Shown here: one piece after another, positions 1-64,000 of the stretch | Numbering within the stretch: the first letter of the stretch is position 1 | Layout of the letters: each line of letters opens with the position of its first letter | Source of the DNA: Bacteroidota bacterium | GTDB taxonomy: Bacteria > Bacteroidota > Bacteroidia > Bacteroidales > Prolixibacteraceae | Direction: 5' to 3' | Assembly: GCA_023251455.1 (NCBI GenBank) | Contig: JAHEYT010000026.1 | Location: forward strand, 62,001 to 126,000 | Length of the DNA: 64,000 nucleotides | The notes under the pieces: model-generated | What the model saw: the letters and a program-made list of their open reading frames with translations, nothing else | Database searches by the model: none | Told to the model about the DNA's origin: nothing | Program-made: the position numbers and the translations under genes

Positions 1-597
1 ATATTTATTTGGGCCGAAATCTGGTCCATCGAACCAGGCAATAACTTCGGTCACATTGCCCAACAATCCTGATTCGTACCATTCTTTGATCAGGCGAATT
101 CCGTTGGTGGCATGTCCCTGGTTTGCCATTTGGGTGATTACGTTGTAATGTTTGGCTGCTTTTTGAAGTGTTCGCAATTGCCAGATGTTGTGTGCCAATG
201 GTTTTTCAACAATCACGTGTTTGCCAAGCTGCATAGCTGCCATGGCTGCCGGAAAGTGCGAATGGTCAGGAGTACAGACCATAACGGCATCAATTTCTTT
301 GTGCATTTGGTCGAACATCACACGGTAATCTTTGAACCTTTTGGCGTTTGGCATTACCCGAAAAGCTTCAGCTGCTCGTTTGTCGTCAACATCGCACAAG
401 GCAACAATATTCTCGTTCCATTTGGGGTCTTTCTGGTTAATCAGCTTGCTCCAGTTTGCCATTCCTTGTCCACCAACGCCTATAACCGCAATATTTAGGC
501 GGTTCGATGGAGAACAACTCATCAGATTGGGGATAAAAAATGCACCGGCAGAAAATACAGATGCCGATTTGAGAAAATCTCTTCTGGTAGGTTTCAT
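1..597 (-). CDS. Gfo/Idh/MocA-family oxidoreductase, N-terminal part (runs off window start)
   Basis: Reading the minus strand from an ATG at 597 gives an open frame to the window edge (199 codons). It begins with a twin-arginine motif (MKPTRRDFLK), a hydrophobic stretch and a lipobox-like LMSC, so the protein is probably exported by Tat and perhaps lipidated. The Rossmann motif follows (IAVIGVGGQG, about residues 35-44), then ALCDVDD and the EKPLAHN segment typical of the family. Such exported Bacteroidota proteins are NAD(P)-dependent oxidoreductases or sugar-acting enzymes; the substrate cannot be told. The C-terminal substrate domain is outside the window. A second, separate member lies at 20976-22301. 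Confidence 0.9.
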   Translation of the reverse strand, partial: MKPTRRDFLKSASVFSAGAFFIPNLMSCSPSNRLNIAVIGVGGQGMANWSKLINQKDPKWNENIVALCDVDDKRAAEAFRVMPNAKRFKDYRVMFDQMHKEIDAVMVCTPDHSHFPAAMAAMQLGKHVIVEKPLAHNIWQLRTLQKAAKHYNVITQMANQGHATNGIRLIKEWYESGLLGNVTEVIAWFDGPDFGPNKY

Positions 598-700
598 AGT
601 AGGTTTAGTATTTAGGTTTATGCGATCTAAAAGTAGAAAATTTATCCAGACGTAATCTAATCCCATGCCGAAAAAGCACCAGAACAGAACAGTTGATTAT

Positions 701-1777
701 TTATTTTTTTGTAAAGTGTTTCGAATCGCCCCATTCACCATAACCAATTTCACAACCAGCTAGCTCGATACGGGCTTCCAAACAATTTCTACAGAGTTCT
801 GCATCTTCGTCCAGACAAGGTTTGTCTTCGTACAATTGGTATTCTTTGCGGTATTCGCAAGGTGTGAGGTTGGGCATAATGATATTGGCACCAATGGTCA
901 GCGCCTTTTCACGGCCCGCAGGATCGATTGCCTGCAATGCAGTTGCTGCTGCAATGTTGATGTCGGGCATAAGTAAACGCAAGGTTGCTACCATTTTCAA
1001 CGCAAGGTCAAAGCGCTCCTGTTTGGTTTTCAAGCTGCTCCTGAAATCGTAAAGCGGAGTGTCTTCATGCTCAATGTAAGGTCCCATTCCAACCATATCA
1101 ACATCAGTCTGTTTCAGAAACAAAAGGTCATTGGCCAAATCTTGAGTAGTTTGAAACGGAAGTCCGATCATCACGCCTGTTCCAACCTGAAATCCTGCTG
1201 TTTTCAAATCTTGCAATGCCTGAAGGCGTCGATCGAAACTATGAAAATCATTCTTCGGATGAATTTTACGATACAATTCAGGATTAGAACTTTCAATTCG
1301 GAGCAAATACCGGTGCGCACCGCTTTCCTGCCATTGACGGTAGGTTTCACTTGATTGTTCACCGCAAGAAAGTGTAATTCCCAATTCGTTGTTCGATAGA
1401 TGTTTGATTTTCCGGAGTAGTAAATCAACCCGGTTCACAAATGCAGGCGATGACAACTCTCCGGATTGCAACACGACCGAGCCAAACCTATTTTCCCAGG
1501 CAAATCGACAAGCTTCCAGAATTTCGTCATCCGAAGCTTCGTAGCGTACTACTTTTTCGTTGCTTTTCCGGATTCCGCAATAAAGGCAGTCTTTGGCACA
1601 AATATTCGAGAATTCGACCAACCCACGGAAATAAACCTTGTTGCCAACCGTTTGCAGTTTAACCGACTGGGCTCTTTGAAAGAGCTGCTGCCGCTCATCT
1701 CCTTCGGCCGAAAGTAAAGTCACCAGGTCGTCGTGCGAAAAATCGGTCTGAAGTAATATGTCCTGAAAGTTCTTCAT
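701..1777 (-). CDS. hydE: [FeFe] hydrogenase H-cluster maturase HydE (radical SAM)
   Basis: Radical SAM enzyme that acts in building the dithiomethylamine-bridged 2Fe subcluster of [FeFe] hydrogenase. The CX3CX2C cluster motif is visible (CAKDCLYC, about residues 60-67), followed by YCGIR. Near the C terminus three cysteines are spaced CX7CX2C (CLDEDAELCRNC), the spacing of the accessory cluster of known HydE proteins. The frame continues upstream to 1810, but the ATG at 1777 gives the normal N terminus and the upstream part is a 7-bp-periodic repeat. No hydF, hydG or hydrogenase gene lies in the window. Related enzymes such as PylB lack the C-terminal triad, so HydE is preferred. Confidence 0.85.
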   Translation of the reverse strand: MKNFQDILLQTDFSHDDLVTLLSAEGDERQQLFQRAQSVKLQTVGNKVYFRGLVEFSNICAKDCLYCGIRKSNEKVVRYEASDDEILEACRFAWENRFGSVVLQSGELSSPAFVNRVDLLLRKIKHLSNNELGITLSCGEQSSETYRQWQESGAHRYLLRIESSNPELYRKIHPKNDFHSFDRRLQALQDLKTAGFQVGTGVMIGLPFQTTQDLANDLLFLKQTDVDMVGMGPYIEHEDTPLYDFRSSLKTKQERFDLALKMVATLRLLMPDINIAAATALQAIDPAGREKALTIGANIIMPNLTPCEYRKEYQLYEDKPCLDEDAELCRNCLEARIELAGCEIGYGEWGDSKHFTKK

Positions 1778-1804
1778 CAGTGCGAAGATACAAAATATTG
1801 GATT

Positions 1805-1832
1805 GAGCACAGAGCAAAGGGCATGGAGTCAG
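1805..1832. repeat. Array of four degenerate 7-bp units (GRGCANA type)
   Basis: Four consecutive 7-bp units beginning GAGCACA and GAGCAAA, then two diverged units. The array lies 28 nt upstream of the hydE start. Arrays of the same family occur at 17165-17192 (inverted) and 25753-25780, also four units long. Confidence 0.6.
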
Positions 1833-1876
1833 AGAAACTAACAAATCAATAAAAATATTAAATAGCCTGATGTATT

Positions 1877-1892
1877 GTTAGAACAATCTAAC
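1877..1892. promoter_or_regulatory. Inverted-repeat operator in front of the marR gene
   Basis: GTTAGA-4 nt-TCTAAC is a perfect 6-bp inverted repeat ending 12 nt before the marR start. It adjoins a TATATTTG (1893-1900) resembling the Bacteroidota -7 element TANNTTTG. A near-identical site with the same 4-nt spacer lies before the ATPase gene (2337-2352). It is probably the binding site of the MarR protein, which would then be autoregulated; that is inference. Confidence 0.65.
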
Positions 1893-1904
1893 TATATTTG
1901 TCGC

Positions 1905-2321
1905 ATGGATAAACTCGTTGAGATAATTGCTAAACTATCGCTTGAAATTGGCCGGATGGAAGAATCAGCCAAAGAACAGTTCAATTTTAACGAGTTGACA
2001 CTTACACAGATGAATTACCTGGAGACAATTAACAACCTTCATAACCCGAACCTGACAGAGCTGGCAGCCGAGATGAATTTAACCAAACCAACGGTTAAAG
2101 TGGCTATTGACAAGTTGATAGAAAAGGATTTTATTTACCGGGTGAGGTCGGATGATGATCGACGGAGTGCACACTTGCACCTCACTGTCAAAGGAAAGGT
2201 GATCAATCATATGCACGATTTTGCGCACAAGCAAATGGCCGAGTTGATTACCGGTAAACTGGATCGTGCGGAAGTTGCCCTGATGGAAATGTTGTTTGAA
2301 AAAGTTTTTCAGAAGGCTTAA
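1905..2321 (+). CDS. MarR-family transcriptional regulator
   Basis: A 138-residue winged-helix protein of normal MarR size. The recognition region is NLTELAAEMNLTKPTVKVAI (about residues 48-67), followed by the wing signature RSDDDRRSAHLHLTVKG. An in-frame TTG lies at 1875, but the ATG at 1905 matches the family and leaves the palindrome at 1877-1892 upstream. It is followed at 46 nt by a P-type ATPase gene preceded by the same operator-like palindrome, so the regulator probably controls itself and that transporter in response to an ion or small ligand. The ligand is not evident. Confidence 0.88.
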   Translation: MDKLVEIIAKLSLEIGRMEESAKEQFNFNELTLTQMNYLETINNLHNPNLTELAAEMNLTKPTVKVAIDKLIEKDFIYRVRSDDDRRSAHLHLTVKGKVINHMHDFAHKQMAELITGKLDRAEVALMEMLFEKVFQKA

Positions 2322-2336
2322 AAATTTACCTACATA

Positions 2337-2352
2337 GTTAGAATCCTCTAAT
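2337..2352. promoter_or_regulatory. Second MarR-type operator, before the P-type ATPase gene
   Basis: GTTAGA-4 nt-TCTAAT, with the same half-sites and spacing as 1877-1892 and one mismatch. It sits 15 nt upstream of the ATPase start, which would let the MarR protein block an internal promoter or elongation. Confidence 0.55.
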
Positions 2353-2367
2353 CAAATCCCCAAGATC

Positions 2368-4917
2368 ATGTCAATTGATTTAAAATCGGAGAAATTCCGC
2401 GGATTAAGCGAAGAAACAGTAAAAGAGAAAATAAAGAATGAAGGCTTCAATGAATTGCCATCGTCGAAACCTAAAAATTTTCTGGCCTTGGCCTGGGGAG
2501 TTGTTCAGGAACCCATGTTTCTGCTTTTGGTTGCTTGCGGAACCTTGTATCTGATTTTAGGTGATATTCAGGAAGGATTAATGCTTCTTGGATTTGTGTT
2601 TGTGATTATGGGCATCGAATTTTATCAGGAGAAAAAAACTGAAAAAGCGCTGGATGCCTTGAAAGATTTGGCAAGTCCGCGTGCTTTGGTGATACGCGAA
2701 GGCATTGAAAAGCGAATTGCTGGCCGCGATGTAGTAACCGACGATTTGATTATTCTTCAAGAAGGCGACCGTGTTCCGGCCGATGCCACGGTTTTGTATT
2801 CGGTGAATTTGATGGCCGATGAATCACTATTGACCGGCGAATCGGTTTCAGTGCGTAAATCAGAATGGAACGGAACTGACCAAAATGTGCAACCTGGTGG
2901 CGACGATCTGCCTTTTGTGTATTCAGGATCGATGATTGTGCAGGGAAATGGAATTGTAAAGGTGACGGCAACCGCATCGAATACCGAAATTGGAAAAATC
3001 GGGAAAGCGCTTGATTCGGTGGTGGAAGAACCTACCAAATTAAAACGTGAAATGGCCGTGCTGGTTAAACGACTGGCTATTATTGGGATTTTACTTTGTG
3101 TGGTAGTCATTCTGGTTTACACTTTAACCCGGGGCAATTTGCTGAATGGATTTCTGGCTGGAATTACATTGGCAATGGCTATGTTACCCGAGGAATTTCC
3201 GGTGGTATTGACCGTTTTTATGGCTTTGGGCGCATGGCGGATATCGAAGAAAAACGTTCTGACACGCAAGCCATCAGCCGTTGAAACATTGGGCTCTGCA
3301 ACAGTTCTTTGCACCGACAAAACAGGTACACTGACTCAGAATAAAATGACGGTTACCCGTTTATACAATGGATCCGATTTCTTTAAAGTAAATAAGTGTA
3401 CCAAATTTCCGGAGGAGTTTCACGAAATTATCGAGTACGGTATTTTATCGAGCCAAACTAATCCGTTCGATCCGATGGAACGCGCCATTACCAACATGGG
3501 CGAGTTGTACCTGAAAAACACCGATCACATTCATATCGACTGGCAAATGGTGAAAGAATATCCGTTGTCGAAAGACTTGCTAGCCATGTCACGTGTTTTT
3601 TCCAATCACGATAAATTCAGGAAAACCATTGCTACCAAAGGTGCTCCGGAAGCCATCTTTGATTTATGCCATCTTTCGGACGACAAAAAAACAAAATATG
3701 GGGAAGCGGTTGCTGAACTGGCTTCTCAAGGCTTGCGGGTGCTTGGAGTTGCCCGTGCAATTGTCGAAAACGGCAGCCTGCCAGCTATTCAGCACGATTT
3801 TGATTTTGAATTTATTGGTCTGATCGCTTTGTCGGATCCGATTCGTGAAGCGGTTCCGGCTGCCGTAAGCGAATGTTATCAGGCTGGCATACGTGTGATC
3901 ATGATCACGGGCGACTATCCGGTAACTGCGATGAATATTGCCCGAGAAATCGGATTGAAGAATCCTGATGTGTCAATCAGCGGACCTGAACTTCAGGAGA
4001 TGACTGAAGAGGAATTGGCTGCGCAGATAAAGGATGTGAATGTGTTTGCTCGTGTGATTCCGGAGCAGAAACTAAAGATTGTGAATGCACTGAAACGAAA
4101 CGGTGAAATCGTGGCTATGACTGGCGATGGGGTGAATGATGCTCCGGCACTAAAGGCCTCCAATATTGGGATTGCCATGGGTGAAAAGGGAACAGATGTG
4201 GCTCGCGAGGCTTCGTCGCTGGTGCTGATGGACGATAATTTCGCCTCGATTGTGAACGCTGTAAAAATGGGCCGACGTATTTTCGACAACCTGCAAAAAG
4301 CACTGGGTTATATTTTTGCCATCCACGTTCCTATTGCCGGATTGTCGCTTATTCCGGTCTTTTTTGCCGACTGGCCATTGTTGCTTTGGCCGGTGCATAT
4401 TGTGTTTCTTGAGTTGATTATTGACCCTGCCTGCTCCATTATTTTTGAAGCCGAACAGGAAGAGAAAAACGTGATGAACCGTCCTCCGAAAGACATCAAT
4501 GAACCATTTTTTGGCGCTAAAAAGATATGGCTGAGCTGTTCTCAGGGAATCGGGATTCTGGTCATGGTTTTTGCGGTGTACTTCTTCGGCCTGCGAATGA
4601 ATTATTCTGAACAGGAAGTTCGTGCATTGGCTTTTACCACGCTGATTGCCGCCAACATTGCTGTCATCCTGTCGAACCGCTCGTGGACACGCAATATTTT
4701 CCAGATTTTAATGACGTCCAATAAAACGGTCAAATACGTTGTTGGCGGGGCAACATTTTTCCTGATTTTGGTGCTGAATGTTCCTTTTCTGCTGAATCTG
4801 TTTCAGTTCGAGAAGATCAGTCTGACCGAATCGATCGTTTGCGTTGTCCTTGGTTTTTCAAGTATTGTTTGGTTCGAGATGTACAAGGTGATTACGAATT
4901 GGGGAAGGGTTAACTGA
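2368..4917 (+). CDS. Cation-translocating P-type ATPase (P2-like)
   Basis: An 849-residue inner-membrane pump of normal P2A length. Visible parts in order: N-terminal cation-ATPase domain, two membrane spans, actuator motif LLTGES (about residue 155), third and fourth spans with PEEFP (about 274), phosphorylation motif CTDKTGTLTQNKM (Asp near 317), nucleotide-binding domain with TKGAPEAIFDLC, hinge MTGDGVNDAPALKASNIGIAMG, then about six C-terminal spans. The family moves Ca2+ or other divalent ions using ATP. PEEFP replaces the PEGLP of typical Ca2+ pumps, so ion specificity is uncertain. The neighbouring MarR gene and shared operator suggest ligand-responsive expression. Confidence 0.9.
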   Translation: MSIDLKSEKFRGLSEETVKEKIKNEGFNELPSSKPKNFLALAWGVVQEPMFLLLVACGTLYLILGDIQEGLMLLGFVFVIMGIEFYQEKKTEKALDALKDLASPRALVIREGIEKRIAGRDVVTDDLIILQEGDRVPADATVLYSVNLMADESLLTGESVSVRKSEWNGTDQNVQPGGDDLPFVYSGSMIVQGNGIVKVTATASNTEIGKIGKALDSVVEEPTKLKREMAVLVKRLAIIGILLCVVVILVYTLTRGNLLNGFLAGITLAMAMLPEEFPVVLTVFMALGAWRISKKNVLTRKPSAVETLGSATVLCTDKTGTLTQNKMTVTRLYNGSDFFKVNKCTKFPEEFHEIIEYGILSSQTNPFDPMERAITNMGELYLKNTDHIHIDWQMVKEYPLSKDLLAMSRVFSNHDKFRKTIATKGAPEAIFDLCHLSDDKKTKYGEAVAELASQGLRVLGVARAIVENGSLPAIQHDFDFEFIGLIALSDPIREAVPAAVSECYQAGIRVIMITGDYPVTAMNIAREIGLKNPDVSISGPELQEMTEEELAAQIKDVNVFARVIPEQKLKIVNALKRNGEIVAMTGDGVNDAPALKASNIGIAMGEKGTDVAREASSLVLMDDNFASIVNAVKMGRRIFDNLQKALGYIFAIHVPIAGLSLIPVFFADWPLLLWPVHIVFLELIIDPACSIIFEAEQEEKNVMNRPPKDINEPFFGAKKIWLSCSQGIGILVMVFAVYFFGLRMNYSEQEVRALAFTTLIAANIAVILSNRSWTRNIFQILMTSNKTVKYVVGGATFFLILVLNVPFLLNLFQFEKISLTESIVCVVLGFSSIVWFEMYKVITNWGRVN

Positions 4918-5151
4918 TGATATTCCCAATATCCACATTCAATATGAAATAGGTCGCTCAAAATGCAACCAAATGCATAGATATCGGGTAGGAGAAATTA
5001 GACTATCGCCAGGCATTTTTAGAATTTTGAGTGTTTCCCAAGTAAAAATAATATCCAAAATCGATTTTAGATCCATTTATATGCTTTAGCTTTGCTGTAT
5101 AATTAGTTCATTTTCAGTGAATAATTGCCTTTCTTGTCGTTTAACCATACT

Positions 5152-5162
5152 TTAGAAGGAGG
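5152..5162 (+). promoter_or_regulatory. Strong Shine-Dalgarno sequence before a GTG start
   Basis: AGAAGGAGGT ends 6 nt before the GTG at 5168. Such a complete anti-16S match is unusual in this window, where most starts lack one, as expected for Bacteroidota. It fixes the start of the next gene. Confidence 0.7.
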
Positions 5163-5167
5163 TAATT

Positions 5168-8100
5168 GTGATTAAGAAGAATTATCTGGGCATTGATATT
5201 GGTTCCGTTGCGATTGGCATTGCGATGATTGATGAAAATAACCGGATTATTCATACTTCCTATACTTTCCATAAGGGCCAAATTGCCAAAAACGTACAGA
5301 ATTTACTTCGTGGAATCGAAATCGAAAAACTCCAATCGATCGGCTTTACGGCTTCATCACCTTCCATTTTTAAGTACGCCAGATCGGTTGACACACGGAT
5401 TGCATACATCACCGCTGCCAAACATTTTCATCCTGAAGTTCAATCTCTCCTGATTATAGGTGCCGAGAAATTCGGTCTTGTCACTTTCGATCCTGAGGGT
5501 GAATATCTGAATTACAAATCGAATACTTCGTGTGCTGCCGGAACCGGTAATTTTCTCGATCAGCAGGCCGAGCGGCTTAATCTGTCCGGCATTCAGGAAT
5601 TTAGCCAGCTGGCCTATGAGAACAAAGGAACTTTTCCGAAAATAGCTTCGCGCTGTGCCGTTTTTGCCAAGACCGACCTGATTCATGCCCAACAGGAAGG
5701 GTATTCGCTCGGTGAAATCTGCGACGGATTATCGTTTGGTCTGGCAAAAAACATTGTTGATGCCGTTTTTCAGAACAATGCGGTTGAGCATGTGGTTGCG
5801 GCCGGCGGAGTAGCTTTAAATAAAGCAGTTGTCGGTCATATTGGGCACTTAATTCATCAGGAAATTTCGATTGACGAGTATGCCGCTGTTTATGGAGCCA
5901 TTGGTGCGGCTATGAATTGTAAAGATGATGAAACCCTTATTACTGCAGGACTGCAGAGCATTGACGAGATCGTAATTTCGGAGCAGAAGGAAAAAACTTA
6001 CTATTATCCTCCGCTCCAATTAAAATTATCAGATTATCCCGATTTCGAATCGCATGAACGATACGAGTTCCAATCCAACTGTTTCCCGTCGATGAAAGCC
6101 GTTGAAGTTGATGTCTATTCATCCCTGAATAAGAAAATCCAACTGCAGGTTTTCCTGGGTGTTGATATTGGTTCAACCAGCACCAAAGCTGTTTTACTTG
6201 ATCCGGGGAAGGTTGTAGTTGCCGGATTTTACACATCAACTTCGGGACAACCGCTTCAAGCTGTGCAAGTTATTCTTGAAGCTATTCATGATTTTGCACG
6301 AAAGCGACAGGTTCGTTTAAGCATTTCAGGAGCTGGCACCACTGGTTCAGGACGGAAATTTATCGGGAAAATTATCGGAGCCGATGTCATTCCTGATGAG
6401 ATTACGGCTCATGCCCGCGCTGCTTATGAACTGAATCCGGAGACGGATACCATCATTGAAATTGGCGGGCAGGATTCCAAATTCACTGTGATGCGCAACG
6501 GAATGGTGACCTTTTCGGTTATGAACAATGTTTGTGCGGCCGGAACAGGCAGTTTCATTGAAGAACAGGCCAAACGGCTGGGCTGTAAGCTGGATGAATA
6601 TTCCGGAAGGGTTGAGCATGTTCAGTCGCCGATGGCAAGCGACCGCTGCACGGTTTTTATGGAACGCGACCTGAACCATTACCTGATGGCAGGCTATTCA
6701 ACCGACGAAATACTGGCAGCTGTTTTGCATTCTACCCGCGAAAATTATCTCACCAAAGTGGCTGTGCCGGGCTACATCGGGAATGTCATCTATTTTCAGG
6801 GAGCAACGGCGAAAAACAAGGCGCTTGTAGCCGCATTCGAGCAAAAACTGAACAAACCAATCCTGGTTTCGCGTTATTGTCATTTAACTGGAGCCTTGGG
6901 CGTAGCGCTCGAATTGCACGACAACCCGGTTCTCAGAACGAAATTCCGTGGACTTGGTCTGTATAAAAAATCAATACCTGTCAGGAGTGAAGTTTGTGAA
7001 TTGTGCACCAATCACTGCAAACTGAAAGTGGCCGAAATTGATCAGGAGACTGAAGCTTATGGATTTTTATGCGGAAGGGATTATCACGACAACAAGTACG
7101 TGAAGAATAAAACGCTTCATTTTCAGTTAATCGCCAAACGAAAAGAACTTTTTAAATTCAGGGCCACCTCCGCCCAAACCCGCACGACCATTGGGATCCC
7201 AGCAGGCTTGCACCTGTTTGACGAAATCCTGTTTTGGCGGAAGTTTTTTGATTTCCTTTCTATCCGGACTATTACAAGCGAAGATTATACAACCGCCGTA
7301 AAAGACGGAAAAAACCTGAGCAGGGCAGAGTTTTGTGCGCCGATTGCAGCCATGCACGGGCATGTGGAGTATTTGAGCAAAAGGACTGATTACATTTTTC
7401 TTCCGGTTTATCTGGAAGAATATCGGGAATTAAAAATGAACAAGCAATATTGCTATTACACCCAATATGTTTCATCGGTTATTTCCGTACAGAAGAACTT
7501 TAAAACGGATAAAAAACTTCTCACTCCGTTACTTAAATATTCAACCGGCGAGCTTTTTATACGGCTCGAAATGCTCCGGATGTTCAAATCCATCGGAATC
7601 AGTGACATTGGGTTTATCGATATTAACCTCGCCTGGGAAAAAGCAAAAAGGCAGGTTCTGTCGGTTCGCGACGAGTGGAAAGCGCTGTATCCGACTGAAA
7701 CAAAAGATGCCGATGATATTCATGTGGTTTTGCTGGGGCGTCCTTACACGGTGCTGTCTTCTTCGATGAACAATTCGATTCCGGATATTATCGAAAAATT
7801 GGGAATCCGTACCTTTTTCATGGATATGCTTCCGTTTAAACCCGCTGAAATCAGTAAAGCTGATGAACTGGTCAGGACCATCAAATGGAAGTTTGCCTCC
7901 AAAATTCTTTATGCTGCCGATGTCATTTCCAGAACTGAGAATTGTTACCCGGTGCTCATCACTTCATTCAAATGCACGCCCGATTCGTTTGTGATCGAAT
8001 ACTTCAAGGAGATTTTTGATGCTTGCCGGAAACCTTATCTGATCCTTCAACTCGACGAACACGATTCGGCTGTTGGCTATGAAACCCGCATCGAAGCTGC

Positions 8101-9580
8101 GATCCGGGCATTCCGGAATCATAGCAAAAGGCAGCCGACCCAACCAATCAATGGTGCATCCGGAGAGAAAGTAAAATTGGCTGAAGCGACTTCCGGGGAA
8201 ACCCAATCCTGGCCCGATTACATCCGGACACTGGTCAACGAAGCGTCGCAAACACTGCGGACACACGCCATCGATTTCAGTAATTTCAGTAAGCTTGTTC
8301 AGCAAATCGAAGCGGAGGAACTCAATTTGTCGGGGACCATTTTTGCCGGACCAAGGAACCTGAAAAACAAAACACTGTTGCTACCTGCATGGGACCCGTA
8401 TGTGGCACCATTGATAGAGGCTGTATTGCAAAACAGCGGTATCGATGCTCATTTTGCGAACAGCACCGACGAGTCGATCAAGCGCAGCCTGAGTATGAAT
8501 ACGGGGCAGTGTTTGCCATTGAGTATTATTGTGAGGAACGCCATTGATTACATTGAGTCGAACCAGTTGAATCCGGCTGATACCGCCGTCTGGATCATGA
8601 AATCAGAACTCTCCTGTAACCTGAGCATGTTTCCGCATTACATGAAAAAACTACTCGACAGCTACGGCAACGGAATGGAACAGGCATCGGTGTACATGGG
8701 CGATTTGATTTTCTACGACTTTTCGTTGCCCACGGCTATCAATGTGTATCTGGCTTATATGTTTGGCGGGTTTGTGCGTAAAATTGGCTGCAATATCCGT
8801 CCGTATGAAAAGGTCAGGGGAACAACAGATGAAATGATCGGACTGGCTTTGGCTTTGCTGAATGATGCTTTCCGTCAGGGCAAGCCGAAAGAACCGGTTT
8901 TTGAAGCGATTATTCAGGGCTTCGAATTGATTGAAGTTGAACGGACCGACCGTCCGAAGGTGGCTATCTTCGGTGATTTATATGTCCGCGACAACGATTT
9001 GATGAATCAGAACCTGATCAGGATGGTGGAAGATAATGGTGGAGAAGTGATTACCACTCCATTCAGCGAATACATAAAAATTGTGGTAAATCCTTCCAGC
9101 GACAGGTTTTTTAAGGAGGGTCGTTATATGAACTACGCCAAAATTAAGTTCCTGAAATCGCTGATCCCGTTGGTTGAAGATCAATACGAAAAATATTTTT
9201 ACCGGTATAACGGCCATTCAAAAACTGCCACTTCCGGAGAAACCGATGATTGGCTGAACCGTTTTGGACTCAATATTTTACAGCGGGGCGAATCGTTGGA
9301 AAATATCCTGAAAATTCACCGGTTGATTAGTCAGTATCCCGATCTGGATTTGTTTATTCAGACCAATCCGTCGTATTGTTGTCCGTCGCTGGTAACCGAA
9401 GCGATGACCTCCAGAATAGAGGAAATAACCGGTGTGCCGGTGGTGACCATTGAATACGATGGCACTGCCGGAATCAAAAATGAAGATATAATTCCTTATC
9501 TGAAATTCAGAAAAAAGAAAGCGAACGGAGTTCTGCCCATCAGTCAGGATTCACCATCGGAACAAAACGAACAGGGATGA
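5168..9580 (+). CDS. Giant fused 2-hydroxyacyl-CoA dehydratase activase-like protein (two BadF/HgdC domains, DUF2229, HgdB-like C terminus)
   Basis: A 1470-residue fusion. Two ASKHA ATPase domains of the BadF/BadG/HgdC family start at about residues 6 (LGIDIGSVAIG) and 328 (LGVDIGSTSTKAV). Each keeps both cysteine motifs that in HgdC hold the [4Fe-4S] cluster at the dimer interface (CAAGTG with SRCAVF; CAAGTG with DRCTVF), so the two domains may form an internal pseudo-dimer. A CX2CX3C cluster follows near 611, then a DUF2229 region (about 655-880) and an HgdB-like C terminus with NPSYCCPSLVTEAM (about 1400). The family couples ATP hydrolysis to very low-potential electron transfer. No separate dehydratase subunit lies nearby. 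The substrate is unknown. Confidence 0.85.
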   Translation: MIKKNYLGIDIGSVAIGIAMIDENNRIIHTSYTFHKGQIAKNVQNLLRGIEIEKLQSIGFTASSPSIFKYARSVDTRIAYITAAKHFHPEVQSLLIIGAEKFGLVTFDPEGEYLNYKSNTSCAAGTGNFLDQQAERLNLSGIQEFSQLAYENKGTFPKIASRCAVFAKTDLIHAQQEGYSLGEICDGLSFGLAKNIVDAVFQNNAVEHVVAAGGVALNKAVVGHIGHLIHQEISIDEYAAVYGAIGAAMNCKDDETLITAGLQSIDEIVISEQKEKTYYYPPLQLKLSDYPDFESHERYEFQSNCFPSMKAVEVDVYSSLNKKIQLQVFLGVDIGSTSTKAVLLDPGKVVVAGFYTSTSGQPLQAVQVILEAIHDFARKRQVRLSISGAGTTGSGRKFIGKIIGADVIPDEITAHARAAYELNPETDTIIEIGGQDSKFTVMRNGMVTFSVMNNVCAAGTGSFIEEQAKRLGCKLDEYSGRVEHVQSPMASDRCTVFMERDLNHYLMAGYSTDEILAAVLHSTRENYLTKVAVPGYIGNVIYFQGATAKNKALVAAFEQKLNKPILVSRYCHLTGALGVALELHDNPVLRTKFRGLGLYKKSIPVRSEVCELCTNHCKLKVAEIDQETEAYGFLCGRDYHDNKYVKNKTLHFQLIAKRKELFKFRATSAQTRTTIGIPAGLHLFDEILFWRKFFDFLSIRTITSEDYTTAVKDGKNLSRAEFCAPIAAMHGHVEYLSKRTDYIFLPVYLEEYRELKMNKQYCYYTQYVSSVISVQKNFKTDKKLLTPLLKYSTGELFIRLEMLRMFKSIGISDIGFIDINLAWEKAKRQVLSVRDEWKALYPTETKDADDIHVVLLGRPYTVLSSSMNNSIPDIIEKLGIRTFFMDMLPFKPAEISKADELVRTIKWKFASKILYAADVISRTENCYPVLITSFKCTPDSFVIEYFKEIFDACRKPYLILQLDEHDSAVGYETRIEAAIRAFRNHSKRQPTQPINGASGEKVKLAEATSGETQSWPDYIRTLVNEASQTLRTHAIDFSNFSKLVQQIEAEELNLSGTIFAGPRNLKNKTLLLPAWDPYVAPLIEAVLQNSGIDAHFANSTDESIKRSLSMNTGQCLPLSIIVRNAIDYIESNQLNPADTAVWIMKSELSCNLSMFPHYMKKLLDSYGNGMEQASVYMGDLIFYDFSLPTAINVYLAYMFGGFVRKIGCNIRPYEKVRGTTDEMIGLALALLNDAFRQGKPKEPVFEAIIQGFELIEVERTDRPKVAIFGDLYVRDNDLMNQNLIRMVEDNGGEVITTPFSEYIKIVVNPSSDRFFKEGRYMNYAKIKFLKSLIPLVEDQYEKYFYRYNGHSKTATSGETDDWLNRFGLNILQRGESLENILKIHRLISQYPDLDLFIQTNPSYCCPSLVTEAMTSRIEEITGVPVVTIEYDGTAGIKNEDIIPYLKFRKKKANGVLPISQDSPSEQNEQG

Positions 9581-10322
9581 TGCTTTCCCTTTTGATCCCC
9601 TTTTTTGTCTTTGTAACCACGATTAAATCCTGATAGTATTTCCCAACCGGAAGTATCATTATTCCATCAGGTTTTAATTGTTCAACCAACGCTTTCGGAA
9701 TCTCAACCGGTGCCGCAGTGACAATGATCCGGTCGAATGGCGCATGTTCAGGCCAGCCTTTGTATCCGTCGCCACATTTCGCGACAACATTGGTATAGCC
9801 AAGTTGGCTGAGACGGGATCTGGCTTCATCGGCAAGCTTTTTAATCAATTCAATTGTATAACAAGTATCAACCAACTGGGCCAGCACGGCAGCTTGGTAG
9901 CCCGATCCGGTGCCGATTTCCAGCACTTTTTCATCACCTTTCAATTTGAGCAATTCGGTCATGATGGCAACAATGAAAGGTTGCGAAATGGTTTGTCCTT
10001 CGCCAATGGGCAAAGGTCTGTCGCTATAAGCTTCTGGCCTTAAATTGTCCGGAACAAAAAGATGTCGCGGGGTGTTTCCCATCACCCGGAGTATATTCTG
10101 ATCCGCAATTCCCCTTGAAACCATTTGTTGCCTTACCATTTTTTTCGCCTCGTCCTTCCATAGAAGCGTATCGTCATTTTGTGTCTGACTCGTAATCATT
10201 GGCGTATTTTTATTCTCCGAATCCCGCTTGCCCGATGAGCACGAAATAACCACTAAAATGATAAAGGACAATGTCTTGAACCAATAAAATGAAGATCCTA
10301 TTTTTTGACCATTAGTTCTCAT
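9540..10322 (-). CDS. pcm: Protein-L-isoaspartate O-methyltransferase, predicted lipoprotein
   Basis: Repairs isoaspartyl residues using S-adenosylmethionine. The PCMT signature is clear: RHLFVP, the conserved GEGQTISQP substrate loop and the SAM-binding motif VLEIGTGSGYQ (about residue 135). Ahead of the catalytic domain is a basic and hydrophobic leader ending in VVISC, a plausible lipoprotein signal, so the enzyme may act in the periplasm rather than the cytoplasm. At 260 residues it is about 50 longer than cytosolic Pcm, which the leader and linker explain. It converges with the 5168-9580 gene, and the two coding ends overlap by 41 bp. Confidence 0.88.
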   Translation of the reverse strand: MRTNGQKIGSSFYWFKTLSFIILVVISCSSGKRDSENKNTPMITSQTQNDDTLLWKDEAKKMVRQQMVSRGIADQNILRVMGNTPRHLFVPDNLRPEAYSDRPLPIGEGQTISQPFIVAIMTELLKLKGDEKVLEIGTGSGYQAAVLAQLVDTCYTIELIKKLADEARSRLSQLGYTNVVAKCGDGYKGWPEHAPFDRIIVTAAPVEIPKALVEQLKPDGIMILPVGKYYQDLIVVTKTKKGIKRESIIPVRFVPMVNPD

Positions 10323-10486
10323 TTTGGCGGATATTTTGGTTTCAGCAAAGTGGTGTCACAAGTGATTATTTATACGAATTATTCCGCTAAATGTGACTTT
10401 TATTCAGTGTGTTAGCTGTTGATTACCGGGGTTTTGAAATGAAGAGTTTTTGGCAAAAAAAGCCTACGAAGGGTAATCGATACAAT

Positions 10487-10882
10487 TTATGAATGTACTC
10501 CCGAAACATATACCCATTTCTCGTTTTCGCGCTGAAAGAGTGATTTTTCGTGAATTTGCTGCGGGTGCCCGTTTTCGAGGTAAAGCGCTTTGAATTCCAC
10601 ATAACCAATCTCATCGCAGGCTTCTCCGGCTTTGATGTCGAGAATAGTCAATCCCATCCACGTTACTGAACTGGCCCATTTTTCAATGCTTTTGCGCTCT
10701 TTTACTGGTCGTGTTTTTGCTGAATGACTGCGCATCAGGTAATCGACATTAGCTTTGGTGAAAGCGGTGTAGCGCGAGCGCATCAATTGCTGTGCAGTAA
10801 TTGCTTCTTTTCTTCCGGAGATTATGGGTTCGCAGCAATCGGCATAGGCCAGATTGGAGTTGCAGGGACAAAGATTTTGCAT
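10487..10882 (-). CDS. YchJ-like UPF0225 / SEC-C motif protein
   Basis: A 131-residue protein starting with the SEC-C-type zinc motif (LCPCNSNLAYADCC). The YchJ domain follows (AQQLMRSRYTAFTKANVDYL; WMGLTILDIKAG; GYVEFKALYLENG; HEKSLFQRENEKWVYVSG). YchJ has an NTF2-like fold with a metal-binding SEC-C element; no enzymatic role is established. It lies 7 nt after the DUF2293 gene on the same strand and is probably cotranscribed with it and rlmF. Confidence 0.85.
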   Translation of the reverse strand: MQNLCPCNSNLAYADCCEPIISGRKEAITAQQLMRSRYTAFTKANVDYLMRSHSAKTRPVKERKSIEKWASSVTWMGLTILDIKAGEACDEIGYVEFKALYLENGHPQQIHEKSLFQRENEKWVYVSGVHS

Positions 10883-10889
10883 AATCGGT

Positions 10890-11582
10890 TTATTGAAGTT
10901 TACTCAATGCTTTTTGAAGCGGACAATTCGCCGGAACATTCGATCCTTCGCGATAACTGGCAAGCAATTCAACCGATTGCTGAGCCAAAGATCTTCGTAC
11001 GGCACGGCGCTCTCCTTTAACCCGGGCAATCTTCAGGTTATCGTAGGCAGTGGTTTGGTGCCGCATCCAGGCAATAACGGCATGGGCGGCTCGCTCTTCA
11101 ATCGGAATTAGCTGCGTGCGTGCAACGGTTCCGCTTCCAACCGGAATGGCATGAACTGTAACCGCCCTTGCCAGTTTTTTCTCCAACTCGTTATAATCGG
11201 GATGGAAATCGAGAAAGGATTCAATGGCCAAACAAAAATCGGCCTCGTATTCGGTTTGTTTCTTTTCCCGACGTTCAACTGCATAGGTTTGCTTCTTTTT
11301 ATATTCGTCGGTTAACCGGATCTGTTGAACCTCTTGTTGGGCCTGCAAAATAGTTGTTTCAGGCGCCCATATTCCCAAGGAAATGGTTCGTCGTCCCTTT
11401 TTTATCTCAACACGCCAATACAATCCTTTCGAAGTCACTTTTCGGGTGACACCGGCATCGCCTGCAGGTAAAAAAGCCCAATCTGTTGGCAGCTTTAACG
11501 TTTCTCCGTTTGGTCCGATTAATTCGCCACGAGTTCCGGGTTTTACAATGCGGATGTTGCTTTCCACCTGGTATTCTTCCAT
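10890..11582 (-). CDS. DUF2293 domain-containing protein
   Basis: A 230-residue protein with a basic N-terminal half and a C-terminal segment recognisable as DUF2293 (HAIPVGSGTVARTQLIPIEE followed by RAAHAVIAWMRHQTTAYDNL, about residues 140-185). The function of the domain is not known. Its start lies inside the 3' end of rlmF (40-bp overlap), which suggests translational coupling and perhaps a link to RNA or ribosome biology. The C terminus is rich in Arg and Ala. Confidence 0.75.
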   Translation of the reverse strand: MEEYQVESNIRIVKPGTRGELIGPNGETLKLPTDWAFLPAGDAGVTRKVTSKGLYWRVEIKKGRRTISLGIWAPETTILQAQQEVQQIRLTDEYKKKQTYAVERREKKQTEYEADFCLAIESFLDFHPDYNELEKKLARAVTVHAIPVGSGTVARTQLIPIEERAAHAVIAWMRHQTTAYDNLKIARVKGERRAVRRSLAQQSVELLASYREGSNVPANCPLQKALSKLQ

Positions 11583-12523
11583 TTGTTTTGCTCTTCGGTG
11601 TTTAGGAATGTCCAGGCCACAATCCGGCTGATCTTATTTCCCTGTCCCATCGGAATGGTTTCTGTTCCAAAAACTTCGGCTTCTTCCAGTGCGCGGTAAA
11701 CACTTCGCAGGTTCGATTCTTTCGAAATCATGGTCGAAAAACAAAAACAGTTGCCTGCGAATTTTTTACTTTGCTGGATCATGCTGCGAACAAATTTTTC
11801 TTCGCCTCCATCGCACCACAATTCATGATTCTTTCCACCAAAGTTTAGAACGGGTTCCGATTTTTTATCCAAATGCAAGTTGTGGATTTTCCGGAGTGAG
11901 CCAGCTTGTGCTTCTTTTTCCGAAGCGTGGAATGGAGGATTGCAGATAGACAAATCGATATGCTCGTCTTTTCGGATAATTCCGTAGAAGAAGTCTTTAT
12001 GGTTTGTTTGAAGTTTGCATTCTACTTTTCCATGCAAAATAGGATCGGATGCAATAATTTGGTTGGCAGATTCAATGGCAACCGGATCGATATCAGACCC
12101 AATAAACGACCAATCGTATTCCTGAACTCCGATAATGGGATAAATACAACTCGCCCCAATGCCAACGTCCATGCATCTGATCTTCGGGCCGGTCGGAATT
12201 TTTCCATAATTATTGCGGCACAAGAAGTCGGCAATGTGATGGATGTAATCTGCTCTTCCCGGAATGGGCGGGCACAAATAACCTTGTGGAACATCCCAGT
12301 TTTCAATACCATAATGATGTTTCAATATGGCTTTATTCAGCATCTTGACTGCTTCCGGATTGGCAAAATCGATCGACTCGTCGCCATACAAATTCAACTT
12401 GACAAAAGGCTCCAGTTCTGGAGTGCGTTCTATCAATTTTTTGAAATCGTAACGTTCACGGTTTTTGTTCCGCGGATGTAATTTCGACTTTTCTTTGGGG
12501 TGTTCTTTCTTTTTCTGAAGCAT
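11543..12523 (-). CDS. rlmF: 23S rRNA (adenine(1618)-N(6))-methyltransferase RlmF
   Basis: Methylates N6 of A1618 in 23S rRNA using SAM. Recognised from the N-terminal HPRNKNRERYDFKKL, the SAM-binding DVGIGASCIYPIIG (about residue 125), the second-site IGSDIDPVAIESAN and the N6-adenine catalytic motif NPPF (SICNPPFHASEKEA, about residue 195). The length (326) is normal. It overlaps the downstream DUF2293 gene. Confidence 0.92.
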   Translation of the reverse strand: MLQKKKEHPKEKSKLHPRNKNRERYDFKKLIERTPELEPFVKLNLYGDESIDFANPEAVKMLNKAILKHHYGIENWDVPQGYLCPPIPGRADYIHHIADFLCRNNYGKIPTGPKIRCMDVGIGASCIYPIIGVQEYDWSFIGSDIDPVAIESANQIIASDPILHGKVECKLQTNHKDFFYGIIRKDEHIDLSICNPPFHASEKEAQAGSLRKIHNLHLDKKSEPVLNFGGKNHELWCDGGEEKFVRSMIQQSKKFAGNCFCFSTMISKESNLRSVYRALEEAEVFGTETIPMGQGNKISRIVAWTFLNTEEQNKWKNTRWKATSAL

Positions 12524-12574
12524 GGAAATAATGACTCTAATTTTTGAATGCGTAAATTTAGGTTTTTAATCAAT

Positions 12575-12598
12575 GCTTCAGTAATTCAGTCCTTCAGT
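12575..12598. repeat. Three 8-bp periodic units (NNTTCAGT)
   Basis: GCTTCAGT, AATTCAGT and CCTTCAGT follow one another in the gap between rlmF and the outer-membrane protein gene. The position and periodicity resemble the other short-period arrays in this window, but the unit sequence is different. Confidence 0.5.
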
Positions 12599-12602
12599 AT
12601 TG

Positions 12603-13826
12603 TTAGAAACTCCATTTCAATCTTCCAAAAGCAATTTGTCCGATATCGCCAAATTCTGTTCCTGAGTCGCCAAAAAAGAGTTGGCCGGTCAGCATCAATT
12701 CCAGATTATTCAGGAGTGAATAAGTAAAGGCTGGTCCCACATAAAACGAACCATCGGATGGATTTACAATTCCGGAGAAACTTCCGGAGAATAGGGGAGT
12801 GATGGGTTTGGAAACCTGACCGAATAAAGAATAACGGGCGAATGACAGTTGTTTGGCCGACATATCCGGATTAAAAAGCACATTCATTCCTCCGGCTTTA
12901 CCGGTTTTGCCGTTGCTGCTGTAAAGCAAACTGGTGTGGATATACCAACTGTTTGAAAATGTGTAATCGGCAGAAACGGAAGCTATTGTTGCACGGGTTG
13001 AGAAGTTGTTTCGGGGTTCGAAATGAGTCAGTTCTCCTCGAAAGCCTGCTCCCCGGATATCGCCAGCCCAGCCTCCGCCAACAATCCAATCGTTGCCTGC
13101 TTGTCCACCGATAAACTGAAAATCGTAATCCCAGCGGGCAAAACGGTACATTCCTGCAAAAGCTGTTCGGGTATTGTTGCGGCCTGGTTTATAAACCAAC
13201 TCTGCCGATGAAGTTGTTCCGGTGTAATACTGAACGCGAATGGCGTCGGTTCCCGGGCGTTCTTCGTAGTCGAAGTCGAAATACGAAAAGGTATTGAAAA
13301 TGTCGTTCGGATTCCAGACCAGGTTAACACCCCAGTTAACCCGCTGCCGGCCAACCCGAACCTGCCATTTTCCGGACGAGTAATCCAGATAGGCGCGGTC
13401 GATCATCGAATGTACAAACCAGCTGGTACTTTGTGTCGAAATCCACGATAAATCCATCAGCCCGTTATCAACATCAATGGTTGCCATATAGCCAGGGAAT
13501 TTCTTAACCAGATTGCCGAAAATCAACCGGTTGCGCATTTCAATTACTGTGGTGAATTTCTTGCTGGTGTACCACTTGAAATTGAGCCTGTTATGAATGA
13601 TATTGGTTGCCAGGTAATCCAGGTCTGTTCCCGGGATGGGGATTTCAGGAGAATAAAACATGTACAATTCTTTCGCATAGCCATTCAGGCTTACTTTACT
13701 TTCCTGAACAAATGCCAGCAAAGGAAAGCAGGAAAGAAGAAGCGCCAATGATGAAATGAATAGATGTTTTCTGATTCTATTCTTTTCTAAATCAATTTTT
13801 GAATTTGCAAATTGGCTCATCTTCAA
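12603..13826 (-). CDS. Putative outer-membrane beta-barrel protein
   Basis: A 407-residue protein with a late N-terminal signal peptide (hydrophobic LFISSLALLLSCFPLLAF, cleavage near residue 40) and many alternating strands rich in Tyr, Trp and Phe. The last residue is Phe (RLKWSF), typical of barrels assembled by BAM. A segment VRVGRQRVNWGVNLVWNPND resembles the plug and strand region of DUF1302-like porins. It is 6 nt downstream of the CAP gene and at the end of a unit with a LolA-like protein and a LolCDE-type ABC transporter, so it may be the outer-membrane port of that system. That role is inference from context. A slightly later start (residue 3) is possible. Confidence 0.7.
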   Translation of the reverse strand: MKMSQFANSKIDLEKNRIRKHLFISSLALLLSCFPLLAFVQESKVSLNGYAKELYMFYSPEIPIPGTDLDYLATNIIHNRLNFKWYTSKKFTTVIEMRNRLIFGNLVKKFPGYMATIDVDNGLMDLSWISTQSTSWFVHSMIDRAYLDYSSGKWQVRVGRQRVNWGVNLVWNPNDIFNTFSYFDFDYEERPGTDAIRVQYYTGTTSSAELVYKPGRNNTRTAFAGMYRFARWDYDFQFIGGQAGNDWIVGGGWAGDIRGAGFRGELTHFEPRNNFSTRATIASVSADYTFSNSWYIHTSLLYSSNGKTGKAGGMNVLFNPDMSAKQLSFARYSLFGQVSKPITPLFSGSFSGIVNPSDGSFYVGPAFTYSLLNNLELMLTGQLFFGDSGTEFGDIGQIAFGRLKWSF

Positions 13827-13832
13827 ATTGAG

Positions 13833-14504
13833 TTATTTGTTTTTGTAGTCTCCTGCATAATCAATTACGCACATCGATTGGTAACTTGGATGTTTCCCGT
13901 AAGCGACTCCTGCAAAACGATAAAGTGGATTAAGTACGTTTTTGCGGTGAGCGCGGTCAGGTACACCATCATCGATCAAAAGAGCAATCACGATTTGCCG
14001 TGCTTCAAAACTTCCGTAAGTAATGTCTTCGCCCGAATTAATGTCCCATTTCCCATATTTTTCAATGCGTTTTTGTGGTGTTAAACCGTTCCTTGTGATG
14101 TGCCCGATTCCGCCAAATTGTTGGTCGTTTACCAATATTCTGGAAGCTTTAGCCAGACCTTCAGCCGGGTTGAGAATTGGTAAAGACTTCGTGTTTCTCA
14201 AAACCTGAATGCACTCCATGAGCGGTCTGACGCCTTCTTTTGATCTAACCGGATCTTGCCCCGGATAGATATACAAATTGCCATTAAATGCCGTGATAAG
14301 TTCTTCAATGTATTCTTCTGAATATCGTTTGGGGTTACTTCTGACTTTATTAAGCTCCAGAATGACTTCCTGTTCCAGCTGGTTAAGATATGAAGCGTCC
14401 TTGGCTGTGTTTAGTTCGGCAGGCCAGTCCTTTTCTATGGCTTGTTTCTCCGGAATTGCTATCCAGAAGAGGGTTGTGAGGAAAAATGCGAGAATGTTTT
14501 GCAT
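13833..14504 (-). CDS. CAP-domain (SCP/PR1-like) exported protein
   Basis: A 223-residue protein with an N-terminal signal peptide (MQNILAFFLTTLFWIAIP). The CAP domain starts at LEQEVILELNKVRSNPKRYS (about residue 43) and contains the GHITRNGLTPQKRI, SGEDITYG and DRAHRKNVLNPLYRFAGVAYG segments with the conserved His and Glu of the family. CAP proteins act outside the cell as lipid-binding or protease-like modules; a specific role is not visible. It lies in the same direction as, and just before, the barrel gene, inside the ABC/LolA-like unit. Confidence 0.85.
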   Translation of the reverse strand: MQNILAFFLTTLFWIAIPEKQAIEKDWPAELNTAKDASYLNQLEQEVILELNKVRSNPKRYSEEYIEELITAFNGNLYIYPGQDPVRSKEGVRPLMECIQVLRNTKSLPILNPAEGLAKASRILVNDQQFGGIGHITRNGLTPQKRIEKYGKWDINSGEDITYGSFEARQIVIALLIDDGVPDRAHRKNVLNPLYRFAGVAYGKHPSYQSMCVIDYAGDYKNK

Positions 14505-14687
14505 TGTATCGTTTTGGGTGTTTGAATATTTCGGTCAACCGGAAAGGGTTAAATCGAAATGATTCCTTGTTGTATTTTTGTGGTTTTTGACGACCACCTA
14601 GGGTTGCCTCTACCTCGTTTCTTATTTCGTTTGACTGTTTTCTTTATTCATAATCCACGCTCCATACCCATCGCATCATGCTAGTTG

Positions 14688-15371
14688 CTATTTCCTTACA
14701 TCGCTGAGAATTTTCCCATCTTCCAGCGTAATTACCCGCCTCGCTTTGTTGACTACTCTTTGATCGTGAGTACTAAACACAAACGTGATATTTTCTTTTC
14801 TATTGAGTTCTTCCATGATTTCCAGAAGGTTTTCGGTCGATTTACTGTCGAGGTTGGCAGTCGGTTCGTCGGCCAGCACGAATTTAGGCTTCGATGCCAG
14901 AGCACGTGCTACGGCAACGCGTTGCTGTTGTCCCCCTGAAAGTTTATTGGGGCGGCTGTTTTCGCGGCCTTCCAACCCAACGGCTTTTAGCAAACTCATG
15001 GTTCGCGATTCGCGTTCTTCCTTCGGACGGTTTTGCAGATGCATAATGAATTCCACATTTTCTTTGGCAGTGAGCACCGGAATCAAATTGTATGCCTGAA
15101 ATACAAAACCAATATTCTGCAGTCTAAAATCAATAAGCTGCGATGACGACAATTTACTGATATCGGTTCCGCCAATCGAAATCTGGCCTGAAGTAGGCTG
15201 ATCCAAACCGCCCAACATATTCAGAAAAGTAGTTTTGCCTGATCCGGATGGCCCGACAATGGCTGTAAACTCGCCTTCTTCAATATTCAGGTCCACGCCA
15301 TTCAGCGCATAAACCTTCACTTCCGAATCGTTGTATATTTTTTCGAGATTGTGTACTTCAATGACGTTCAT
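14688..15371 (-). CDS. ABC transporter ATP-binding protein (LolD/MacB type)
   Basis: A 227-residue ATPase of the LolD/MacB/FtsE class. Walker A is GPSGSGKTT (about residue 39), the Q-loop region is NIGFVFQAYNLIPVLT, the signature is LSGGQQQRVAVARAL, Walker B is FVLADEPTANLD, and the switch His is in STHDQR. It would pair with the two FtsX-like permeases encoded upstream on the same strand. It is separated from them by a four-helix-bundle gene and its flanking repeats, apparently an insertion that did not destroy the operon. Confidence 0.93.
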   Translation of the reverse strand: MNVIEVHNLEKIYNDSEVKVYALNGVDLNIEEGEFTAIVGPSGSGKTTFLNMLGGLDQPTSGQISIGGTDISKLSSSQLIDFRLQNIGFVFQAYNLIPVLTAKENVEFIMHLQNRPKEERESRTMSLLKAVGLEGRENSRPNKLSGGQQQRVAVARALASKPKFVLADEPTANLDSKSTENLLEIMEELNRKENITFVFSTHDQRVVNKARRVITLEDGKILSDVRK

Positions 15372-15381
15372 ATTGTTGTAG

Positions 15382-15418
15382 TTTCAAGTTTCAAATTTCA
15401 AGTTCCAAGTATGGGTGC
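15382..15418. repeat. Left inverted end of four-helix-bundle cassette: four TTYCARR units plus tail
   Basis: Four 7-bp units at 15382-15409 followed by TATGGGTGC. The reverse complement of 15856-15890 aligns to this stretch with 24 of 28 unit positions identical and a related GGTGC tail, so the two form inverted ends around the gene at 15427-15816. The array also sits just upstream of the ATPase start (15371). Confidence 0.7.
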
Positions 15419-15426
15419 GAAGTTTT

Positions 15427-15816
15427 TTACTTGTATTTATTGCCTTTCAATTCCGAATCTTTTAAATAATTGATAAAACCTTTCAGCATTTTACAGCATT
15501 CCAGCGTTTTTTCGTTAGCTGCATCAAACTCTTCCTGTGTAATGTATTCATTGTCGATTGCCCGATAGAGTTGGGAACGAGTTTCTCCGCAAGAACCTTT
15601 TGAAATAGATAAAAACTGAATAAATTCTTTATTCCCATCGCGTTCAAAACCTTCAGCAATGTTGTCCATGATTGAACCTGACGAGCTTTTGATTTGTCCG
15701 ACAAGCTTAAAATCCCTTGAAAATGAATCTTTCAACGTTAGTTTATGAATCTCTTTGCAAAGTTCTCTGGCCAACTGCCATACTTTCAAATCTTCAAACC
15801 GTTCAACTTTAGACAT
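15427..15816 (-). CDS. Four-helix-bundle protein (S23 / 23S rRNA intervening-sequence type)
   Basis: A 129-residue protein of the TIGR02436 family: FEDLKVWQLARELCKEIHKL at the N terminus, then GQIKSSSGSIMDNIAEGFER (about 42-61), EFIQFLSISKGSCGETRSQL and a C-terminal helix. Members are encoded in intervening sequences of 23S rRNA in some bacteria, and a relative (Avd) is an accessory subunit of diversity-generating retroelements. The biochemical role of free-standing copies is unknown. Here it sits between genes of an ABC transporter and is bounded by inverted 7-bp-periodic repeats, which makes it look like a small mobile cassette. No reverse transcriptase or template repeat is visible nearby. 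Confidence 0.85.
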   Translation of the reverse strand: MSKVERFEDLKVWQLARELCKEIHKLTLKDSFSRDFKLVGQIKSSSGSIMDNIAEGFERDGNKEFIQFLSISKGSCGETRSQLYRAIDNEYITQEEFDAANEKTLECCKMLKGFINYLKDSELKGNKYK

Positions 15817-15855
15817 ATCATTAATTTTTGTGTTTAAACGTAAATTTTCAACAAA

Positions 15856-15890
15856 GCACCAACTTGGAATTTGAAACCTGAAACTTGGAA
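15856..15890. repeat. Right inverted end of four-helix-bundle cassette
   Basis: On the minus strand this reads as four TTYCARR-type units (15863-15890) followed by a GGTGC tail (15856-15860), an inverted match to 15382-15418. It lies between the four-helix-bundle gene and the 3' end of the permease gene (15899). Confidence 0.7.
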
Positions 15891-15898
15891 CTTGTTTG

Positions 15899-17119
15899 TC
15901 ACATATCTATTCGGATTGCTTCTGCAGGTTTGTATTTCAGTGCTTTTCGGGCCGGATAGATGGATGCGATAAGTCCGGTTACAAAAACGAGAAGCACAAT
16001 AACACTCACCATTTCAAATTCAATGACCGGAAATACATGCGAACTGTAACCCATATCTTCAAGTCCTTCGGCATAAAACGAAAGGTTGATTCCAGTTTTC
16101 ATGGTTGCCAGCGTAACAGCTATCCCGAGCATAATTCCGAAAAAACCGCCGGTAAGTGTAAGTAAAACGGTTTCGAGCATCAGCATCCAGAAAACCCGGA
16201 ATTTGCTCATGCCAACCGCCATCAGCATCCCGATTTCTTTTACGCGTTCCATCACGGCCATCAGCATGGTGTTGACGATACCAAATCCCAGCGACAACAA
16301 AATGATGGCGATGAAAAAATAAATATAAATATTGCCATATTCGTTGAGGATGCCAAGTTCGGGAGTCATTTGTTTCCAGTTCTGAACCAGTAGATTAGGG
16401 TATTTTTCGGCCAACGTTTTCGCGCTGGAATCCAGTTCTCCATGATCTTTCAGGTGAACAACCAATTCGTGTGTAGTGCTTTCGTCGAGTTGTACAAACC
16501 GGGCCAGATCGGTTTTCAAAACAAATACATTCATTTCTTCAAACATGCCATTGCCCACGCTGTAAATTCCGCAAACCCTGAAAGCCTCGTTGGTCAAATG
16601 TCCCTGCGAATCCTGTAAGGTCATCACCAACTTCGAATGGAGCTTCACTTTCAGCTTTTCGGCCAGTTTTTTCCCGATCAGGATCGGATTGCGCTTAACC
16701 CCTTCGAAGTATTTCCCGTCGGGAATTTTGGTGTACAGATTGGTTACGGTCTTTTCCTTTTCAGGATCAATACCGAGAATTTTTACACCGGTTCCGGTTT
16801 CTGATGAGGCGATCATGGCTTGGGCCACCATTCGGGGACTCACACCACTTACAAAATTTTCTTTGGCAATGTCTTCAGCCAATTTAGCACTTTCAGGAAT
16901 GAAATTTTTGAGCTCGAAGTTCTCTCCAAATTCAGGTTGGTGAATTTGGATGTGCGAAACTTCAGTTTCCACACCGGCTTCGAGGCGCTGGTTAACCCAG
17001 CCCTTATAAAACGTGGCGGTGAAAACCCCGGCAAGCATCCCGATGGTGATGGCCGAAATAATTACTCCCGAGCGCACCCGGTTCCGCCAAATATTTTTCC
17101 ATGCAATTGATGAGATCAT
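15899..17119 (-). CDS. ABC transporter permease, FtsX/LolC-E family (second)
   Basis: A 406-residue permease with one N-terminal span (IISAITIGMLAGVFTATF, about 19-36), a large periplasmic MacB-type domain and three C-terminal spans (about 280-400) with the FtsX signature (MERVKEIGMLMAVGMSKFRV). This is the layout of LolC/LolE and MacB, which move lipoproteins or other substrates out of the inner membrane rather than across it. It is a homologue of the neighbouring permease, so the pair probably forms a heterodimer. Its start codon is followed upstream by a 28-nt 7-bp-periodic array. Confidence 0.88.
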   Translation of the reverse strand: MISSIAWKNIWRNRVRSGVIISAITIGMLAGVFTATFYKGWVNQRLEAGVETEVSHIQIHQPEFGENFELKNFIPESAKLAEDIAKENFVSGVSPRMVAQAMIASSETGTGVKILGIDPEKEKTVTNLYTKIPDGKYFEGVKRNPILIGKKLAEKLKVKLHSKLVMTLQDSQGHLTNEAFRVCGIYSVGNGMFEEMNVFVLKTDLARFVQLDESTTHELVVHLKDHGELDSSAKTLAEKYPNLLVQNWKQMTPELGILNEYGNIYIYFFIAIILLSLGFGIVNTMLMAVMERVKEIGMLMAVGMSKFRVFWMLMLETVLLTLTGGFFGIMLGIAVTLATMKTGINLSFYAEGLEDMGYSSHVFPVIEFEMVSVIVLLVFVTGLIASIYPARKALKYKPAEAIRIDM

Positions 17120-17121
17120 AG

Positions 17122-17149
17122 TTTCAAATTTCAGGTTCCAAATTTCAAG
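17122..17149. repeat. Array of four TTYCARR-type 7-bp units directly at a start codon
   Basis: Four units begin 2 nt upstream of the permease ATG (17119). Same family and orientation as 15382-15409 and 18418-18445. Confidence 0.65.
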
Positions 17150-17164
17150 TTGTGGGTTTATCCC

Positions 17165-17192
17165 TATGCTCTATGCACTTTGCCCCATGCCC
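17165..17192. repeat. Array of four GRGCANA-type 7-bp units (inverted)
   Basis: On the minus strand the four units read GGGCATG, GGGCAAA, GTGCATA and GAGCATA, the same family as 1805-1832 and 25753-25780. The array abuts the stop codon of the upstream permease gene and lies 15 nt from the TTYCARR array. Confidence 0.6.
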
Positions 17193-18415
17193 TAAGTTCC
17201 GTGTAACGCTTTAATTTCCTTGATTCGTAGCGAAGCAATCATCGGGTAAATGCCGATAAGAAGCGTCAGTACGAACACACTAATGGCTTGCTGCCAAAAG
17301 ACTTCAGGAGCGGTAGAGAAAAACATGTAGGGTTCGAATCCAAAGTCTTCCATCAGTTTGGCTGTGTCTCCGGTTAACGGAATTGGATTTTTTGCCTGAA
17401 TAAGCAGTAAAGGCAGGCTAACAGCTATTCCTGAAAAAATTCCAAGCAGTCCAATGAAAATCGTTTCGAAAAACAGGATGACCGACAGTTTGCTTTTTTG
17501 CATTCCGATGGAAATCATCACTCCAAATTCGCGACGTCGTTCGGCAATCATCATCATGATGGTTCCAAAAATCCCAAAGGCAATTACAATATACAGAATG
17601 GCCTTCATAATGACACCGCCAGCGCGGTCGCTTTCTATTTGCTGAACCACTTCAGGCTGCATTTCTTCCCAACTCATCACTGAAAAAGGTGATCGGATTT
17701 CAGATTTCAAGGTTTTCAGAGTGCGTTTCATGGCATCGTTGTCGGCCACGTTTACAACCAACGAGGTCAGTTTGTTTTCGGCGCCCAGAAAATTTTGGCA
17801 GGTTTTCAGTTCCATGTAAATAATCGACTTATTCAGCTCGGGAGACACATGTTTGATGATGCCGCGAATCGGAAATTTACCGGCGGCGCTCACTCCGTGA
17901 TACCCTTGGGTGATGATAACCAGTGTGTCGTTTAGCGCGAGTTTCAGGTATTTCGCCAGTCCATCACCGATCACCACGCCATCGTCAGTGGCTTGCAGGT
18001 AGTTGCCCGAAACGATTTTATCGGCAATGCCAGTAAGCTGAGTCTCAATGTCGGGAACAATCCCGAAGATGGCCGATCCGCGTGTCAATTCGCCCGCCGA
18101 TGCCAGTCCGAACGATTCGAGCCGCGGAATCACAAAATCAATCTCCGGATGGTTTTTGATTTGATCAACCAGCGCCTGATCGTAATCGAACGAGTTGTTG
18201 ATGCTCTTGTTCTCCCAGTATTCTTCGTGGTGGACCTGCATGTAGCCGGAATAGAATTTTACGACGATCTCCACCATCTTGTCGTACGAACCTTCCTGCA
18301 TCGAAGTCATATATGCCGACAGCAGCACACCAAAAAAGATGGATGCGACGGTAATCAGCGTCCGGCGCTTGTTCCGCCAAAGATTTCGCCAGGCCAGTTT
18401 GATGTTTGTGTACAT
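17192..18415 (-). CDS. ABC transporter permease, FtsX/LolC-E family (first)
   Basis: A 407-residue protein with the same architecture as its neighbour: an N-terminal span (TLITVASIFFGVLLSAYM), a periplasmic MacB-like core domain and three C-terminal spans containing IAERRREFGVMISIGMQKSK. Together with the second permease and the LolD-like ATPase it makes a complete type VII-like ABC exporter. The upstream LolA-like gene and the downstream barrel gene point to lipoprotein or lipid transfer to the outer membrane. The substrate is not identified. Confidence 0.88.
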   Translation of the reverse strand: MYTNIKLAWRNLWRNKRRTLITVASIFFGVLLSAYMTSMQEGSYDKMVEIVVKFYSGYMQVHHEEYWENKSINNSFDYDQALVDQIKNHPEIDFVIPRLESFGLASAGELTRGSAIFGIVPDIETQLTGIADKIVSGNYLQATDDGVVIGDGLAKYLKLALNDTLVIITQGYHGVSAAGKFPIRGIIKHVSPELNKSIIYMELKTCQNFLGAENKLTSLVVNVADNDAMKRTLKTLKSEIRSPFSVMSWEEMQPEVVQQIESDRAGGVIMKAILYIVIAFGIFGTIMMMIAERRREFGVMISIGMQKSKLSVILFFETIFIGLLGIFSGIAVSLPLLLIQAKNPIPLTGDTAKLMEDFGFEPYMFFSTAPEVFWQQAISVFVLTLLIGIYPMIASLRIKEIKALHGT

Positions 18416-18417
18416 AG

Positions 18418-18445
18418 TTTCAAGTTCCAGATTTCAAGTTCCAAG
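18418..18445. repeat. Array of four TTYCARR-type 7-bp units directly at a start codon
   Basis: Begins 2 nt upstream of the permease ATG (18415) and is followed by TATGAGT, close to the TATGGGT tail of the copy at 15382-15418. Confidence 0.65.
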
Positions 18446-18480
18446 TATGAGTAATGTCTAATGATGAGACTTATCCTTTG

Positions 18481-18500
18481 CCGTCTGCTTTAGCTGACGG
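18481..18500. repeat. Small hairpin with CCGTC/GACGG arms
   Basis: CCGTC-T-GC-TTTA-GC-T-GACGG folds into a short hairpin between the LolA-like gene and the first permease. Its reverse complement shares CCGTCAGCTAA with the hairpin at 57550-57575. No T-run follows, so it is not a classic terminator. Confidence 0.4.
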
Positions 18501-18511
18501 ACGTAGGTTGA

Positions 18512-19258
18512 TTATTTGATTTTCTTCATATTCTGGATTGAGAAAAAATCTTCTTTCAGCGGCACGTCGAAGTCTGTGTTTTCGAAAATCATGATGGTTT
18601 TCTGGCCTTTTTTATCAGCCGGAATCATTTCCATGCGGCACGGAATGATGCGGTCGTCCATCTTTTTTACATCGCTCAGAATTTCGGTATTCACCAGTAC
18701 GCCATCTTCATCGTAAAACTCGGCCTTCAGCCACAGGTAATCTTTTTTGCTGACCCACATCAACACTTTGCCCCAAACCACAGGTGCATTTTCAAGCGGA
18801 GTCAGTTCAACTTTGTAGCAGAGATAATCGGCCACAGTTTCTTCGCCCAAAAGTTTATGCGTGTAATCTTTAACAATCGACGATTCGCGAACCAGATCAT
18901 CATTAGTAAAATCGGAACCCATCCACGATTGCATCATCATCGATGGCGGAATCTTTACCATCCGTTCGATCGAGGGTACCCAGTTCCACATTTCGTTGCC
19001 ACGTTTCAGAAAAACCTGACCCTTTTCTTTGGCAGGAGCAGTCACGTAAATGAGTGAATACTCAGTACCCAGCGCCCAGCTTTTCATCGAGATGGTGCGC
19101 GACCAGGTTGGCCGTTCTATGGTCATCGAAAATGTTCCGGAGCTTGACGTTCCTCGGAATTTCTCGTCCGATTTACGAACAATCTCTTTAATGTCCTGCG
19201 CAGAGGTTGAGAGGACAATTGCCAATAAAAGAAGGAGATATGTGATTTTTTTTGTCAT
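18512..19258 (-). CDS. Outer-membrane lipoprotein-sorting protein, LolA-like
   Basis: A 248-residue periplasmic protein with a signal peptide (ITYLLLLLAIVLSTSAQ). The family hallmarks are SGTFSMTIERPTWSRTISMK, the GNEMWNWVPSIERMVKIPPS segment and QSWMGSDFTNDDLV (about residues 115-130). The fold resembles the LolA/LolB half-barrel that carries acylated substrates between membranes. It is transcribed after the tetR gene and before the FtsX-type permeases, so it is probably the periplasmic carrier of this transporter. It is not the housekeeping LolA by sequence. Confidence 0.88.
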   Translation of the reverse strand: MTKKITYLLLLLAIVLSTSAQDIKEIVRKSDEKFRGTSSSGTFSMTIERPTWSRTISMKSWALGTEYSLIYVTAPAKEKGQVFLKRGNEMWNWVPSIERMVKIPPSMMMQSWMGSDFTNDDLVRESSIVKDYTHKLLGEETVADYLCYKVELTPLENAPVVWGKVLMWVSKKDYLWLKAEFYDEDGVLVNTEILSDVKKMDDRIIPCRMEMIPADKKGQKTIMIFENTDFDVPLKEDFFSIQNMKKIK

Positions 19259-19288
19259 GGTTGTGTCTGTTGTTATTGTTATCTTTTC

Positions 19289-19915
19289 CTAATGTTCGTC
19301 GGTTGAATCCGGCGGACATGGTGAATTCTTCTGTATTAGCCTAAAACATGCATCAATTATGGTTTCTTCAAACTGTCCCGCCGGGAAATAGTCGGGGGCA
19401 GTGATTAAAATCAAGTGAGCACCTTTGATGATCGACGAAATGGCAATCAGATCGCTCTCGGGTGCGATGCTTCCAGAAATTTTTATAAAATCGAGAAATA
19501 ATTTCTGAATATCCTGCGCTTTTCCGCTGTATTCAGCCATAACCATATCCTGAATTTCCGGTTGCATAACCAGGGCGCTGTATAATTTCCAAAACCGTGG
19601 ATTCTCTCTAACCGATTGAAAGGTTATCCGGAGAAAATGGACAAACTCTTCTTTGGCCAGCGAATGATCGCCATTGAGGTCGAGGTTGTCGTATGCCGCA
19701 TTGTACCCGATTTGAATGATGTTTCGAAGCACTTCATCTTTGCTCTCGAAATAGTTGTACAGTAGGCCTTTTGAAATGCCGGCTTTACGGGTAATGTCGC
19801 TGATGGAAGTTTGATGATAACCTTTCTCAGCAAACAGTTCGAGAGCGGTGTCCAGGATCAGTTTGGTTTTTTCCTGACGGATGGATTCAAATTGCTGTGA
19901 TGTTCGTGGACACAT
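19289..19915 (-). CDS. TetR/AcrR-family transcriptional regulator
   Basis: A 208-residue regulator. The TetR helix-turn-helix is at about residues 15-60 (ILDTALELFAEKGYHQTSIS then DITRKAGISKGLLYNYFESK). The C-terminal ligand domain is divergent as usual. The gene is first in the minus-strand LolA-like/ABC/CAP/barrel unit, 30 nt before the LolA-like gene, and a TetR-type palindrome sits 20 nt upstream (19936-19949). It probably represses this unit in response to an unknown lipid-like or hydrophobic ligand. Confidence 0.92.
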   Translation of the reverse strand: MCPRTSQQFESIRQEKTKLILDTALELFAEKGYHQTSISDITRKAGISKGLLYNYFESKDEVLRNIIQIGYNAAYDNLDLNGDHSLAKEEFVHFLRITFQSVRENPRFWKLYSALVMQPEIQDMVMAEYSGKAQDIQKLFLDFIKISGSIAPESDLIAISSIIKGAHLILITAPDYFPAGQFEETIIDACFRLIQKNSPCPPDSTDEH

Positions 19916-19935
19916 TGCTTTTTATATTTTATGAA

Positions 19936-19949
19936 TGACCAGTCGGTCA
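19936..19949. promoter_or_regulatory. TetR-type operator
   Basis: TGACC-AGTC-GGTCA is a perfect 5-bp inverted repeat with a GACCNNNNGGTC core, typical of TetR-family sites (related to FadR/AcrR-like TGACC half-sites). It is 20 nt upstream of the tetR start. Confidence 0.7.
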
Positions 19950-20018
19950 AAAATAAAATATAAAAATGAAAAATACAACATATGACCAACAAAAATTCAG
20001 GATAACTGAACATCAATT

Positions 20019-20780
20019 CTATTCGTAAAACTCTTCCCTGTTCGTCGTTGCCACTTCAAACAAAAAGTTTCCGATTTTTTCGGTGAGCAGGCGGAAGAAT
20101 TTTTCGCCCTTCTCAATGGTTGCCTTTGCCGGATTACCAATGCCAGTGTCCTGAGTTACGCTGGTCCAACGGCGTTCGGCCCAACCCCAACCCTCGTGCA
20201 TAGCTTTAAATTTATATCTTTTAGCAGCACCGTCGCCCGCTTCCGAAAGTGGCAAAACCCATTCGGGTTTCAAATACAGCATCAGGCTGGTTTCCACCTC
20301 CCCGGCATGTTCACCCAAATCTTCAAAAATGGTATTGGTTTCTTTAACCTTGTACCAGTTCACTTCCGAGAGGAACATTTTTGGGTATTTCAAACCCAGT
20401 TCGCGTAGCATTTGCCTGAAGTCGTTTCCGCCGTGGCTGTTCAGGATCACCAGCTTGTAAATTCCTTGCCGGTTGAGGGTTTCAATCACATCGTTCAGTA
20501 TGGCAAACTGGGTGGATGGGTTCAGGTTCATGTCGAGTGTGACATCAAACTGACCGGTATTTACCCCAAACGGGATAGCAGGCAACACAATAACTTTGCC
20601 GCCTTTTTCCCAGGCAATACGGGCCGATTCTGCCGCAATAGCTTCAGCTTCTACATTGTCGGTGGCGTAAGGAAGGTGATAATTGTGGGCTTCGGTGGCT
20701 CCCCATGGTAATACTACTAATTGATAGCTTTCGTCTTTGACGGTTTTCCAGTTGGTTTCGGCTAAAATGTACGGTCTCAT
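20019..20780 (-). CDS. Creatininase-family metal-dependent amidohydrolase
   Basis: 254 residues from the ATG at 20780; the frame extends to 21014 but the extra residues have no family match and would overlap the divergent gene. Metal-ligand motifs of the family are present: PWGATEAHNYHLPYATD (Glu, His and Asp), LNSHGGNDF and DLGEHAGEVETS. The family hydrolyses cyclic amides such as creatinine, or formamides; the actual substrate is unknown. It is divergent from the Gfo/Idh/MocA gene at 20976, with which it may share regulatory DNA. Confidence 0.88.
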   Translation of the reverse strand: MRPYILAETNWKTVKDESYQLVVLPWGATEAHNYHLPYATDNVEAEAIAAESARIAWEKGGKVIVLPAIPFGVNTGQFDVTLDMNLNPSTQFAILNDVIETLNRQGIYKLVILNSHGGNDFRQMLRELGLKYPKMFLSEVNWYKVKETNTIFEDLGEHAGEVETSLMLYLKPEWVLPLSEAGDGAAKRYKFKAMHEGWGWAERRWTSVTQDTGIGNPAKATIEKGEKFFRLLTEKIGNFLFEVATTNREEFYE

Positions 20781-20975
20781 ATTCGGGTTTATTGGTTTAG
20801 AATTGTCTTTAACAGGTATGAAAAGGTAAAGTTTATTTTTTAATGAATGCCTGAATTTGTGCAATCGAGTGCATAAATCAGAAATATGTCCGTTTGCCTT
20901 TTTACTTTTGCCTTGGTTTGATACCTTTATAGCAAAATTCAAGACCCTAAAATTAGAAATAAACCAACTAAAATA

Positions 20976-22301
20976 ATGATCATGACTAACGATCGCAGAA
21001 CTTTTATCAAACAATCGGCTACGGTGGCTGCTGCCGTAAGTATTTTCCCAACCATTATGAATGCCGGCTGTGTGGGTGCCAACGAAAAAGTAGTTGTTGC
21101 ACTTATTGGATGTAACAATCAGGGCTGGACCAATTTGGAGTCATTTATGAAACTTCCCAATGTGGAATGTGCTGCCTTGTGCGATGTTGACCAAAATGTG
21201 CTGAATAAACGTGCGGCTGAACTTGAAAAAATGACAGGTAAAAAGCCAGCACTTTATGGCGATTTCAGGAAAGTGCTTGAGCAAAAAGATATTGACGCCG
21301 TAATTATCGGGACTCCAGATCATTGGCATTGTATCCCTATGATTTACGCTATGGAAGCTGGCAAAGATGTGTATTGCGAAAAACCGCTTGGCTACACCAT
21401 TGAAGAATGCAACCTGATGGTGAAAGCCACCAAACGATACGATAAAGTGGTTCAGGTTGGGCAATGGCAACGCAGCGATCCTCACTGGCTCGACGCTGTA
21501 AAATACATTCAGTCCGGAAATCTGGGACGTGTGCGTTCGGTTCGTGCGTGGTCGTATGTCGGTTGGAAAAAGTCGATTCCGGTTGTTGCCGATGGACCTG
21601 TTCCAGCTGGCGTTGATTACGACATGTGGTTAGGACCAAGACCAGAGCGTGCTTTTAACAGCAACCGTTTTCATGCTTCATGGCGCTGGTATTGGGATTA
21701 TGCGGGTGGTGTAATGACCGACTGGGGCGTTCACCTGCTCGATTATGCTTTGTTCGGAATGAACCAGTACGTACCGAAAGCAATCAGCTCTTCCGGTGGA
21801 AAATATGCTTTTCCAACTGATGCGATGGAAACTCCAGATACCATGATGGCTATGTACGATTTTGGCGATTTTGGTATTTTGTGGGATCACACCATTGGCA
21901 TTTACGGCGCTCAGTTTAAACGGCGCGGACACGGTGTGGCTTTTGTAGGCGAATACGGAACACTGATTGTTGACCGCAGTGGCTGGGAAGTGATGGCCGA
22001 GAATAAAAGCACGAGCGCCAAGGAAGGTTTTGCCGATATGCCAATCCAAAAAGGAACCGGAACCGGGCTCGATTTGCATACAGCCAACTTTATTGACTGT
22101 ATCAAAACCCGAAATAAACCCAATTGTGATGTTGAGACAGGCGCTCACATTGCTCGTTTCTCGCAAATGGGGAATATTGCTTTTCGATTAGGCCGCAAAA
22201 TTGTATGGGATGGCGAAAAACAAGAATTCCTGAACGATCCGGAAGCCAACGCACTGACTAAGGCGAATTACCGCGCTCCTTGGTCGTTGCCTAAAATATA
22301 A
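20976..22301 (+). CDS. Gfo/Idh/MocA-family oxidoreductase, Tat-exported
   Basis: A 441-residue protein with a twin-arginine leader (NDRRTFIKQSATVAAAVSIF) ending in MNAGC, a possible lipobox. The Rossmann motif is VVVALIGCNNQGW, then AALCDVDQ and the catalytic-region EKPLGYT (about residue 136). The C-terminal domain carries WRWYWDYAGGVMTDWGVHLL with the conserved His. A start two codons later (20982) is equally likely. It lies upstream of a GH127 enzyme and may oxidise or epimerise a sugar released in the envelope; related exported members include NAD-dependent glycosidases. Confidence 0.9.
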   Translation: MIMTNDRRTFIKQSATVAAAVSIFPTIMNAGCVGANEKVVVALIGCNNQGWTNLESFMKLPNVECAALCDVDQNVLNKRAAELEKMTGKKPALYGDFRKVLEQKDIDAVIIGTPDHWHCIPMIYAMEAGKDVYCEKPLGYTIEECNLMVKATKRYDKVVQVGQWQRSDPHWLDAVKYIQSGNLGRVRSVRAWSYVGWKKSIPVVADGPVPAGVDYDMWLGPRPERAFNSNRFHASWRWYWDYAGGVMTDWGVHLLDYALFGMNQYVPKAISSSGGKYAFPTDAMETPDTMMAMYDFGDFGILWDHTIGIYGAQFKRRGHGVAFVGEYGTLIVDRSGWEVMAENKSTSAKEGFADMPIQKGTGTGLDLHTANFIDCIKTRNKPNCDVETGAHIARFSQMGNIAFRLGRKIVWDGEKQEFLNDPEANALTKANYRAPWSLPKI

Positions 22302-22317
22302 ATTCTACTTCTTTTTT

Positions 22318-22350
22318 ACTGAGCTGGTGACTTCAAGTCACCAGCTCAGT
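22318..22350. repeat. 33-nt near-perfect palindrome (16-bp arms)
   Basis: Arms ACTGAGCTGGTGACTT and its exact reverse complement are separated by one base. It lies between the Gfo/Idh/MocA gene and the GH127 gene. No T-run follows on either side, so it is not a standard terminator; it could be a dispersed repetitive hairpin or an mRNA-stabilising stem. Confidence 0.6.
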
Positions 22351-22393
22351 CAGTATTTGTTCGCGTTTTACCTAAACCTACCAACCAAAACCA

Positions 22394-24289
22394 ATGAAAC
22401 AATTCTTAATTATTTCCCTATTCCTGATTCCCTTTTTCTCATTTTCGAAGTCTAAACCTGTTCAGGTACAACCTGTAAAAGCAGATATGCTCGAAGCCTG
22501 GACGCCTTCCGGTATCCGGATGCAAGGTTATTTGGGCGAAAAGATGGATTTGTGCATCAGTCAGCGCATCAAAAAACAGGATGTGCAGCATTTGATTGAG
22601 CCATTCAAAACCCGCAATGAAACCCGCCTGTGGCAAACCGAATTTTGGGGAAAATGGATTCTTTCAGCCATTGCTTCTTACGAATACAATCACGATCCTG
22701 AAATGCTGTCGATTATTCAAGGCGCAGTTTCAGGTTTGCTCGCAACTCAGACTCCGGACGGCTACATCAGCAACTACTCGAAAGATGCTCAGCTACAGCA
22801 TTGGGATATTTGGGGACGTAAATATACCTTGCTTGGCTTGCTGGCCTATTACGATATTTCTGCCAACCCTAAAGTTCTGGATGCTGCGAAGAAGTTAGCC
22901 GATCACCTGTTAACTCAGGTTGGTCCAGGGAAAGCGGATATTGCGAAAACCGGTAATTACCGCGGAATGCCAAGCAGCTCCATCCTGGAACCGATCGTTT
23001 TGCTGTACCGACATACTGGTGAAGCGCGTTACCTCGATTTTGCAAAATACATTGTCGCTCAATGGGAAACTGCTGATGGTCCGAAGTTGATCAGCAAAGC
23101 GGTCGACGGAGTGGCTGTTGCCGATCGTTTCCCGTTTCCGAAGAGCTGGTGGTCTTGGGACAACGGCCAAAAAGCATATGAAATGATGTCGTGCTATGAA
23201 GGATTGCTCGAACTTTACCGGATTACCGGAGAGTCCGCATATCTGAAATCCGCCGAAATGGCTGTTCAAAACATTATCGACACCGAAATAAATGTGGCTG
23301 GTTCAGGAACAGCCTTCGAATGTTTTTACCATGGCGGGCAGCGGCAGACTGAACCCACTTACCACACAATGGAAACCTGTGTAACCTTTACCTGGATTAA
23401 ACTGTGCAATAATTTGCTGCGGTTGACTGCCAATCCGATGTATGCCGATCAGATTGAAAAGACGGTTTACAATGCTCTGATGGCCTCCATGAAGTTTGAT
23501 GGTTCGCAAATTGCCAAATACAGTCCGCTCGAAGGAATGCGCCACGAAGGCGAGGAACAGTGTGGAATGCACATCAATTGCTGCAATGCCAATGGTCCAC
23601 GGGCTTTCGCTTTGTTACCGAAAATGACTCTGATGACCGGACAAAATGAAATCGTGGTGAATTTGTATAGTCAATCGTCAGCAACGGTTCAGCTCAGTCT
23701 AAAAAATAAAGTAACCATTTTGCAAACGACAAATTATCCTGAAACCGATCAAATCGAAATTTCCCTTCAGCCTGAAAAACCGGAGAACTTTACATTGGCT
23801 TTACGCATTCCTGCATGGAGCAAGCAGTCTTCGGTCTCGGTAAATGGTATTCCTGCTGATGGTGTTCAATCCGGAAGCTATTTCAGGATTAACCGCGAAT
23901 GGAAAAAAGATGATAAAATAGTTCTGAAACTTGATTTGAGTGGGCGATTGATCTCGCTTAACGGTTTTCAGGCGATTATGCGAGGGCCGGTTTTGCTGGC
24001 TCGCGATTCGCGTTTTGGTGATGGCTTCGTAGATGAAGCAGCTGTAATTCAAAACAAGGAAAATCATGTAGACTTGGTTCCCACAGCCAAGAAGCCTGAT
24101 CACATATGGATCTCGTTTACTGCTCCGCTGGTTTTGGGAACCGACCTGGAAGGCGAAGGCCGCAACGCGAAACAGGTTCATTTCTGCGATTTTGCTTCGG
24201 CAGGAAATACCTGGACTTACGAATCACGATACCGGGTATGGATCAAACAAACCCTGAATGTGATGAATGCCGCGTATAAACCGTATTAG
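22394..24289 (+). CDS. GH127-family glycoside hydrolase (beta-L-arabinofuranosidase-like, DUF1680)
   Basis: A 631-residue protein with a signal peptide (FLIISLFLIPFFSFS). The (alpha/alpha)6 barrel region is recognisable from QTPDGYISNY and DHLLTQVGPG. The GH127 active site appears as METC (about residue 326) and NCCNANG (about 395), matching the Glu and Cys cluster in which a zinc-bound cysteine acts as nucleophile. The family removes beta-L-arabinofuranose from plant hydroxyproline-rich glycoproteins or arabinans. GH146 and related DUF1680 members are alternatives. Confidence 0.85.
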   Translation: MKQFLIISLFLIPFFSFSKSKPVQVQPVKADMLEAWTPSGIRMQGYLGEKMDLCISQRIKKQDVQHLIEPFKTRNETRLWQTEFWGKWILSAIASYEYNHDPEMLSIIQGAVSGLLATQTPDGYISNYSKDAQLQHWDIWGRKYTLLGLLAYYDISANPKVLDAAKKLADHLLTQVGPGKADIAKTGNYRGMPSSSILEPIVLLYRHTGEARYLDFAKYIVAQWETADGPKLISKAVDGVAVADRFPFPKSWWSWDNGQKAYEMMSCYEGLLELYRITGESAYLKSAEMAVQNIIDTEINVAGSGTAFECFYHGGQRQTEPTYHTMETCVTFTWIKLCNNLLRLTANPMYADQIEKTVYNALMASMKFDGSQIAKYSPLEGMRHEGEEQCGMHINCCNANGPRAFALLPKMTLMTGQNEIVVNLYSQSSATVQLSLKNKVTILQTTNYPETDQIEISLQPEKPENFTLALRIPAWSKQSSVSVNGIPADGVQSGSYFRINREWKKDDKIVLKLDLSGRLISLNGFQAIMRGPVLLARDSRFGDGFVDEAAVIQNKENHVDLVPTAKKPDHIWISFTAPLVLGTDLEGEGRNAKQVHFCDFASAGNTWTYESRYRVWIKQTLNVMNAAYKPY

Positions 24290-24329
24290 TTTCTGATTGT
24301 TCTTTCAGAAAATCATTAGCAAAGGTAAT

Positions 24330-24728
24330 ATGGATAAAGAAGCCGTTTTTAAGAAACTTAAGTTTGGTATTGCTGAAAACAGTCTGGTTGTCAATGCTCC
24401 GGAAGAGTTTCTGGAAGCTTTGAAGGGAGCCGATTTTGACACGTCTCCGGACGATTCTAAACTTGGAAAATACGATTTTGTACAGGTTTTTGCTTCGTCA
24501 CAAGCAGAAATGGAAGAGTTGATTAAAAGCGTAGCTAAAGCCGGTAAGTCCGATTGTCTGTTTTGGGCTTGCTACCCGAAAGGTTCAGGAAAAATAAAAT
24601 ACGACCTGAACAGGAATACGGTGTGGGATGCGCTTGGATTAATCGGGTTGCGTCCGGCTACACAGATTGCCATTGATGAAAAATGGAGCGGTTTACGTGG
24701 GCGTGATCCTAAGTTAGTAGGAAAATAA
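24330..24728 (+). CDS. DUF3052-like small protein
   Basis: A 132-residue protein from the ATG at 24330; the upstream extension to 24297 is unlikely. Segments AENSLVVNAPEEFLEALKGA, KYDFVQVFASSQAEMEELI and DCLFWACYPKGSGKIKYDLN resemble DUF3052-type proteins, which have no known function. It is followed 7 nt later by the 2-hydroxyacid dehydrogenase gene, with which it is probably cotranscribed. Confidence 0.7.
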   Translation: MDKEAVFKKLKFGIAENSLVVNAPEEFLEALKGADFDTSPDDSKLGKYDFVQVFASSQAEMEELIKSVAKAGKSDCLFWACYPKGSGKIKYDLNRNTVWDALGLIGLRPATQIAIDEKWSGLRGRDPKLVGK

Positions 24729-24735
24729 TATAAGA

Positions 24736-25647
24736 ATGATGACATTTCAAAAAATAACGATCATCGACTCGTGTGGGTTGACGCTTCCGGTATTGGAGCA
24801 AATTGCCCGGCTTTCAAAAGAACCAATTATCATTTATAATGATTTTCCGGAAAGTGATGCCGAAATCCTGAATCGGATTGGCGATTCGGATTGTGCATTG
24901 GTAAGCTGGCACACCAAGGTAAATGCTGAAGTAATCAAGGCAACGCCGAACCTCAAATACATTGGCATGTGCTGCAGCTTGTACGACGAAAAGGCCGCCA
25001 ATGTGGATATTGCGCAGGCACGGAAACAGGGAGTCGTGGTGAAAGGAGTGCGCGATTATGGCGATGACGGAACGCTCGAATTCATTTTTGCTGAGTTGAT
25101 TTACCTGATGAAAGGACTTGGAAACCGCAGGTGGCAATCCGAAAATCGCGAACTGCGCGGCAAAACGATGGGCATCATCGGAATGGGAACTTTAGGAACA
25201 ATGGTTGCCCGCACTGCCTGCCATTTTGGAATGAATGTTTTTTACTTCAACCGAAGCCGCAAGCCGGAACTGGAAGCTGAAGGTTTTGGCTTTTTGCCAT
25301 TGAATGAATTGTTGTCAACCTGTGATGTAATCAGTACACATTTGCCCAAAAATTCAAATGTAATTAGCGAAGCTGAATTCCTCAATAAAAAGACAAATTC
25401 AATTTTGGTGAATACTTCAATTGGTCTGACTTTCGATAAAGAAGCATTTCTATCCTGGATTTCCGGAGACCCGACTTCGTTCGCCATTTTCGATGGTCCG
25501 GGAGTTGGTGAGCATTCCGAAGAGTTTTCTAAATTCCCAAACATCATTATTTCTGACCGGTCTTCAGGATTTACACTTGAAGCTCAATCCCGGCTTTCAG
25601 AAAAAGTGCTGGCCAATATGCAACGTTTTCTTACTGACCGGCATTGA
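24736..25647 (+). CDS. D-isomer-specific 2-hydroxyacid dehydrogenase family protein
   Basis: 303 residues. The NAD-binding domain has GMGTLGTMVA after MGIIGM (about residues 140-155), FYFNRSRKPE at the end of beta-2, and the THLPKNSNVI and LVNTSIG segments of this family. The N-terminal catalytic half is short and diverged. The usual Arg-Glu-His triad is not clear: the His expected near the C terminus in a GxHE context is replaced by VGEHSEE, which could still supply it. Substrate unknown. It is the last gene of the run that starts with the GH127 enzyme. Confidence 0.82.
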   Translation: MMTFQKITIIDSCGLTLPVLEQIARLSKEPIIIYNDFPESDAEILNRIGDSDCALVSWHTKVNAEVIKATPNLKYIGMCCSLYDEKAANVDIAQARKQGVVVKGVRDYGDDGTLEFIFAELIYLMKGLGNRRWQSENRELRGKTMGIIGMGTLGTMVARTACHFGMNVFYFNRSRKPELEAEGFGFLPLNELLSTCDVISTHLPKNSNVISEAEFLNKKTNSILVNTSIGLTFDKEAFLSWISGDPTSFAIFDGPGVGEHSEEFSKFPNIIISDRSSGFTLEAQSRLSEKVLANMQRFLTDRH

Positions 25648-25752
25648 TCTTTTAGTTCTTTGGACTTACCTGGCACATCAACCGAAAATGAGTAGGTGTT
25701 TGTCCCGTTTGTTGGGAATTGAAGTAGTGAAGATTTGCTAGGGTAGAGAGAG

Positions 25753-25780
25753 AGGAATGGAGCAGAGGGCAAAGAGATAG
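25753..25780. repeat. Array of four GRGCANA-type 7-bp units
   Basis: The two central units read GAGCAGA and GGGCAAA; the outer units are diverged. Same family as 1805-1832 and 17165-17192. Confidence 0.5.
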
Positions 25781-25870
25781 AAAAACGGATTACGGTGATT
25801 TTGGGCGGTGTCCATGGTGAAGATCCTGACTCCTGAAAATAGCACTGAAAAGGCGAAATCATTGATACAA

Positions 25871-25907
25871 AAAGACCTCCAGGGTTGCCGAAACCTTGGA
25901 GGTCTTT
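25871..25907. terminator. Strong hairpin terminator, also a dispersed hairpin family member
   Basis: AAAGACCTCC pairs with GGAGGTCTTT around an inner GGTT/AACC stem and a GCCGA loop. The symmetric A- and T-runs suit bidirectional termination between convergent genes. The hairpin at 33553-33589 has the same loop and outline with paired base changes. Confidence 0.75.
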
Positions 25908-25983
25908 CTTACCAATCGATTTTTAAGGATCGATTTTCTCGTATGCTATGAACTTAATGAAGTCAAAGAACGCCTGATTCCAA

Positions 25984-27126
25984 TTAATCATACTTCAATA
26001 ATTTTAGAACCTTTTGAGATTCAGGTGTAAAAACTTTGAGAAAATAAACGCCATTGCTTAAAGAAGCCAGATTTATCGTTGAAAATGGGTGCTCGTTTTC
26101 GATGCTCTTTACCAACTGGCCGTTGGCATCATATATTTGAAGATTGAACTCTTTCAAGCTAGTGTTTTCGATAGTAATGACATTGTTGAACGGATTCGGG
26201 AAAATCTGCAACTGATCGAGGTCTGCTATTGCTGGGTTCACAAATGTTGCGATAGGATATGTGTAAGTGAGCCGGGATTGATTCTCCCATTTACTTTGAT
26301 CTTTCTTCCATTCCATCACCGTCATCTGGTTAACCGATCCATTGGCATTATAGGTAAATATATCTTTATCTGTATCAACCCAGGCGGCAGCCGTAGCATC
26401 CCAATCCTGATACAATGCTTCGCTTACCAGCCCATTTGTATTATAGCTGAGAATTGATTTCGTATCATTGACCCACACATCGGCGGTAAAATCTTCGGTT
26501 AAAACCAAGGTGAGTTTTTTTGACGCATTATAGGTATTCGTCGACCGCATTGAGTTTTTCCATGCAGCCGAAGTGGAGTTCCATTCTTGTGAAACACTCT
26601 GATTTTCTGTTCCATCGGCATTGTACGAGTAAGTTGTTTGGTTAGCATCTTTCATTTGCATGGTCAGCAAATCCATCGCCTGACCAAGACTTTTGATTAG
26701 TTGACCATTGGCATTATAGGTATTGGTTGTCATGGTAAAATCAGCCCAACCAGCGCCCATATCCATTTGCGTTTTTTGAGTTAATACATTCTTTGATGCG
26801 TCGTAAGTGTAAATCATTTTGTAAAGGTTTACCCACATGCCCATATCTTTATCCCAAGATTGGGTAATGCTGAAATTCACCGTCGAATTTGAGTTTAAGG
26901 TATGGTTTGTAACCAAACTATTTTCCCATACACTTGAGGTTAAGTTCCATGAATCGCTGACCTCTTTGGTCAAATTTCCATTACTGTCAAAAGTATTGGT
27001 CATTCTCATCGAATTTTTCCAATTGCTGTTTGCCCAGGTTTCAACCAGTAAGGTGGTATACTTTTGAGCTGTAACCTGAATGGAAAAACAAATACTAAAC
27101 AAAAAGATGTAAATAATTGATTTCAT
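25984..27126 (-). CDS. T9SS type A sorted repeat protein
   Basis: 380 residues with a signal peptide (IIYIFLFSICFSIQVTAQ) and a C-terminal type IX sorting domain (QIFPNPFNNVITIE; LQIYDANGQLVKSI; LSNGVYFLKVF), so it is secreted or surface-attached by T9SS. Between them are about nine degenerate repeats of roughly 34 residues, each with a W-x(6-8)-W motif and a TYxANG-type turn (for example QEWNSTSAAWKNSMRSTNTY). The repeats look like beta-hairpin modules similar to YD- or DUF3836-like repeats. No catalytic motif is visible; adhesion is possible but unproven. Confidence 0.85.
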   Translation of the reverse strand: MKSIIYIFLFSICFSIQVTAQKYTTLLVETWANSNWKNSMRMTNTFDSNGNLTKEVSDSWNLTSSVWENSLVTNHTLNSNSTVNFSITQSWDKDMGMWVNLYKMIYTYDASKNVLTQKTQMDMGAGWADFTMTTNTYNANGQLIKSLGQAMDLLTMQMKDANQTTYSYNADGTENQSVSQEWNSTSAAWKNSMRSTNTYNASKKLTLVLTEDFTADVWVNDTKSILSYNTNGLVSEALYQDWDATAAAWVDTDKDIFTYNANGSVNQMTVMEWKKDQSKWENQSRLTYTYPIATFVNPAIADLDQLQIFPNPFNNVITIENTSLKEFNLQIYDANGQLVKSIENEHPFSTINLASLSNGVYFLKVFTPESQKVLKLLKYD

Positions 27127-27529
27127 AGCTCTTAGTTTTAGAATTATACTTTCTCAACGCAAATAAAAAAATAAGGTTTACATTTAAGTTCATTATTTTT
27201 TGTGATCATAAAGCGCTGAAACAGAAAGCATAAACACTCATTTTGTTCGATTCAATAACACAAAGCTCCGCCGAAAGCTGTTTTACAAAATGGCTGATGA
27301 AATATTCTGTTTTAGCTTGCGATACCAAAACTTTCAATGATCATGATTTAGGACAAATACTCAAGAACTATAAATACTTGTCGGTGTTTCAATCTCTCCG
27401 GAATAAAGCTAAACCTATCATTTCCTTTATTTGTTATTTGACTTGTTGACCGTTTGTTTACACAATCATTGTTTGGACCTTCGGATTAGTGCTGTTTCGG
27501 ATGGTCTAATCAATTAAAAAAGATACAAG
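27127..27529. other. 403-bp divergent intergenic region
   Basis: AT-rich gap between the T9SS protein gene and the pirin gene, so it must hold both promoters. No clear TANNTTTG element with a matching -33 box was found, and the short frame at 27243-27449 shows no family features. Confidence 0.4.
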
Positions 27530-28402
27530 TTGAAAAAGCAAATTAGTTTTTCAGGGAAAGGGCAAAGAGCCGATATTGGCGATATGACTATTTATCGCAT
27601 TTTGCCCAACAGATACATCGATGCCGTTGGTCCGTTTGTATTTCTCGATCATATTGCCCCTGCTGTTCACCATGCACCAATAAAAGGTGGAACCGGACCG
27701 CATCCTCACCGGGGTATCGCCACTTTAAGTTATATACTTCATGGCGAAGACGAGCATTTCGACAGTTACGGGAATCACGCTAAGGTAAGTTCCGGCGGAG
27801 TGCAATGGATGAAAGCGGGAAATGGAATTATTCACGATGAAAATCTGACCGTCGATTCAAACCTGAATGATAATCTGACGCATGGTTTTCAGTTCTGGAT
27901 AAACCTGCCTGCGGTAAATAAGGCTGAAAAGCCTGAATATCTTACCATTCAATCAAATGATGTTCCCCAACAGCTGTTGGAAAAGGCAGCAGGGTGGATT
28001 AAAATCATTGTGGGTGAATACGAAAACCTACATTCGGTTATTCCCGGTTACTCGCGTCAATTTCTTTATCATCTGCATCTCGAAGCCGGAAAACAATTCT
28101 CGATGACTACTGAACCCGGGCTTGAATATGCGTCATTTTTGGCATTAGGCGATGCTCAAATTAATGAAAATGATTACGATGCAGGCGAATTTGTCGAATT
28201 CGACAGGGAAGAAGGCACAATAGAAATCGATAACAATTCAAAAGAAGCAGTGGATGTTTTGCTGTTTGGCGGTGAACGCTATACTGAGCCCATTGTGGCA
28301 GAAGGTCCGTTTGTAATGAACAGTAAACTCGAAATTGCCATGGCTTACAAAGATTTCTATGCAGGGAAATATGGCGCAATAAAAGATGGAATTAAAAAAT
28401 AA
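27530..28402 (+). CDS. Pirin-family protein
   Basis: A 290-residue bicupin. The iron-binding cupin motif is GPHPHRGIATLSYILHGEDE (about residues 57-76), followed by the GGVQWMKAGNGIIHDE segment and a second, metal-free cupin. Some pirins have quercetin 2,3-dioxygenase activity. The start appears to be TTG at 27530, because no ATG gives the conserved N terminus. Ten nt downstream is a flavin reductase gene, a common pairing in bacteria that hints at a redox or oxidative-stress role. Confidence 0.92.
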   Translation: MKKQISFSGKGQRADIGDMTIYRILPNRYIDAVGPFVFLDHIAPAVHHAPIKGGTGPHPHRGIATLSYILHGEDEHFDSYGNHAKVSSGGVQWMKAGNGIIHDENLTVDSNLNDNLTHGFQFWINLPAVNKAEKPEYLTIQSNDVPQQLLEKAAGWIKIIVGEYENLHSVIPGYSRQFLYHLHLEAGKQFSMTTEPGLEYASFLALGDAQINENDYDAGEFVEFDREEGTIEIDNNSKEAVDVLLFGGERYTEPIVAEGPFVMNSKLEIAMAYKDFYAGKYGAIKDGIKK

Positions 28403-28411
28403 ATTATAAAC

Positions 28412-28951
28412 ATGAAAATACTCGGATTTGCCGGAAGTAACAGTTCTAAGTCGATAAATAGAGAATTAGTTCGGTATGCAGCCTCGTTCTTTAACTACCA
28501 CGATATTGAGATTCTCGATTTGAATGATTACGAAATGCCAATTTACAAGATGGATAGAGAAAAGGAAAATGGCATTCCCCAACTGGCATTTGACTTTGCT
28601 CACAAGATTGACAGCAGCGATCTGTTAATCGTGTCGCTTGCCGAAAATAATGGAGCCTATTCAGCAGCATTTAAAAACATTTTCGATTGGGTTTCGCGCA
28701 TTCCTGGCCGTAAAGCGTTTGGCGACGTTCCATTGCTGCTCATGGCAACTTCGCCTGGCCCCAGGGGTGGCGCATCTGTTCTGGAAATCGCAAAAAACAG
28801 AATGCCCCGTAGTGGTGGGAATGTATTGGAAACATTTTCATTGCCCAGCTTTTCCGAAAACTTTGATCGTGCAAAAGGAATTACCAACGAGGAGTTCAGA
28901 TTGCAATTAGTAAGTAAGATTGGATCAGTAAAGGCGCATTTTAATCAGTAG
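28412..28951 (+). CDS. NADPH-dependent FMN reductase family protein
   Basis: 179 residues with a flavodoxin-like fold. GFAGSNSSKSINRELV (residues 5-20) is the phosphate-binding loop, LIVSLAENNGAYSAAFKNIF (about 73-92) the FMN/dimer segment, and LLMATSPGPRGGASVL the isoalloxazine-contact loop. Members reduce FMN, quinones or azo compounds with NAD(P)H in the cytoplasm. It is coupled to the pirin gene. Confidence 0.9.
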   Translation: MKILGFAGSNSSKSINRELVRYAASFFNYHDIEILDLNDYEMPIYKMDREKENGIPQLAFDFAHKIDSSDLLIVSLAENNGAYSAAFKNIFDWVSRIPGRKAFGDVPLLLMATSPGPRGGASVLEIAKNRMPRSGGNVLETFSLPSFSENFDRAKGITNEEFRLQLVSKIGSVKAHFNQ

Positions 28952-29158
28952 TTCCTAATGACCTTAGTGAGATTTGTATTTCAGCATCATTTCAGAAAGT
29001 GAAAGTTAACGAACTGCTGGCATATTTTGAGTAACTTTGAAACGGGCCATGAGGAAGCCTTTCTTCACACACAAGACTGACTTTCATGGTGAGTTCCATC
29101 TGGCAATTAAAAAACAAATTGTCGACGGATGAAATACTCAAATCTAAAAACAAACACT

Positions 29159-29539
29159 ATGGGACTTTTTTCAGCATTAATGGGCAACGCAGGAGTTGTC
29201 AGTCAGGAAGAATTGATCCGTGATTACGGAAAACTACTCACTGAAGGCGAAGCGATCGATTTAGGGTTCAAACTAATTCGTGACACTTTTATTTTTACCA
29301 ACAAACGACTTATATTGGTTGATAAACAAGGTCTGACCGGAAACAAGACTGAATATCTGTCGATTAACTACAAGCAAATTTCAAGGTTCAGCATCGAGAC
29401 TGCAGGAACCTTTGATTTGGAAGCCGAACTTAAAATCTGGATTTCGAGCGAGACGGTACCGAGCATCACCAAAAAATTCAATAAATCGGTTGATGTTTAC
29501 GATGTGCAAAAGGTATTGGCACATCATGTTTTGAGATAA
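29159..29539 (+). CDS. Bacterial PH-domain protein
   Basis: 126 residues from the ATG at 29159; an ATG ten codons upstream is less likely. The bacterial pleckstrin-homology segment reads GFKLIRDTFIFTNKRLILVD then YLSINYKQISRFSIETAGTF, as in YvbH- or bPH_1-type proteins. These form ring oligomers of unknown cellular role. The N terminus MGLFS is identical to that of the next gene's product, although the two proteins are not otherwise alike. Confidence 0.8.
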   Translation: MGLFSALMGNAGVVSQEELIRDYGKLLTEGEAIDLGFKLIRDTFIFTNKRLILVDKQGLTGNKTEYLSINYKQISRFSIETAGTFDLEAELKIWISSETVPSITKKFNKSVDVYDVQKVLAHHVLR

Positions 29540-29788
29540 ATTCACACCCTTTCTTTTAGGGACAATTGCTTTAAATGACATTTGTAAATTCTAATTTAGA
29601 TTCCAGTTTTCTGTTCGTATTTGCAGATGTTGTGCCTGTAATGTATTGTTATTAAATTTTTTGCGAAATAATGTTTGCCAACATAAATTCTAATATTAAT
29701 CAATGAATATTGTGATTGTTTTAATTTTTATTTATTATTTTTAGTTTTTAAATAATTATGTTGGTAGTTATATACGCAAATACAGATT

Positions 29789-30175
29789 ATGGGCCTATTT
29801 TCAATGTCAACCGAGGAGGGTAATTATTTTAACGACAACAGTGGTTTTATTGAGTTGATTAGTTGTCCTGCTGGGGGAAAGTTATGCGCTGAGCAACTTA
29901 ATTTCATAAATGAAAGGATGAAATTATCGCGTACTTATTGGATAAACAAAGAATTTCCGCAGGCAATTGAGGAACTTAAAATTGCATTCAATAAAACTAC
30001 TGAATTAAATTCGTCGACTTGTATTCCATGCGTAGAGCTTTTTCGTTCAACGATTATAAAATCGTTAGAGGTCAGACAAAAAGAGTTTCGGCAAAGGAAA
30101 GGATTATTTAAAAGGAAATCACACTCGCCTGATTATGAATTGGCTACAGATTTTTTCATTGAATTTGCAAAATGA
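29789..30175 (+). CDS. Hypothetical protein
   Basis: A 128-residue protein not recognised. It has two cysteine pairs, CPAGGKLC (about residues 27-34) and CIPC (about 79-82), which could bind a metal. The middle is helical and amphipathic (WINKEFPQAIEELKIAFNKT), resembling a tetratricopeptide-like helical pair, and the C terminus is basic (RQRKGLFKRKSHS). It has no signal peptide. It lies in an AT-rich run of small orphan genes. Confidence 0.6.
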   Translation: MGLFSMSTEEGNYFNDNSGFIELISCPAGGKLCAEQLNFINERMKLSRTYWINKEFPQAIEELKIAFNKTTELNSSTCIPCVELFRSTIIKSLEVRQKEFRQRKGLFKRKSHSPDYELATDFFIEFAK

Positions 30176-30389
30176 GAGTCAAGTTTAGACAAGGTTAAAT
30201 AAAATCGTATTTCCTGAAAATTTAATTAATTGGTGGATGTCATTGATATTCAGATAGGTTTTGTTTGCATGAACTGAAATTGGTTCAAGTTAAAAATGAA
30301 CTCCGTTATCACATTCACACTTCCTAATAAACAGAGCATCTATTTATGAATAAATTTGTCGTGCTAAAAAGACAGATTAATTAAATCTG

Positions 30390-30860
30390 ATGATCAGAAC
30401 TCAAAATATAAAACTCACAGCTAACGAATTTTTTCGGTTGATTCTTTCGATCTATCTAAAAAAGAGATGGTGGTTGCTGGCCTGGATTTGGATTTTAGTA
30501 ATCATACTTTTATTAGGCGGAAGTATCGGTCTGATCGAAATTTTTCTTCTTGCATTTATCCTATTATTTCAGGTTATTATTGTTGCACAATACTGGTTTT
30601 ATGCTCATTCGAAGGATAACCGGATCTACCTTATGGCAAGATATTATGAAATTGATTCAGATCAGGTGGTTGAACTGATGGAAGATGGAACATCATCAAC
30701 AATAAAAACTGAACGTTTCATAAAAGTGATGAAAACCCCAAAATACTATTTGTTGTATGTTGCCCGAAACGAATATGTTTATCTGCCTGTTAGCGCTTTT
30801 CAGAGTTTGACGGATCGCGAATGGGTTGAAGATGAAATCATAAATAAGATTGGGAAATAA
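30390..30860 (+). CDS. YcxB-like small membrane protein
   Basis: 156 residues. Two adjacent membrane spans occupy about residues 28-70 (WLLAWIWILVIILLLGGSIG; IEIFLLAFILLFQVIIVA), followed by a soluble beta-rich domain (IDSDQVVELMEDGTSSTIKT; YLLYVARNEYVYLPVSAF). This layout matches YcxB-family proteins, whose function is unknown. It stands alone, 214 nt from the gene before it. Confidence 0.7.
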   Translation: MIRTQNIKLTANEFFRLILSIYLKKRWWLLAWIWILVIILLLGGSIGLIEIFLLAFILLFQVIIVAQYWFYAHSKDNRIYLMARYYEIDSDQVVELMEDGTSSTIKTERFIKVMKTPKYYLLYVARNEYVYLPVSAFQSLTDREWVEDEIINKIGK

Positions 30861-30945
30861 AGTTAGAGTTAACCTTTCACTTGATGTAATTGAAGGCATT
30901 TTGGGTATGTGTTGATAAGGTTTAAGCTTAATAAATGTACGTTTA

Positions 30946-31536
30946 ATGAAAGAATTTGCTTTGTTTGTTTTATTATTTGGATTGGTTTTCTTTCCGCAAA
31001 GGCTATTTGCTGGAAGAGTCAATGCACAGGAGAAGAAAATTCATTTCTTTTCAAATGTTACGGCAGTAGATACTTTTAAGCTGTCCTATGATTGTGATAA
31101 TTTGCGGGATACGATCATGTTTGAAATTATTTCGTCGAAGGGTAATTTAATTTATCAGGTGAAATTCCCGGGCTGGGCTTTATTTGATTATGGAAAGCCG
31201 AGCTATATGTTTATCAGCGATAAAGGTTGGAAGGCTAAAGATTATTATAAAAATGAGAAAGACAGTATTATCAAAACGGATAGCTTGAAAAATGAAGATG
31301 ATCGTTACTTACGATCAAAGATTGCCGGATTTTTTGATGAAAAGAAATTTTTCAGGAATCCAATTCCTAAAATGTTGAAAGAATATAAAAATAATCTTAT
31401 CGTCGGGAGTTACGAAACCTTGTTAAATGATCCGGATGTGATTGGATTTTCCTATCATTTATATGAAGAAGATGGACGAATGATCGCCTTTTCGAGAAAG
31501 AAGAATAAAGTGGTTTACTTTTGGGGATGCTGCTAG
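30946..31536 (+). CDS. Exported hypothetical protein
   Basis: 196 residues, not recognised. A signal peptide is visible (FALFVLLFGLVFFPQRLFAG). The mature part has an immunoglobulin-like or beta-sandwich feel (DTIMFEIISSKGNLIYQVKF) and a Lys-rich middle, and ends in GCC. It is in the same AT-rich cluster of small genes as the three preceding ones. Confidence 0.6.
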   Translation: MKEFALFVLLFGLVFFPQRLFAGRVNAQEKKIHFFSNVTAVDTFKLSYDCDNLRDTIMFEIISSKGNLIYQVKFPGWALFDYGKPSYMFISDKGWKAKDYYKNEKDSIIKTDSLKNEDDRYLRSKIAGFFDEKKFFRNPIPKMLKEYKNNLIVGSYETLLNDPDVIGFSYHLYEEDGRMIAFSRKKNKVVYFWGCC

Positions 31537-31578
31537 TTCATTGTAGAAAAACTAAAATATATGTTTGCTATTCATTAG

Positions 31579-31835
31579 GAATTAGGTTATACCGAAATAA
31601 TCAAGGGCATCAGGTTTAAAGCCTTGTGTCACTGTAATTCGATGCTGATGACTGAGTTTTTGCTCCGGAAATAGGAGACTCAGTTCGTGATCTGGTTCAA
31701 GGTGATAGCTGGAACGTTGCGAAAGATTTAATTCACAGGGCCGAAATTCTGGAAGACTCGGTAGCAATCGAAGTATTTAGTCCGGAAAGAGAAGATTTCC
31801 TGAAATTTGTAAATGATCCTGATGTTGTAAAATAG
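31579..31835 (+). pseudogene. Broken cupin-domain gene with internal deletion
   Basis: Two frames on the plus strand encode the two ends of a cupin protein. Frame one (31579-31674) gives GYTEIIKGIRFKALCHCNSM then LMTEFLLRK before a stop. Frame two (31656-31835) gives LVQGDSWNVAKDLIHRAEIL then EDSVAIEVFSPERED to a stop. The segment between them, which in this family holds the metal-binding HxH motif and the YLL/V-x-G strand, is missing. The intact gene at 42921-43280 has the same ends (SMIMTEFMIQK; FIKGDSWCMKKN; EDSVVLEVFS). This points to a deletion and frameshift in a former paralogue. Confidence 0.75.
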
Positions 31836-31891
31836 TATATATTTACTGCTCGTTGCTGCGTTCTAAAACAGGCAATCGCAAAAATCCAATT

Positions 31892-33526
31892 ATGAAAACA
31901 ATCAACAATCTGCTGGTCCTGATTCTGGCCGCGTTTCTAATCGCCTATTTTTCGTTACCAGTTGTTAATTACGGTTTCTCCGATCTTCCTATGGTTTTGA
32001 TTGTGCTGACCGGCTTGTGGATCTTGCTAAACCGACCGATTCATCCAAATTCGACACCGCAGGAGATTGTCTTTCAGCTTAAATCGAACAAGGTTAAGGC
32101 GCCAGTTACCATTATGGTGGTGTTAGGACTTTATATGACTGTTTTGCCAATGCTGACTTCGCTGGCCGTATTCAGGAGCAACGATTACCGCGATTTGATC
32201 GGCAAAGTGGAAGTAGGCGAAAGCTTGTCGAAACATATGGCTCCGATTTCGATAGAGAAAATCAGGGTTGTCGATCAGGCGCTGGCCAATTTGTTGGGCG
32301 ATAAAGTGCTGGGTGCGCAGGCCGCTTTGGGAAGTCAGGTCAGATTGGGTACGTTTAACATTCAGAAAGTGGGAACAGATTTGTATTGGGTTGCCCCGCT
32401 TTTGCATTCCGGATTTTTTATGTGGCAGAAAAATAGTCAGGGCACGCCAGGTTATGTGATGGTGAATGCAACTAACGAACGCGACGTCAAATTGGTTCAG
32501 GAAATAAAAGGCAAGAAAGTGCTAATTAAATACCAGCCTGAAGCTTTTTTCTTCAGCAATCTGGCACGGCATATCTATTTCGAAGGATTCTTTTATTGCG
32601 GATTAACGGATTATACATTCGAAATTGACGATGAGGGTAATCCGTTTTGGGTGGTAACCAAGTTTAAAAAGAAGATCGGTTTTAACGGCAATGACGCAGT
32701 TGGTGTAGTGATTGTTGATCCTCGGACCGGTGTAACAAAAGAATATTCCATCGAAAATACGCCGGCTTGGGTCGACCGGATTCAGCCTGATCGGTTTATT
32801 GAAACGCAGCTAAACGATTGGGGCCAATATGTAAAAGGCTACTGGAATTTTTCGAACGAAGACAAACTCCAAATCACAGAAAATGTGTCGCTTGTTTATG
32901 GCGAAGACAACAGGGCTTATTGGTACACCGGATTAACTTCGGTGGGCGCCGACGAAGCAACCGTTGGTTTTGTACTGGTTGATACCCGCACTAAAAAGGC
33001 AGTTTGGTATCGGCAGAGCGGGGCCACTGAATTTGCCGCAAAAAATTCGGCTATCGGTAAAATCCAGGAAAAACGATATTCGGCATCTGCGCCTATACCA
33101 TACAACATCAATGGGATTCCGACTTATGTGATGACCTTGAAAGATGACGGTGGATTGGTAAAAATGTTTGCCATGGTGGCCATCGAAGATTACACTATTG
33201 TGGGCGTTGGAAATACTTTGCGCGAAACATTGATGGCTTACAAAAACGCGTTCAATATGACTAGTAATAAGTTGAGCGTGAAGAATTCGGCACAGAAAAC
33301 GACCCTTAAGTCGGTAGTTACCCGCATCAACAACGACGTTAAAAATGGCAATAGCTTTTACTATTTCACCGTGAAAGATTACAGTAATATTTTTATCGGC
33401 TCATCGCAAATATCGAATGCATTGCCAGTTTCGAGTGTTGGCGACAGCATCGAAATCAGCTTCGACAGCGACACTCAGGGAATTATCGACATCTCCAGTT
33501 TCAGGAATATGACCATTCAGAAATAG
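31892..33526 (+). CDS. Large membrane-anchored protein of unknown function
   Basis: 544 residues from the ATG at 31892. Three N-terminal spans (about residues 6-24, 28-45 and 72-94) are followed by a soluble domain of over 400 residues. This contains two similar units with VGVVIVDPRTGVTKEY (about 270) and VGFVLVDTRTKKAVWY (about 355), each preceded by FWVVTKF or AYWYTGL, resembling PepSY-like or propeller-blade beta units. The C terminus has a small OB-like segment (FYYFTVKDYSNIFIGSSQIS). No enzyme motif was recognised. It is followed by a terminator-like hairpin at 33553-33589. Confidence 0.75.
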   Translation: MKTINNLLVLILAAFLIAYFSLPVVNYGFSDLPMVLIVLTGLWILLNRPIHPNSTPQEIVFQLKSNKVKAPVTIMVVLGLYMTVLPMLTSLAVFRSNDYRDLIGKVEVGESLSKHMAPISIEKIRVVDQALANLLGDKVLGAQAALGSQVRLGTFNIQKVGTDLYWVAPLLHSGFFMWQKNSQGTPGYVMVNATNERDVKLVQEIKGKKVLIKYQPEAFFFSNLARHIYFEGFFYCGLTDYTFEIDDEGNPFWVVTKFKKKIGFNGNDAVGVVIVDPRTGVTKEYSIENTPAWVDRIQPDRFIETQLNDWGQYVKGYWNFSNEDKLQITENVSLVYGEDNRAYWYTGLTSVGADEATVGFVLVDTRTKKAVWYRQSGATEFAAKNSAIGKIQEKRYSASAPIPYNINGIPTYVMTLKDDGGLVKMFAMVAIEDYTIVGVGNTLRETLMAYKNAFNMTSNKLSVKNSAQKTTLKSVVTRINNDVKNGNSFYYFTVKDYSNIFIGSSQISNALPVSSVGDSIEISFDSDTQGIIDISSFRNMTIQK

Positions 33527-33552
33527 GGGATTTGTTCTTCTTTCAAATTTTT

Positions 33553-33589
33553 AAATACCTCCGGAGTTGCCGAAACTTTGGAGGTATTT
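33553..33589. terminator. Hairpin terminator, partner of the 25871-25907 hairpin
   Basis: AAATACCTCC pairs with GGAGGTATTT, with inner AGTT/AACT and a GCCGA loop. Compared with 25871-25907 the G:C pair next to the ACCTCC arm is T:A... in both arms, and GGTT/AACC is AGTT/AACT, i.e. paired changes that keep the fold. Confidence 0.65.
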
Positions 33590-33672
33590 GCTTTTAAGTG
33601 CATCAGGTAAGATGCTTCTTAAATGAAACAAAGTAAATCCAGTTTTTTCGCTTCCGATCTGGTTCAATGCAT

Positions 33673-33722
33673 CTTTATAAAATCTTTATACCTGTTCCTT
33701 TTATCTTTATAAAACCCTTATA
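33673..33722 (+). promoter_or_regulatory. Tandem KdpE-type operator upstream of the kdp operon
   Basis: CTTTATA occurs at 33673, 33684 and 33705, and CCTTATA at 33716. The spacings are 11, 21 and 11 bp, so all four half-sites lie on nearly the same helix face. Direct repeats with ~11-bp spacing are typical of OmpR-family regulators, and T-rich TTTATA elements are known in the E. coli KdpE site. The array lies 42-91 nt before the kdpF-like start. Confidence 0.6.
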
Positions 33723-33763
33723 GAATTCAGGTCAAATTTGTATTGTTCAAATGATGAAACGAT

Positions 33764-33928
33764 ATGAAGACAATGAATTTTATTTTGGGACTTGTTCCTG
33801 TTGCAATCGAAAGCGGCACCAAAGCGGGAGAGATGAATAGTCTGGCCTGGTATCTTGTTGGTGCATTGCTCACTATATTTCTGTTTGCGTATTTAATCTA
33901 TGCGCTCATTAAACCTGAAAAATTCTAA
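33764..33928 (+). CDS. kdpF: KdpF-like small membrane subunit
   Basis: A 54-residue protein on a short frame. The N-terminal half is polar; the C-terminal half is one membrane span followed by the KdpF-like ending (YLVGALLTIFLFAYLIYALI then KPEKF). KdpF is a single-span subunit that stabilises the KdpABC complex. It is longer than the E. coli protein (29 residues) because of the N-terminal extension; an internal ATG at 33833 would give a shorter form. It is 11 nt before kdpA. Confidence 0.8.
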   Translation: MKTMNFILGLVPVAIESGTKAGEMNSLAWYLVGALLTIFLFAYLIYALIKPEKF

Positions 33929-33939
33929 AATCCTCGACC

Positions 33940-35625
33940 ATGACAACTTTAGATTATTTTCAGATATTCCTGTTTATCGTTTTGGTAATTGCCTTGACAC
34001 CAGTATTAGGGACATACATGTATAAGGTATTTACTGGTGAAAAACATATCATGCATCCGGTTTTTGGATGGCTCGAAAAACTCAGCTATAAAATCATAAA
34101 AGTAAACCCTAGCGAGGAGTCAAACTGGAAATCATATACTTTTGGTTTATTGCTTTTTAATCTGGTTGGGATCGTCTTTTTATTCCTGATCCAGATGATT
34201 CAGGCACAGTTGCCGCTGAATCCGGCGAATCTTCCCAATGTCTCGTGGCACTCGGCATTGAATACAGCCATCAGTTTTGTGACCAACACCAATTGGCAGG
34301 GATACGCCGGAGAAACTACGCTGAGCTATTTTGTGCAAATGATCGGACTGACGGTGCAGAACTTCGTCAGCGCTGCCACCGGAATAGCCGTGATTGTAGT
34401 GCTCGTTCGTGGATTGTCGCGCAAAACGACCGACAAATTGGGTAATTTCTGGGTCGATCTAACCCGGGCAACTTTATATATCCTTTTGCCTCTTTCTATC
34501 CTGTTCGCAGTAGTTTTGGTAGGGCAGGGTGTTGTTCAGAATTTCAATTCGTACGAAACGGTTCAGACTTTGCAGGGCGGACAACAGGTTTTGCCAATGG
34601 GGCCCGCCGCTTCGCAAATTGCAATTAAACAGATTGGTACCAATGGTGGAGGTTTTTTTAATGCCAACAGTGCGCATCCGTTCGAAAACCCGACACCTTT
34701 CAGCAATTTTCTCGAAATGCTGGCCATATTCCTGATTTCAGGAGGACTGACCTATACCTACGGTAAAATGGTAGGCTCGACCCGCCAGGGGTGGACCATT
34801 TTTATGGTGATGATGTTTTTGTTTGTGGCTGGTCTGGGAATTTCGTTGTATAGCGAATACGCGACCAATCCTGTATTTGGGAACATGGCCGCCATGGAAG
34901 GCAAAGAAACCCGTTTCGGTATTACCAATAGTGTATTGTTTTCGGTTGTCACCACGGATGCCTCGTGCGGAGCTGTGAATGCCATGCACGACAGTCTTTC
35001 ACCGCTTTCAGGAATGGTACCCATGATTAACATGTTGCTGGGTGAAGTGATTTTTGGAGGTGTTGGTGCCGGACTATACGGAATGGTGGTATTCATCATC
35101 CTCACCGTTTTTATTGCCGGATTGATGGTTGGCCGCACTCCGGAATACCTTGGCAAAAAGATCGGAGCTTTCGAGGTACAAATGGCGATTATTGCCAACC
35201 TGTCCACCAGCTTTGCGATTTTGCTTTTTACAGCCTGGGCTTCGGTTAGCAGTTATGGCCTATCGAGTCTGAATAACTCCGGACCGCATGGGTTTTCCGA
35301 AATATTTTATGCTTTCACTTCGGCGGCTGGAAACAATGGCAGCGCATTCGCCGGACTCAATGCAAACACAATGTTCTACAATCTTTCGCTTGGTTTGGTT
35401 ATGCTCATTGGCCGCTTTGGGGTTATCATTCCGATGTTGGCAATTGCCGGAAGTTTGGCCGGAAAGAACATTACCCCGACTTCGGCGGGTACTTTCAGAA
35501 CCGACAACTGGCTTTTTGCGGTCCTGTTAATTGCGGTTATCCTGATCGTTGGCGGGCTGACCTATTTCCCTGCCTTATCGCTGGGGCCTATTGTTGAGCA
35601 TTTATTATTGAATTTGAAAATTTAG
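33940..35625 (+). CDS. kdpA: Potassium-transporting ATPase subunit KdpA
   Basis: The 561-residue K+ channel-like subunit of the high-affinity KdpFABC pump, with about ten membrane spans. Selectivity-filter loops are visible: TNTNWQGYAGE (about residue 115), TNGGGFFNANSAHPFENP (about 235), TDASCGAVNAMHDS (about 340) and SAAGNNGSAFAGL (about 465). It imports K+ under potassium limitation. It is the first large gene of the operon and is followed directly by a hairpin plus repeat block before kdpB. Confidence 0.97.
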   Translation: MTTLDYFQIFLFIVLVIALTPVLGTYMYKVFTGEKHIMHPVFGWLEKLSYKIIKVNPSEESNWKSYTFGLLLFNLVGIVFLFLIQMIQAQLPLNPANLPNVSWHSALNTAISFVTNTNWQGYAGETTLSYFVQMIGLTVQNFVSAATGIAVIVVLVRGLSRKTTDKLGNFWVDLTRATLYILLPLSILFAVVLVGQGVVQNFNSYETVQTLQGGQQVLPMGPAASQIAIKQIGTNGGGFFNANSAHPFENPTPFSNFLEMLAIFLISGGLTYTYGKMVGSTRQGWTIFMVMMFLFVAGLGISLYSEYATNPVFGNMAAMEGKETRFGITNSVLFSVVTTDASCGAVNAMHDSLSPLSGMVPMINMLLGEVIFGGVGAGLYGMVVFIILTVFIAGLMVGRTPEYLGKKIGAFEVQMAIIANLSTSFAILLFTAWASVSSYGLSSLNNSGPHGFSEIFYAFTSAAGNNGSAFAGLNANTMFYNLSLGLVMLIGRFGVIIPMLAIAGSLAGKNITPTSAGTFRTDNWLFAVLLIAVILIVGGLTYFPALSLGPIVEHLLLNLKI

Positions 35626-35720
35626 CAATTTGAAGATTTGAAAATTATTCATTTTCAAATTAACACATCTTCAAATTGTATTTCATTTTCAAATTTTCAA
35701 ATCAACACATTTTCAAATTA
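35626..35720. repeat. Composite intergenic element 1: hairpin plus 8-bp-periodic 39-nt repeat
   Basis: Begins at the base after the kdpA stop. Arms CAATTTGAAGAT (35626-35637) and ATCTTCAAATTG (35667-35678) form a hairpin. The stretch 35682-35720 has an 8-bp period (ATTTTCAA units with one ATCAACAC unit) and is identical over 39 nt to 37869-37907. It ends 7 nt before the kdpB ATG. Confidence 0.8.
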
Positions 35721-35727
35721 GATTTCA

Positions 35728-37812
35728 ATGAGTACACGACAAATAAATAGCCTGTTCAATCAGAAGATATTGATTCAGGCAACAAAAGATAGTTTTACCA
35801 AATTAAATCCGGTTATTCTGATTAAAAATCCGGTCATATTTATGGTTGGAATTGGCTCGGTTTTAACAACGATAACGGTAATCAGCGGACTTTTTTCAGG
35901 TCATTTTTCAGGATTTAACCTGAATATTGCCATCTGGTTGTGGTTTACGGTACTGTTTGCCAATTTTTCGGAAGCTATTGCCGAAGGCCGGGGAAAGGCT
36001 CAGGCCGATAGCTTACGGAAAAGTCGGGTCCAAACCATGGCACGCAGGTTGGTTGGCGATAAAGTCGAAACGATTGCTGCTCCTGAATTACGGAAAGGCG
36101 ATGTGGTAATTTGCGATGCGGGTGATGTGATTCCGTCGGATGGTGAAGTGGTTGAAGGTATTGCCAGTGTCGACGAATCGGCCATTACGGGAGAATCAGC
36201 ACCGGTGATCCGGGAAAGTGGCGGCGATCGCTCGGCTGTAACTGGTGGAACTAAAGTGATCAGCGACCGGATTTTGGTTAAGATTACCTCCGAACCGGGC
36301 GATAACTTTATCGACCGCATGATTGCCCTGGTTGAAGGTGCCAAACGGCAGAAAACACCCAACGAAATTGCGCTGTCAATTCTGCTGTCAGGCTTGTCTA
36401 TCATCTTTTTACTGGCGGTGGTTACGCTTCCGGCTTTCTTCGGATATAGTTTGACTGCCTCAGGATTGCCTTTGTCGCAAAACCTGACCATTCCGGTATT
36501 GATTGCTTTGCTGGTTTGCCTCATTCCGACCACCATCGGCGGTTTGCTGAGCGCCATTGGCATTAGCGGAATGGACCGGCTTTTGCAGCGAAACATCATC
36601 GCTACCAGTGGGAAAGCCATCGAAGCAGCAGGCGATGTCGATGTACTTTTGCTCGATAAAACCGGAACCATTACCTTAGGAAACCGCATGGCTACCAACT
36701 TTTTCCCTGCAGATGGGGTCAGCGAATCCGATCTGGCTCATGCAGCGCAGCTATCTTCCTTATCCGACGAAACTCCCGAAGGCCGGTCGATTGTAATTCT
36801 GGCCAAAGAAAAATTTGACTTCCGGGCTCGCGATATCCATCAGAAAAATGCGGTTTTTATTCCTTTCACAGCCCAATCGAAAATGAGCGGAGTCGATTTA
36901 ACTGATGAAACAGGTAAAGTTCATCGAATCCGGAAAGGATCGTCGGAAGCCATTCGTTCGTTTATCCTGAATGGTAACGGATTCTTCCCGAAAAAAATGG
37001 AAGAAAAAGTTGCCGAACTAGCCAGAATAGGAGCTACACCGCTGGTTGTGGCTGAGAATAATAAAGTGTTGGGAATCATTCAGCTAAAAGACATTGTGAA
37101 AGGTGGGATTAAACAACGATTTGCCCAATTGCGCAGCATGGGAATCAGAACCATCATGATTACCGGCGACAATGCGTTGACAGCCGCTGCAATTGCTGCC
37201 GAAGCCGGTGTCGACGATTTTATGGCCGAAGCCACTCCCGAAGATAAACTCCGCCGCATCCGTGCCGAGCAGGCCAATGGCCATCTGGTTGGGATGATTG
37301 GCGACGGCACAAACGATGCCCCTGCTCTGGCTCAGGCCGACATCGGTATTGCCATGAATTCGGGAACCCAGGCTGCCCGCGAAGCTGGTAATATGGTTGA
37401 TTTGGACAGCAACCCAACCAAACTGATCGAAGTGGTTGAGGTTGGCAAGCAATTGCTGATGACCCGTGGCGCACTTACTACCTTCAGTATAGCCAACGAC
37501 GTGGCCAAATATTTTGCCATAATTCCTGCTATAGCGGTATCGCTTTATGCCGGGAAAGATGGAGTTGGCCCGCTTTCAGCATTAAATGTGATGCAATTGG
37601 GGTCGCCGCAAAGCGCCATTTTGAGTGCAGTAATCTTTAATGCGTTGATCATTATTCTATTGGTTCCTCTAGCCTTAAAAGGTGTTGCCTACAGGCCTGT
37701 TTCTGCAAATACTGCCTTAATCCGAAACCTTGTTATTTATGGATTTGGAGGAATTTTGGCACCGTTTGCAGGGATCAAATTGATCGATTTGATTATTAAT
37801 TTAATGATTTGA
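35728..37812 (+). CDS. kdpB: Potassium-transporting ATPase ATP-binding subunit KdpB
   Basis: The 694-residue P-type ATPase subunit of KdpFABC. Motifs: actuator TGESAPV (about residue 154), membrane motif [15 protein letters not shown] (about 264), phosphorylation site [14 protein letters not shown] (Asp near 310), hinge [20 protein letters not shown], and the kdpB-specific C-terminal spans with [12 protein letters not shown]. It hydrolyses ATP to drive K+ from KdpA into the cell. Both flanking gaps carry the same repeat element. Confidence 0.97.
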
Positions 37813-37820
37813 AGATGAGA

Positions 37821-37907
37821 TAATTTGAAGATTTCAGGGTGTGCATTTGTCATCTTCAAATTGAATTTTTCATTTTCAAATTTTCAAATCAACACATTTT
37901 CAAATTA
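37821..37907. repeat. Composite intergenic element 2: hairpin plus 8-bp-periodic 39-nt repeat
   Basis: Between kdpB and kdpC. Arms AATTTGAAGAT (37822-37832) and ATCTTCAAATT (37852-37862) form a hairpin with a different loop from element 1. The 37869-37907 stretch is identical to 35682-35720. It ends 5 nt before the kdpC ATG. Confidence 0.8.
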
Positions 37908-37912
37908 AAAAC

Positions 37913-38515
37913 ATGAAAACACAACTCATAATCTCAATAAAAATTTTTGCCGTATTGACTGTACTATGCGGAATCATTTATCCACTTTTTATCACGGGCG
38001 TTGCCCAGTTTGTATTTCCGGCCAAAGCCAATGGAAGCCTGATTGTTCAGGGGAATAAGGTCATCGGAAGTGAGTTGATCGGTCAAAAATTCGACAGTGA
38101 AATCTATTTCTGGTCGCGGCCTTCGGCCACTGATTACAATACTTTGCCGTCTGGCGGTTCAAATCTGGGACCAACAAGCTCAAAACTTAAACAGATGTTA
38201 GCCGATCGTTCGGCTCAATTTGCCAGGATCAATCAGCTTTCAGATTCAGAAACAATTCCTTCTGAAATGCTTATGGCTTCGGCAAGCGGGCTCGATCCGC
38301 ACATTTCTCCTGAAGCAGCAATGCTACAGGTTGGTCGGATTGTAAAAGCCAGGCAATTCAATGAACAGCAAAGGCAACAGCTTGAAAAGATTATTACCGA
38401 TCAAACAGAAGCTCCTCAATTCTCTTTTCTGGGCGAAACCCGGATTAACGTGCTGAAACTTAACCTTGCATTGGATAGACTCAATAATCAATCAACCAAT
38501 GCAAAAAACTTATAG
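37913..38515 (+). CDS. kdpC: Potassium-transporting ATPase subunit KdpC
   Basis: The 200-residue accessory subunit with one N-terminal span (ISIKIFAVLTVLCGIIYPLF) and a periplasmic domain. Family motifs are YFWSRPSATDYNTLPSGGSN (about residues 63-82), ASGLDPHISPEAA (about 122-134) and NVLKLNLALDRL at the end. It assists ATP binding and assembly of KdpB. The next gene starts 2 nt after its stop. Confidence 0.95.
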   Translation: MKTQLIISIKIFAVLTVLCGIIYPLFITGVAQFVFPAKANGSLIVQGNKVIGSELIGQKFDSEIYFWSRPSATDYNTLPSGGSNLGPTSSKLKQMLADRSAQFARINQLSDSETIPSEMLMASASGLDPHISPEAAMLQVGRIVKARQFNEQQRQQLEKIITDQTEAPQFSFLGETRINVLKLNLALDRLNNQSTNAKNL

Positions 38516-38517
38516 TC

Positions 38518-39411
38518 ATGAAACTATCTATTCGAACCAAATTTGCTTTTGGAATGGTGTTTATCTCTATTATCATTCTGATTCTGCTAGGGTTTTCAGC
38601 ATTTTACCTGAATAAACTATCTAATAAAACAGGTGCGATTCTGAAAGAAAACTTTGTTTCGGTGGTTTATGCCCGCGAAATGTCTGAAGGTTTAATGAAT
38701 ATCAATCAGGAAATAACCACTGGAGTCTTGTCCAATAGAAATTTGGACAGCCATCTAATTCAACGCGAACTGGAAGCTTTTGACAAATCGCTCCAATTAG
38801 AGAAAGGCAATATTACAGAATCAGGAGAAGATCAATTGGTTGCAGTCATTGAAAGTGCTTTTAAGGAATATCGTGATTCTATTACGAATTTCAGTGGGTC
38901 AGTACCTTCGGCCAACCAGATTCTTTTCTTCCAGAATAAATTGAAGTTTCTTTCGCAGCAAATTGTACTTTTATCTCAAATGAACGGAAAAGCCATTGAG
39001 TTAAAAACCGATGAGGCTAAGTTATCGTCAAAAAAGGCCGTAACAGGGATGACTATTTTGGGTAGTTTTTGCTTTTTGATTGCTTTGAGTTTTACATATA
39101 GCTTTGCATCGTATTTCAACGAGCGATTTTTTCAACTGTATAACGGAATAAAAGAAATTGTTTCAAGTAATTACGGGCAGCGACTTTATTTTGACGGGAG
39201 AGATGAGTTCAACGAAATTTCGGTGGTTTTTAACCAAATGGCAGAAAAACTGAGCGCAAACCATCAGGAAAAATTCGTAACTTTTCTCGACGATCCTGAA
39301 ATGGAAGATAGTTCGAGCGATCTTGATGAGCTGAAAGACGTTTTAACACGGATTAAGAGCCTTGAAAAGCAGGCAGAAGAAGTAATTTCGAGAATTGAAA
39401 CAAAGCAATAA
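38518..39411 (+). CDS. HAMP-domain sensor-like membrane protein between kdpC and kdpD
   Basis: 297 residues. Span 1 is at about 11-33 (FGMVFISIIILILLGFSAFY), then a four-helix-bundle periplasmic domain of ~140 residues like the MCP sensory module, span 2 at about 177-197 (AVTGMTILGSFCFLIALSFT), a HAMP domain (FFQLYNGIKEIVSSNYGQRL; FDGRDEFNEISVVFNQMAEK) and a C-terminal coiled coil. It has no kinase, methyl-acceptor or cyclase domain. Its position between kdpC and kdpD, 2 nt and 4 nt from them, suggests it feeds an envelope or turgor signal to KdpD. That role is inference. Confidence 0.8.
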   Translation: MKLSIRTKFAFGMVFISIIILILLGFSAFYLNKLSNKTGAILKENFVSVVYAREMSEGLMNINQEITTGVLSNRNLDSHLIQRELEAFDKSLQLEKGNITESGEDQLVAVIESAFKEYRDSITNFSGSVPSANQILFFQNKLKFLSQQIVLLSQMNGKAIELKTDEAKLSSKKAVTGMTILGSFCFLIALSFTYSFASYFNERFFQLYNGIKEIVSSNYGQRLYFDGRDEFNEISVVFNQMAEKLSANHQEKFVTFLDDPEMEDSSSDLDELKDVLTRIKSLEKQAEEVISRIETKQ

Positions 39412-39415
39412 CAAA

Positions 39416-42088
39416 ATGGACTTTGAAGATAACCGCCCTAATCCTGATGATTTGCTTGCTTCTTTAAAAGAGGAAGAAGAAAAAAGCAAACGCGGAAAGC
39501 TGAAAATATTTTTCGGGATGTGCGCCGGTGTTGGGAAAACCTACACCATGCTAGAGGCTGCACAAGTCGAGAAAAAGAAGGGCGCCGATATTGTGATTGG
39601 ATATGTTGAAACTCATAACCGCAGAGAAACGGCAGCCTTGGTCGAAGGTTTTGAACTGATTCCACGCAAAAAATACCTTTACAGAACAGCTCAGGTGCAG
39701 GAAATGGATTTGGATGCCATCATTGCCCGGCGACCACAAATTGTGCTGGTCGACGAACTGGCGCATACCAATGCTCCCGGCAGCCGCCATTTGAAACGTT
39801 ACCTGGATGTTCAGGAAATACTCGACAATGGAATAAATGTTTATACCACTGTCAATGTTCAACATCTGGAAAGTCGATCTGAAATTGTGGCGCAGATTAC
39901 CGGAATTATAGTGAGAGAAACGCTTCCTGATGATGTTTTTGAAAGCGCCGATGATATTGAGGTTGTTGATCTTACACCCGATGAACTGCTGCAACGACTT
40001 TCGGAAGGAAAAGTTTACACACCAGAACGGTCAAAAGAGGCCATCCTGAATTTCTTCCGGAAGGGAAATATTACTGCATTACGCGAAATGGCTTTGCGCA
40101 TTGTGGCCGATCGGGTCGACAAACAACTGCACGATTACATGCAAATAAAGCGTATTCGGGGGCCATGGAAATCGGGAGTTCATCTTTTGGTTGCGGTAAG
40201 TTATACCCGTCAGTCGACCAAATTGCTGCGATGGGCCAAAAACCTGGCCGACATGATGGGTGGCAACTTACAGGCAATTTATGTTGAAACTTCGCACGAT
40301 CTGACAGAGAAAGAACGCGAGCACCTTGATCGGAATATTAATCTGGCAAAACAGCTCGGGTTGCAATTTCGCATTATTACTAATTCGGATGTTGTAAAAG
40401 CGATTGTCGATTTTGCACAAAAGGAGAATATTACCCACATCATTATTGGTAAACCTAAGGTTCGTAACCTGTACACATTGTTTAAACTAGGAAATTTTGT
40501 GAACCGGCTGATCCGCTACAGCGGAAATATTGATGTTTATATTCTCGGGTCCGACACCCAGATCGACGATAAATACAGGTACAAAGCGTCACTTCCATCT
40601 TTTACTTCAAGTGTGAATCAATACCTTGTGGCAACGCTTTCCATCGTTTTTACAGCTGCCGTTTGTTTCATGCTAAAAGGAATAATTGGGTATCAGGTTG
40701 TTTCCTTTGCCTTGCTGTTCGTTGTTTCTATCCTTGCCTTTTTCTTCGGAACCGGACCAATTTTACTTGCGGCAACGCTTAGTTCTTTAATCTGGGATTA
40801 TTTTTTTATTCCGCCTGCCTATACGCTGCACATAGGCAAGCCCGAAGACATGCTGATGTTGGGCATGTTCTTTATTATAGCGCTTTTAAACGGCGTATTA
40901 ACATCGCGGGTTAAACATCAGGAACAGAAAATCAGGGTTCGTGAAGAGCGGACACACGCCTTGTACCAGTTGGCAAAAGAATTGTCATCGGCCACAGGAA
41001 TTGAAGATGTGCTGAAGCTTGCGGTGAAGGATATCAGGAAGTATTTTGGGCTGGAAAGTGCATTTGTATTGAAAGATGAATTGGGTCAGCTCGAAAAATC
41101 AGTCAGGCACGAAACATCGCTCAGCTTTTCGGAAAATGAGATGAGCATAGCCGAATGGACTTTCAGGCATTCGTCAAAAGCGGGTAAATTTTCTGATACT
41201 TTGCCATCAGGAAATTACACCTTTTACCCATTGAAGGGAAATAATGATAACGTTGGCGTTGTTGCGGTGCAGCATTCAAAGGTTTTTACGCAAGGTGAAG
41301 ACCAATTTTGGGAGGGGTTTTTACCCCAGATTTCAGGCAAAATAGAACGTGAATTTTTACGCAATGCTGCCCGAAACGCTTATATCCTGAATGAGTCGGA
41401 TAAATTATACAAAACGCTGTTCAACTCGATATCGCACGAACTACGGATTCCAGTTTCGACCATCATGGGCGCTTCAGATGCATTGCTTGCAAACGATTAT
41501 GTGACTGAAACCAGAAATGCTCTATATAACGAAATCAATATTGCATCAATCCGATTAAACCGGTTGATCGAAAATTTATTGAATATGTCGCGGCTCGATT
41601 CGGGACGTATCTCACCTCATTTGGATTGGTGCGATTTACACGACCTGATCAATAAAGTCACTCAAACGCTTACATCCGAATTAAAGCCGTTTACCGTTCA
41701 TTGCGTATTGTCGGACGACATGCCTTTGGTGAAATTAGACTTTGGTCTGATGGAACAAGTACTTCATAATTTACTGCTAAATGCCACACAACATGCTCCG
41801 GAAGGAAGCAACATCAGGGTTAAATTCTTTTACGACAATGGTTTTCTGATGATTCAGGTGATGGATCGCGGACCCGGTTTTTCACCAACCGATTTGGGCA
41901 TGGTGTTTAATAAATTTTACCGTGGCGAAAAGGCGGTTGCCGGTGGTACAGGTTTAGGCTTGTCGATTGTAAAAGGCTTTGTTGAAGCTCACAATGGAAT
42001 AATTATGGCTGAAAACCGTATAAATGGCGGCGCCCGGTTCACCATTAAAATACCTACCGAAATTTCGGATATCTTTAATGTCCAATAA
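39416..42088 (+). CDS. kdpD: Osmosensitive K+ channel histidine kinase KdpD
   Basis: 890 residues from the ATG at 39416 (a TTG lies seven codons upstream inside the previous gene). Domains in order: KdpD N-terminal ATP-binding domain with Walker A GMCAGVGKTYTM and VDELAHTNAPGSRH, a universal-stress-like domain (about 245-370), four membrane spans (about 405-500, FFIPPAYTLHIGKPEDMLML), GAF-like domain, HisKA with phospho-His in SISHELRIPVST, and HATPase (GTGLGLSIVKGFVEAHNG). It senses K+ or ionic conditions and controls KdpE. Confidence 0.95.
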   Translation: MDFEDNRPNPDDLLASLKEEEEKSKRGKLKIFFGMCAGVGKTYTMLEAAQVEKKKGADIVIGYVETHNRRETAALVEGFELIPRKKYLYRTAQVQEMDLDAIIARRPQIVLVDELAHTNAPGSRHLKRYLDVQEILDNGINVYTTVNVQHLESRSEIVAQITGIIVRETLPDDVFESADDIEVVDLTPDELLQRLSEGKVYTPERSKEAILNFFRKGNITALREMALRIVADRVDKQLHDYMQIKRIRGPWKSGVHLLVAVSYTRQSTKLLRWAKNLADMMGGNLQAIYVETSHDLTEKEREHLDRNINLAKQLGLQFRIITNSDVVKAIVDFAQKENITHIIIGKPKVRNLYTLFKLGNFVNRLIRYSGNIDVYILGSDTQIDDKYRYKASLPSFTSSVNQYLVATLSIVFTAAVCFMLKGIIGYQVVSFALLFVVSILAFFFGTGPILLAATLSSLIWDYFFIPPAYTLHIGKPEDMLMLGMFFIIALLNGVLTSRVKHQEQKIRVREERTHALYQLAKELSSATGIEDVLKLAVKDIRKYFGLESAFVLKDELGQLEKSVRHETSLSFSENEMSIAEWTFRHSSKAGKFSDTLPSGNYTFYPLKGNNDNVGVVAVQHSKVFTQGEDQFWEGFLPQISGKIEREFLRNAARNAYILNESDKLYKTLFNSISHELRIPVSTIMGASDALLANDYVTETRNALYNEINIASIRLNRLIENLLNMSRLDSGRISPHLDWCDLHDLINKVTQTLTSELKPFTVHCVLSDDMPLVKLDFGLMEQVLHNLLLNATQHAPEGSNIRVKFFYDNGFLMIQVMDRGPGFSPTDLGMVFNKFYRGEKAVAGGTGLGLSIVKGFVEAHNGIIMAENRINGGARFTIKIPTEISDIFNVQ

Positions 42089-42779
42089 AATATTTATGTC
42101 TGGAAACGAAACCATACTGATTATTGATGACGAGGTTCAAATCCGGCGTTTGCTCGAAATAACTCTTTCGGCCAATGGCTATAAAATTTCAGAAGCATCG
42201 AATGGCAAAGAAGGCCTGACAAAGGCAGCTATGAACCATCCGGTATTGATTATCCTCGATTTGGGATTGCCCGATATCGACGGACTTGATGTGCTCAAAA
42301 AACTTCGGGAATGGTATCAGAAACCAATCATTATTCTTTCCGTCAGGAATTCGGAAGACGATATTGTGAAAGCGCTCGACAATGGCGCCAACGATTACCT
42401 AACCAAACCCTTTCGCACGGGCGAACTTTTGGCACGCATCCGGGTAGCTATTCGGCAATCTATGGTCTCGGTTGATAATCCAATGCTGTCGTTCGGAACG
42501 TTGACCATCGATTTAACCAGTTATATCGTGCGTAAAAACAACGAGATCATCAAACTCACGTCAACCGAATTTTCGCTGTTGGCGCTGTTGGCAAAAAACG
42601 AAGGCAGAGTTTTAACTCATCAGTTTATTCTGAAAGAAATTTGGGGAATGGGCTACATTGAACAGACCCAATACCTGAGAGTTTTTATTGCACAGTTACG
42701 CAAAAAAATTGAAGACAATCCGGCAAAACCTAAGCTACTCAATACCGAATCAGGAATAGGTTATAGATTTGGAAGCTGA
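42078..42779 (+). CDS. kdpE: Response regulator KdpE
   Basis: 233 residues from the ATG at 42078, overlapping the kdpD stop by 11 bp; an ATG at 42096 is equally possible. The receiver domain has the acidic pair IIDDE, phospho-Asp in LDLGLPDIDG and Lys in LTKPF. The C-terminal winged helix is of OmpR type (TSTEFSLLALLAKNEGRVLT; QYLRVFIAQLRKKIE). It should activate the kdp operon through the tandem site at 33673-33722. Confidence 0.94.
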   Translation: MSNKIFMSGNETILIIDDEVQIRRLLEITLSANGYKISEASNGKEGLTKAAMNHPVLIILDLGLPDIDGLDVLKKLREWYQKPIIILSVRNSEDDIVKALDNGANDYLTKPFRTGELLARIRVAIRQSMVSVDNPMLSFGTLTIDLTSYIVRKNNEIIKLTSTEFSLLALLAKNEGRVLTHQFILKEIWGMGYIEQTQYLRVFIAQLRKKIEDNPAKPKLLNTESGIGYRFGS

Positions 42780-42920
42780 GATGAATCACAAGATTCTATG
42801 CAAATGTTCACTTTAGCTTAAGTTTTTTCGTTAACAATTCATAAATAATTGAGGGTAATCGGCTTGATTTGTCGGTTTTTGCTAAATTTCGACACTCAAA
42901 AAATTACCAAAATTAGCGAC

Positions 42921-43280
42921 ATGTTAAACTCACATTTTAAAATCGTATTCAATCAGATTGTTGATGGTGTAAAAATCAACGTTTTACATTGTGACGATTC
43001 GATGATAATGACCGAGTTTATGATTCAAAAAGGGGCTTTGCTTCCAGAACACGTTCATCAGAGCGATCATTCGGCTTACTTGCTTCAGGGTAAAATACGC
43101 ATGACTGCCGATGGCATTGCTTCTGAATTCATAAAAGGCGATAGCTGGTGCATGAAGAAGAATATTAGCCATTTTACTGAAGCTATTGAAGATTCGGTAG
43201 TGCTTGAAGTATTCAGTCATGACGGAGATATTGAAGGTTTTCAAAATAAACAAAGCACTACAAATAAGTTCAAAATCTAA
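42921..43280 (+). CDS. Small cupin-domain protein
   Basis: 119 residues from the ATG at 42921. A single cupin domain: HCDDSMIMTEFMIQKGALLP, the metal-motif region EHVHQSDHSAYLLQGKIRM (His pair HxH with a following His) and GDSWCMKKNISHFTEAIEDS. It is the intact counterpart of the broken gene at 31579-31835. Members bind a divalent metal; the role is unknown. The frame upstream to 42849 is not supported. Confidence 0.82.
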   Translation: MLNSHFKIVFNQIVDGVKINVLHCDDSMIMTEFMIQKGALLPEHVHQSDHSAYLLQGKIRMTADGIASEFIKGDSWCMKKNISHFTEAIEDSVVLEVFSHDGDIEGFQNKQSTTNKFKI

Positions 43281-43326
43281 CTGCGTTCAATCTGTCGAAA
43301 TACCTGAACCTGCAAGAACCACAACC

Positions 43327-44154
43327 ATGTCGGGACTAAGAAAACTGCTACCCATTCTGTTTCTGTTGTTTTCTGTTCTTTTTGCGCAGGCAGGAAATCG
43401 TTCCAATACATTTAATATCATTGCGTTTTACACTGCTAAAAACGATCAGGCGCACATCAGTTTTGTGCGTGAAGCCAACCGGTGGTTTTCTGAAATCAGC
43501 ACAAAACAACGATTTCGGTATGTGTCAACCGACGATTGGAGCAAATTAAATCCGGATACTCTTTCGCATTATCAGGTGGTCCTGTTTCTCGACACCCGAC
43601 CTGAAGTGCCGGCACAGCGAATGGCTTTTCAGGAATACATGGAAAAAGGCGGAGCGTTCATGGGCTTTCATTTTTCGGCATTTGCGCTCACACCTTCAGG
43701 TTACCCGCAAAACTGGGACTGGTTTCACAATCAATTTTTGGGTTCGGGCGAATATGCCAGTAATACATGGCGGCCAACTTCGGCCATACTGAAGGTGGAA
43801 AACCGGAAACATCCGGCAACCAAACACCTTCCCGCGAAGTTTAAGTCGCAGCCCAACGAATGGTATCGCTGGCAAAACGATTTGCGAACCAACTCCGACA
43901 TTCAGATTCTGGTATCTATCGATCCTTCCAGTTTCCCTTTGGGCACTGGTCCGAAGCCTCATGAAATATGGCAGTCCGGTTATTATCCGGTGGTGTGGAC
44001 CAATACAAAGTATAGGATGATTTACATCAATATGGGTCATAACGACATTGATTACGAACATCAGACCAATAAAGAGTTGTCGTTTTCTTTCACCAATAAA
44101 ATTCAAAATCGATTGATTATTGATGCTCTGAAGTGGCTGGGAACGAAAAATTAA
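43327..44154 (+). CDS. ThuA-domain protein, exported
   Basis: 275 residues from the ATG at 43327, which begins a signal peptide (LLPILFLLFSVLFAQAG). The frame extends upstream to 43204 across the cupin gene end, which is not used. The glutamine-amidotransferase-like ThuA fold is seen in FNIIAFYTAKNDQAHISFVR, YQVVLFLDTRPEVP, YMEKGGAFMGFHFSAFALTP and the HPATKHLP and YINMGHNDIDYEH segments. ThuA proteins act on disaccharides such as trehalose or their derivatives in the periplasm; function is only broadly known. Confidence 0.85.
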   Translation: MSGLRKLLPILFLLFSVLFAQAGNRSNTFNIIAFYTAKNDQAHISFVREANRWFSEISTKQRFRYVSTDDWSKLNPDTLSHYQVVLFLDTRPEVPAQRMAFQEYMEKGGAFMGFHFSAFALTPSGYPQNWDWFHNQFLGSGEYASNTWRPTSAILKVENRKHPATKHLPAKFKSQPNEWYRWQNDLRTNSDIQILVSIDPSSFPLGTGPKPHEIWQSGYYPVVWTNTKYRMIYINMGHNDIDYEHQTNKELSFSFTNKIQNRLIIDALKWLGTKN

Positions 44155-44222
44155 GTTCTGATAATTTGTGTTATTTCAAACTTTTGGCAACATTTGATCG
44201 TCTATCGGTAATATTTTGAACT

Positions 44223-44528
44223 ATGGGAAAATCATTCAATCTATCGATTCTGTTTGCTTGTATTTTTGGAATTGCAATTGCCTGGATCGACTCTCAGCCA
44301 AACTGGGATGATTCCGGAATTTCGGTTTTCATGGTTTTAGCGGTGTCAATGCTTGCCGGATATATGGCAAAACGAAAACCATGGTTAATTGCCTTGGCTG
44401 TTGGTGTCTGGATTCCAATCTATGGTATTATTTTCACACAGAACGTTGGAAGTCTGCTTGCATTATTGCCCGGAATCATTGGCGCCTATACAGGCTGGTG
44501 GATTGAAAGAATATTGACAGAAAAGTGA
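44223..44528 (+). CDS. Small integral membrane protein
   Basis: 101 residues, not recognised. Three or four membrane segments (LSILFACIFGIAIAWI; GISVFMVLAVSMLAGYMA; WLIALAVGVWIPIYGIIF; LLALLPGIIGAYTGWWI) nearly fill it. It lies between the ThuA and GH78 genes. Confidence 0.65.
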   Translation: MGKSFNLSILFACIFGIAIAWIDSQPNWDDSGISVFMVLAVSMLAGYMAKRKPWLIALAVGVWIPIYGIIFTQNVGSLLALLPGIIGAYTGWWIERILTEK

Positions 44529-44556
44529 TTCAATCCATCAATTAACCCAACTAATA

Positions 44557-46854
44557 ATGAGCCGACTATCAAAAACATCTTTCAATATTTTCTTGATTTT
44601 TCTTCTTTCCGGAATGTATTTCCAGACACAAAGCGCTATTCCTGAAAAGAATCAGCCTTCCGGACTTTCTGTCAACTTTTTAACTCATGCCGGACAGGTT
44701 TTTCGGAATGGCTACCCTGTAAACACTCCGTTATATCAGGCCGTTGGGCGTAAAGAGAATTTCCAGTTTGCCGAAATTGCCCAAAAACAGCCATTCTTCG
44801 GATGGATTGTCAACTCTGATCAGAACAATACGATTCAGGTTGGGTATCAAATTTTGGTCTCATCAAGTCTTGAAAATATCCGGAAAAACATAGGCGATTG
44901 CTGGGATTCAGGAAAAATCGCAAGTGATCAGTCGGTTAATGTTATCTACTCTGGAAAAGCACTCGAACCCAATTCTGTCTATTTCTGGAAAGTAAAAACC
45001 TGGGATAATCACGGCGTTGAATCGGTATTCTCCACAGTTTCTCAGTTTAAAACTGCCGCAACACTCGTCGAATATGCAACTGCTCGTTATCCTTTGCAGA
45101 AGCAGGGTATTTATCCGGTTTCAATTAAATCTCTATCCGACTCGTCTTTCTTTATCGATTTTGGGAAAGCTGCTTTTGGAACAATTCGACTGACATTGTT
45201 GGGTAAAACCAATTCTGATACGGTTACAATTCATCTGGGTGAAGCACAAAAAGACGGTAGAATTAACCGGACACCCGCCGGAACTATTCGTTATTCGGCT
45301 CACCCGCTTGTGCTGATGAGCGGTTGGAATACTTACACGCTTGCAATTTCTCAGGATAAACGAAATACTGGTCCGCAAGCTATATTGTTGCCCGAATACA
45401 TTGGCGAGGTAACGCCATTCCGGTATTGTGAGATTGAAAATTATAGCGAACCACTCAACAAAAACCAAATCGTTCAGGAAACAGTATTTTATCCGTTCGA
45501 TGAAACTGAATCGTATTTTGCCAGTTCCGATACGGTGCTCAATCAGGTTTGGGATTTGTGTAAATATTCGATCAAAGCCACTTCGTTTTGCGGAACGTAT
45601 GTCGACGGTGACCGCGAGAGGATTCCTTACGAGGCTGATGCGTATATTAATCAGCTTGGTCATTATGGTGTGGCCCGCGAGTACAGCATGGCCCGCCATT
45701 CCGAAGAATACCTGATCAATCATCCGACCTGGCCAACCGAGTGGATTTTGCAGTCGGTACTGATGGCGTGGAACGATTACCTGTACACCGGAAATAAAGA
45801 GTCACTTCAGCATTTTTATTCTGATTTAAAAGCAAAAGCCTTGCTGCCACTGGCTGATGAATCAGGGCTCATTTCAACCAAAACAGGCAAAATTACTCCT
45901 GAAGTTCTGGAATCTATCCATTTCAAAGGAACGCTAAAAGATATTGTGGATTGGCCGCAAACCGGTATTCTTGGGTTGGGAAAAAATGAACCAGGTGAGA
46001 CTGATGGATTTGTTTTCAAAGATGTGAATACGGTAGTAAATGCCTATCATTATCAGGCTGTCAGCCAATTGGTGCTAATTGCAAAAGTGCTGAATCAGGA
46101 ATCAGATGAAACCCAATTTGCAGCTCAGGCATTAAAAATAAAGACTGCTTTCAACGAAAAACTGTTGGATAAAAAGCGTGGCGCTTACATCGACGGAATC
46201 GGAACCGATCACGCCTCGTTGCACGCCAATATGTTTCCACTCACATTCGGGCTTGTTCCTGAAAAGTCTATAGGTAAAGTCAGCAGTTTTGTTCAATCGC
46301 GCGGAATGGCTTGCAGTGTTTACGGATCGCAATTTCTGATGGATGCCGTTTACGATGGCAACAATGCTGATTACGGACTGGAACTTCTCTCCTCAATTTC
46401 AGAACGTAGCTGGTACAACATGATTCGGGTAGGTTCAACCATTTCGCTTGAAGCCTGGGACAACAAATATAAGCCTAATCAGGACTGGAATCATGCCTGG
46501 GGAGCTGCTCCGGCTAATATCATTCCGCGCAAACTGATGGGAATTGAGCCACTTGAGCCCGGGTTTCAGAAAATCCGGATTAAGCCCCAACCATCCTCGC
46601 TCGAACATGCCGAAATCAAATGCCCTACCATTCGGGGCGATGTGCTGGTGTCGTTCAAAAATAAACTGCAGGAATCGTTCCACCTGGTTCTGACCATTCC
46701 GGCCAATAGCACTGCCGATGTTTATATACCATTCTGGACTAAATCGCAAAAAGTGACGATGAACGGAAATGTGGTAAAATATCGTCAGGAAGGGAATTTT
46801 GCTGTAATCGAAGGAGTTGGCTCCGGAAATTCTAAGTTTGAAGTGGCCAGATAA
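44557..46854 (+). CDS. GH78-family alpha-L-rhamnosidase
   Basis: 765 residues with a signal peptide (FNIFLIFLLSGMYFQTQSA). The N-terminal fibronectin/beta region resembles the BNR-like start of family 78 (GWIVNSDQNNTIQVGYQILV), followed by an (alpha/alpha)6 barrel. The catalytic region DGDRERIPYEADAYINQL (about residues 350-367) has the conserved acidic residues, and the general-base Glu region lies in TISLEAWDNK. It releases L-rhamnose from pectin side chains or flavonoid glycosides. The usual N-terminal rhamnosidase sugar-binding domain seems shortened. Confidence 0.85.
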   Translation: MSRLSKTSFNIFLIFLLSGMYFQTQSAIPEKNQPSGLSVNFLTHAGQVFRNGYPVNTPLYQAVGRKENFQFAEIAQKQPFFGWIVNSDQNNTIQVGYQILVSSSLENIRKNIGDCWDSGKIASDQSVNVIYSGKALEPNSVYFWKVKTWDNHGVESVFSTVSQFKTAATLVEYATARYPLQKQGIYPVSIKSLSDSSFFIDFGKAAFGTIRLTLLGKTNSDTVTIHLGEAQKDGRINRTPAGTIRYSAHPLVLMSGWNTYTLAISQDKRNTGPQAILLPEYIGEVTPFRYCEIENYSEPLNKNQIVQETVFYPFDETESYFASSDTVLNQVWDLCKYSIKATSFCGTYVDGDRERIPYEADAYINQLGHYGVAREYSMARHSEEYLINHPTWPTEWILQSVLMAWNDYLYTGNKESLQHFYSDLKAKALLPLADESGLISTKTGKITPEVLESIHFKGTLKDIVDWPQTGILGLGKNEPGETDGFVFKDVNTVVNAYHYQAVSQLVLIAKVLNQESDETQFAAQALKIKTAFNEKLLDKKRGAYIDGIGTDHASLHANMFPLTFGLVPEKSIGKVSSFVQSRGMACSVYGSQFLMDAVYDGNNADYGLELLSSISERSWYNMIRVGSTISLEAWDNKYKPNQDWNHAWGAAPANIIPRKLMGIEPLEPGFQKIRIKPQPSSLEHAEIKCPTIRGDVLVSFKNKLQESFHLVLTIPANSTADVYIPFWTKSQKVTMNGNVVKYRQEGNFAVIEGVGSGNSKFEVAR

Positions 46855-46956
46855 AAACCATTGGACCCAAAATAAGTGTCAACTCGAATATTATTTTTAT
46901 TTTCACATCGGTTGAAAATTAACTGACACAATTAAATGGTAATTAAATCCCAAGAT

Positions 46957-47889
46957 ATGAACAGATATCTGATTGTACTTTTTGTATTTTTTTCTTTTAC
47001 AGCAATGGCGCAGAAAGAGGTTTACCTGTTTTCGTATTTCGTTGACAATGGACAGGATGGTTTGCATCTGGCGTATAGTGCCGACGGGTTGAAGTGGACT
47101 CCGTTGAATGATGGGAAATCGTATCTGGCGCCGACTGTCGGGAAAGACAAACTGATGCGCGATCCGTTTATCCTTCAGGGAAAAGACGGATTGTTCCATA
47201 TGGTTTGGACAAGCGGCTGGTGGGACAAACAGATTGGGTATGCTGAATCGAAAGATTTAATTCACTGGTCGGAACAAAAAGGGATTCCGGTGATGGAACA
47301 CGAACCTACCGCAAAAAACAGCTGGGCTCCGGAGATGGCTTACGATCCTGAAAATAAGGAATATATTATTTTTTGGGCAACCACTATTCCGGGGCGGCAT
47401 TCTGATGTTGCTTCTTCAGAACGCGAAAAGGACCTGAATCACCGGATGTATTGCACCAAAACCAAGGATTTCAAGACTTTTAGTCCAACTGAAATATTCT
47501 TCAATCCTGACTTTAGTACCATCGATGCCACCATCCTTCCGAAGAATAAGAAGTTTTACATGTTCCTGAAGAATGAAAACCCGAATCCTCCTGAAAAAAA
47601 TATCCGGATTACGTTTGCTGATCATGCAGCTGGACCATATCCGTTAAAGGTTTCAGAACCAATCACCGGTAAGTATTGGGCAGAAGGGCCAACTTGCCTC
47701 GAAGTTGGCGAATATGTGTACGTTTATTTCGACAAATACACCGAGCATAAATATGGCGCAGTTCGCTCAAAAAATATGATTGACTGGGAAGATGTTTCTG
47801 ATCAGGTTTCTTTTCCGACAGGGGTGAGACATGGAACTGCGTTTAAAGTGAGTCAGAATATTGCAAAAACGTTGAATGTCAAATTTTGA
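46957..47889 (+). CDS. GH43-like exported glycoside hydrolase
   Basis: 310 residues from the ATG at 46957, which begins a signal peptide (MNRYLIVLFVFFSFTAMAQ); an ATG at 46936 adds seven residues. The five-bladed propeller features are LMRDPFILQGKDGLFHMVWT (catalytic-base Asp region), NSWAPEMAYDPENKEYIIFW (pKa-modulating Asp region) and YWAEGPTCLEVGEYVYVYFD (general-acid Glu region). The family acts on arabinose, xylose or galactose linkages. It follows the rhamnosidase, suggesting work on pectin-like chains. Confidence 0.82.
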   Translation: MNRYLIVLFVFFSFTAMAQKEVYLFSYFVDNGQDGLHLAYSADGLKWTPLNDGKSYLAPTVGKDKLMRDPFILQGKDGLFHMVWTSGWWDKQIGYAESKDLIHWSEQKGIPVMEHEPTAKNSWAPEMAYDPENKEYIIFWATTIPGRHSDVASSEREKDLNHRMYCTKTKDFKTFSPTEIFFNPDFSTIDATILPKNKKFYMFLKNENPNPPEKNIRITFADHAAGPYPLKVSEPITGKYWAEGPTCLEVGEYVYVYFDKYTEHKYGAVRSKNMIDWEDVSDQVSFPTGVRHGTAFKVSQNIAKTLNVKF

Positions 47890-47907
47890 GCGGTAATTAA
47901 ATTCGGA

Positions 47908-47952
47908 TAAAAAGAAGGATCGATTGAAAAATCTCAATCGATCTTTCTTTTT
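47908..47952. terminator. Bidirectional terminator between GH43 and pgl
   Basis: GATCGATTGA (47918-47927) pairs with TCAATCGATC (47934-47943), extended by an A-rich and T-rich flank (TTTCTTTTT). Lies between convergent genes. Confidence 0.8.
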
Positions 47953-47955
47953 AAA

Positions 47956-48687
47956 TTATTGCCGGATGAGCATTGCCGCAGGTTCATCCAAATACCATTT
48001 CAAAACTCCATTTCCCGGATGGATGTGCGCCGCCGGAAGCAAATTTGCCTTTTCCGGATTGTTCCATATTTCGGAAATTCGTTCAGCCTTGTTTGAGCCG
48101 GTTATAAGAAAGCAAACCTTCATGGCATGTGAGATGGTTATTCCTGTTAAAGTAACGCGCTTTTGACCACTCTGAGGCTGTGTGGCGACTTCGCAGTTGT
48201 GTTCAGAATTAAGCAAATGCATTTGGTCAGGAAAAATCGAAGCCGTATGCCCGTCGTCGCCCATTCCCAGCAGAATCAGATCGAAAACCGGCCAGCCATC
48301 TTGTTGTGGAACATTCTTCTGAATTTGGGCTGAGTAGGAGAGTGCTTCTGCTTCCGGAGTATTTTCGCCTTTAATGCGATGAATATTTCCTTCAGGAATG
48401 GAAATCTGCGAGAAGAGCAGCTTTTGTGCTACCCCAAAATTACTTTCAGGATCGTTTGGTGGAACCATGCGTTCGTCGACCCACCAGAAATTTACTTTTT
48501 GCCAAAGCAACGAATCCGGATATTTCTTCGCCCAAGCTAAAAACAGCAAATCGGGAGTTTTCCCTCCCGAAATGGCTATGTGAAAAGTTTTTTCGGAATG
48601 GTTTTGTACCCAATTCATGAGTTGGTCAGCAAATTTATTGGCCAAATCTTCCGGCGATTTGAGAATGAGCAAATTATCTTTATTCAT
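47956..48687 (-). CDS. pgl: 6-phosphogluconolactonase
   Basis: 243 residues, SugarP-isomerase-like fold. FHIAISGGKTPDLLFL (about residues 37-52) and VNFWWVDERMVPPNDPESNF (about 66-85) are the DevB/Pgl signatures, with LLGMGDDGHTASIFP holding the catalytic region. It hydrolyses 6-phosphogluconolactone in the oxidative pentose-phosphate pathway. Lies directly after zwf on the minus strand; the gap holds a 7-bp repeat array. Confidence 0.92.
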   Translation of the reverse strand: MNKDNLLILKSPEDLANKFADQLMNWVQNHSEKTFHIAISGGKTPDLLFLAWAKKYPDSLLWQKVNFWWVDERMVPPNDPESNFGVAQKLLFSQISIPEGNIHRIKGENTPEAEALSYSAQIQKNVPQQDGWPVFDLILLGMGDDGHTASIFPDQMHLLNSEHNCEVATQPQSGQKRVTLTGITISHAMKVCFLITGSNKAERISEIWNNPEKANLLPAAHIHPGNGVLKWYLDEPAAMLIRQ

Positions 48688-48689
48688 AA

Positions 48690-48717
48690 CTTGAAACTTG
48701 ATTTTTGGAACCTGGAA
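48690..48717. repeat. Array of four 7-bp units (TTYCARR family) at the pgl start codon
   Basis: Reads CTTGAAA, CTTGATT, TTTGGAA and CCTGGAA on the plus strand, i.e. opposite orientation relative to the downstream gene than the arrays at 17122 and 18418. It starts 2 nt upstream of the pgl ATG (48687) and fills the gap to zwf. Confidence 0.6.
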
Positions 48718-48722
48718 CTATT

Positions 48723-50234
48723 TTACAGTTCACAATATTCGCCATCGTGAGCCAGATTTTTGCACGGATAGCGCCACATGGCGTCTTCCATTAAATCGTC
48801 GACCACTTCCGGGCCCCATGTTCCAGCCGGATAGCCATAAACCGGAATATCAGGGTTATTTTTCCAGGCATTCAGGATAGGTTGTACAAATTCCCATGCT
48901 TTTTCGACGGCATCGCCACGCGAATAGAGGGTGGCGTCGCCTTGCATACAATCGAGCAGTAAACGACCATAAGCCGATGGCAGGTAAACATCTGATAATT
49001 CAGAATAATGAAAATTCATATTTACAGTCTGTACGCGAAAACCTGCTCCCGGAACTTTCATTCCAAATTTCAGCAATATACCTTCGTCGGGCTGAATACG
49101 CAGGATCAATTGGTTATTTACTGCATCCGGATTATCTGAATTTCCGAACAAGTGGTGCGGTGTGTTCTTGAAATGGATGACAACTTCGGTAACCCGTGCT
49201 GGCAATTTTTTCCCGGTTCGTATGTAAAAAGGAACCCCTGCCCATCTGAAATTGTCGATGAAGAATTTTACAGCCAGATAAGTTTCGGTCTTCGAGAGCG
49301 GATCAACTCCGTGTTCTTCGCGGTAACCAATAACCGGATCTTTACCATGACCAGACTGGATATACTGTCCCCTGATCACATTTTTTGCCACTTCGGCTTC
49401 TGTAATCGGGCGCAGCGATTGAAATACTTTCAGCGTTTCGTTGCGGATAGCATCGGCTTCGATTACAACAGGCGGTTCCATCGCCACTAATCCGACTAAC
49501 TGCATCAGGTGGTTCTGAACCATGTCGCGCATGGCTCCGGAATGATCGTAATAACCTCCACGGTCTTCGACACCAAGAGTTTCAGCCGATGTGATTTCGA
49601 CATGATGGATAAAATTTCGGTTCCAGATGGGTTCGAATATGCCATTCGCAAAACGAGTGACCAGCATGTTTTGTACGGTTTCCTTTCCGAGGTAATGATC
49701 GATACGGTACAACTGATCTTCGTCGAAATAATTAAGAAGGTTTTTGTTGAGTTCCTGCGCACTTTTCAGATCGGTTCCAAAAGGCTTTTCAATAATCAGT
49801 CGTTTGAATCCTTTCGAAGAATCGTTCAACCCGACTTCAGCCAGACTTTGCGGAATGATCTGGTATAAATTTGGTGGTGTTGACAGGTAGAAAATATAGT
49901 TCTCCGGAATCGACAACTCCTTACTCAGTGATTCAAGTCTGGATTTCAGAATTGGATAATCAACAGAGTCAGCAGTTGAAAGTGGTTGATAATAAAGGTG
50001 CTCCAGAAATGCATCAATATCTTTTTGAGTGTGCGACTGATTGGGCAAAAACTCTTTCATGTTTTCGCGAAACTCCAAATCAGAAAGCTTTGTTCTGGCA
50101 ACTCCCAGTACTGCAAGTTTTTCAGGAAGCAGATTTTGAGTATGTAATTCGTAAAGTGCTGGTATCAATTTCCGTTTTGTAAGGTCACCTGATGCTCCGA
50201 AAATGACCAAAATGTGTGACTCAGGTTGTTTCAT
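48723..50234 (-). CDS. zwf: Glucose-6-phosphate 1-dehydrogenase
   Basis: 503 residues, normal length. NADP-binding motif GASGDLTKRKLIPALYEL (residues 14-31), catalytic RIDHYLGKETVQN (about 176-188), EITSAETLGVEDRGGYYDHS and the C-terminal WEFVQPILNAWKN. It oxidises glucose-6-phosphate to the lactone that Pgl hydrolyses. A gnd gene, often next to these in Bacteroidota, is not present before zwf in this window. Confidence 0.96.
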   Translation of the reverse strand: MKQPESHILVIFGASGDLTKRKLIPALYELHTQNLLPEKLAVLGVARTKLSDLEFRENMKEFLPNQSHTQKDIDAFLEHLYYQPLSTADSVDYPILKSRLESLSKELSIPENYIFYLSTPPNLYQIIPQSLAEVGLNDSSKGFKRLIIEKPFGTDLKSAQELNKNLLNYFDEDQLYRIDHYLGKETVQNMLVTRFANGIFEPIWNRNFIHHVEITSAETLGVEDRGGYYDHSGAMRDMVQNHLMQLVGLVAMEPPVVIEADAIRNETLKVFQSLRPITEAEVAKNVIRGQYIQSGHGKDPVIGYREEHGVDPLSKTETYLAVKFFIDNFRWAGVPFYIRTGKKLPARVTEVVIHFKNTPHHLFGNSDNPDAVNNQLILRIQPDEGILLKFGMKVPGAGFRVQTVNMNFHYSELSDVYLPSAYGRLLLDCMQGDATLYSRGDAVEKAWEFVQPILNAWKNNPDIPVYGYPAGTWGPEVVDDLMEDAMWRYPCKNLAHDGEYCEL

Positions 50235-50359
50235 GCTTTATTTTACTTTTGGATTTTGATTAAATAAACGTTTGAAAATCCAAATTGATCATGGAAGAAA
50301 ACTGAAACATAAAAATTAGGATAAAAGGTGTTGAGTTTCGTTTTAGGTAAATGATCTGA

Positions 50360-50986
50360 TTAACCGGCGACCCAAACCAGACAATGATCATTGAAAATTT
50401 GAAAATGGAGCTCATGGGTTGAATCTCCCTTTTCGGATTTAAATTTTGCTAAAAAATGATCCTCTTTTTCAGGAATAAATGGTGAAATGTGAATTTGATT
50501 TCTGAATTCAATATCGTGATCAGGAACCAGTTTGAAAATCGACTCTTTGGCGCACCAGTAAAGACATTGTAATAAAGGATTTTGGCCGGTTTGTTTCAAT
50601 TCTTCGTCCGAAAGATACCTTTTCTCAATCGAGTTGTAATTTCTTGTAGTATCTTCAATATCAAGTCCTACTTGAAGTGTTTCATGGATATAAACTGCTG
50701 CAAAATAGCGCGAATGACTGATCGAAATGTTTTTGTATTGAGCATGATTTAGGATTGGCTTCCCGGACTCAGCATATGTAATCGTGAAATCATCCCCAAT
50801 CAGCAGTTTAATTAATTTACGTGTTGCGAGCCATTCTATCTTTCGCTTTTCATGCGTGTATTGCAAATAAGCCGGATCTTCAAGTTCCTGATCCGAAAAA
50901 TTGGGAAGTAATTCGTGTAATGTTTCAGAAAGTTGCCAAACTCCGATTATCCCTTCAGCTTGCGTTATGGTTTTAAATAGAGGCAT
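50360..50986 (-). CDS. 4'-phosphopantetheinyl transferase superfamily protein
   Basis: 208 residues, Sfp-type pseudodimer. Mg2+-binding GLDIEDTTRNY (about residues 110-120) and the WCAKESIFK motif (about 146-154) are intact, as is ISISHSRYFAAV. It activates acyl- or peptidyl-carrier proteins by adding phosphopantetheine from CoA. It abuts gldD on the minus strand, a common arrangement in Bacteroidota. Confidence 0.9.
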   Translation of the reverse strand: MPLFKTITQAEGIIGVWQLSETLHELLPNFSDQELEDPAYLQYTHEKRKIEWLATRKLIKLLIGDDFTITYAESGKPILNHAQYKNISISHSRYFAAVYIHETLQVGLDIEDTTRNYNSIEKRYLSDEELKQTGQNPLLQCLYWCAKESIFKLVPDHDIEFRNQIHISPFIPEKEDHFLAKFKSEKGDSTHELHFQIFNDHCLVWVAG

Positions 50987-51562
50987 TTAGTTTGACCACT
51001 TAGTGGTTTCAATTAAGCGGATAATATCAGGTGTCAGAAAATCGATTACCGGGCGAAGGGAATCGATATTGGGAACTTCCCGGATATATAAAGCTCCGCG
51101 AAGAAAATTCTGTGTGCTGTCGGTGAGGTAAAATTGTACCGGTGAGGCAGCATTTCCATCAATCAGATAAATCGTTCCGTAGACTTTCTTTTTTTGATTA
51201 ACAAAAATTCGTTCGTTGATTGCATCAGCTTTAATGGAATGTTTGTAGGCCAGCGTGCGCGAGTCTTCCATGAGTTTTGCCAAGTTATTCTGCACTTTTT
51301 TATAGCTAATATGAACTTCAGCTTTATGGGCTGGTATTTTCAGATTAATCCAGTATGGCTCAGCAAGGCGGTCGCGATCGGGTACAATTTTACTATATCC
51401 TGGTATATCAAAAGTGTATGGCAAAGCGATCGAATCAAATTGGTGATAGGTTTTTTCCTGAAAGTCGATACGAAAATAACCGTGTGGTTTGGGAGTATAG
51501 TCCTGCTGACATGAAAATGTCATAAATAGGATTAGAGCGAAGAGGTATAAAAGTTTTGGCAT
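50987..51562 (-). CDS. gldD: Gliding-motility lipoprotein GldD
   Basis: 191 residues with a lipoprotein signal (LYLFALILFMTFSC). The GldD signature follows directly: PKPHGYFRIDFQEKTYHQFD, LPYTFDIPGYS, WINLKIPAHKAEVHISYK and FLRGALYIREVPNIDSL. Required for gliding in Flavobacterium but widely kept in non-gliding Bacteroidota; its molecular role is unclear. Directly after gldE. Confidence 0.92.
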   Translation of the reverse strand: MPKLLYLFALILFMTFSCQQDYTPKPHGYFRIDFQEKTYHQFDSIALPYTFDIPGYSKIVPDRDRLAEPYWINLKIPAHKAEVHISYKKVQNNLAKLMEDSRTLAYKHSIKADAINERIFVNQKKKVYGTIYLIDGNAASPVQFYLTDSTQNFLRGALYIREVPNIDSLRPVIDFLTPDIIRLIETTKWSN

Positions 51563-51567
51563 TGGAT

Positions 51568-52899
51568 TTAGAGTTCCGTATTTTTTATTTCGACTTTAAT
51601 CTGTTTAATCCGTCGGTTGTCAACCGCTTCGATGGTGAAAACGTAATTTTTGCAGGTAATAGTATCGTTTTTAACTGGAATTTCACCCTTTAATTCCAGA
51701 ATCAGTCCGGCAAGGGTATCCGCTTCACCTTTAACATCATCAAATATAGTATCTTCCGAATCGATAACTTTGTAGAAATCGTTGAGCATTGTCTTGCCAT
51801 CGAACATGTATTTGTTTTCGCTGATTTTGGTGTAGAATTTTTCTTCCTCGTCAAATTCATCGGTTATTTCACCAACAATTTCTTCCAGTACATCTTCAAG
51901 AGTTACAATTCCAGAAGTTCCTCCATACTCATCAACAACAATGGCCATGTGAACTTTATTCTTCTGAAACTCTTCAAGAAGATCATCAATTTTCTTAGTC
52001 TCAGGAACATAAAATGGTGGCCTGATAATACTTTGCCAACGGAACGACGCACCTTTAAGCACATGAGGCAACAAATCTTTGATATACAGTATGCCTTTGA
52101 TGTTGTCAAAACTATCAGAAAAAACTGGTATTCTGGAAAAACCGGTTTCAGTAATCAAGTTCATGATTTTGCTGTAGCTGGTATCGATATCAACTGAAAC
52201 GACATCAACCCTTGAACGCATGATTTCTGCCACACTCTTATTTCCGAATTTGACGATACCTTTTAATATCTCGGTATCATCTTTTAATTCGGTTTGTGAT
52301 GTAAGTTCAAGTGCATGAGATAGTTCATCGACCGAAATATGGCTGTTATAGGCATGGATACGGTTATTCAAAAAAGATGTCGAAAAGATCAGAATTGAAT
52401 TTATTGGTTTGAGTATTTTAATCGTATAATACAATGGAATAGCAATGAAACGGGCAAATTTCAGTGCGTGATGAGTTGAATAAACTTTAGGTATAATTTC
52501 TCCGAAGAGCAAAATTACAAAGGAAATGATTAGAATCTGAACGACAAATCCAATGATTGGTTCGTTCGTAAAAACTACAATGGAATCGATAGTGAAGCTG
52601 GAAAGAATTACAATGCCAACATTAACAAAGTTGTTGGCTACCAGTATAGTAGCCAACAATTGCTCCGGAGACTCCAGATTTTTCTGTATAAAGGAATTTT
52701 TTTTTGTCGATGTCCTGAATATTTTATGCTTTTCGGAGGGGCTTAATGAGAAATAGGCTACCTCCGATCCGGAAATCAACGCTGAAAACACTAACAAAAT
52801 CGCTATAACCAGCAAGCTGATCGCGACACCTGTAGTAAAAGGGTGAAACTGAATATTCCAGTAAATTGCGGTCAGTATGGGTAACGGTCCTGTTTCCAA
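51568..52899 (-). CDS. gldE: GldE, CNNM/CorC-type membrane protein
   Basis: 443 residues: a DUF21 (CNNM) transmembrane domain (spans at about 26-46, 88-125 and 135-155), two CBS domains (about 215-335, with SRIPVFSDSFDNIKGILYIK and VHMAIVVDEYGGTSGIVTLE) and a C-terminal CorC/HlyC domain. The family moves or senses Mg2+ and other divalent ions. Gene order ssb-gldE-gldD is typical of Bacteroidota, which supports the GldE assignment. Confidence 0.92.
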   Translation of the reverse strand: METGPLPILTAIYWNIQFHPFTTGVAISLLVIAILLVFSALISGSEVAYFSLSPSEKHKIFRTSTKKNSFIQKNLESPEQLLATILVANNFVNVGIVILSSFTIDSIVVFTNEPIIGFVVQILIISFVILLFGEIIPKVYSTHHALKFARFIAIPLYYTIKILKPINSILIFSTSFLNNRIHAYNSHISVDELSHALELTSQTELKDDTEILKGIVKFGNKSVAEIMRSRVDVVSVDIDTSYSKIMNLITETGFSRIPVFSDSFDNIKGILYIKDLLPHVLKGASFRWQSIIRPPFYVPETKKIDDLLEEFQKNKVHMAIVVDEYGGTSGIVTLEDVLEEIVGEITDEFDEEEKFYTKISENKYMFDGKTMLNDFYKVIDSEDTIFDDVKGEADTLAGLILELKGEIPVKNDTITCKNYVFTIEAVDNRRIKQIKVEIKNTEL

Positions 52900-52918
52900 T
52901 TAACTAATATTTAAGTTA

Positions 52919-53347
52919 TTAAAATGGAAGATCGTCTTCTTCCGGTTGACTGAAATCGGGTTCGCTAACGCTTTGCACTGATTCGGCTGGCGCTGCTTGG
53001 TTACCCATTTCTGCCTGCCCTTCACGTTTACCAAGAAGTTGCATGGTATCAGCATTGATCTCAGTGGTATAATGTTTTACGCCATCCTTTTCGTAAGAGT
53101 TAGTTCTTAGGCGACCCTCAATATAAAGCTGACTCCCCTTTTTTACATACTTTTCAGCAACTTCAGCAAGTCCCCTCCATAGGACAATGTTGTGCCATTC
53201 GGTATTGCTAACTTTTTCGCCTGTTTTTGAAGTATAATTCTCTGTTGTGGCAAGTGAAAACCGTGCAACAGCAACACCTTTGTCGAGATGCCTGACTTCA
53301 GGATCACGGCCTACGTTACCTACTAAAATTACTTTGTTAACTGACAT
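52919..53347 (-). CDS. ssb: Single-stranded DNA-binding protein
   Basis: 142 residues, an OB-fold with [20 protein letters not shown] at the start, [20 protein letters not shown] in the middle and an acidic tail ending EEDDLPF, the protein-interaction tip. Binds ssDNA in replication and repair. Lies between mutY and gldE. Confidence 0.96.
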
Positions 53348-53475
53348 ATGTGTGAATTTTTAAGAGTTAGATTGAAATAAATTTACAATAAAATCTATCA
53401 TTTTTTTTGATTTCAGAATACTTATTTCCTGAATTGGCCAAAAATCGTTATGAATAAATGATTTTTATATATGAA

Positions 53476-54537
53476 CTATACACTTTTCACATACTCGTTC
53501 AAATAGGTCTCAAGTAATTTTGGTACAGCAAAGTTAAAAATATCTTCCTTATTCACTCTGATTAAATCGGTTGTTACATGAATTTCATCAGTAAGTTGTA
53601 CCCTGACAAAGCGATAATGAATTCGTTGGTGACTCAGGATGTGAATTTTCCAATCGCTAACATTTTTGATGACCGACTGATTTGCAATTGAAACTAATTT
53701 CTGGAATTCTGTTTGTGTGATCAGTTCTTCAATGCTAATTTCATTATCTGTTTCGATAATTGGAAATTCGAAAAGGTTCTTCCATATATCGTTTCCTACT
53801 CGTTTTCTTAGCCAGGTATGGCTATTGCATGATAACACCAGGTAATTAAAATATCGGTCACGTTGTTTCGTCTTGTTTTGTTTAACTGGCAATTCCGCAA
53901 TTTTCTGATTCAAAAATGCAAAACACCTCTGATTTAATGGGCATTGATTACAGTCTGGATTTTTAGGTGTGCATTGTAGCGCTCCGAATTCCATTATGGC
54001 CTGATTGTGCATTCCAGGATCAGTCCCTATAATTAATTCTTTCGCCAGTTCATTGAATATCTTCTTTCCTGTGCTTGTATCAATTGGTTCTGGAATGCCA
54101 AAGAATCTGGATAATACGCGGAATACATTGCCATCAACTGTTGGATATTCCAGATTAAATGAAATTGAGGCAATCGCAGCGGCAGTATATTCTCCAATGC
54201 CTTTCAGTGAGCGTATTGCATCGTAATCTTCAGGGAAAATACCGTTGTAATTTAGCTGAATGAATTTTGCAGTAAAATGAAGGTTTCTGGCTCGGGAATA
54301 GTAACCCAAACCTTGCCAAAGTTTCAAAATCTGATCCTCTGAGGCATCGGCCAGTGCCGAAATCGTCGGAAATTCATCTGCAAATCGTGAATAATAGGCC
54401 AATCCCTGGTCAATTCTGGTTTGCTGAAGTATAATTTCTGATAACCAGATTAAGTATGGATTTCGTGTATTTCTCCACGGTAAATCACGCTTGTATAAAG
54501 AATACCAGGAATGTACTGGAGAGTTGAAAAAGTTCAT
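53476..54537 (-). CDS. mutY: A/G-specific adenine glycosylase MutY
   Basis: 353 residues. Catalytic Glu region SEIILQQTRIDQGLAYYSRF (about 33-52), helix-hairpin-helix LKGIGEYTAAAIASI, catalytic Asp in VDGNVFRVLSRFFG, and four cluster cysteines (CTPKNPDCNQCPLNQRC, about 190-206). The C-terminal NUDIX-like domain recognises 8-oxoG. Removes adenine mispaired with 8-oxoguanine. Confidence 0.95.
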   Translation of the reverse strand: MNFFNSPVHSWYSLYKRDLPWRNTRNPYLIWLSEIILQQTRIDQGLAYYSRFADEFPTISALADASEDQILKLWQGLGYYSRARNLHFTAKFIQLNYNGIFPEDYDAIRSLKGIGEYTAAAIASISFNLEYPTVDGNVFRVLSRFFGIPEPIDTSTGKKIFNELAKELIIGTDPGMHNQAIMEFGALQCTPKNPDCNQCPLNQRCFAFLNQKIAELPVKQNKTKQRDRYFNYLVLSCNSHTWLRKRVGNDIWKNLFEFPIIETDNEISIEELITQTEFQKLVSIANQSVIKNVSDWKIHILSHQRIHYRFVRVQLTDEIHVTTDLIRVNKEDIFNFAVPKLLETYLNEYVKSV

Positions 54538-54591
54538 GTTTTATCTAACTACTTTAAAATCTTTACAAATTGCAAAAATAATCGAATTAGA

Positions 54592-54624
54592 TTGTTTCTA
54601 CTTTTTAAATAATTTATATTTTTG
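54592..54624 (+). promoter_or_regulatory. Bacteroidota-type promoter for the HU gene
   Basis: TTG at 54592-54594 and TATTTTTG at 54617-54624 match the -33 TTG and -7 TANNTTTG pattern of Bacteroidota primary sigma factor, 22 nt apart. It sits 53 nt before the HU start, between divergent mutY and HU genes. Confidence 0.55.
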
Positions 54625-54676
54625 CACACCAATTGTTTCAGAAATATAAATTGTTGAAAATTAAATATTTTAAGAG

Positions 54677-54961
54677 ATGACAAAAGCAGATATTGTTAAC
54701 GAAGTTAGTAAGAACACTGGTATTGAGAAAGTGACAGTACAAAAAGCAGTTGAGGCTTTCATGGAAACTGTGAAAGATTCCCTAACCGAAGGAAGAAATG
54801 TATATCTTCGCGGTTTCGGTAGTTTTATTGTAAAAAGAAGAGCAGAGAAAACTGCGCGTAATATTTCCAGAAATACTACAATCATTATTCCTGAACATTT
54901 TATTCCTTCTTTCAAACCGGCTAAAACCTTTGTAGCACAAGTTAAAGACCAAGTAAAATAA
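54677..54961 (+). CDS. HU/IHF-family DNA-binding protein
   Basis: 94 residues: MTKADIVNEVSKNTGIEKVT at the start, then NVYLRGFGSFIVKRRAEKTA (about 41-60), the DNA-bending arm IIIPEHFIPSFKPAK. A nucleoid protein that bends DNA. It is followed by the 30-residue basic gene and rng, the conserved Bacteroidota order. Confidence 0.95.
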   Translation: MTKADIVNEVSKNTGIEKVTVQKAVEAFMETVKDSLTEGRNVYLRGFGSFIVKRRAEKTARNISRNTTIIIPEHFIPSFKPAKTFVAQVKDQVK

Positions 54962-54967
54962 ATTATT

Positions 54968-55060
54968 ATGCCAAGCGGAAAAAAAAGAAAAAGACATAAG
55001 ATGGCTACGCACAAGCGTAAGAAAAGACTAAGAAAGAACAGACATAAAAAGAAGAAATAG
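54968..55060 (+). CDS. 30-residue Lys/Arg-rich AURKAIP1/COX24-type protein
   Basis: A very short gene starting 6 nt after the HU stop. The product begins MPSGKKRKRHKMATHKRKK and ends in a run of lysines; about two thirds of its residues are Lys, Arg or His. It matches the AURKAIP1/COX24 domain found in mitochondrial ribosomal protein mS38, and tiny proteins of this kind are conserved next to HU and rng in Bacteroidota. It probably binds rRNA in the ribosome. Confidence 0.85.
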   Translation: MPSGKKRKRHKMATHKRKKRLRKNRHKKKK

Positions 55061-55102
55061 TCTTTGCTTTATTAAGCGTTTGCTTTTAAAGACATTTTTA
55101 TT

Positions 55103-55146
55103 ATTAAACCTAAAGTGCTTAAGCGCTTTAGGTTTAATCTGTTTTT
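55103..55146 (+). terminator. Hairpin with T-run between the small basic gene and rng
   Basis: ATTAAACCTAAAG (55103-55115) and its exact reverse complement (55126-55138) form a 13-bp stem, followed by a T-run. It should stop or attenuate transcription from the HU promoter before rng. Confidence 0.75.
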
Positions 55147-55185
55147 AAGTCTGGTAATTGTAACATGTAAAAAATATGGAACGTT

Positions 55186-56736
55186 GTGAGTAGCGATTTA
55201 ATTGTAAATGTCTCTCCTTCGGAAGTCGTAATCGCTTTATTGGAAGATAAAGGGTTAGTTGAACTTAACAGGGAAATGACAGGGGCTAAATTTGCAGTTG
55301 GAGATATTTATCTTGGACGTGTAAAGAAGATAATGCCCAGTCTGAACGCTGCATTCATTGACGTTGGATACGAAAAAGATGCTTTTCTGCATTACCTTGA
55401 TATGGGACCCCAGTTTTCGACGCTGAATAAGTTTCTGAAAATTGCCACATCAAAAAACAACAAAATCACCTCCATTTCTAAAATTCAGTCAGATCCGGAC
55501 ATCGATAAGGAGGGAAAAATCTCAGATATTCTTAAGGTTGGGCAAAATATTTTGGTACAGGTGGCTAAAGAGCCAATCTCAACCAAAGGCCCGCGTTTAA
55601 CTTCAGAACTGTCGATTGCCGGCCGTAATATGGTGTTGATGCCATTCAGCGAAAAAGTAAGTATTTCGCAAAAAATTGAATCAAACGAAGAAAAGAATAG
55701 GCTGAAGAAGCTTATTCAAAGCATCAAGCCTCGAAAGTACGGAGTTATCGTTCGAACTGCGGCCGAAGAAAAACGTGTTGCAGAACTCGATCAGGAGTTA
55801 AAACGACTTGTCGCTAAATTTGAAACTACATTTCAGAAATTGAGAAGAGTGAATGCTCCGGCTCTGATTGTAGGCGAACTTGGCAGAACAACCGCATTAT
55901 TACGGGATATTTATAATCCCAACTTCAATAGTATCATCGTAAACGATCCTATTGTTTGTGAAGAAATTTCTGAATACCTGGGATCAATCGCCCCTGAGAA
56001 AAAGAAAACCGTAAAACTCTACAAGGGTAATCAGTCGATTTTTGAATATTATGGGGTTGATAAGCAATTAAAAGCATCATTTGGAAAAACAGTATCCTTC
56101 AAAAATGGAGCATATCTGATAATCGAACACACTGAAGCATTTCATGTTATTGATGTGAACAGTGGAAATCGTTCGAAAGCCGGAATTGACCAGGAGACTA
56201 ATGCTCTTGAAGTTAACATGGCAGCTGCTGAAGAGATCGCCCGTCAACTTAGGTTGAGAGATATGGGTGGAATTATCGTAGTCGATTTTATCGACATGCA
56301 TCAAGCTGAAAACCGCCATAAAGTTTATGAGCGGATGAAAGAATCAATGGCAGTTGACCGCACAAAGCACAACATTTTGCCGTTGAGTAAATTTTGCCTT
56401 TTACAGATTACCCGTCAGCGAGTTCGTCCTGAAGAACATGTTGAAACGGCAGAGGTTTGTCCGACCTGTAAAGGCACCGGAAAAATTACGCCAACTATTT
56501 TGTTGGTCGATGAGTTGGAAAGCAAGGTCAAATATATTTTTAAGGAGCTAAATAAGAATAAAGTAGTTATCAAAACTCATCCTTATCTGGCAGCTTTTTT
56601 AAAAAAAGGCTTTTGGTCTTTAAAAAATAAATGGGCTTTCAAATTCTTTAAAAGCATTAAAGTTGAAGACATGAGTTCATACTCGCTCGCTGAGTATCAT
56701 TTCTTCGACGAAAATCAGGAAGAGATCGTATTTTAA
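55186..56736 (+). CDS. rng: Ribonuclease E/G family protein
   Basis: 516 residues from a GTG at 55186; the ATG at 55177 is out of frame and closed after five codons. S1-like RNA-binding domain at about 38-125 (GDIYLGRVKKIMPSLNAAFI), DNase I-like catalytic domain with the two Mg2+-binding aspartates in HVIDVNSGNRSKAG (about 323) and GIIVVDFIDMHQAE (about 364), and the Zn-link CPTCKGTGK (about 426). Processes rRNA and mRNA. Confidence 0.93.
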   Translation: MSSDLIVNVSPSEVVIALLEDKGLVELNREMTGAKFAVGDIYLGRVKKIMPSLNAAFIDVGYEKDAFLHYLDMGPQFSTLNKFLKIATSKNNKITSISKIQSDPDIDKEGKISDILKVGQNILVQVAKEPISTKGPRLTSELSIAGRNMVLMPFSEKVSISQKIESNEEKNRLKKLIQSIKPRKYGVIVRTAAEEKRVAELDQELKRLVAKFETTFQKLRRVNAPALIVGELGRTTALLRDIYNPNFNSIIVNDPIVCEEISEYLGSIAPEKKKTVKLYKGNQSIFEYYGVDKQLKASFGKTVSFKNGAYLIIEHTEAFHVIDVNSGNRSKAGIDQETNALEVNMAAAEEIARQLRLRDMGGIIVVDFIDMHQAENRHKVYERMKESMAVDRTKHNILPLSKFCLLQITRQRVRPEEHVETAEVCPTCKGTGKITPTILLVDELESKVKYIFKELNKNKVVIKTHPYLAAFLKKGFWSLKNKWAFKFFKSIKVEDMSSYSLAEYHFFDENQEEIVF

Positions 56737-56747
56737 ATCTCAGAAAT

Positions 56748-56780
56748 AAAAAATCCCGGTACAATCTACCGGGATTTTTT
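56748..56780. terminator. Rho-independent terminator after rng
   Basis: AAAAAATCCCGGTA pairs with TACCGGGATTTTTT around a 5-nt CAATC loop, 12 nt after the rng stop. Confidence 0.9.
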
Positions 56781-56856
56781 ATTGCAACATTCCATATCTC
56801 CACCTTTGTGCTTTTGCGACTATTCAGAGAATCGTTATCTTTATGCTATTAAAACA

Positions 56857-56943
56857 GGAGAGTTGCCGGAGTGGTCGATCGGGGCAGACTCGAAATCTGT
56901 TGTACCCTTCGGGGTACCGGGGGTTCGAATCCCTCACTCTCCG
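56857..56943 (+). tRNA. tRNA-Ser (anticodon CGA)
   Basis: An 87-nt class II tRNA. Acceptor stem GGAGAGT pairs with ACTCTCC, anticodon stem CAGA/TCTG encloses loop CTCGAAA (anticodon CGA, codon UCG), a long variable arm (TGTACCCTTCGGGGTA) follows, and the T-arm is GGGGGTTCGAATCCCTC. Discriminator base G. CCA is not fully encoded. A gene remnant lies downstream, so it may have served as an integration site. Confidence 0.95.
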
Positions 56944-56976
56944 CAAATAATACTGACAATAAGTAAATTACAAAAC

Positions 56977-57020
56977 AAACACCCATATTTACACCCATAA
57001 ATGTAAGATTGGGTGTTTTT
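56977..57020 (+). terminator. Hairpin with T-run after tRNA-Ser
   Basis: AAACACCCA (56977-56985) pairs with TGGGTGTTT (57010-57018), followed by more T. The long loop has a further short stem (TTTACA/TGTAA). Probably the tRNA terminator. Confidence 0.6.
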
Positions 57021-57124
57021 CTTAGTGGCACATGTTCGACAGTCCGGTCAGACTCTACCAGCATAATTATTCCCTTTTTGATCACATTCCTTAAGTGATA
57101 TTTACTCAATAATGACACTTGTTT

Positions 57125-57523
57125 TTATTTTTTCAGAAACCGACATGTCAAATTTCGGGTATGATGATGTTGGGTTCTTAACTTCTCTAATTCACCGTTT
57201 AGGCCTTTCAATTCTTCTTTACTTTTTTCAAACTCCTTTTCGCCTAATTCCACGCCTTTTTTTGCAAACCAATAAACTGCCGTTTCTTTTGATTCTTGTA
57301 ATCGCAGTAAATCAACTTGTATATTGTCAAGCTTTTGGGCAATTTCATTGATTGGCGTAAGGCGCTTGATTTGTTCTTTGGCTTTTTCGATATTGATTTT
57401 AGCGTCCGTTAAAGTCAAAAAACTTTCTTTTAGCTGAATGAATTCTGTTTCAGCATCTTGCTCTTCCAACATATTTGTTCTGATGAACTCGTCTAAATCT
57501 TCTAAAACTTTGACGCCAACCAC
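57125..57523 (-). pseudogene. Remnant of a coiled-coil SMC-like ATPase (COG4913/JetC-like)
   Basis: An isolated frame of ~130 codons with no proper start (GTG straight after a stop codon). LEDLDEFIRTNMLEEQDAET followed by EFIQLKESFLTLTDAKINIE and KAKEQIKRLTPI resembles the segment after the Walker A domain in MukB-like COG4913 proteins (JetC of Wadjet defence systems), leading into coiled coil. Walker motifs, the C-terminal ATPase half and partner jetA/B/D genes are absent. It lies 180 bp from tRNA-Ser, as expected for a decayed island. The family call is tentative; a generic coiled-coil fragment is the alternative. Confidence 0.5.
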
Positions 57524-57549
57524 CTAAGTACAGTGGTGTGAGAGGCGCA

Positions 57550-57575
57550 CTCCGTCAGCTAATTTACTGACGGAG
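57550..57575. repeat. Hairpin CTCCGTCAG/CTGACGGAG
   Basis: 9-bp perfect stem with an 8-nt loop at the boundary between the gene remnant and the lacI promoter region. It shares CCGTCAGCTAA with the inverted hairpin at 18481-18500. It could act as a terminator but has no long T-run. Confidence 0.5.
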
Positions 57576-57633
57576 CCGTCTACTCGTTTGTTTTATAATC
57601 AAAGGGTGTTTTACAGCAGATGAATATATTTGT

Positions 57634-57653
57634 TTTATTTAAACGATTAAGCA
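57634..57653. promoter_or_regulatory. LacI-type operator upstream of lacI
   Basis: On the minus strand it reads TGCTTAATCGTTTAAATAAA, 19 of 20 bases identical to the site at 58736-58755. The TTAATCG core with central CG is typical of LacI-family operators. It lies 58 nt before the regulator start. Confidence 0.7.
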
Positions 57654-57670
57654 AATATTTGTAGAATAGA

Positions 57671-57688
57671 ATTGTGAGTTTTCACAAT
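57671..57688. promoter_or_regulatory. Second palindrome upstream of lacI
   Basis: ATTGTGA-GTTT-TCACAAT, a perfect 7-bp inverted repeat 22 nt before lacI. It resembles a CRP half-site pair (TGTGA/TCACA) but with a 4-nt spacer instead of 6. The binding protein is not known. Confidence 0.5.
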
Positions 57689-57710
57689 CTGAATTTTATA
57701 TTCTAAATTA

Positions 57711-58721
57711 ATGTCCAAAAGAATATCATTAAAAGATATAGCAGAAAAAGTAGGTGTTTCTACAGCACTTGTTTCATATGTGCTGAGTGGTAGAGAAAAA
57801 GAAAAAAGAGTAGGTGCAGAGGTAGTAAAGAAAATAAGAGAAGTTGCACGTGAGCTAAATTATCAACCAAATCAAATAGCACAAAGCCTTAGGACCGGTT
57901 ATACAAAAACTATAGGACTAATTGTGGCAGATATCGCGAATCCCTTCTTTGGAAATATGGCAAGAGTCATTGAAGATGAAGCAAGTAATTATGGATATAC
58001 TGTGGTTTTTGGAAGTTCTGATGAAGACAGCGACAAATCAGCTTTGCTAATTGATACGTTAATTAATAGGCTGGTTGATGGCTTCATTATTGTTCCCGCC
58101 GAAGGAACTGTGAATCAAATAAAAAGTCTGCAGGATAGAAGAATCCCTGTTGTTTTGGTTGACCGTTACTTTGATGAAGTAAGAACCAATTATGTTGCAC
58201 TCGATAATTTTGGTGCGTCATATCATGCTACCTCTTATTTAATTGAGAGAGGTTATCGAAAAATAGGGATGGTTGCTTACAAATCAAGCTTAATCCATAT
58301 GAAGGAAAGAATTAAAGGATACATGGAAGCGATGAAAGAATTTAAACTTGAAGGAGAAATCAGAGTAGAAGAAGTCAGATATGATATGACTAAAAATGAT
58401 ATTGAAAAAGCGATATTGAAATTAGTGGATAATGGTAATAATACCGAAGCAATTCTTTTTGCTACCAACGCTTTAACTATATCAGGTTTATACTGTATAA
58501 ATAAGAACAACTTAAAAGTTCCTGATAATATTGCAGTTGTGGGATTTGATGGCAATGAAGCCTTCGATCTTTTCTACGCACCTTTAACTTATATTGAACA
58601 ACCAATCAGCGAAATGGGAAAGGAGACCGTTCGGGTTTTAATAGATCAAATACAAGGATCGAATAAAATCTCTCAGATTACTCTTCCCCATACTTTAATA
58701 AAACGACAATCGTGTTTGTAA
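57711..58721 (+). CDS. LacI-family transcriptional regulator
   Basis: 336 residues. N-terminal HTH ISLKDIAEKVGVSTALVSYV and hinge LNYQPNQIAQSLRTGYTKTI, then a periplasmic-binding-protein-like ligand domain (GLIVADIANPFFGNMARVIE; AVVGFDGNEAF). It very probably controls the adjoining sugar operon (58779 onward), because identical operator-like sites flank the gene (57634-57653 and 58736-58755). The ligand is probably a sugar made or released by that operon. Confidence 0.93.
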   Translation: MSKRISLKDIAEKVGVSTALVSYVLSGREKEKRVGAEVVKKIREVARELNYQPNQIAQSLRTGYTKTIGLIVADIANPFFGNMARVIEDEASNYGYTVVFGSSDEDSDKSALLIDTLINRLVDGFIIVPAEGTVNQIKSLQDRRIPVVLVDRYFDEVRTNYVALDNFGASYHATSYLIERGYRKIGMVAYKSSLIHMKERIKGYMEAMKEFKLEGEIRVEEVRYDMTKNDIEKAILKLVDNGNNTEAILFATNALTISGLYCINKNNLKVPDNIAVVGFDGNEAFDLFYAPLTYIEQPISEMGKETVRVLIDQIQGSNKISQITLPHTLIKRQSCL

Positions 58722-58735
58722 TTTTTTTACTGACG

Positions 58736-58755
58736 TGCTTAATCGATTAAATAAA
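58736..58755. promoter_or_regulatory. LacI-type operator upstream of the sugar operon
   Basis: Contains the perfect 12-bp palindrome TTAATCGATTAA (58739-58750) and matches 57634-57653 in inverted orientation. It lies 23 nt before the GH172 gene. Confidence 0.75.
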
Positions 58756-58778
58756 TCAACCATTAAATCTTATTAACT

Positions 58779-59966
58779 ATGAAAAGAATTATTGTTTACT
58801 TTTTATTTAGCTTACTTATTATTTGTAAGGTTAATTCTCAAACTTCATTTAACGGCCTTGATATGAACATGGGCAATTTGTCTCGTTTATCAAATGCTAC
58901 TACCCGTTCTATCAGCCCAGAAAACTTTACTGGGGAAAAAGGTAAAGGGGGTATGGCTAAACTGGAAGATAAAGACAAAACCAATATGGCTAATGCTTTC
59001 GGTGCTGCCCGTGACCTTGGACAAGGCTGGAAGGTTAATCCTTACGTTCGCATTCAGCCCGGAGAAACTTTCACCATGGCTGAAATTGAAGGCCCTGGCG
59101 CTATTCAGCATATCTGGATGACTCCAACTGGTAATTGGCGTTTTTCCATCATTCGTATTTATTGGGACGATGAAAAGGAGCCTTCTGTGGAATGTCCAGT
59201 GGGCGATTTTTTCTGCATGGGATGGAATAAATATGCCCCAGTAAATTCAATGGCAGTTTGTGTAAATCCGGGAAGTGCATTTAATTGTTATTGGATGATG
59301 CCATTCCATAAAAAATGCAAAATTACATTGGAAAACATAAATGATTCTGATCCAATGACATTATATTACCAGGTAGACTATACATTGACTGAGATACCAG
59401 ATGATATGGCATATTTTCATGCACAGTATCGACGTCAGAACTCTAATGAAACTTCGGTATATACAATAGTTGATGGAATTAAAGGTAAAGGTCAGTTTGT
59501 TGGAGTTTATATGGCCTGGGGAGTTAATAATAATGGTTGGTGGGGTGAAGGGGAAATAAAATTTTACATTGATGGGGATAAAGAATTTCCAACCATTTGT
59601 GGTACAGGTACGGAAGATTATTTCTGTGGCTCCTATGATTTTGACACAAAAGCAAAAAATATGGCTGGGGTAGAGGAGGTAAATTATACAGAATTTTGTA
59701 CGCCATACAGTGGCATGCCCCAAGTAATTAAAGGAGACGGACATTACAATGTGACGCAAAGGTTCGGACTTTATCGCTGGCATATTTTGGATCCGATCCG
59801 GTTTGAAAAGGATTTAAAAATTACTATTCAAGATCTAGGTTGGAGAAAAGGAGGACGATACCTTGCCCAAAAATCGGATATCTCATCTGTATGTTTCTGG
59901 TATCAGGTTGATTCACATAACAAGTTTCCAAAATTACCGACGTGGCAGCAGCTTGAAGTAAATTAA
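58779..59966 (+). CDS. GH172 / DUF2961 glycoside hydrolase
   Basis: 395 residues with a signal peptide (IIVYFLFSLLIICKVNSQ). DUF2961 hallmarks: GPGAIQHIWMTPTGNWRFSI, IYWDDEKEPSVECPVGDFFC, FNCYWMMPFHKKCKITLEN and GTEDYFCGSYDF (about 280). GH172 members act on alpha-D-arabinofuranosides or fructofuranosides (for example mycobacterial-type D-arabinan or difructose anhydride) as jelly-roll trimers. First gene of the LacI-controlled operon. The next gene's enzyme can use D-arabinose, which would fit a D-arabinofuranosidase. Confidence 0.88.
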   Translation: MKRIIVYFLFSLLIICKVNSQTSFNGLDMNMGNLSRLSNATTRSISPENFTGEKGKGGMAKLEDKDKTNMANAFGAARDLGQGWKVNPYVRIQPGETFTMAEIEGPGAIQHIWMTPTGNWRFSIIRIYWDDEKEPSVECPVGDFFCMGWNKYAPVNSMAVCVNPGSAFNCYWMMPFHKKCKITLENINDSDPMTLYYQVDYTLTEIPDDMAYFHAQYRRQNSNETSVYTIVDGIKGKGQFVGVYMAWGVNNNGWWGEGEIKFYIDGDKEFPTICGTGTEDYFCGSYDFDTKAKNMAGVEEVNYTEFCTPYSGMPQVIKGDGHYNVTQRFGLYRWHILDPIRFEKDLKITIQDLGWRKGGRYLAQKSDISSVCFWYQVDSHNKFPKLPTWQQLEVN

Positions 59967-60014
59967 ATTTAACAAATCAATTTCGCCAGAAAACTAATTT
60001 TTAAAAATATTCAA

Positions 60015-61790
60015 ATGACAAAAAGACTGATAGGACGCTTTCCTAAGGTAGGGATACGTCCGGTTATTGATGGTAGAGAGCGTGGAATTCGCGAATCGCT
60101 GGAAGAACAAACCATGAATATGGCTAAGACTGCAGCTCGTTTTATAGAAGAAAACGTTCGGTTTTCTTCCGGAGAAAAAGTTGAATGTGTAATTTCGGAC
60201 TTTACTATTGGAGGAATTGCTGATGCCGCGCGATGTGCCGATCAGTTCGAACGTGAAGGTGTTGCTGTTTCTTTAACCGTGACTCCATGTTGGTGTTATG
60301 GCGCTGAAGTGATGGATACTGATCCTTTGATCCCGAAAGCAGTATGGGGATTTAATGGGACAGAACGTCCGGGGGCAGTATACTTGGCATCCGCTTTGGC
60401 AGGCTATTCACAAAAAGGGTTACCAGCTTTTGGAATTTACGGAAGACATGTACAGGATGCCCATGACCAGTCAATACCTGAAGATGTTCAGGAAAAAATT
60501 CTTCGCTTTATACGATCCGGATTGGCAGTTGCCCAAATGAAAGGGAAAAGTTATTTATCGATAGGTTTTACATCTATGGGTATTGTTGGGTCAACTGTCA
60601 GTCCTGATTTTTTTCTAGATTATCTGGGAATTCGTACCGAATTTGTGGATATGAGCGAAATCCTTCGACGAATAGACCAGGGGATTTATGATCCTGAAGA
60701 ATACCAGAAAGCTTTGATATGGGTAAAAACCAATTGTATTGAAGGTGAAGACATGAATAAAAAGCCCTCAGCCCCCCCCAAAAAAGAATGGGAATGGGAA
60801 ACAGTTGTAAAAATGACATTAATTATGCGGGACCTTATGATCGGAAATTCTAAGCTTGCGGCTTTAGGCTTTGGAGAAGAAGCCCGTGGACGTAATGCCA
60901 TTGCCGGAGGGTTTCAGGGTCAGCGTCAATGGACTGATTTTTATCCCAACGGTGATTTCTCGGAAACAATTTTGAATTCATCTTTTGACTGGAACGGGAT
61001 CAGGGAAGCTTTTGTGTTTGCAACCGAAAACGACAGCTTAAATGGGGTTTCAATGTTGTTTGGACATTTATTGACCAATACAGCACAAATATTCTCTGAT
61101 GTTCGGACTTATTGGAGTCCCGAATCGGTAGAACGAGCTACTGGTTATAAACCAACTGGTTTAGCTGAAGGCGGATTCATTCATCTGATTAATTCCGGAT
61201 CGACTACATTAGATGCTACAGCTCGTCAGCACGACGAAAATGGAAATCCGGTTATGAAAGCCTGGTGGAACATTACGCCCGAAGAAGCAAAAAGCTGTAT
61301 GGACAATACCCGATGGTGTCCTGCTAATCTTGAATACTTCAGAGGTGGGGGTTTTTCTTCTCAATTTCGTACTGCAGGGCAGATGCCTGTAACCATGTGC
61401 CGGATCAACTTAATCAAAGATTTGGGACCTGTGCTCCAAATAGCCGAAGGTTGGACAATTGAATTGCCTGAGGAAGTTCACGGTGTACTTGACAAACGCA
61501 CTGACCCAACCTGGCCAACAACTTGGTTTGTTCCGCGCACTAACGGACAAGGAGCTTTCAAAGATGTGTATTCTGTCATGGCAAAATGGGGTGCAAATCA
61601 TGGAGCCATTTCTTACGGCCATATTGGTGCCGATTTAATTACATTGGCTTCAATGCTTCGCATTCCAGTTTGTATGCATAATGTTTCAGAAGACAAAGTG
61701 TTCCGCCCAAGCACCTGGGGTGCTTTTGGAAGCGAACAGGAAGGTGCTGATTACAGGGCCTGTAAAGAATTCGGGCCCATTTACCATTAA
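60015..61790 (+). CDS. fucI: L-fucose isomerase (also D-arabinose isomerase)
   Basis: 591 residues, the length of E. coli FucI. The Mn2+ and catalytic residues are in place: Glu in [10 protein letters not shown] (about 338), Asp in [19 protein letters not shown] (about 362) and His in [12 protein letters not shown] (about 529). N-terminal [20 protein letters not shown] is typical. It interconverts L-fucose and L-fuculose, or D-arabinose and D-ribulose. No fucK or fucA gene is in view, so the substrate remains open. Confidence 0.94.
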
Positions 61791-61819
61791 TTATTCATGC
61801 CATATTAATTCAGAAATAA

Positions 61820-63094
61820 ATGAATAAATCGTTTCAAAAAAATGGAACCCGTTTGATCATCATGACTCTGGTGTTTTTAGAGGTAGCGTGTATGTCATCT
61901 GGGCAGAAAAATAGTAATACTATGAATACGAAAAAATCAAATTTCAATAAGGGAACGTATGGTTATGACGTGGCATTTTTTGAAGATCGGCAGATTCCAA
62001 CTGTTGAATTGAAAAATGAACAGTCGAAAGCTAGCCTTTTGATTGTACCAGCTTATCAGGGACGCGTAATGACAAGTTCTGCAAGTGGAGATTCAGGAAA
62101 AAGTTTCGGGTGGATTAATTATAAGTTAATAGAATCAGGAAAAGTAAGTAGCCAGTTTAATCCTTACGGAGGAGAAGAACGCTTATGGTTTGGACCAGAG
62201 GGAGGTCCTTTCTCCATCTATTTTTCAAAGGGGAAAGAGCAGGTTTTTGACAATTGGATCGTACCCAAAGAAATTGATACCAAACCTTTTGAAACGGTTG
62301 CTCAAACCACTAACAGTGTAACTTTCAGAAAAGAGTTTGAACTAACGAATGCCTCAGGAACAAGTATGAGAATTGGTGTTGATCGGACAGTAAAACTTCT
62401 TTCACTTGCAGAATGCGAGCAAGCTATTCAAATTGAGATAGATGCAGCCCTTGATATTGTTGCCTACGAATCGAAAAATATTTTAACAAATAAAGGCAAA
62501 TCTGCATGGACTGAAGAAAGCGGGTTTTTATCAATTTGGCTTTTGTCGATGTTTAATCCCTCCGAAAAGGGAGTTGTTTTTATTCCTTTCAAAGAAGGGA
62601 GCCAAACTGATTTAGGGAAAGTTGTGACCGATGATTATTTTGGAAAAGTTCCATCTGATAGATTGATTGAAAAAGACCAGATTCTGTTTTTCAAGACGGA
62701 TGGAAAATTCCGCAGTAAAATAGGTATCTCACCTCAAAGGGCTTTACCTTACTGCGGCAGCTATGATCCGACGAGTCATGTACTGACCTTATTGTGGTAT
62801 TCGAAGGCTGAAGATCAGGAAAAATATGTAAATTCTAAATGGGGCAAACAAGACAATCCGCTAAGCGGCGATGTCATCAATTCCTATAACGATGGCCCAG
62901 TTGCAGATGGATCGGTGATGGGGCCATTCTTTGAAATTGAAAGTTCATCGCCAGCAGCCATGCTCGCTCCCGGAGAAAAGATCACTCATAAACAAAGGAT
63001 TTTTCACATTTCAGGAGATGAAGCTCATTTAAGTTTGATTACAGAAAAGCTATTTAATGTAAGCATTTTCAAAATCAAACAGGTTTTCCAATAA
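61820..63094 (+). CDS. DUF6786-like exported protein (galactose-mutarotase-like fold)
   Basis: 424 residues. A leader with lipobox-like VACMSS (about 22-27) suggests a lipoprotein. The body resembles the beta-sandwich of aldose-1-epimerase-like proteins: SKASLLIVPAYQGRVMTSSA, GGEERLWFGPEGGPFSIYF, and the ending GPFFEIESSSPAAMLAPGEK. A mutarotase or sugar-binding role in the periplasm would suit the operon; activity is not demonstrated. Confidence 0.75.
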   Translation: MNKSFQKNGTRLIIMTLVFLEVACMSSGQKNSNTMNTKKSNFNKGTYGYDVAFFEDRQIPTVELKNEQSKASLLIVPAYQGRVMTSSASGDSGKSFGWINYKLIESGKVSSQFNPYGGEERLWFGPEGGPFSIYFSKGKEQVFDNWIVPKEIDTKPFETVAQTTNSVTFRKEFELTNASGTSMRIGVDRTVKLLSLAECEQAIQIEIDAALDIVAYESKNILTNKGKSAWTEESGFLSIWLLSMFNPSEKGVVFIPFKEGSQTDLGKVVTDDYFGKVPSDRLIEKDQILFFKTDGKFRSKIGISPQRALPYCGSYDPTSHVLTLLWYSKAEDQEKYVNSKWGKQDNPLSGDVINSYNDGPVADGSVMGPFFEIESSSPAAMLAPGEKITHKQRIFHISGDEAHLSLITEKLFNVSIFKIKQVFQ

Positions 63095-63181
63095 ATAAAA
63101 ACATAAGTCTATTTTAAATTACTTGTCATAACTTCGTAATAACGAATAGATAATCACTTTTTAATATAAAAATTTTCTCGA

Positions 63182-64000
63182 GTGAAAAAAAAGGTATCGC
63201 TTATCAAAAGTCCTAACGGAGTCTCATACCTGATTCCGTTTGTCTTGATTACCAGTTTGTTTTTGTTGTGGGGGTTTGCTCACGGCTTGTTGGATGTTCT
63301 GAATAAGCATTTTCAAAATATTCTGCATGTATCCAAAGCGCAGTCAGGGTTTGTACAATTTTCGCTGTACATTGGCTATTTGGTCATGGCAGTCCCTGCC
63401 GGACTTATCATGAAACGTTTCGGGTACAAGAGAGGTATTATTTTCGGGCTTCTTCTTTTTGCCACTGGCGCGTTCATGTTTTATCCTGTTGCAAAACTTG
63501 GCTCATTTTGGCCATTTTTGATAGCGCTGTTTGTCATTGCTTGCGGTTTAACCTGTCTTGAAACAGCGGCTAACCCTTATACCACAGTTTTAGGACCTAA
63601 GGAGTCTGCATCGCAACGCATCAATTTTTCACAGTCATTTAACGGCTTGGGATGGATTCTGGGTCCGCTGATTGGTGGACTTCTTATTTTTGGTGGCAGC
63701 GCTGGTAGTGGCGAATCAAAATTTGACTCACTTTTAACACCTTATATGCTGATTGGTAGCGTAGTATTGGTGGTGGCAGTAGCATTTATCTTTACCTCGT
63801 TGCCCGAAATAAAAGAAGAAGCGACACAAGAGCAGGAGGATAATCCGCCCATGCGCTTATTACTTAAACATCCTTTTTTCATCTTCGCTGTAGTAGCGCA
63901 GTTTGCTTATGTAGCAGCTCAAACAGGAGTTAACTCTTTTTTTATCAATTATGTAACGGAAGAGTTGCCCAACATTCAAAATCCGATCATGCACCTGATG
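63182..64000 (+). CDS. fucP: FucP-like sugar:H+ symporter (runs off window end)
   Basis: 273 codons from a GTG at 63182 to the window edge. MFS fold with N-terminal PFVLITSLFLLWGFAHGLLD (about 19-38) and VLNKHFQNILHVSKAQSGFV, then SLYIGYLVMAVPAGLIMKRFGYKRGI and the ACGLTCLETAANPY motif (about 120-133) characteristic of the fucose/glucose permease group. It would import the monosaccharide used by FucI. The C-terminal half is missing. Confidence 0.9.
   Translation, partial: MKKKVSLIKSPNGVSYLIPFVLITSLFLLWGFAHGLLDVLNKHFQNILHVSKAQSGFVQFSLYIGYLVMAVPAGLIMKRFGYKRGIIFGLLLFATGAFMFYPVAKLGSFWPFLIALFVIACGLTCLETAANPYTTVLGPKESASQRINFSQSFNGLGWILGPLIGGLLIFGGSAGSGESKFDSLLTPYMLIGSVVLVVAVAFIFTSLPEIKEEATQEQEDNPPMRLLLKHPFFIFAVVAQFAYVAAQTGVNSFFINYVTEELPNIQNPIMHLM

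Follow-up and report, generated by a model that had tools for sequence, protein, structure and literature searches.

The window, that is, the whole stretch of 64,000 nucleotides of a Bacteroidota bacterium analyzed here, contains an operon of ABC-transporter genes in which a small gene of the S23 four-helix-bundle family is inserted between an FtsX/MacB-type permease gene and an ABC ATPase gene (Table 1). The S23 protein scored 120 bits against PF05635, for which the cut-off is 33.8, and 117 bits against TIGR02436, and its relatives in the PDB were 2gsc (E 7e-8) and 2rld (E 2e-6). The gene is co-oriented with the host operon, including the permease and ATPase genes on either side, and is enclosed by two 31-nt arms, both period-7 arrays, which are 87% complementary and lie 451 nt apart. 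Local alignment of the 110 nt upstream of the gene with the reverse complement of the 110 nt downstream gave a score of 48, which was reached by 0 of 1000 dinucleotide shuffles of the flanks (mean 18.5, maximum 32). The profile matches and this score confirmed the initial annotation, which had described an S23-type gene within an ABC-transporter gene set, with inverted 7-periodic arrays at both ends.

Table 1. Features of the window locus and of three nested S23 genes (positions are those of the window unless another locus is named).
Feature	Position	Strand	Basis or remark
S23 cassette, proposed moving unit	15380..15892	-	513 nt including arms; homology with L072; absent from the orthologous spacers of L099 and L100
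5' (upstream) arm, RTTYCAA heptamer array	15862..15892	-	inverted repeat of 15380-15410; period 7
3' (downstream) arm, inverted RTTYCAA array	15380..15410	-	inverted repeat and L072 breakpoint; period 7
S23 / four-helix-bundle gene, 129 aa	15427..15816	-	PF05635, TIGR02436, PDB relatives
Upstream host gene, FtsX/MacB-type permease	15899..17119	-	PF02687, PF12704
Downstream host gene, ABC transporter ATPase	14688..15371	-	PF00005; adjoins the FtsX gene in L098-L108
First FtsX permease gene of host operon	17192..18415	-	PF02687, PF12704
Solo RTTYCAA array, next spacer of host operon	17120..17151	.	period scan
CCCTATG-type array accompanying solo array 17120-17151	17162..17194		same spacer
Solo RTTYCAA array beyond first permease gene	18416..18446	.	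period scan
S23 gene nested in ORF 1058-3301(-) of L124	L124: 1480..1839	-	flank score 32
S23 gene nested in ORF 1130-3298(-) of L140	L140: 1471..1839	-	flank score 14
S23 gene nested in ORF 2-3310(-) of L149	L149: 1465..1833	-	flank score 40

PF05635 genes were found in all 23 genomes of the genus, including that of the window, with 2 to 15 each among the matches listed. The genome of the window (5.56 Mb) carries four, and by eye all of them have 7- or 8-nt arrays on both sides, in three different words; direct plus inverted array copies occur at locus L037. The genus sample combined 60 regions from the upper part of the listed matches, chosen by score and room on the contig, with the four loci of this genome, and yielded 69 S23 ORFs in 64 loci, 68 of them with flanks. 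Because many of these loci represent orthologous sites, they do not count as independent observations in such tests. Of the 68 S23 genes, 44 scored 30 or more for inverted flanks (median 32), compared with 2 among 88 other genes in these loci (median 17; Mann-Whitney U, p 1e-15), one of the two being a GxxExxY gene. At a cut of 26, inverted arms were present at 53 of 68 genes, direct arms only at 6 and neither at 9. The low scores of L002 and of the second S23 gene of L064, both kept in the counts, are due to an in-frame stop that shifted the measured flank. Flanks were 110 nt for S23 genes and for the baseline and 150 nt for GxxExxY and RAYT genes, so the baseline holds for 110 nt only. For this baseline, taken from 800 kb of the one-contig relative G001 with a simple ORF rule and with genes >3000 nt left out, 4 of 538 genes reached 30, none of them S23 by sequence, and the S23 gene in the sample scored 27. 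The difference between S23 genes and the genes of this one relative answers a check raised by the initial annotation, in that arrays are not equally frequent around unrelated genes.

The best periods among the 68 genus S23 genes (autocorrelation of at least 0.7) were 7 (34 genes), 8 (11), 9 (3) and 10 (1), and the same autocorrelation was reached by 23 of the 88 control genes, 11 of them with period 7. Since other elements differ in word, period and arm length, the earlier proposal of a 28-nt array as fixed end has to be abandoned. A GGTGC-like inner tail was likewise rejected as a universal mark, as it was present on only 5 of 25 arrays, one of which is the window's own arm.

The limits of the unit were revealed by comparison with a second cassette, L072, which occupies the spacer between the lpd and E1 genes, a site unrelated to that in the window. 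The alignment of the two cassettes extends from AGTTCC to GAAACT, exactly from 15892 to 15380, and homology ends on both sides. The ends first proposed, 15382 and 15890, were therefore near correct, each being 2 nt short of the breakpoint. For L069 and L071, two sites in one genome, the alignment ends some 10 nt or less from the outer edges of the arms, and for the remaining four cassette pairs it stops either within an arm or outside one by as much as 17 nt. Matches to the upstream permease gene at E <= 1e-60 occur in 11 of the 23 genus genomes, that of the window included, and the FtsX-ABC spacer was compared by eye in this genome and 10 relatives. It measures 13-14 nt and has no cassette in L099 and L100, while an S23 cassette is present in the genome of the window (L098) and in L104, where the copy has an in-frame stop. 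The exact coincidence of the window/L072 homology with 15892-15380, together with the orthologous spacers of 13-14 nt, indicates that the arms belong to the moving unit.

Comparison of the arms of 109 S23 genes (5886 pairs) revealed that the words follow the gene. Between different sites, arm similarity remained at 16-17, that is, at noise, below 50% S23 identity, and was 18.1 at 50-60% (n=342), 20.4 at 60-70% (n=50), 32.6 at 70-80% (n=7) and 62.7 at >=80% (n=8); in same-site pairs it rises likewise from 50% S23 identity upward. The arms within one element match each other with a median score of 32. Noise between different sites at low identity, combined with the match within elements, indicates that the word is inherited with the element and changes over time in both arms together. 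The word thus differs between elements, is common to both arms and tracks S23 identity across sites. With the homology that stops at the outer arm edges, the empty sites and the words that travel with the gene, the initial annotation is supported in part, namely in its view of the arrays as ends of a cassette that moves. As a separate observation, L067:2946-3820(-) holds two S23 genes 500 bp apart, surrounded by shared, directly oriented TTTCTCAC-type arrays, as though one cassette had been duplicated in tandem.

Arrays of this kind are not restricted to S23 genes. The RTTYCAA pattern gave 76+94 overlapping hits across the genome of the window versus 2+6 for the reversed control, and solo arrays therefore far exceed the four S23 genes. 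Among 24 RTTYCAA arrays at loci L004-L033, the window's own being left out, 7 had an inverted partner within 40 nt and 17 did not. Such numbers would be expected if the arrays were independent, slippage-prone spacer repeats and the S23 and GxxExxY genes were passengers that recombine into pre-existing inverted arrays, and this explanation would also accommodate the different contents of one spacer in relatives and the element alignments that stop inside an arm. We consider it improbable, because like S23 genes keep like arms at different sites and because the window/L072 homology ends at the outer, and not at the inner, edge of both arms.

The solo arrays announced by the initial annotation are indeed present elsewhere in the window (Table 1). 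Their reading as scars fits some cases, in particular the FtsX-ABC spacer of L108, in which by eye the arms are kept and most of the S23 gene is gone, while the 17 of 24 RTTYCAA arrays without a near partner may be either scars or independent insertions. Also by eye, the FtsX-ABC spacers of L101, L102, L106 and L107 contain solo arrays or gene-less inverted pairs of a different word, in addition to an RTTYCAA-type stretch; a different word is present in L105, and the 42 nt of L103 show no clear word. Spacers orthologous to the 17120-17194 region hold other words or none, and measure 13-23 nt in L100, L106 and L107. In the lpd-E1 spacer, inspected by eye in 19 genomes including that of the window, there are 10 S23 cassettes of two word classes, and the other 9 spacers contain gene-less word palindromes or other palindromic repeats. 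Both spacers behave as insertion hot spots. In sister genomes the lpd-E1 spacer was further seen to carry gene-less palindromes of the form CCGTGGG...CCCACGG (L230, L232 and L244) and C-rich palindromes (L233, L234 and L240).

The orientation of the cassettes is strongly biased. In the genus, among the S23 genes whose two neighbours were callable, the upstream gene is co-oriented with the S23 gene in 65 of 65 cases and both neighbours in 60 of 65, compared with 393 and 302, respectively, of 536 genes in G001. Bacteroidota-wide, the upstream gene was co-oriented in 26 of 27 loci, with no neighbour callable in 3 further loci. The rule of sense orientation is not absolute, since in the cyanobacterial plasmid loci L112, L115 and L120 (3 of 11 named plasmid loci) the S23 gene runs antisense to the two genes annotated next to it. 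The idea that an RNA stem is selected for on the sense strand was rejected: arm transitions comprised 54 G.U versus 81 A.C (53 loci, related loci uncollapsed, p 0.025), which is the opposite of what such selection would leave, so RNA pairing is unsupported. RNA folds pair the ends of the window cassette on both strands, and the sense fold (z -2.0) is less extreme than the antisense fold (z -4.2).

These data bear on whether the cassette could be a MITE-like DNA element, with the arrays serving as terminal inverted repeats for an as yet unnamed transposase, RNA being irrelevant and the sense bias reflecting selection for expression. Terminal inverted repeats, a criterion for MITEs, are present in the window cassette and lie at its breakpoints; the empty sites, the absence of a G.U preference, the gene-less inverted pairs (the 7 partnered arrays among 24, and L102, L106 and L107 by eye) and possible 3-nt duplications seen by eye at the junctions (ACA at the window, TTT at L072) are also compatible with this explanation. 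However, known transposases require a fixed end sequence, and the words of these elements are mostly unlike below about 60% S23 identity; moreover, no target-site duplication was consistent across the FtsX-ABC and lpd-E1 spacers, and a co-oriented upstream gene at 65 of 65 loci also speaks against it. We regard a MITE-like origin as rather unlikely. No transposase was linked to an S23 element.

Beyond the genus, PF05635 was detected in 116 of the 148 genomes of an even draw across Bacteroidota. Among the 30 best-scoring loci listed, from which two partial genes had been dropped for length, 18 reached a flank score of 30 and 9 remained below 26. Plasmid S23 genes were represented by 23 records, of which 12 sequences were taken; 11 were counted as plasmid loci, mostly cyanobacterial, and the twelfth is an rRNA intervening sequence (IVS; L119). 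A score of 30 was reached by 7 of these 11 loci and 4 scored below 26; those below 30 are L111, L113, L115 and L117, and L111 has direct arrays with a score of 136. Plasmid S23 genes often lie within operons, for example cas6-S23-cas4 (L111 and L114) and cas10-S23-cmr3 (L118). Of one further set of five loci, all but L153 were read, and in this set the S23 gene of L154, from a Bacteroidia MAG, scored 42. We also noted an S23-like gene between tRNA genes in a Cloacimonadota MAG (L155:2344-3054), with inverted flanks that score 28.

In three further cases the S23 gene lies inside an LSU rRNA gene, and its position in the rRNA looks identical by eye in all of them: L119 (Azospirillum), L151 (an alphaproteobacterial MAG) and L152 (Endozoicomonas). 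With flanks measured from the ends of the tblastn matches, all three IVS examined have inverted word arms, with scores of 52, 46 and 53, respectively. The passages on 23S rRNA IVS with S23 in PMC4990558 (Coxiella, Leptospira) describe elements that resemble the window cassette in having one S23 ORF, a size of about 0.4-0.5 kb, a sense position in the transcription unit, terminal inverted repeats able to form a stem, and 5' heptamer repeats. The Coxiella IVS is described as being cut by RNase III and as having a terminal stem of 28 bp and, ahead of the S23 start codon, GACAGAT heptamers in tandem; the S23 family is said to have no known function (PMC4990558). The inverted word arms of all three IVS, together with the description of the Coxiella IVS, lead us to conclude that the window cassette is built on the design of the 23S IVS. 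The host of the window cassette, however, is a protein-coding operon rather than rRNA, and its position between FtsX and ABC ATPase genes makes it IVS-like, not an rRNA IVS. Furthermore, in contrast to rRNA IVS, the genus cassettes are numerous in each genome (2-15 among the matches listed), occupy many sites and have element-specific arm words. S23-type genes, termed 23S_rRNA_IVP, are also mentioned for rRNA insertions of CPR bacteria (PMC11270868).

Related arrays and genes have been described elsewhere. Heptamer arrays are reported from Beggiatoaceae, cyanobacteria and Bacteroidetes (PMC4679880), and in Xanthomonas 70-75 inverted pairs of heptamers are given (PMC4692102), where heptamer repeats are said to be generally unassociated with mobile elements. 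The arrays of cyanobacteria, Xanthomonas and Beggiatoaceae are like ours in being intergenic tandem heptamers, and the term S23 does not occur in the main texts of PMC4692102 and PMC4679880. A word search of the open-access PMC literature found no link of S23 genes outside rRNA with word arrays. In cas loci, 23S_rRNA_IVP genes are listed among the CRISPR-Cas-associated functions (PMC3936711); they lie between cas genes as in L111, L114 and L118, and what is treated there as an associated function is here read as cassette insertion.

Taken together, we propose, with a probability of roughly 60%, that the window locus is a selfish IVS-like cassette with paired inverted ends, inserted in the sense direction into an operon transcribed as mRNA. 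It would be defined by a single small gene together with a pair of inverted arrays whose short word mostly has 7 or 8 nt, and the cassette is probably promoterless. Recognition seems to rest on the pairing of both ends rather than on a fixed sequence, with each element lineage having its own word and both arms switching word together, which may occur by copying of one end from the other or by renewal at each move. In the transcript the arms may form a stem that can be cut by RNase III, as described for 23S IVS, and within this scheme such cutting would make insertion into a transcription unit tolerable; spacers, rRNA loops and protein loops are the predicted places of tolerated insertion. On the sense strand, purines make up a mean of 0.60 of the upstream arm (more than half in 37 of 53 loci, less than half in 12 of 53), and such a purine-rich 5' arm may aid the start of S23 translation. 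Of these steps, the ends of the unit, the empty sites, the coupling of arms and gene, the sense bias and the IVS design are shown by the observations above.

The S23 protein is predicted to bind the paired ends, and the enzyme that moves the cassette would act in trans or go unrecognized. PF05635 is reported to resemble Avd of diversity-generating retroelements (PMC10053308). The likeness to these retroelements does not extend to the gene neighbourhood, as no reverse transcriptase was found near the window gene, whose neighbours are the ABC transporter genes; the one RVT_1 gene of the genome is on contig C71 and the window on C67. A search for RVT_1 also found none in G001, a one-contig genome with 12 S23 genes among the matches listed, or in G021, with 15 such genes. 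A resident reverse transcriptase as required partner was rejected, because RVT_1 was not found in 7 of the 23 genus genomes, including the one-contig G001.

A second type of gene was found within similar arms. The strongest control gene, with a score of 51, is a GxxExxY gene (PF13366, PD-(D/E)XK). Among 30 GxxExxY loci sampled, 9 in which a regular expression gave no ORF were dropped, and the ORF used sits off the locus centre in L209, L220 and L225; inverted flanks of at least 30 were present in 19 of 21 genes in the genus (median 45), measured on 150-nt flanks. GxxExxY genes with inverted word arrays include L039:5667-6038(-) and loci among L196-L225, with arm words such as CACARAG and CACAGAT. 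In Bacteroidota, 70 genomes have both S23 and GxxExxY, 46 S23 only, 5 GxxExxY only and 27 neither, a co-occurrence commoner than expected (Fisher p 6e-6, uncorrected for kinship and based on hand counts that assume the same 148 genomes). As a required partner GxxExxY was rejected, being absent from 46 of the 116 S23-bearing genomes.

HUH enzymes recognize hairpins, and Y1_Tnp genes occur in all 23 genus genomes, which makes it conceivable that the Y1 (HUH) transposases of the genus move the palindromes as REP sequences. Inverted flanks of at least 30 were indeed found at 12 of 20 Y1_Tnp loci, but on inspection by eye they consist of REP-like palindromes (e.g. GGTGCAGCGCACC) and not of tandem words. 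Because the flanks differ in kind, RAYT was rejected as mover of the S23 cassettes, and an origin of the REPIN/RAYT type appears highly improbable. Like REPINs/RAYT and MITEs, the S23 cassettes are small palindromic spacer elements; unlike these, they have no conserved end sequence, carry a gene inside and have tandem-word arms.

The IVS-like cassette of the window may be one member of a class found across phyla, in which the ends are set by mutual pairing of element-specific inverted arrays that evolve in concert, which enters transcription units in sense, be they operon spacers, rRNA loops or even coding genes whose frame stays open through dual coding, carries unrelated small genes such as S23 and the GxxExxY nuclease, and leaves behind gene-less palindromes and solo arrays. 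We put this broader view forward tentatively, as somewhat short of an even chance. If true, this class would explain the 23S IVS as well as many heptamer arrays that have lacked an explanation in Bacteroidota and cyanobacteria; IVS and heptamer arrays are each a long-standing puzzle. The gathering of S23 genes, IVS and heptamer arrays into one class would make the function of S23 and its mode of movement testable in an ordinary Bacteroidota strain, and S23 genes found in operons, for instance with cas genes, would then not have to belong to the systems encoded there. Ends that are recognized by pairing while their sequence changes freely would, if confirmed, be a new principle of mobile DNA.

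Insertion also appears to reach coding sequences. In 3 of the 30 Bacteroidota-wide loci (L124, L140 and L149), the S23 gene lies within a larger ORF on the same strand that is open right through (Table 1). The ORFs of L140 and L149 have Pfam DNA-methylase domains, and that of L124 aligns with that of L140. Among 97 S23 genes, frame +2 is free of stops only in these three (mean 10.8 stops, next lowest 4), and the offset of the S23 frame relative to the host is identical in all of them. From its flank score, L140 has no clear arms. For the L124 host, the loci of 19 relatives were compared, 3 of which gave no measurable flank pair; 8 relatives with flanks 66-87% identical have a loop of 2-30 residues in place of a stretch of 149 residues, and 8 distant relatives (about 27-34%) have a loop of 8-10 residues. 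These alignments give a clear-cut empty site within a protein, and L124 is probably a case of dual coding, in which the host frame has stayed open through the S23 gene.

By its coordinates, G134 looks like a further nested S23 case. In the large ORF of L149, array-like stretches outside S23 appear by eye as repetitive peptides (LAIRHSLFA, RAASGEWR), suggesting in-frame insertion of arrays. A Bro-N gene (PF02498) at L095:1107-1934(-) has a 28-nt direct repeat on both sides. Finally, the window itself contains partly palindromic arrays of an octamer word, ATTTGAAR with its inverse, at 35611-35719 and 37809-37906; they occupy both spacers around a kdpB-like gene in a kdpABC-like operon, the genes being named by eye.
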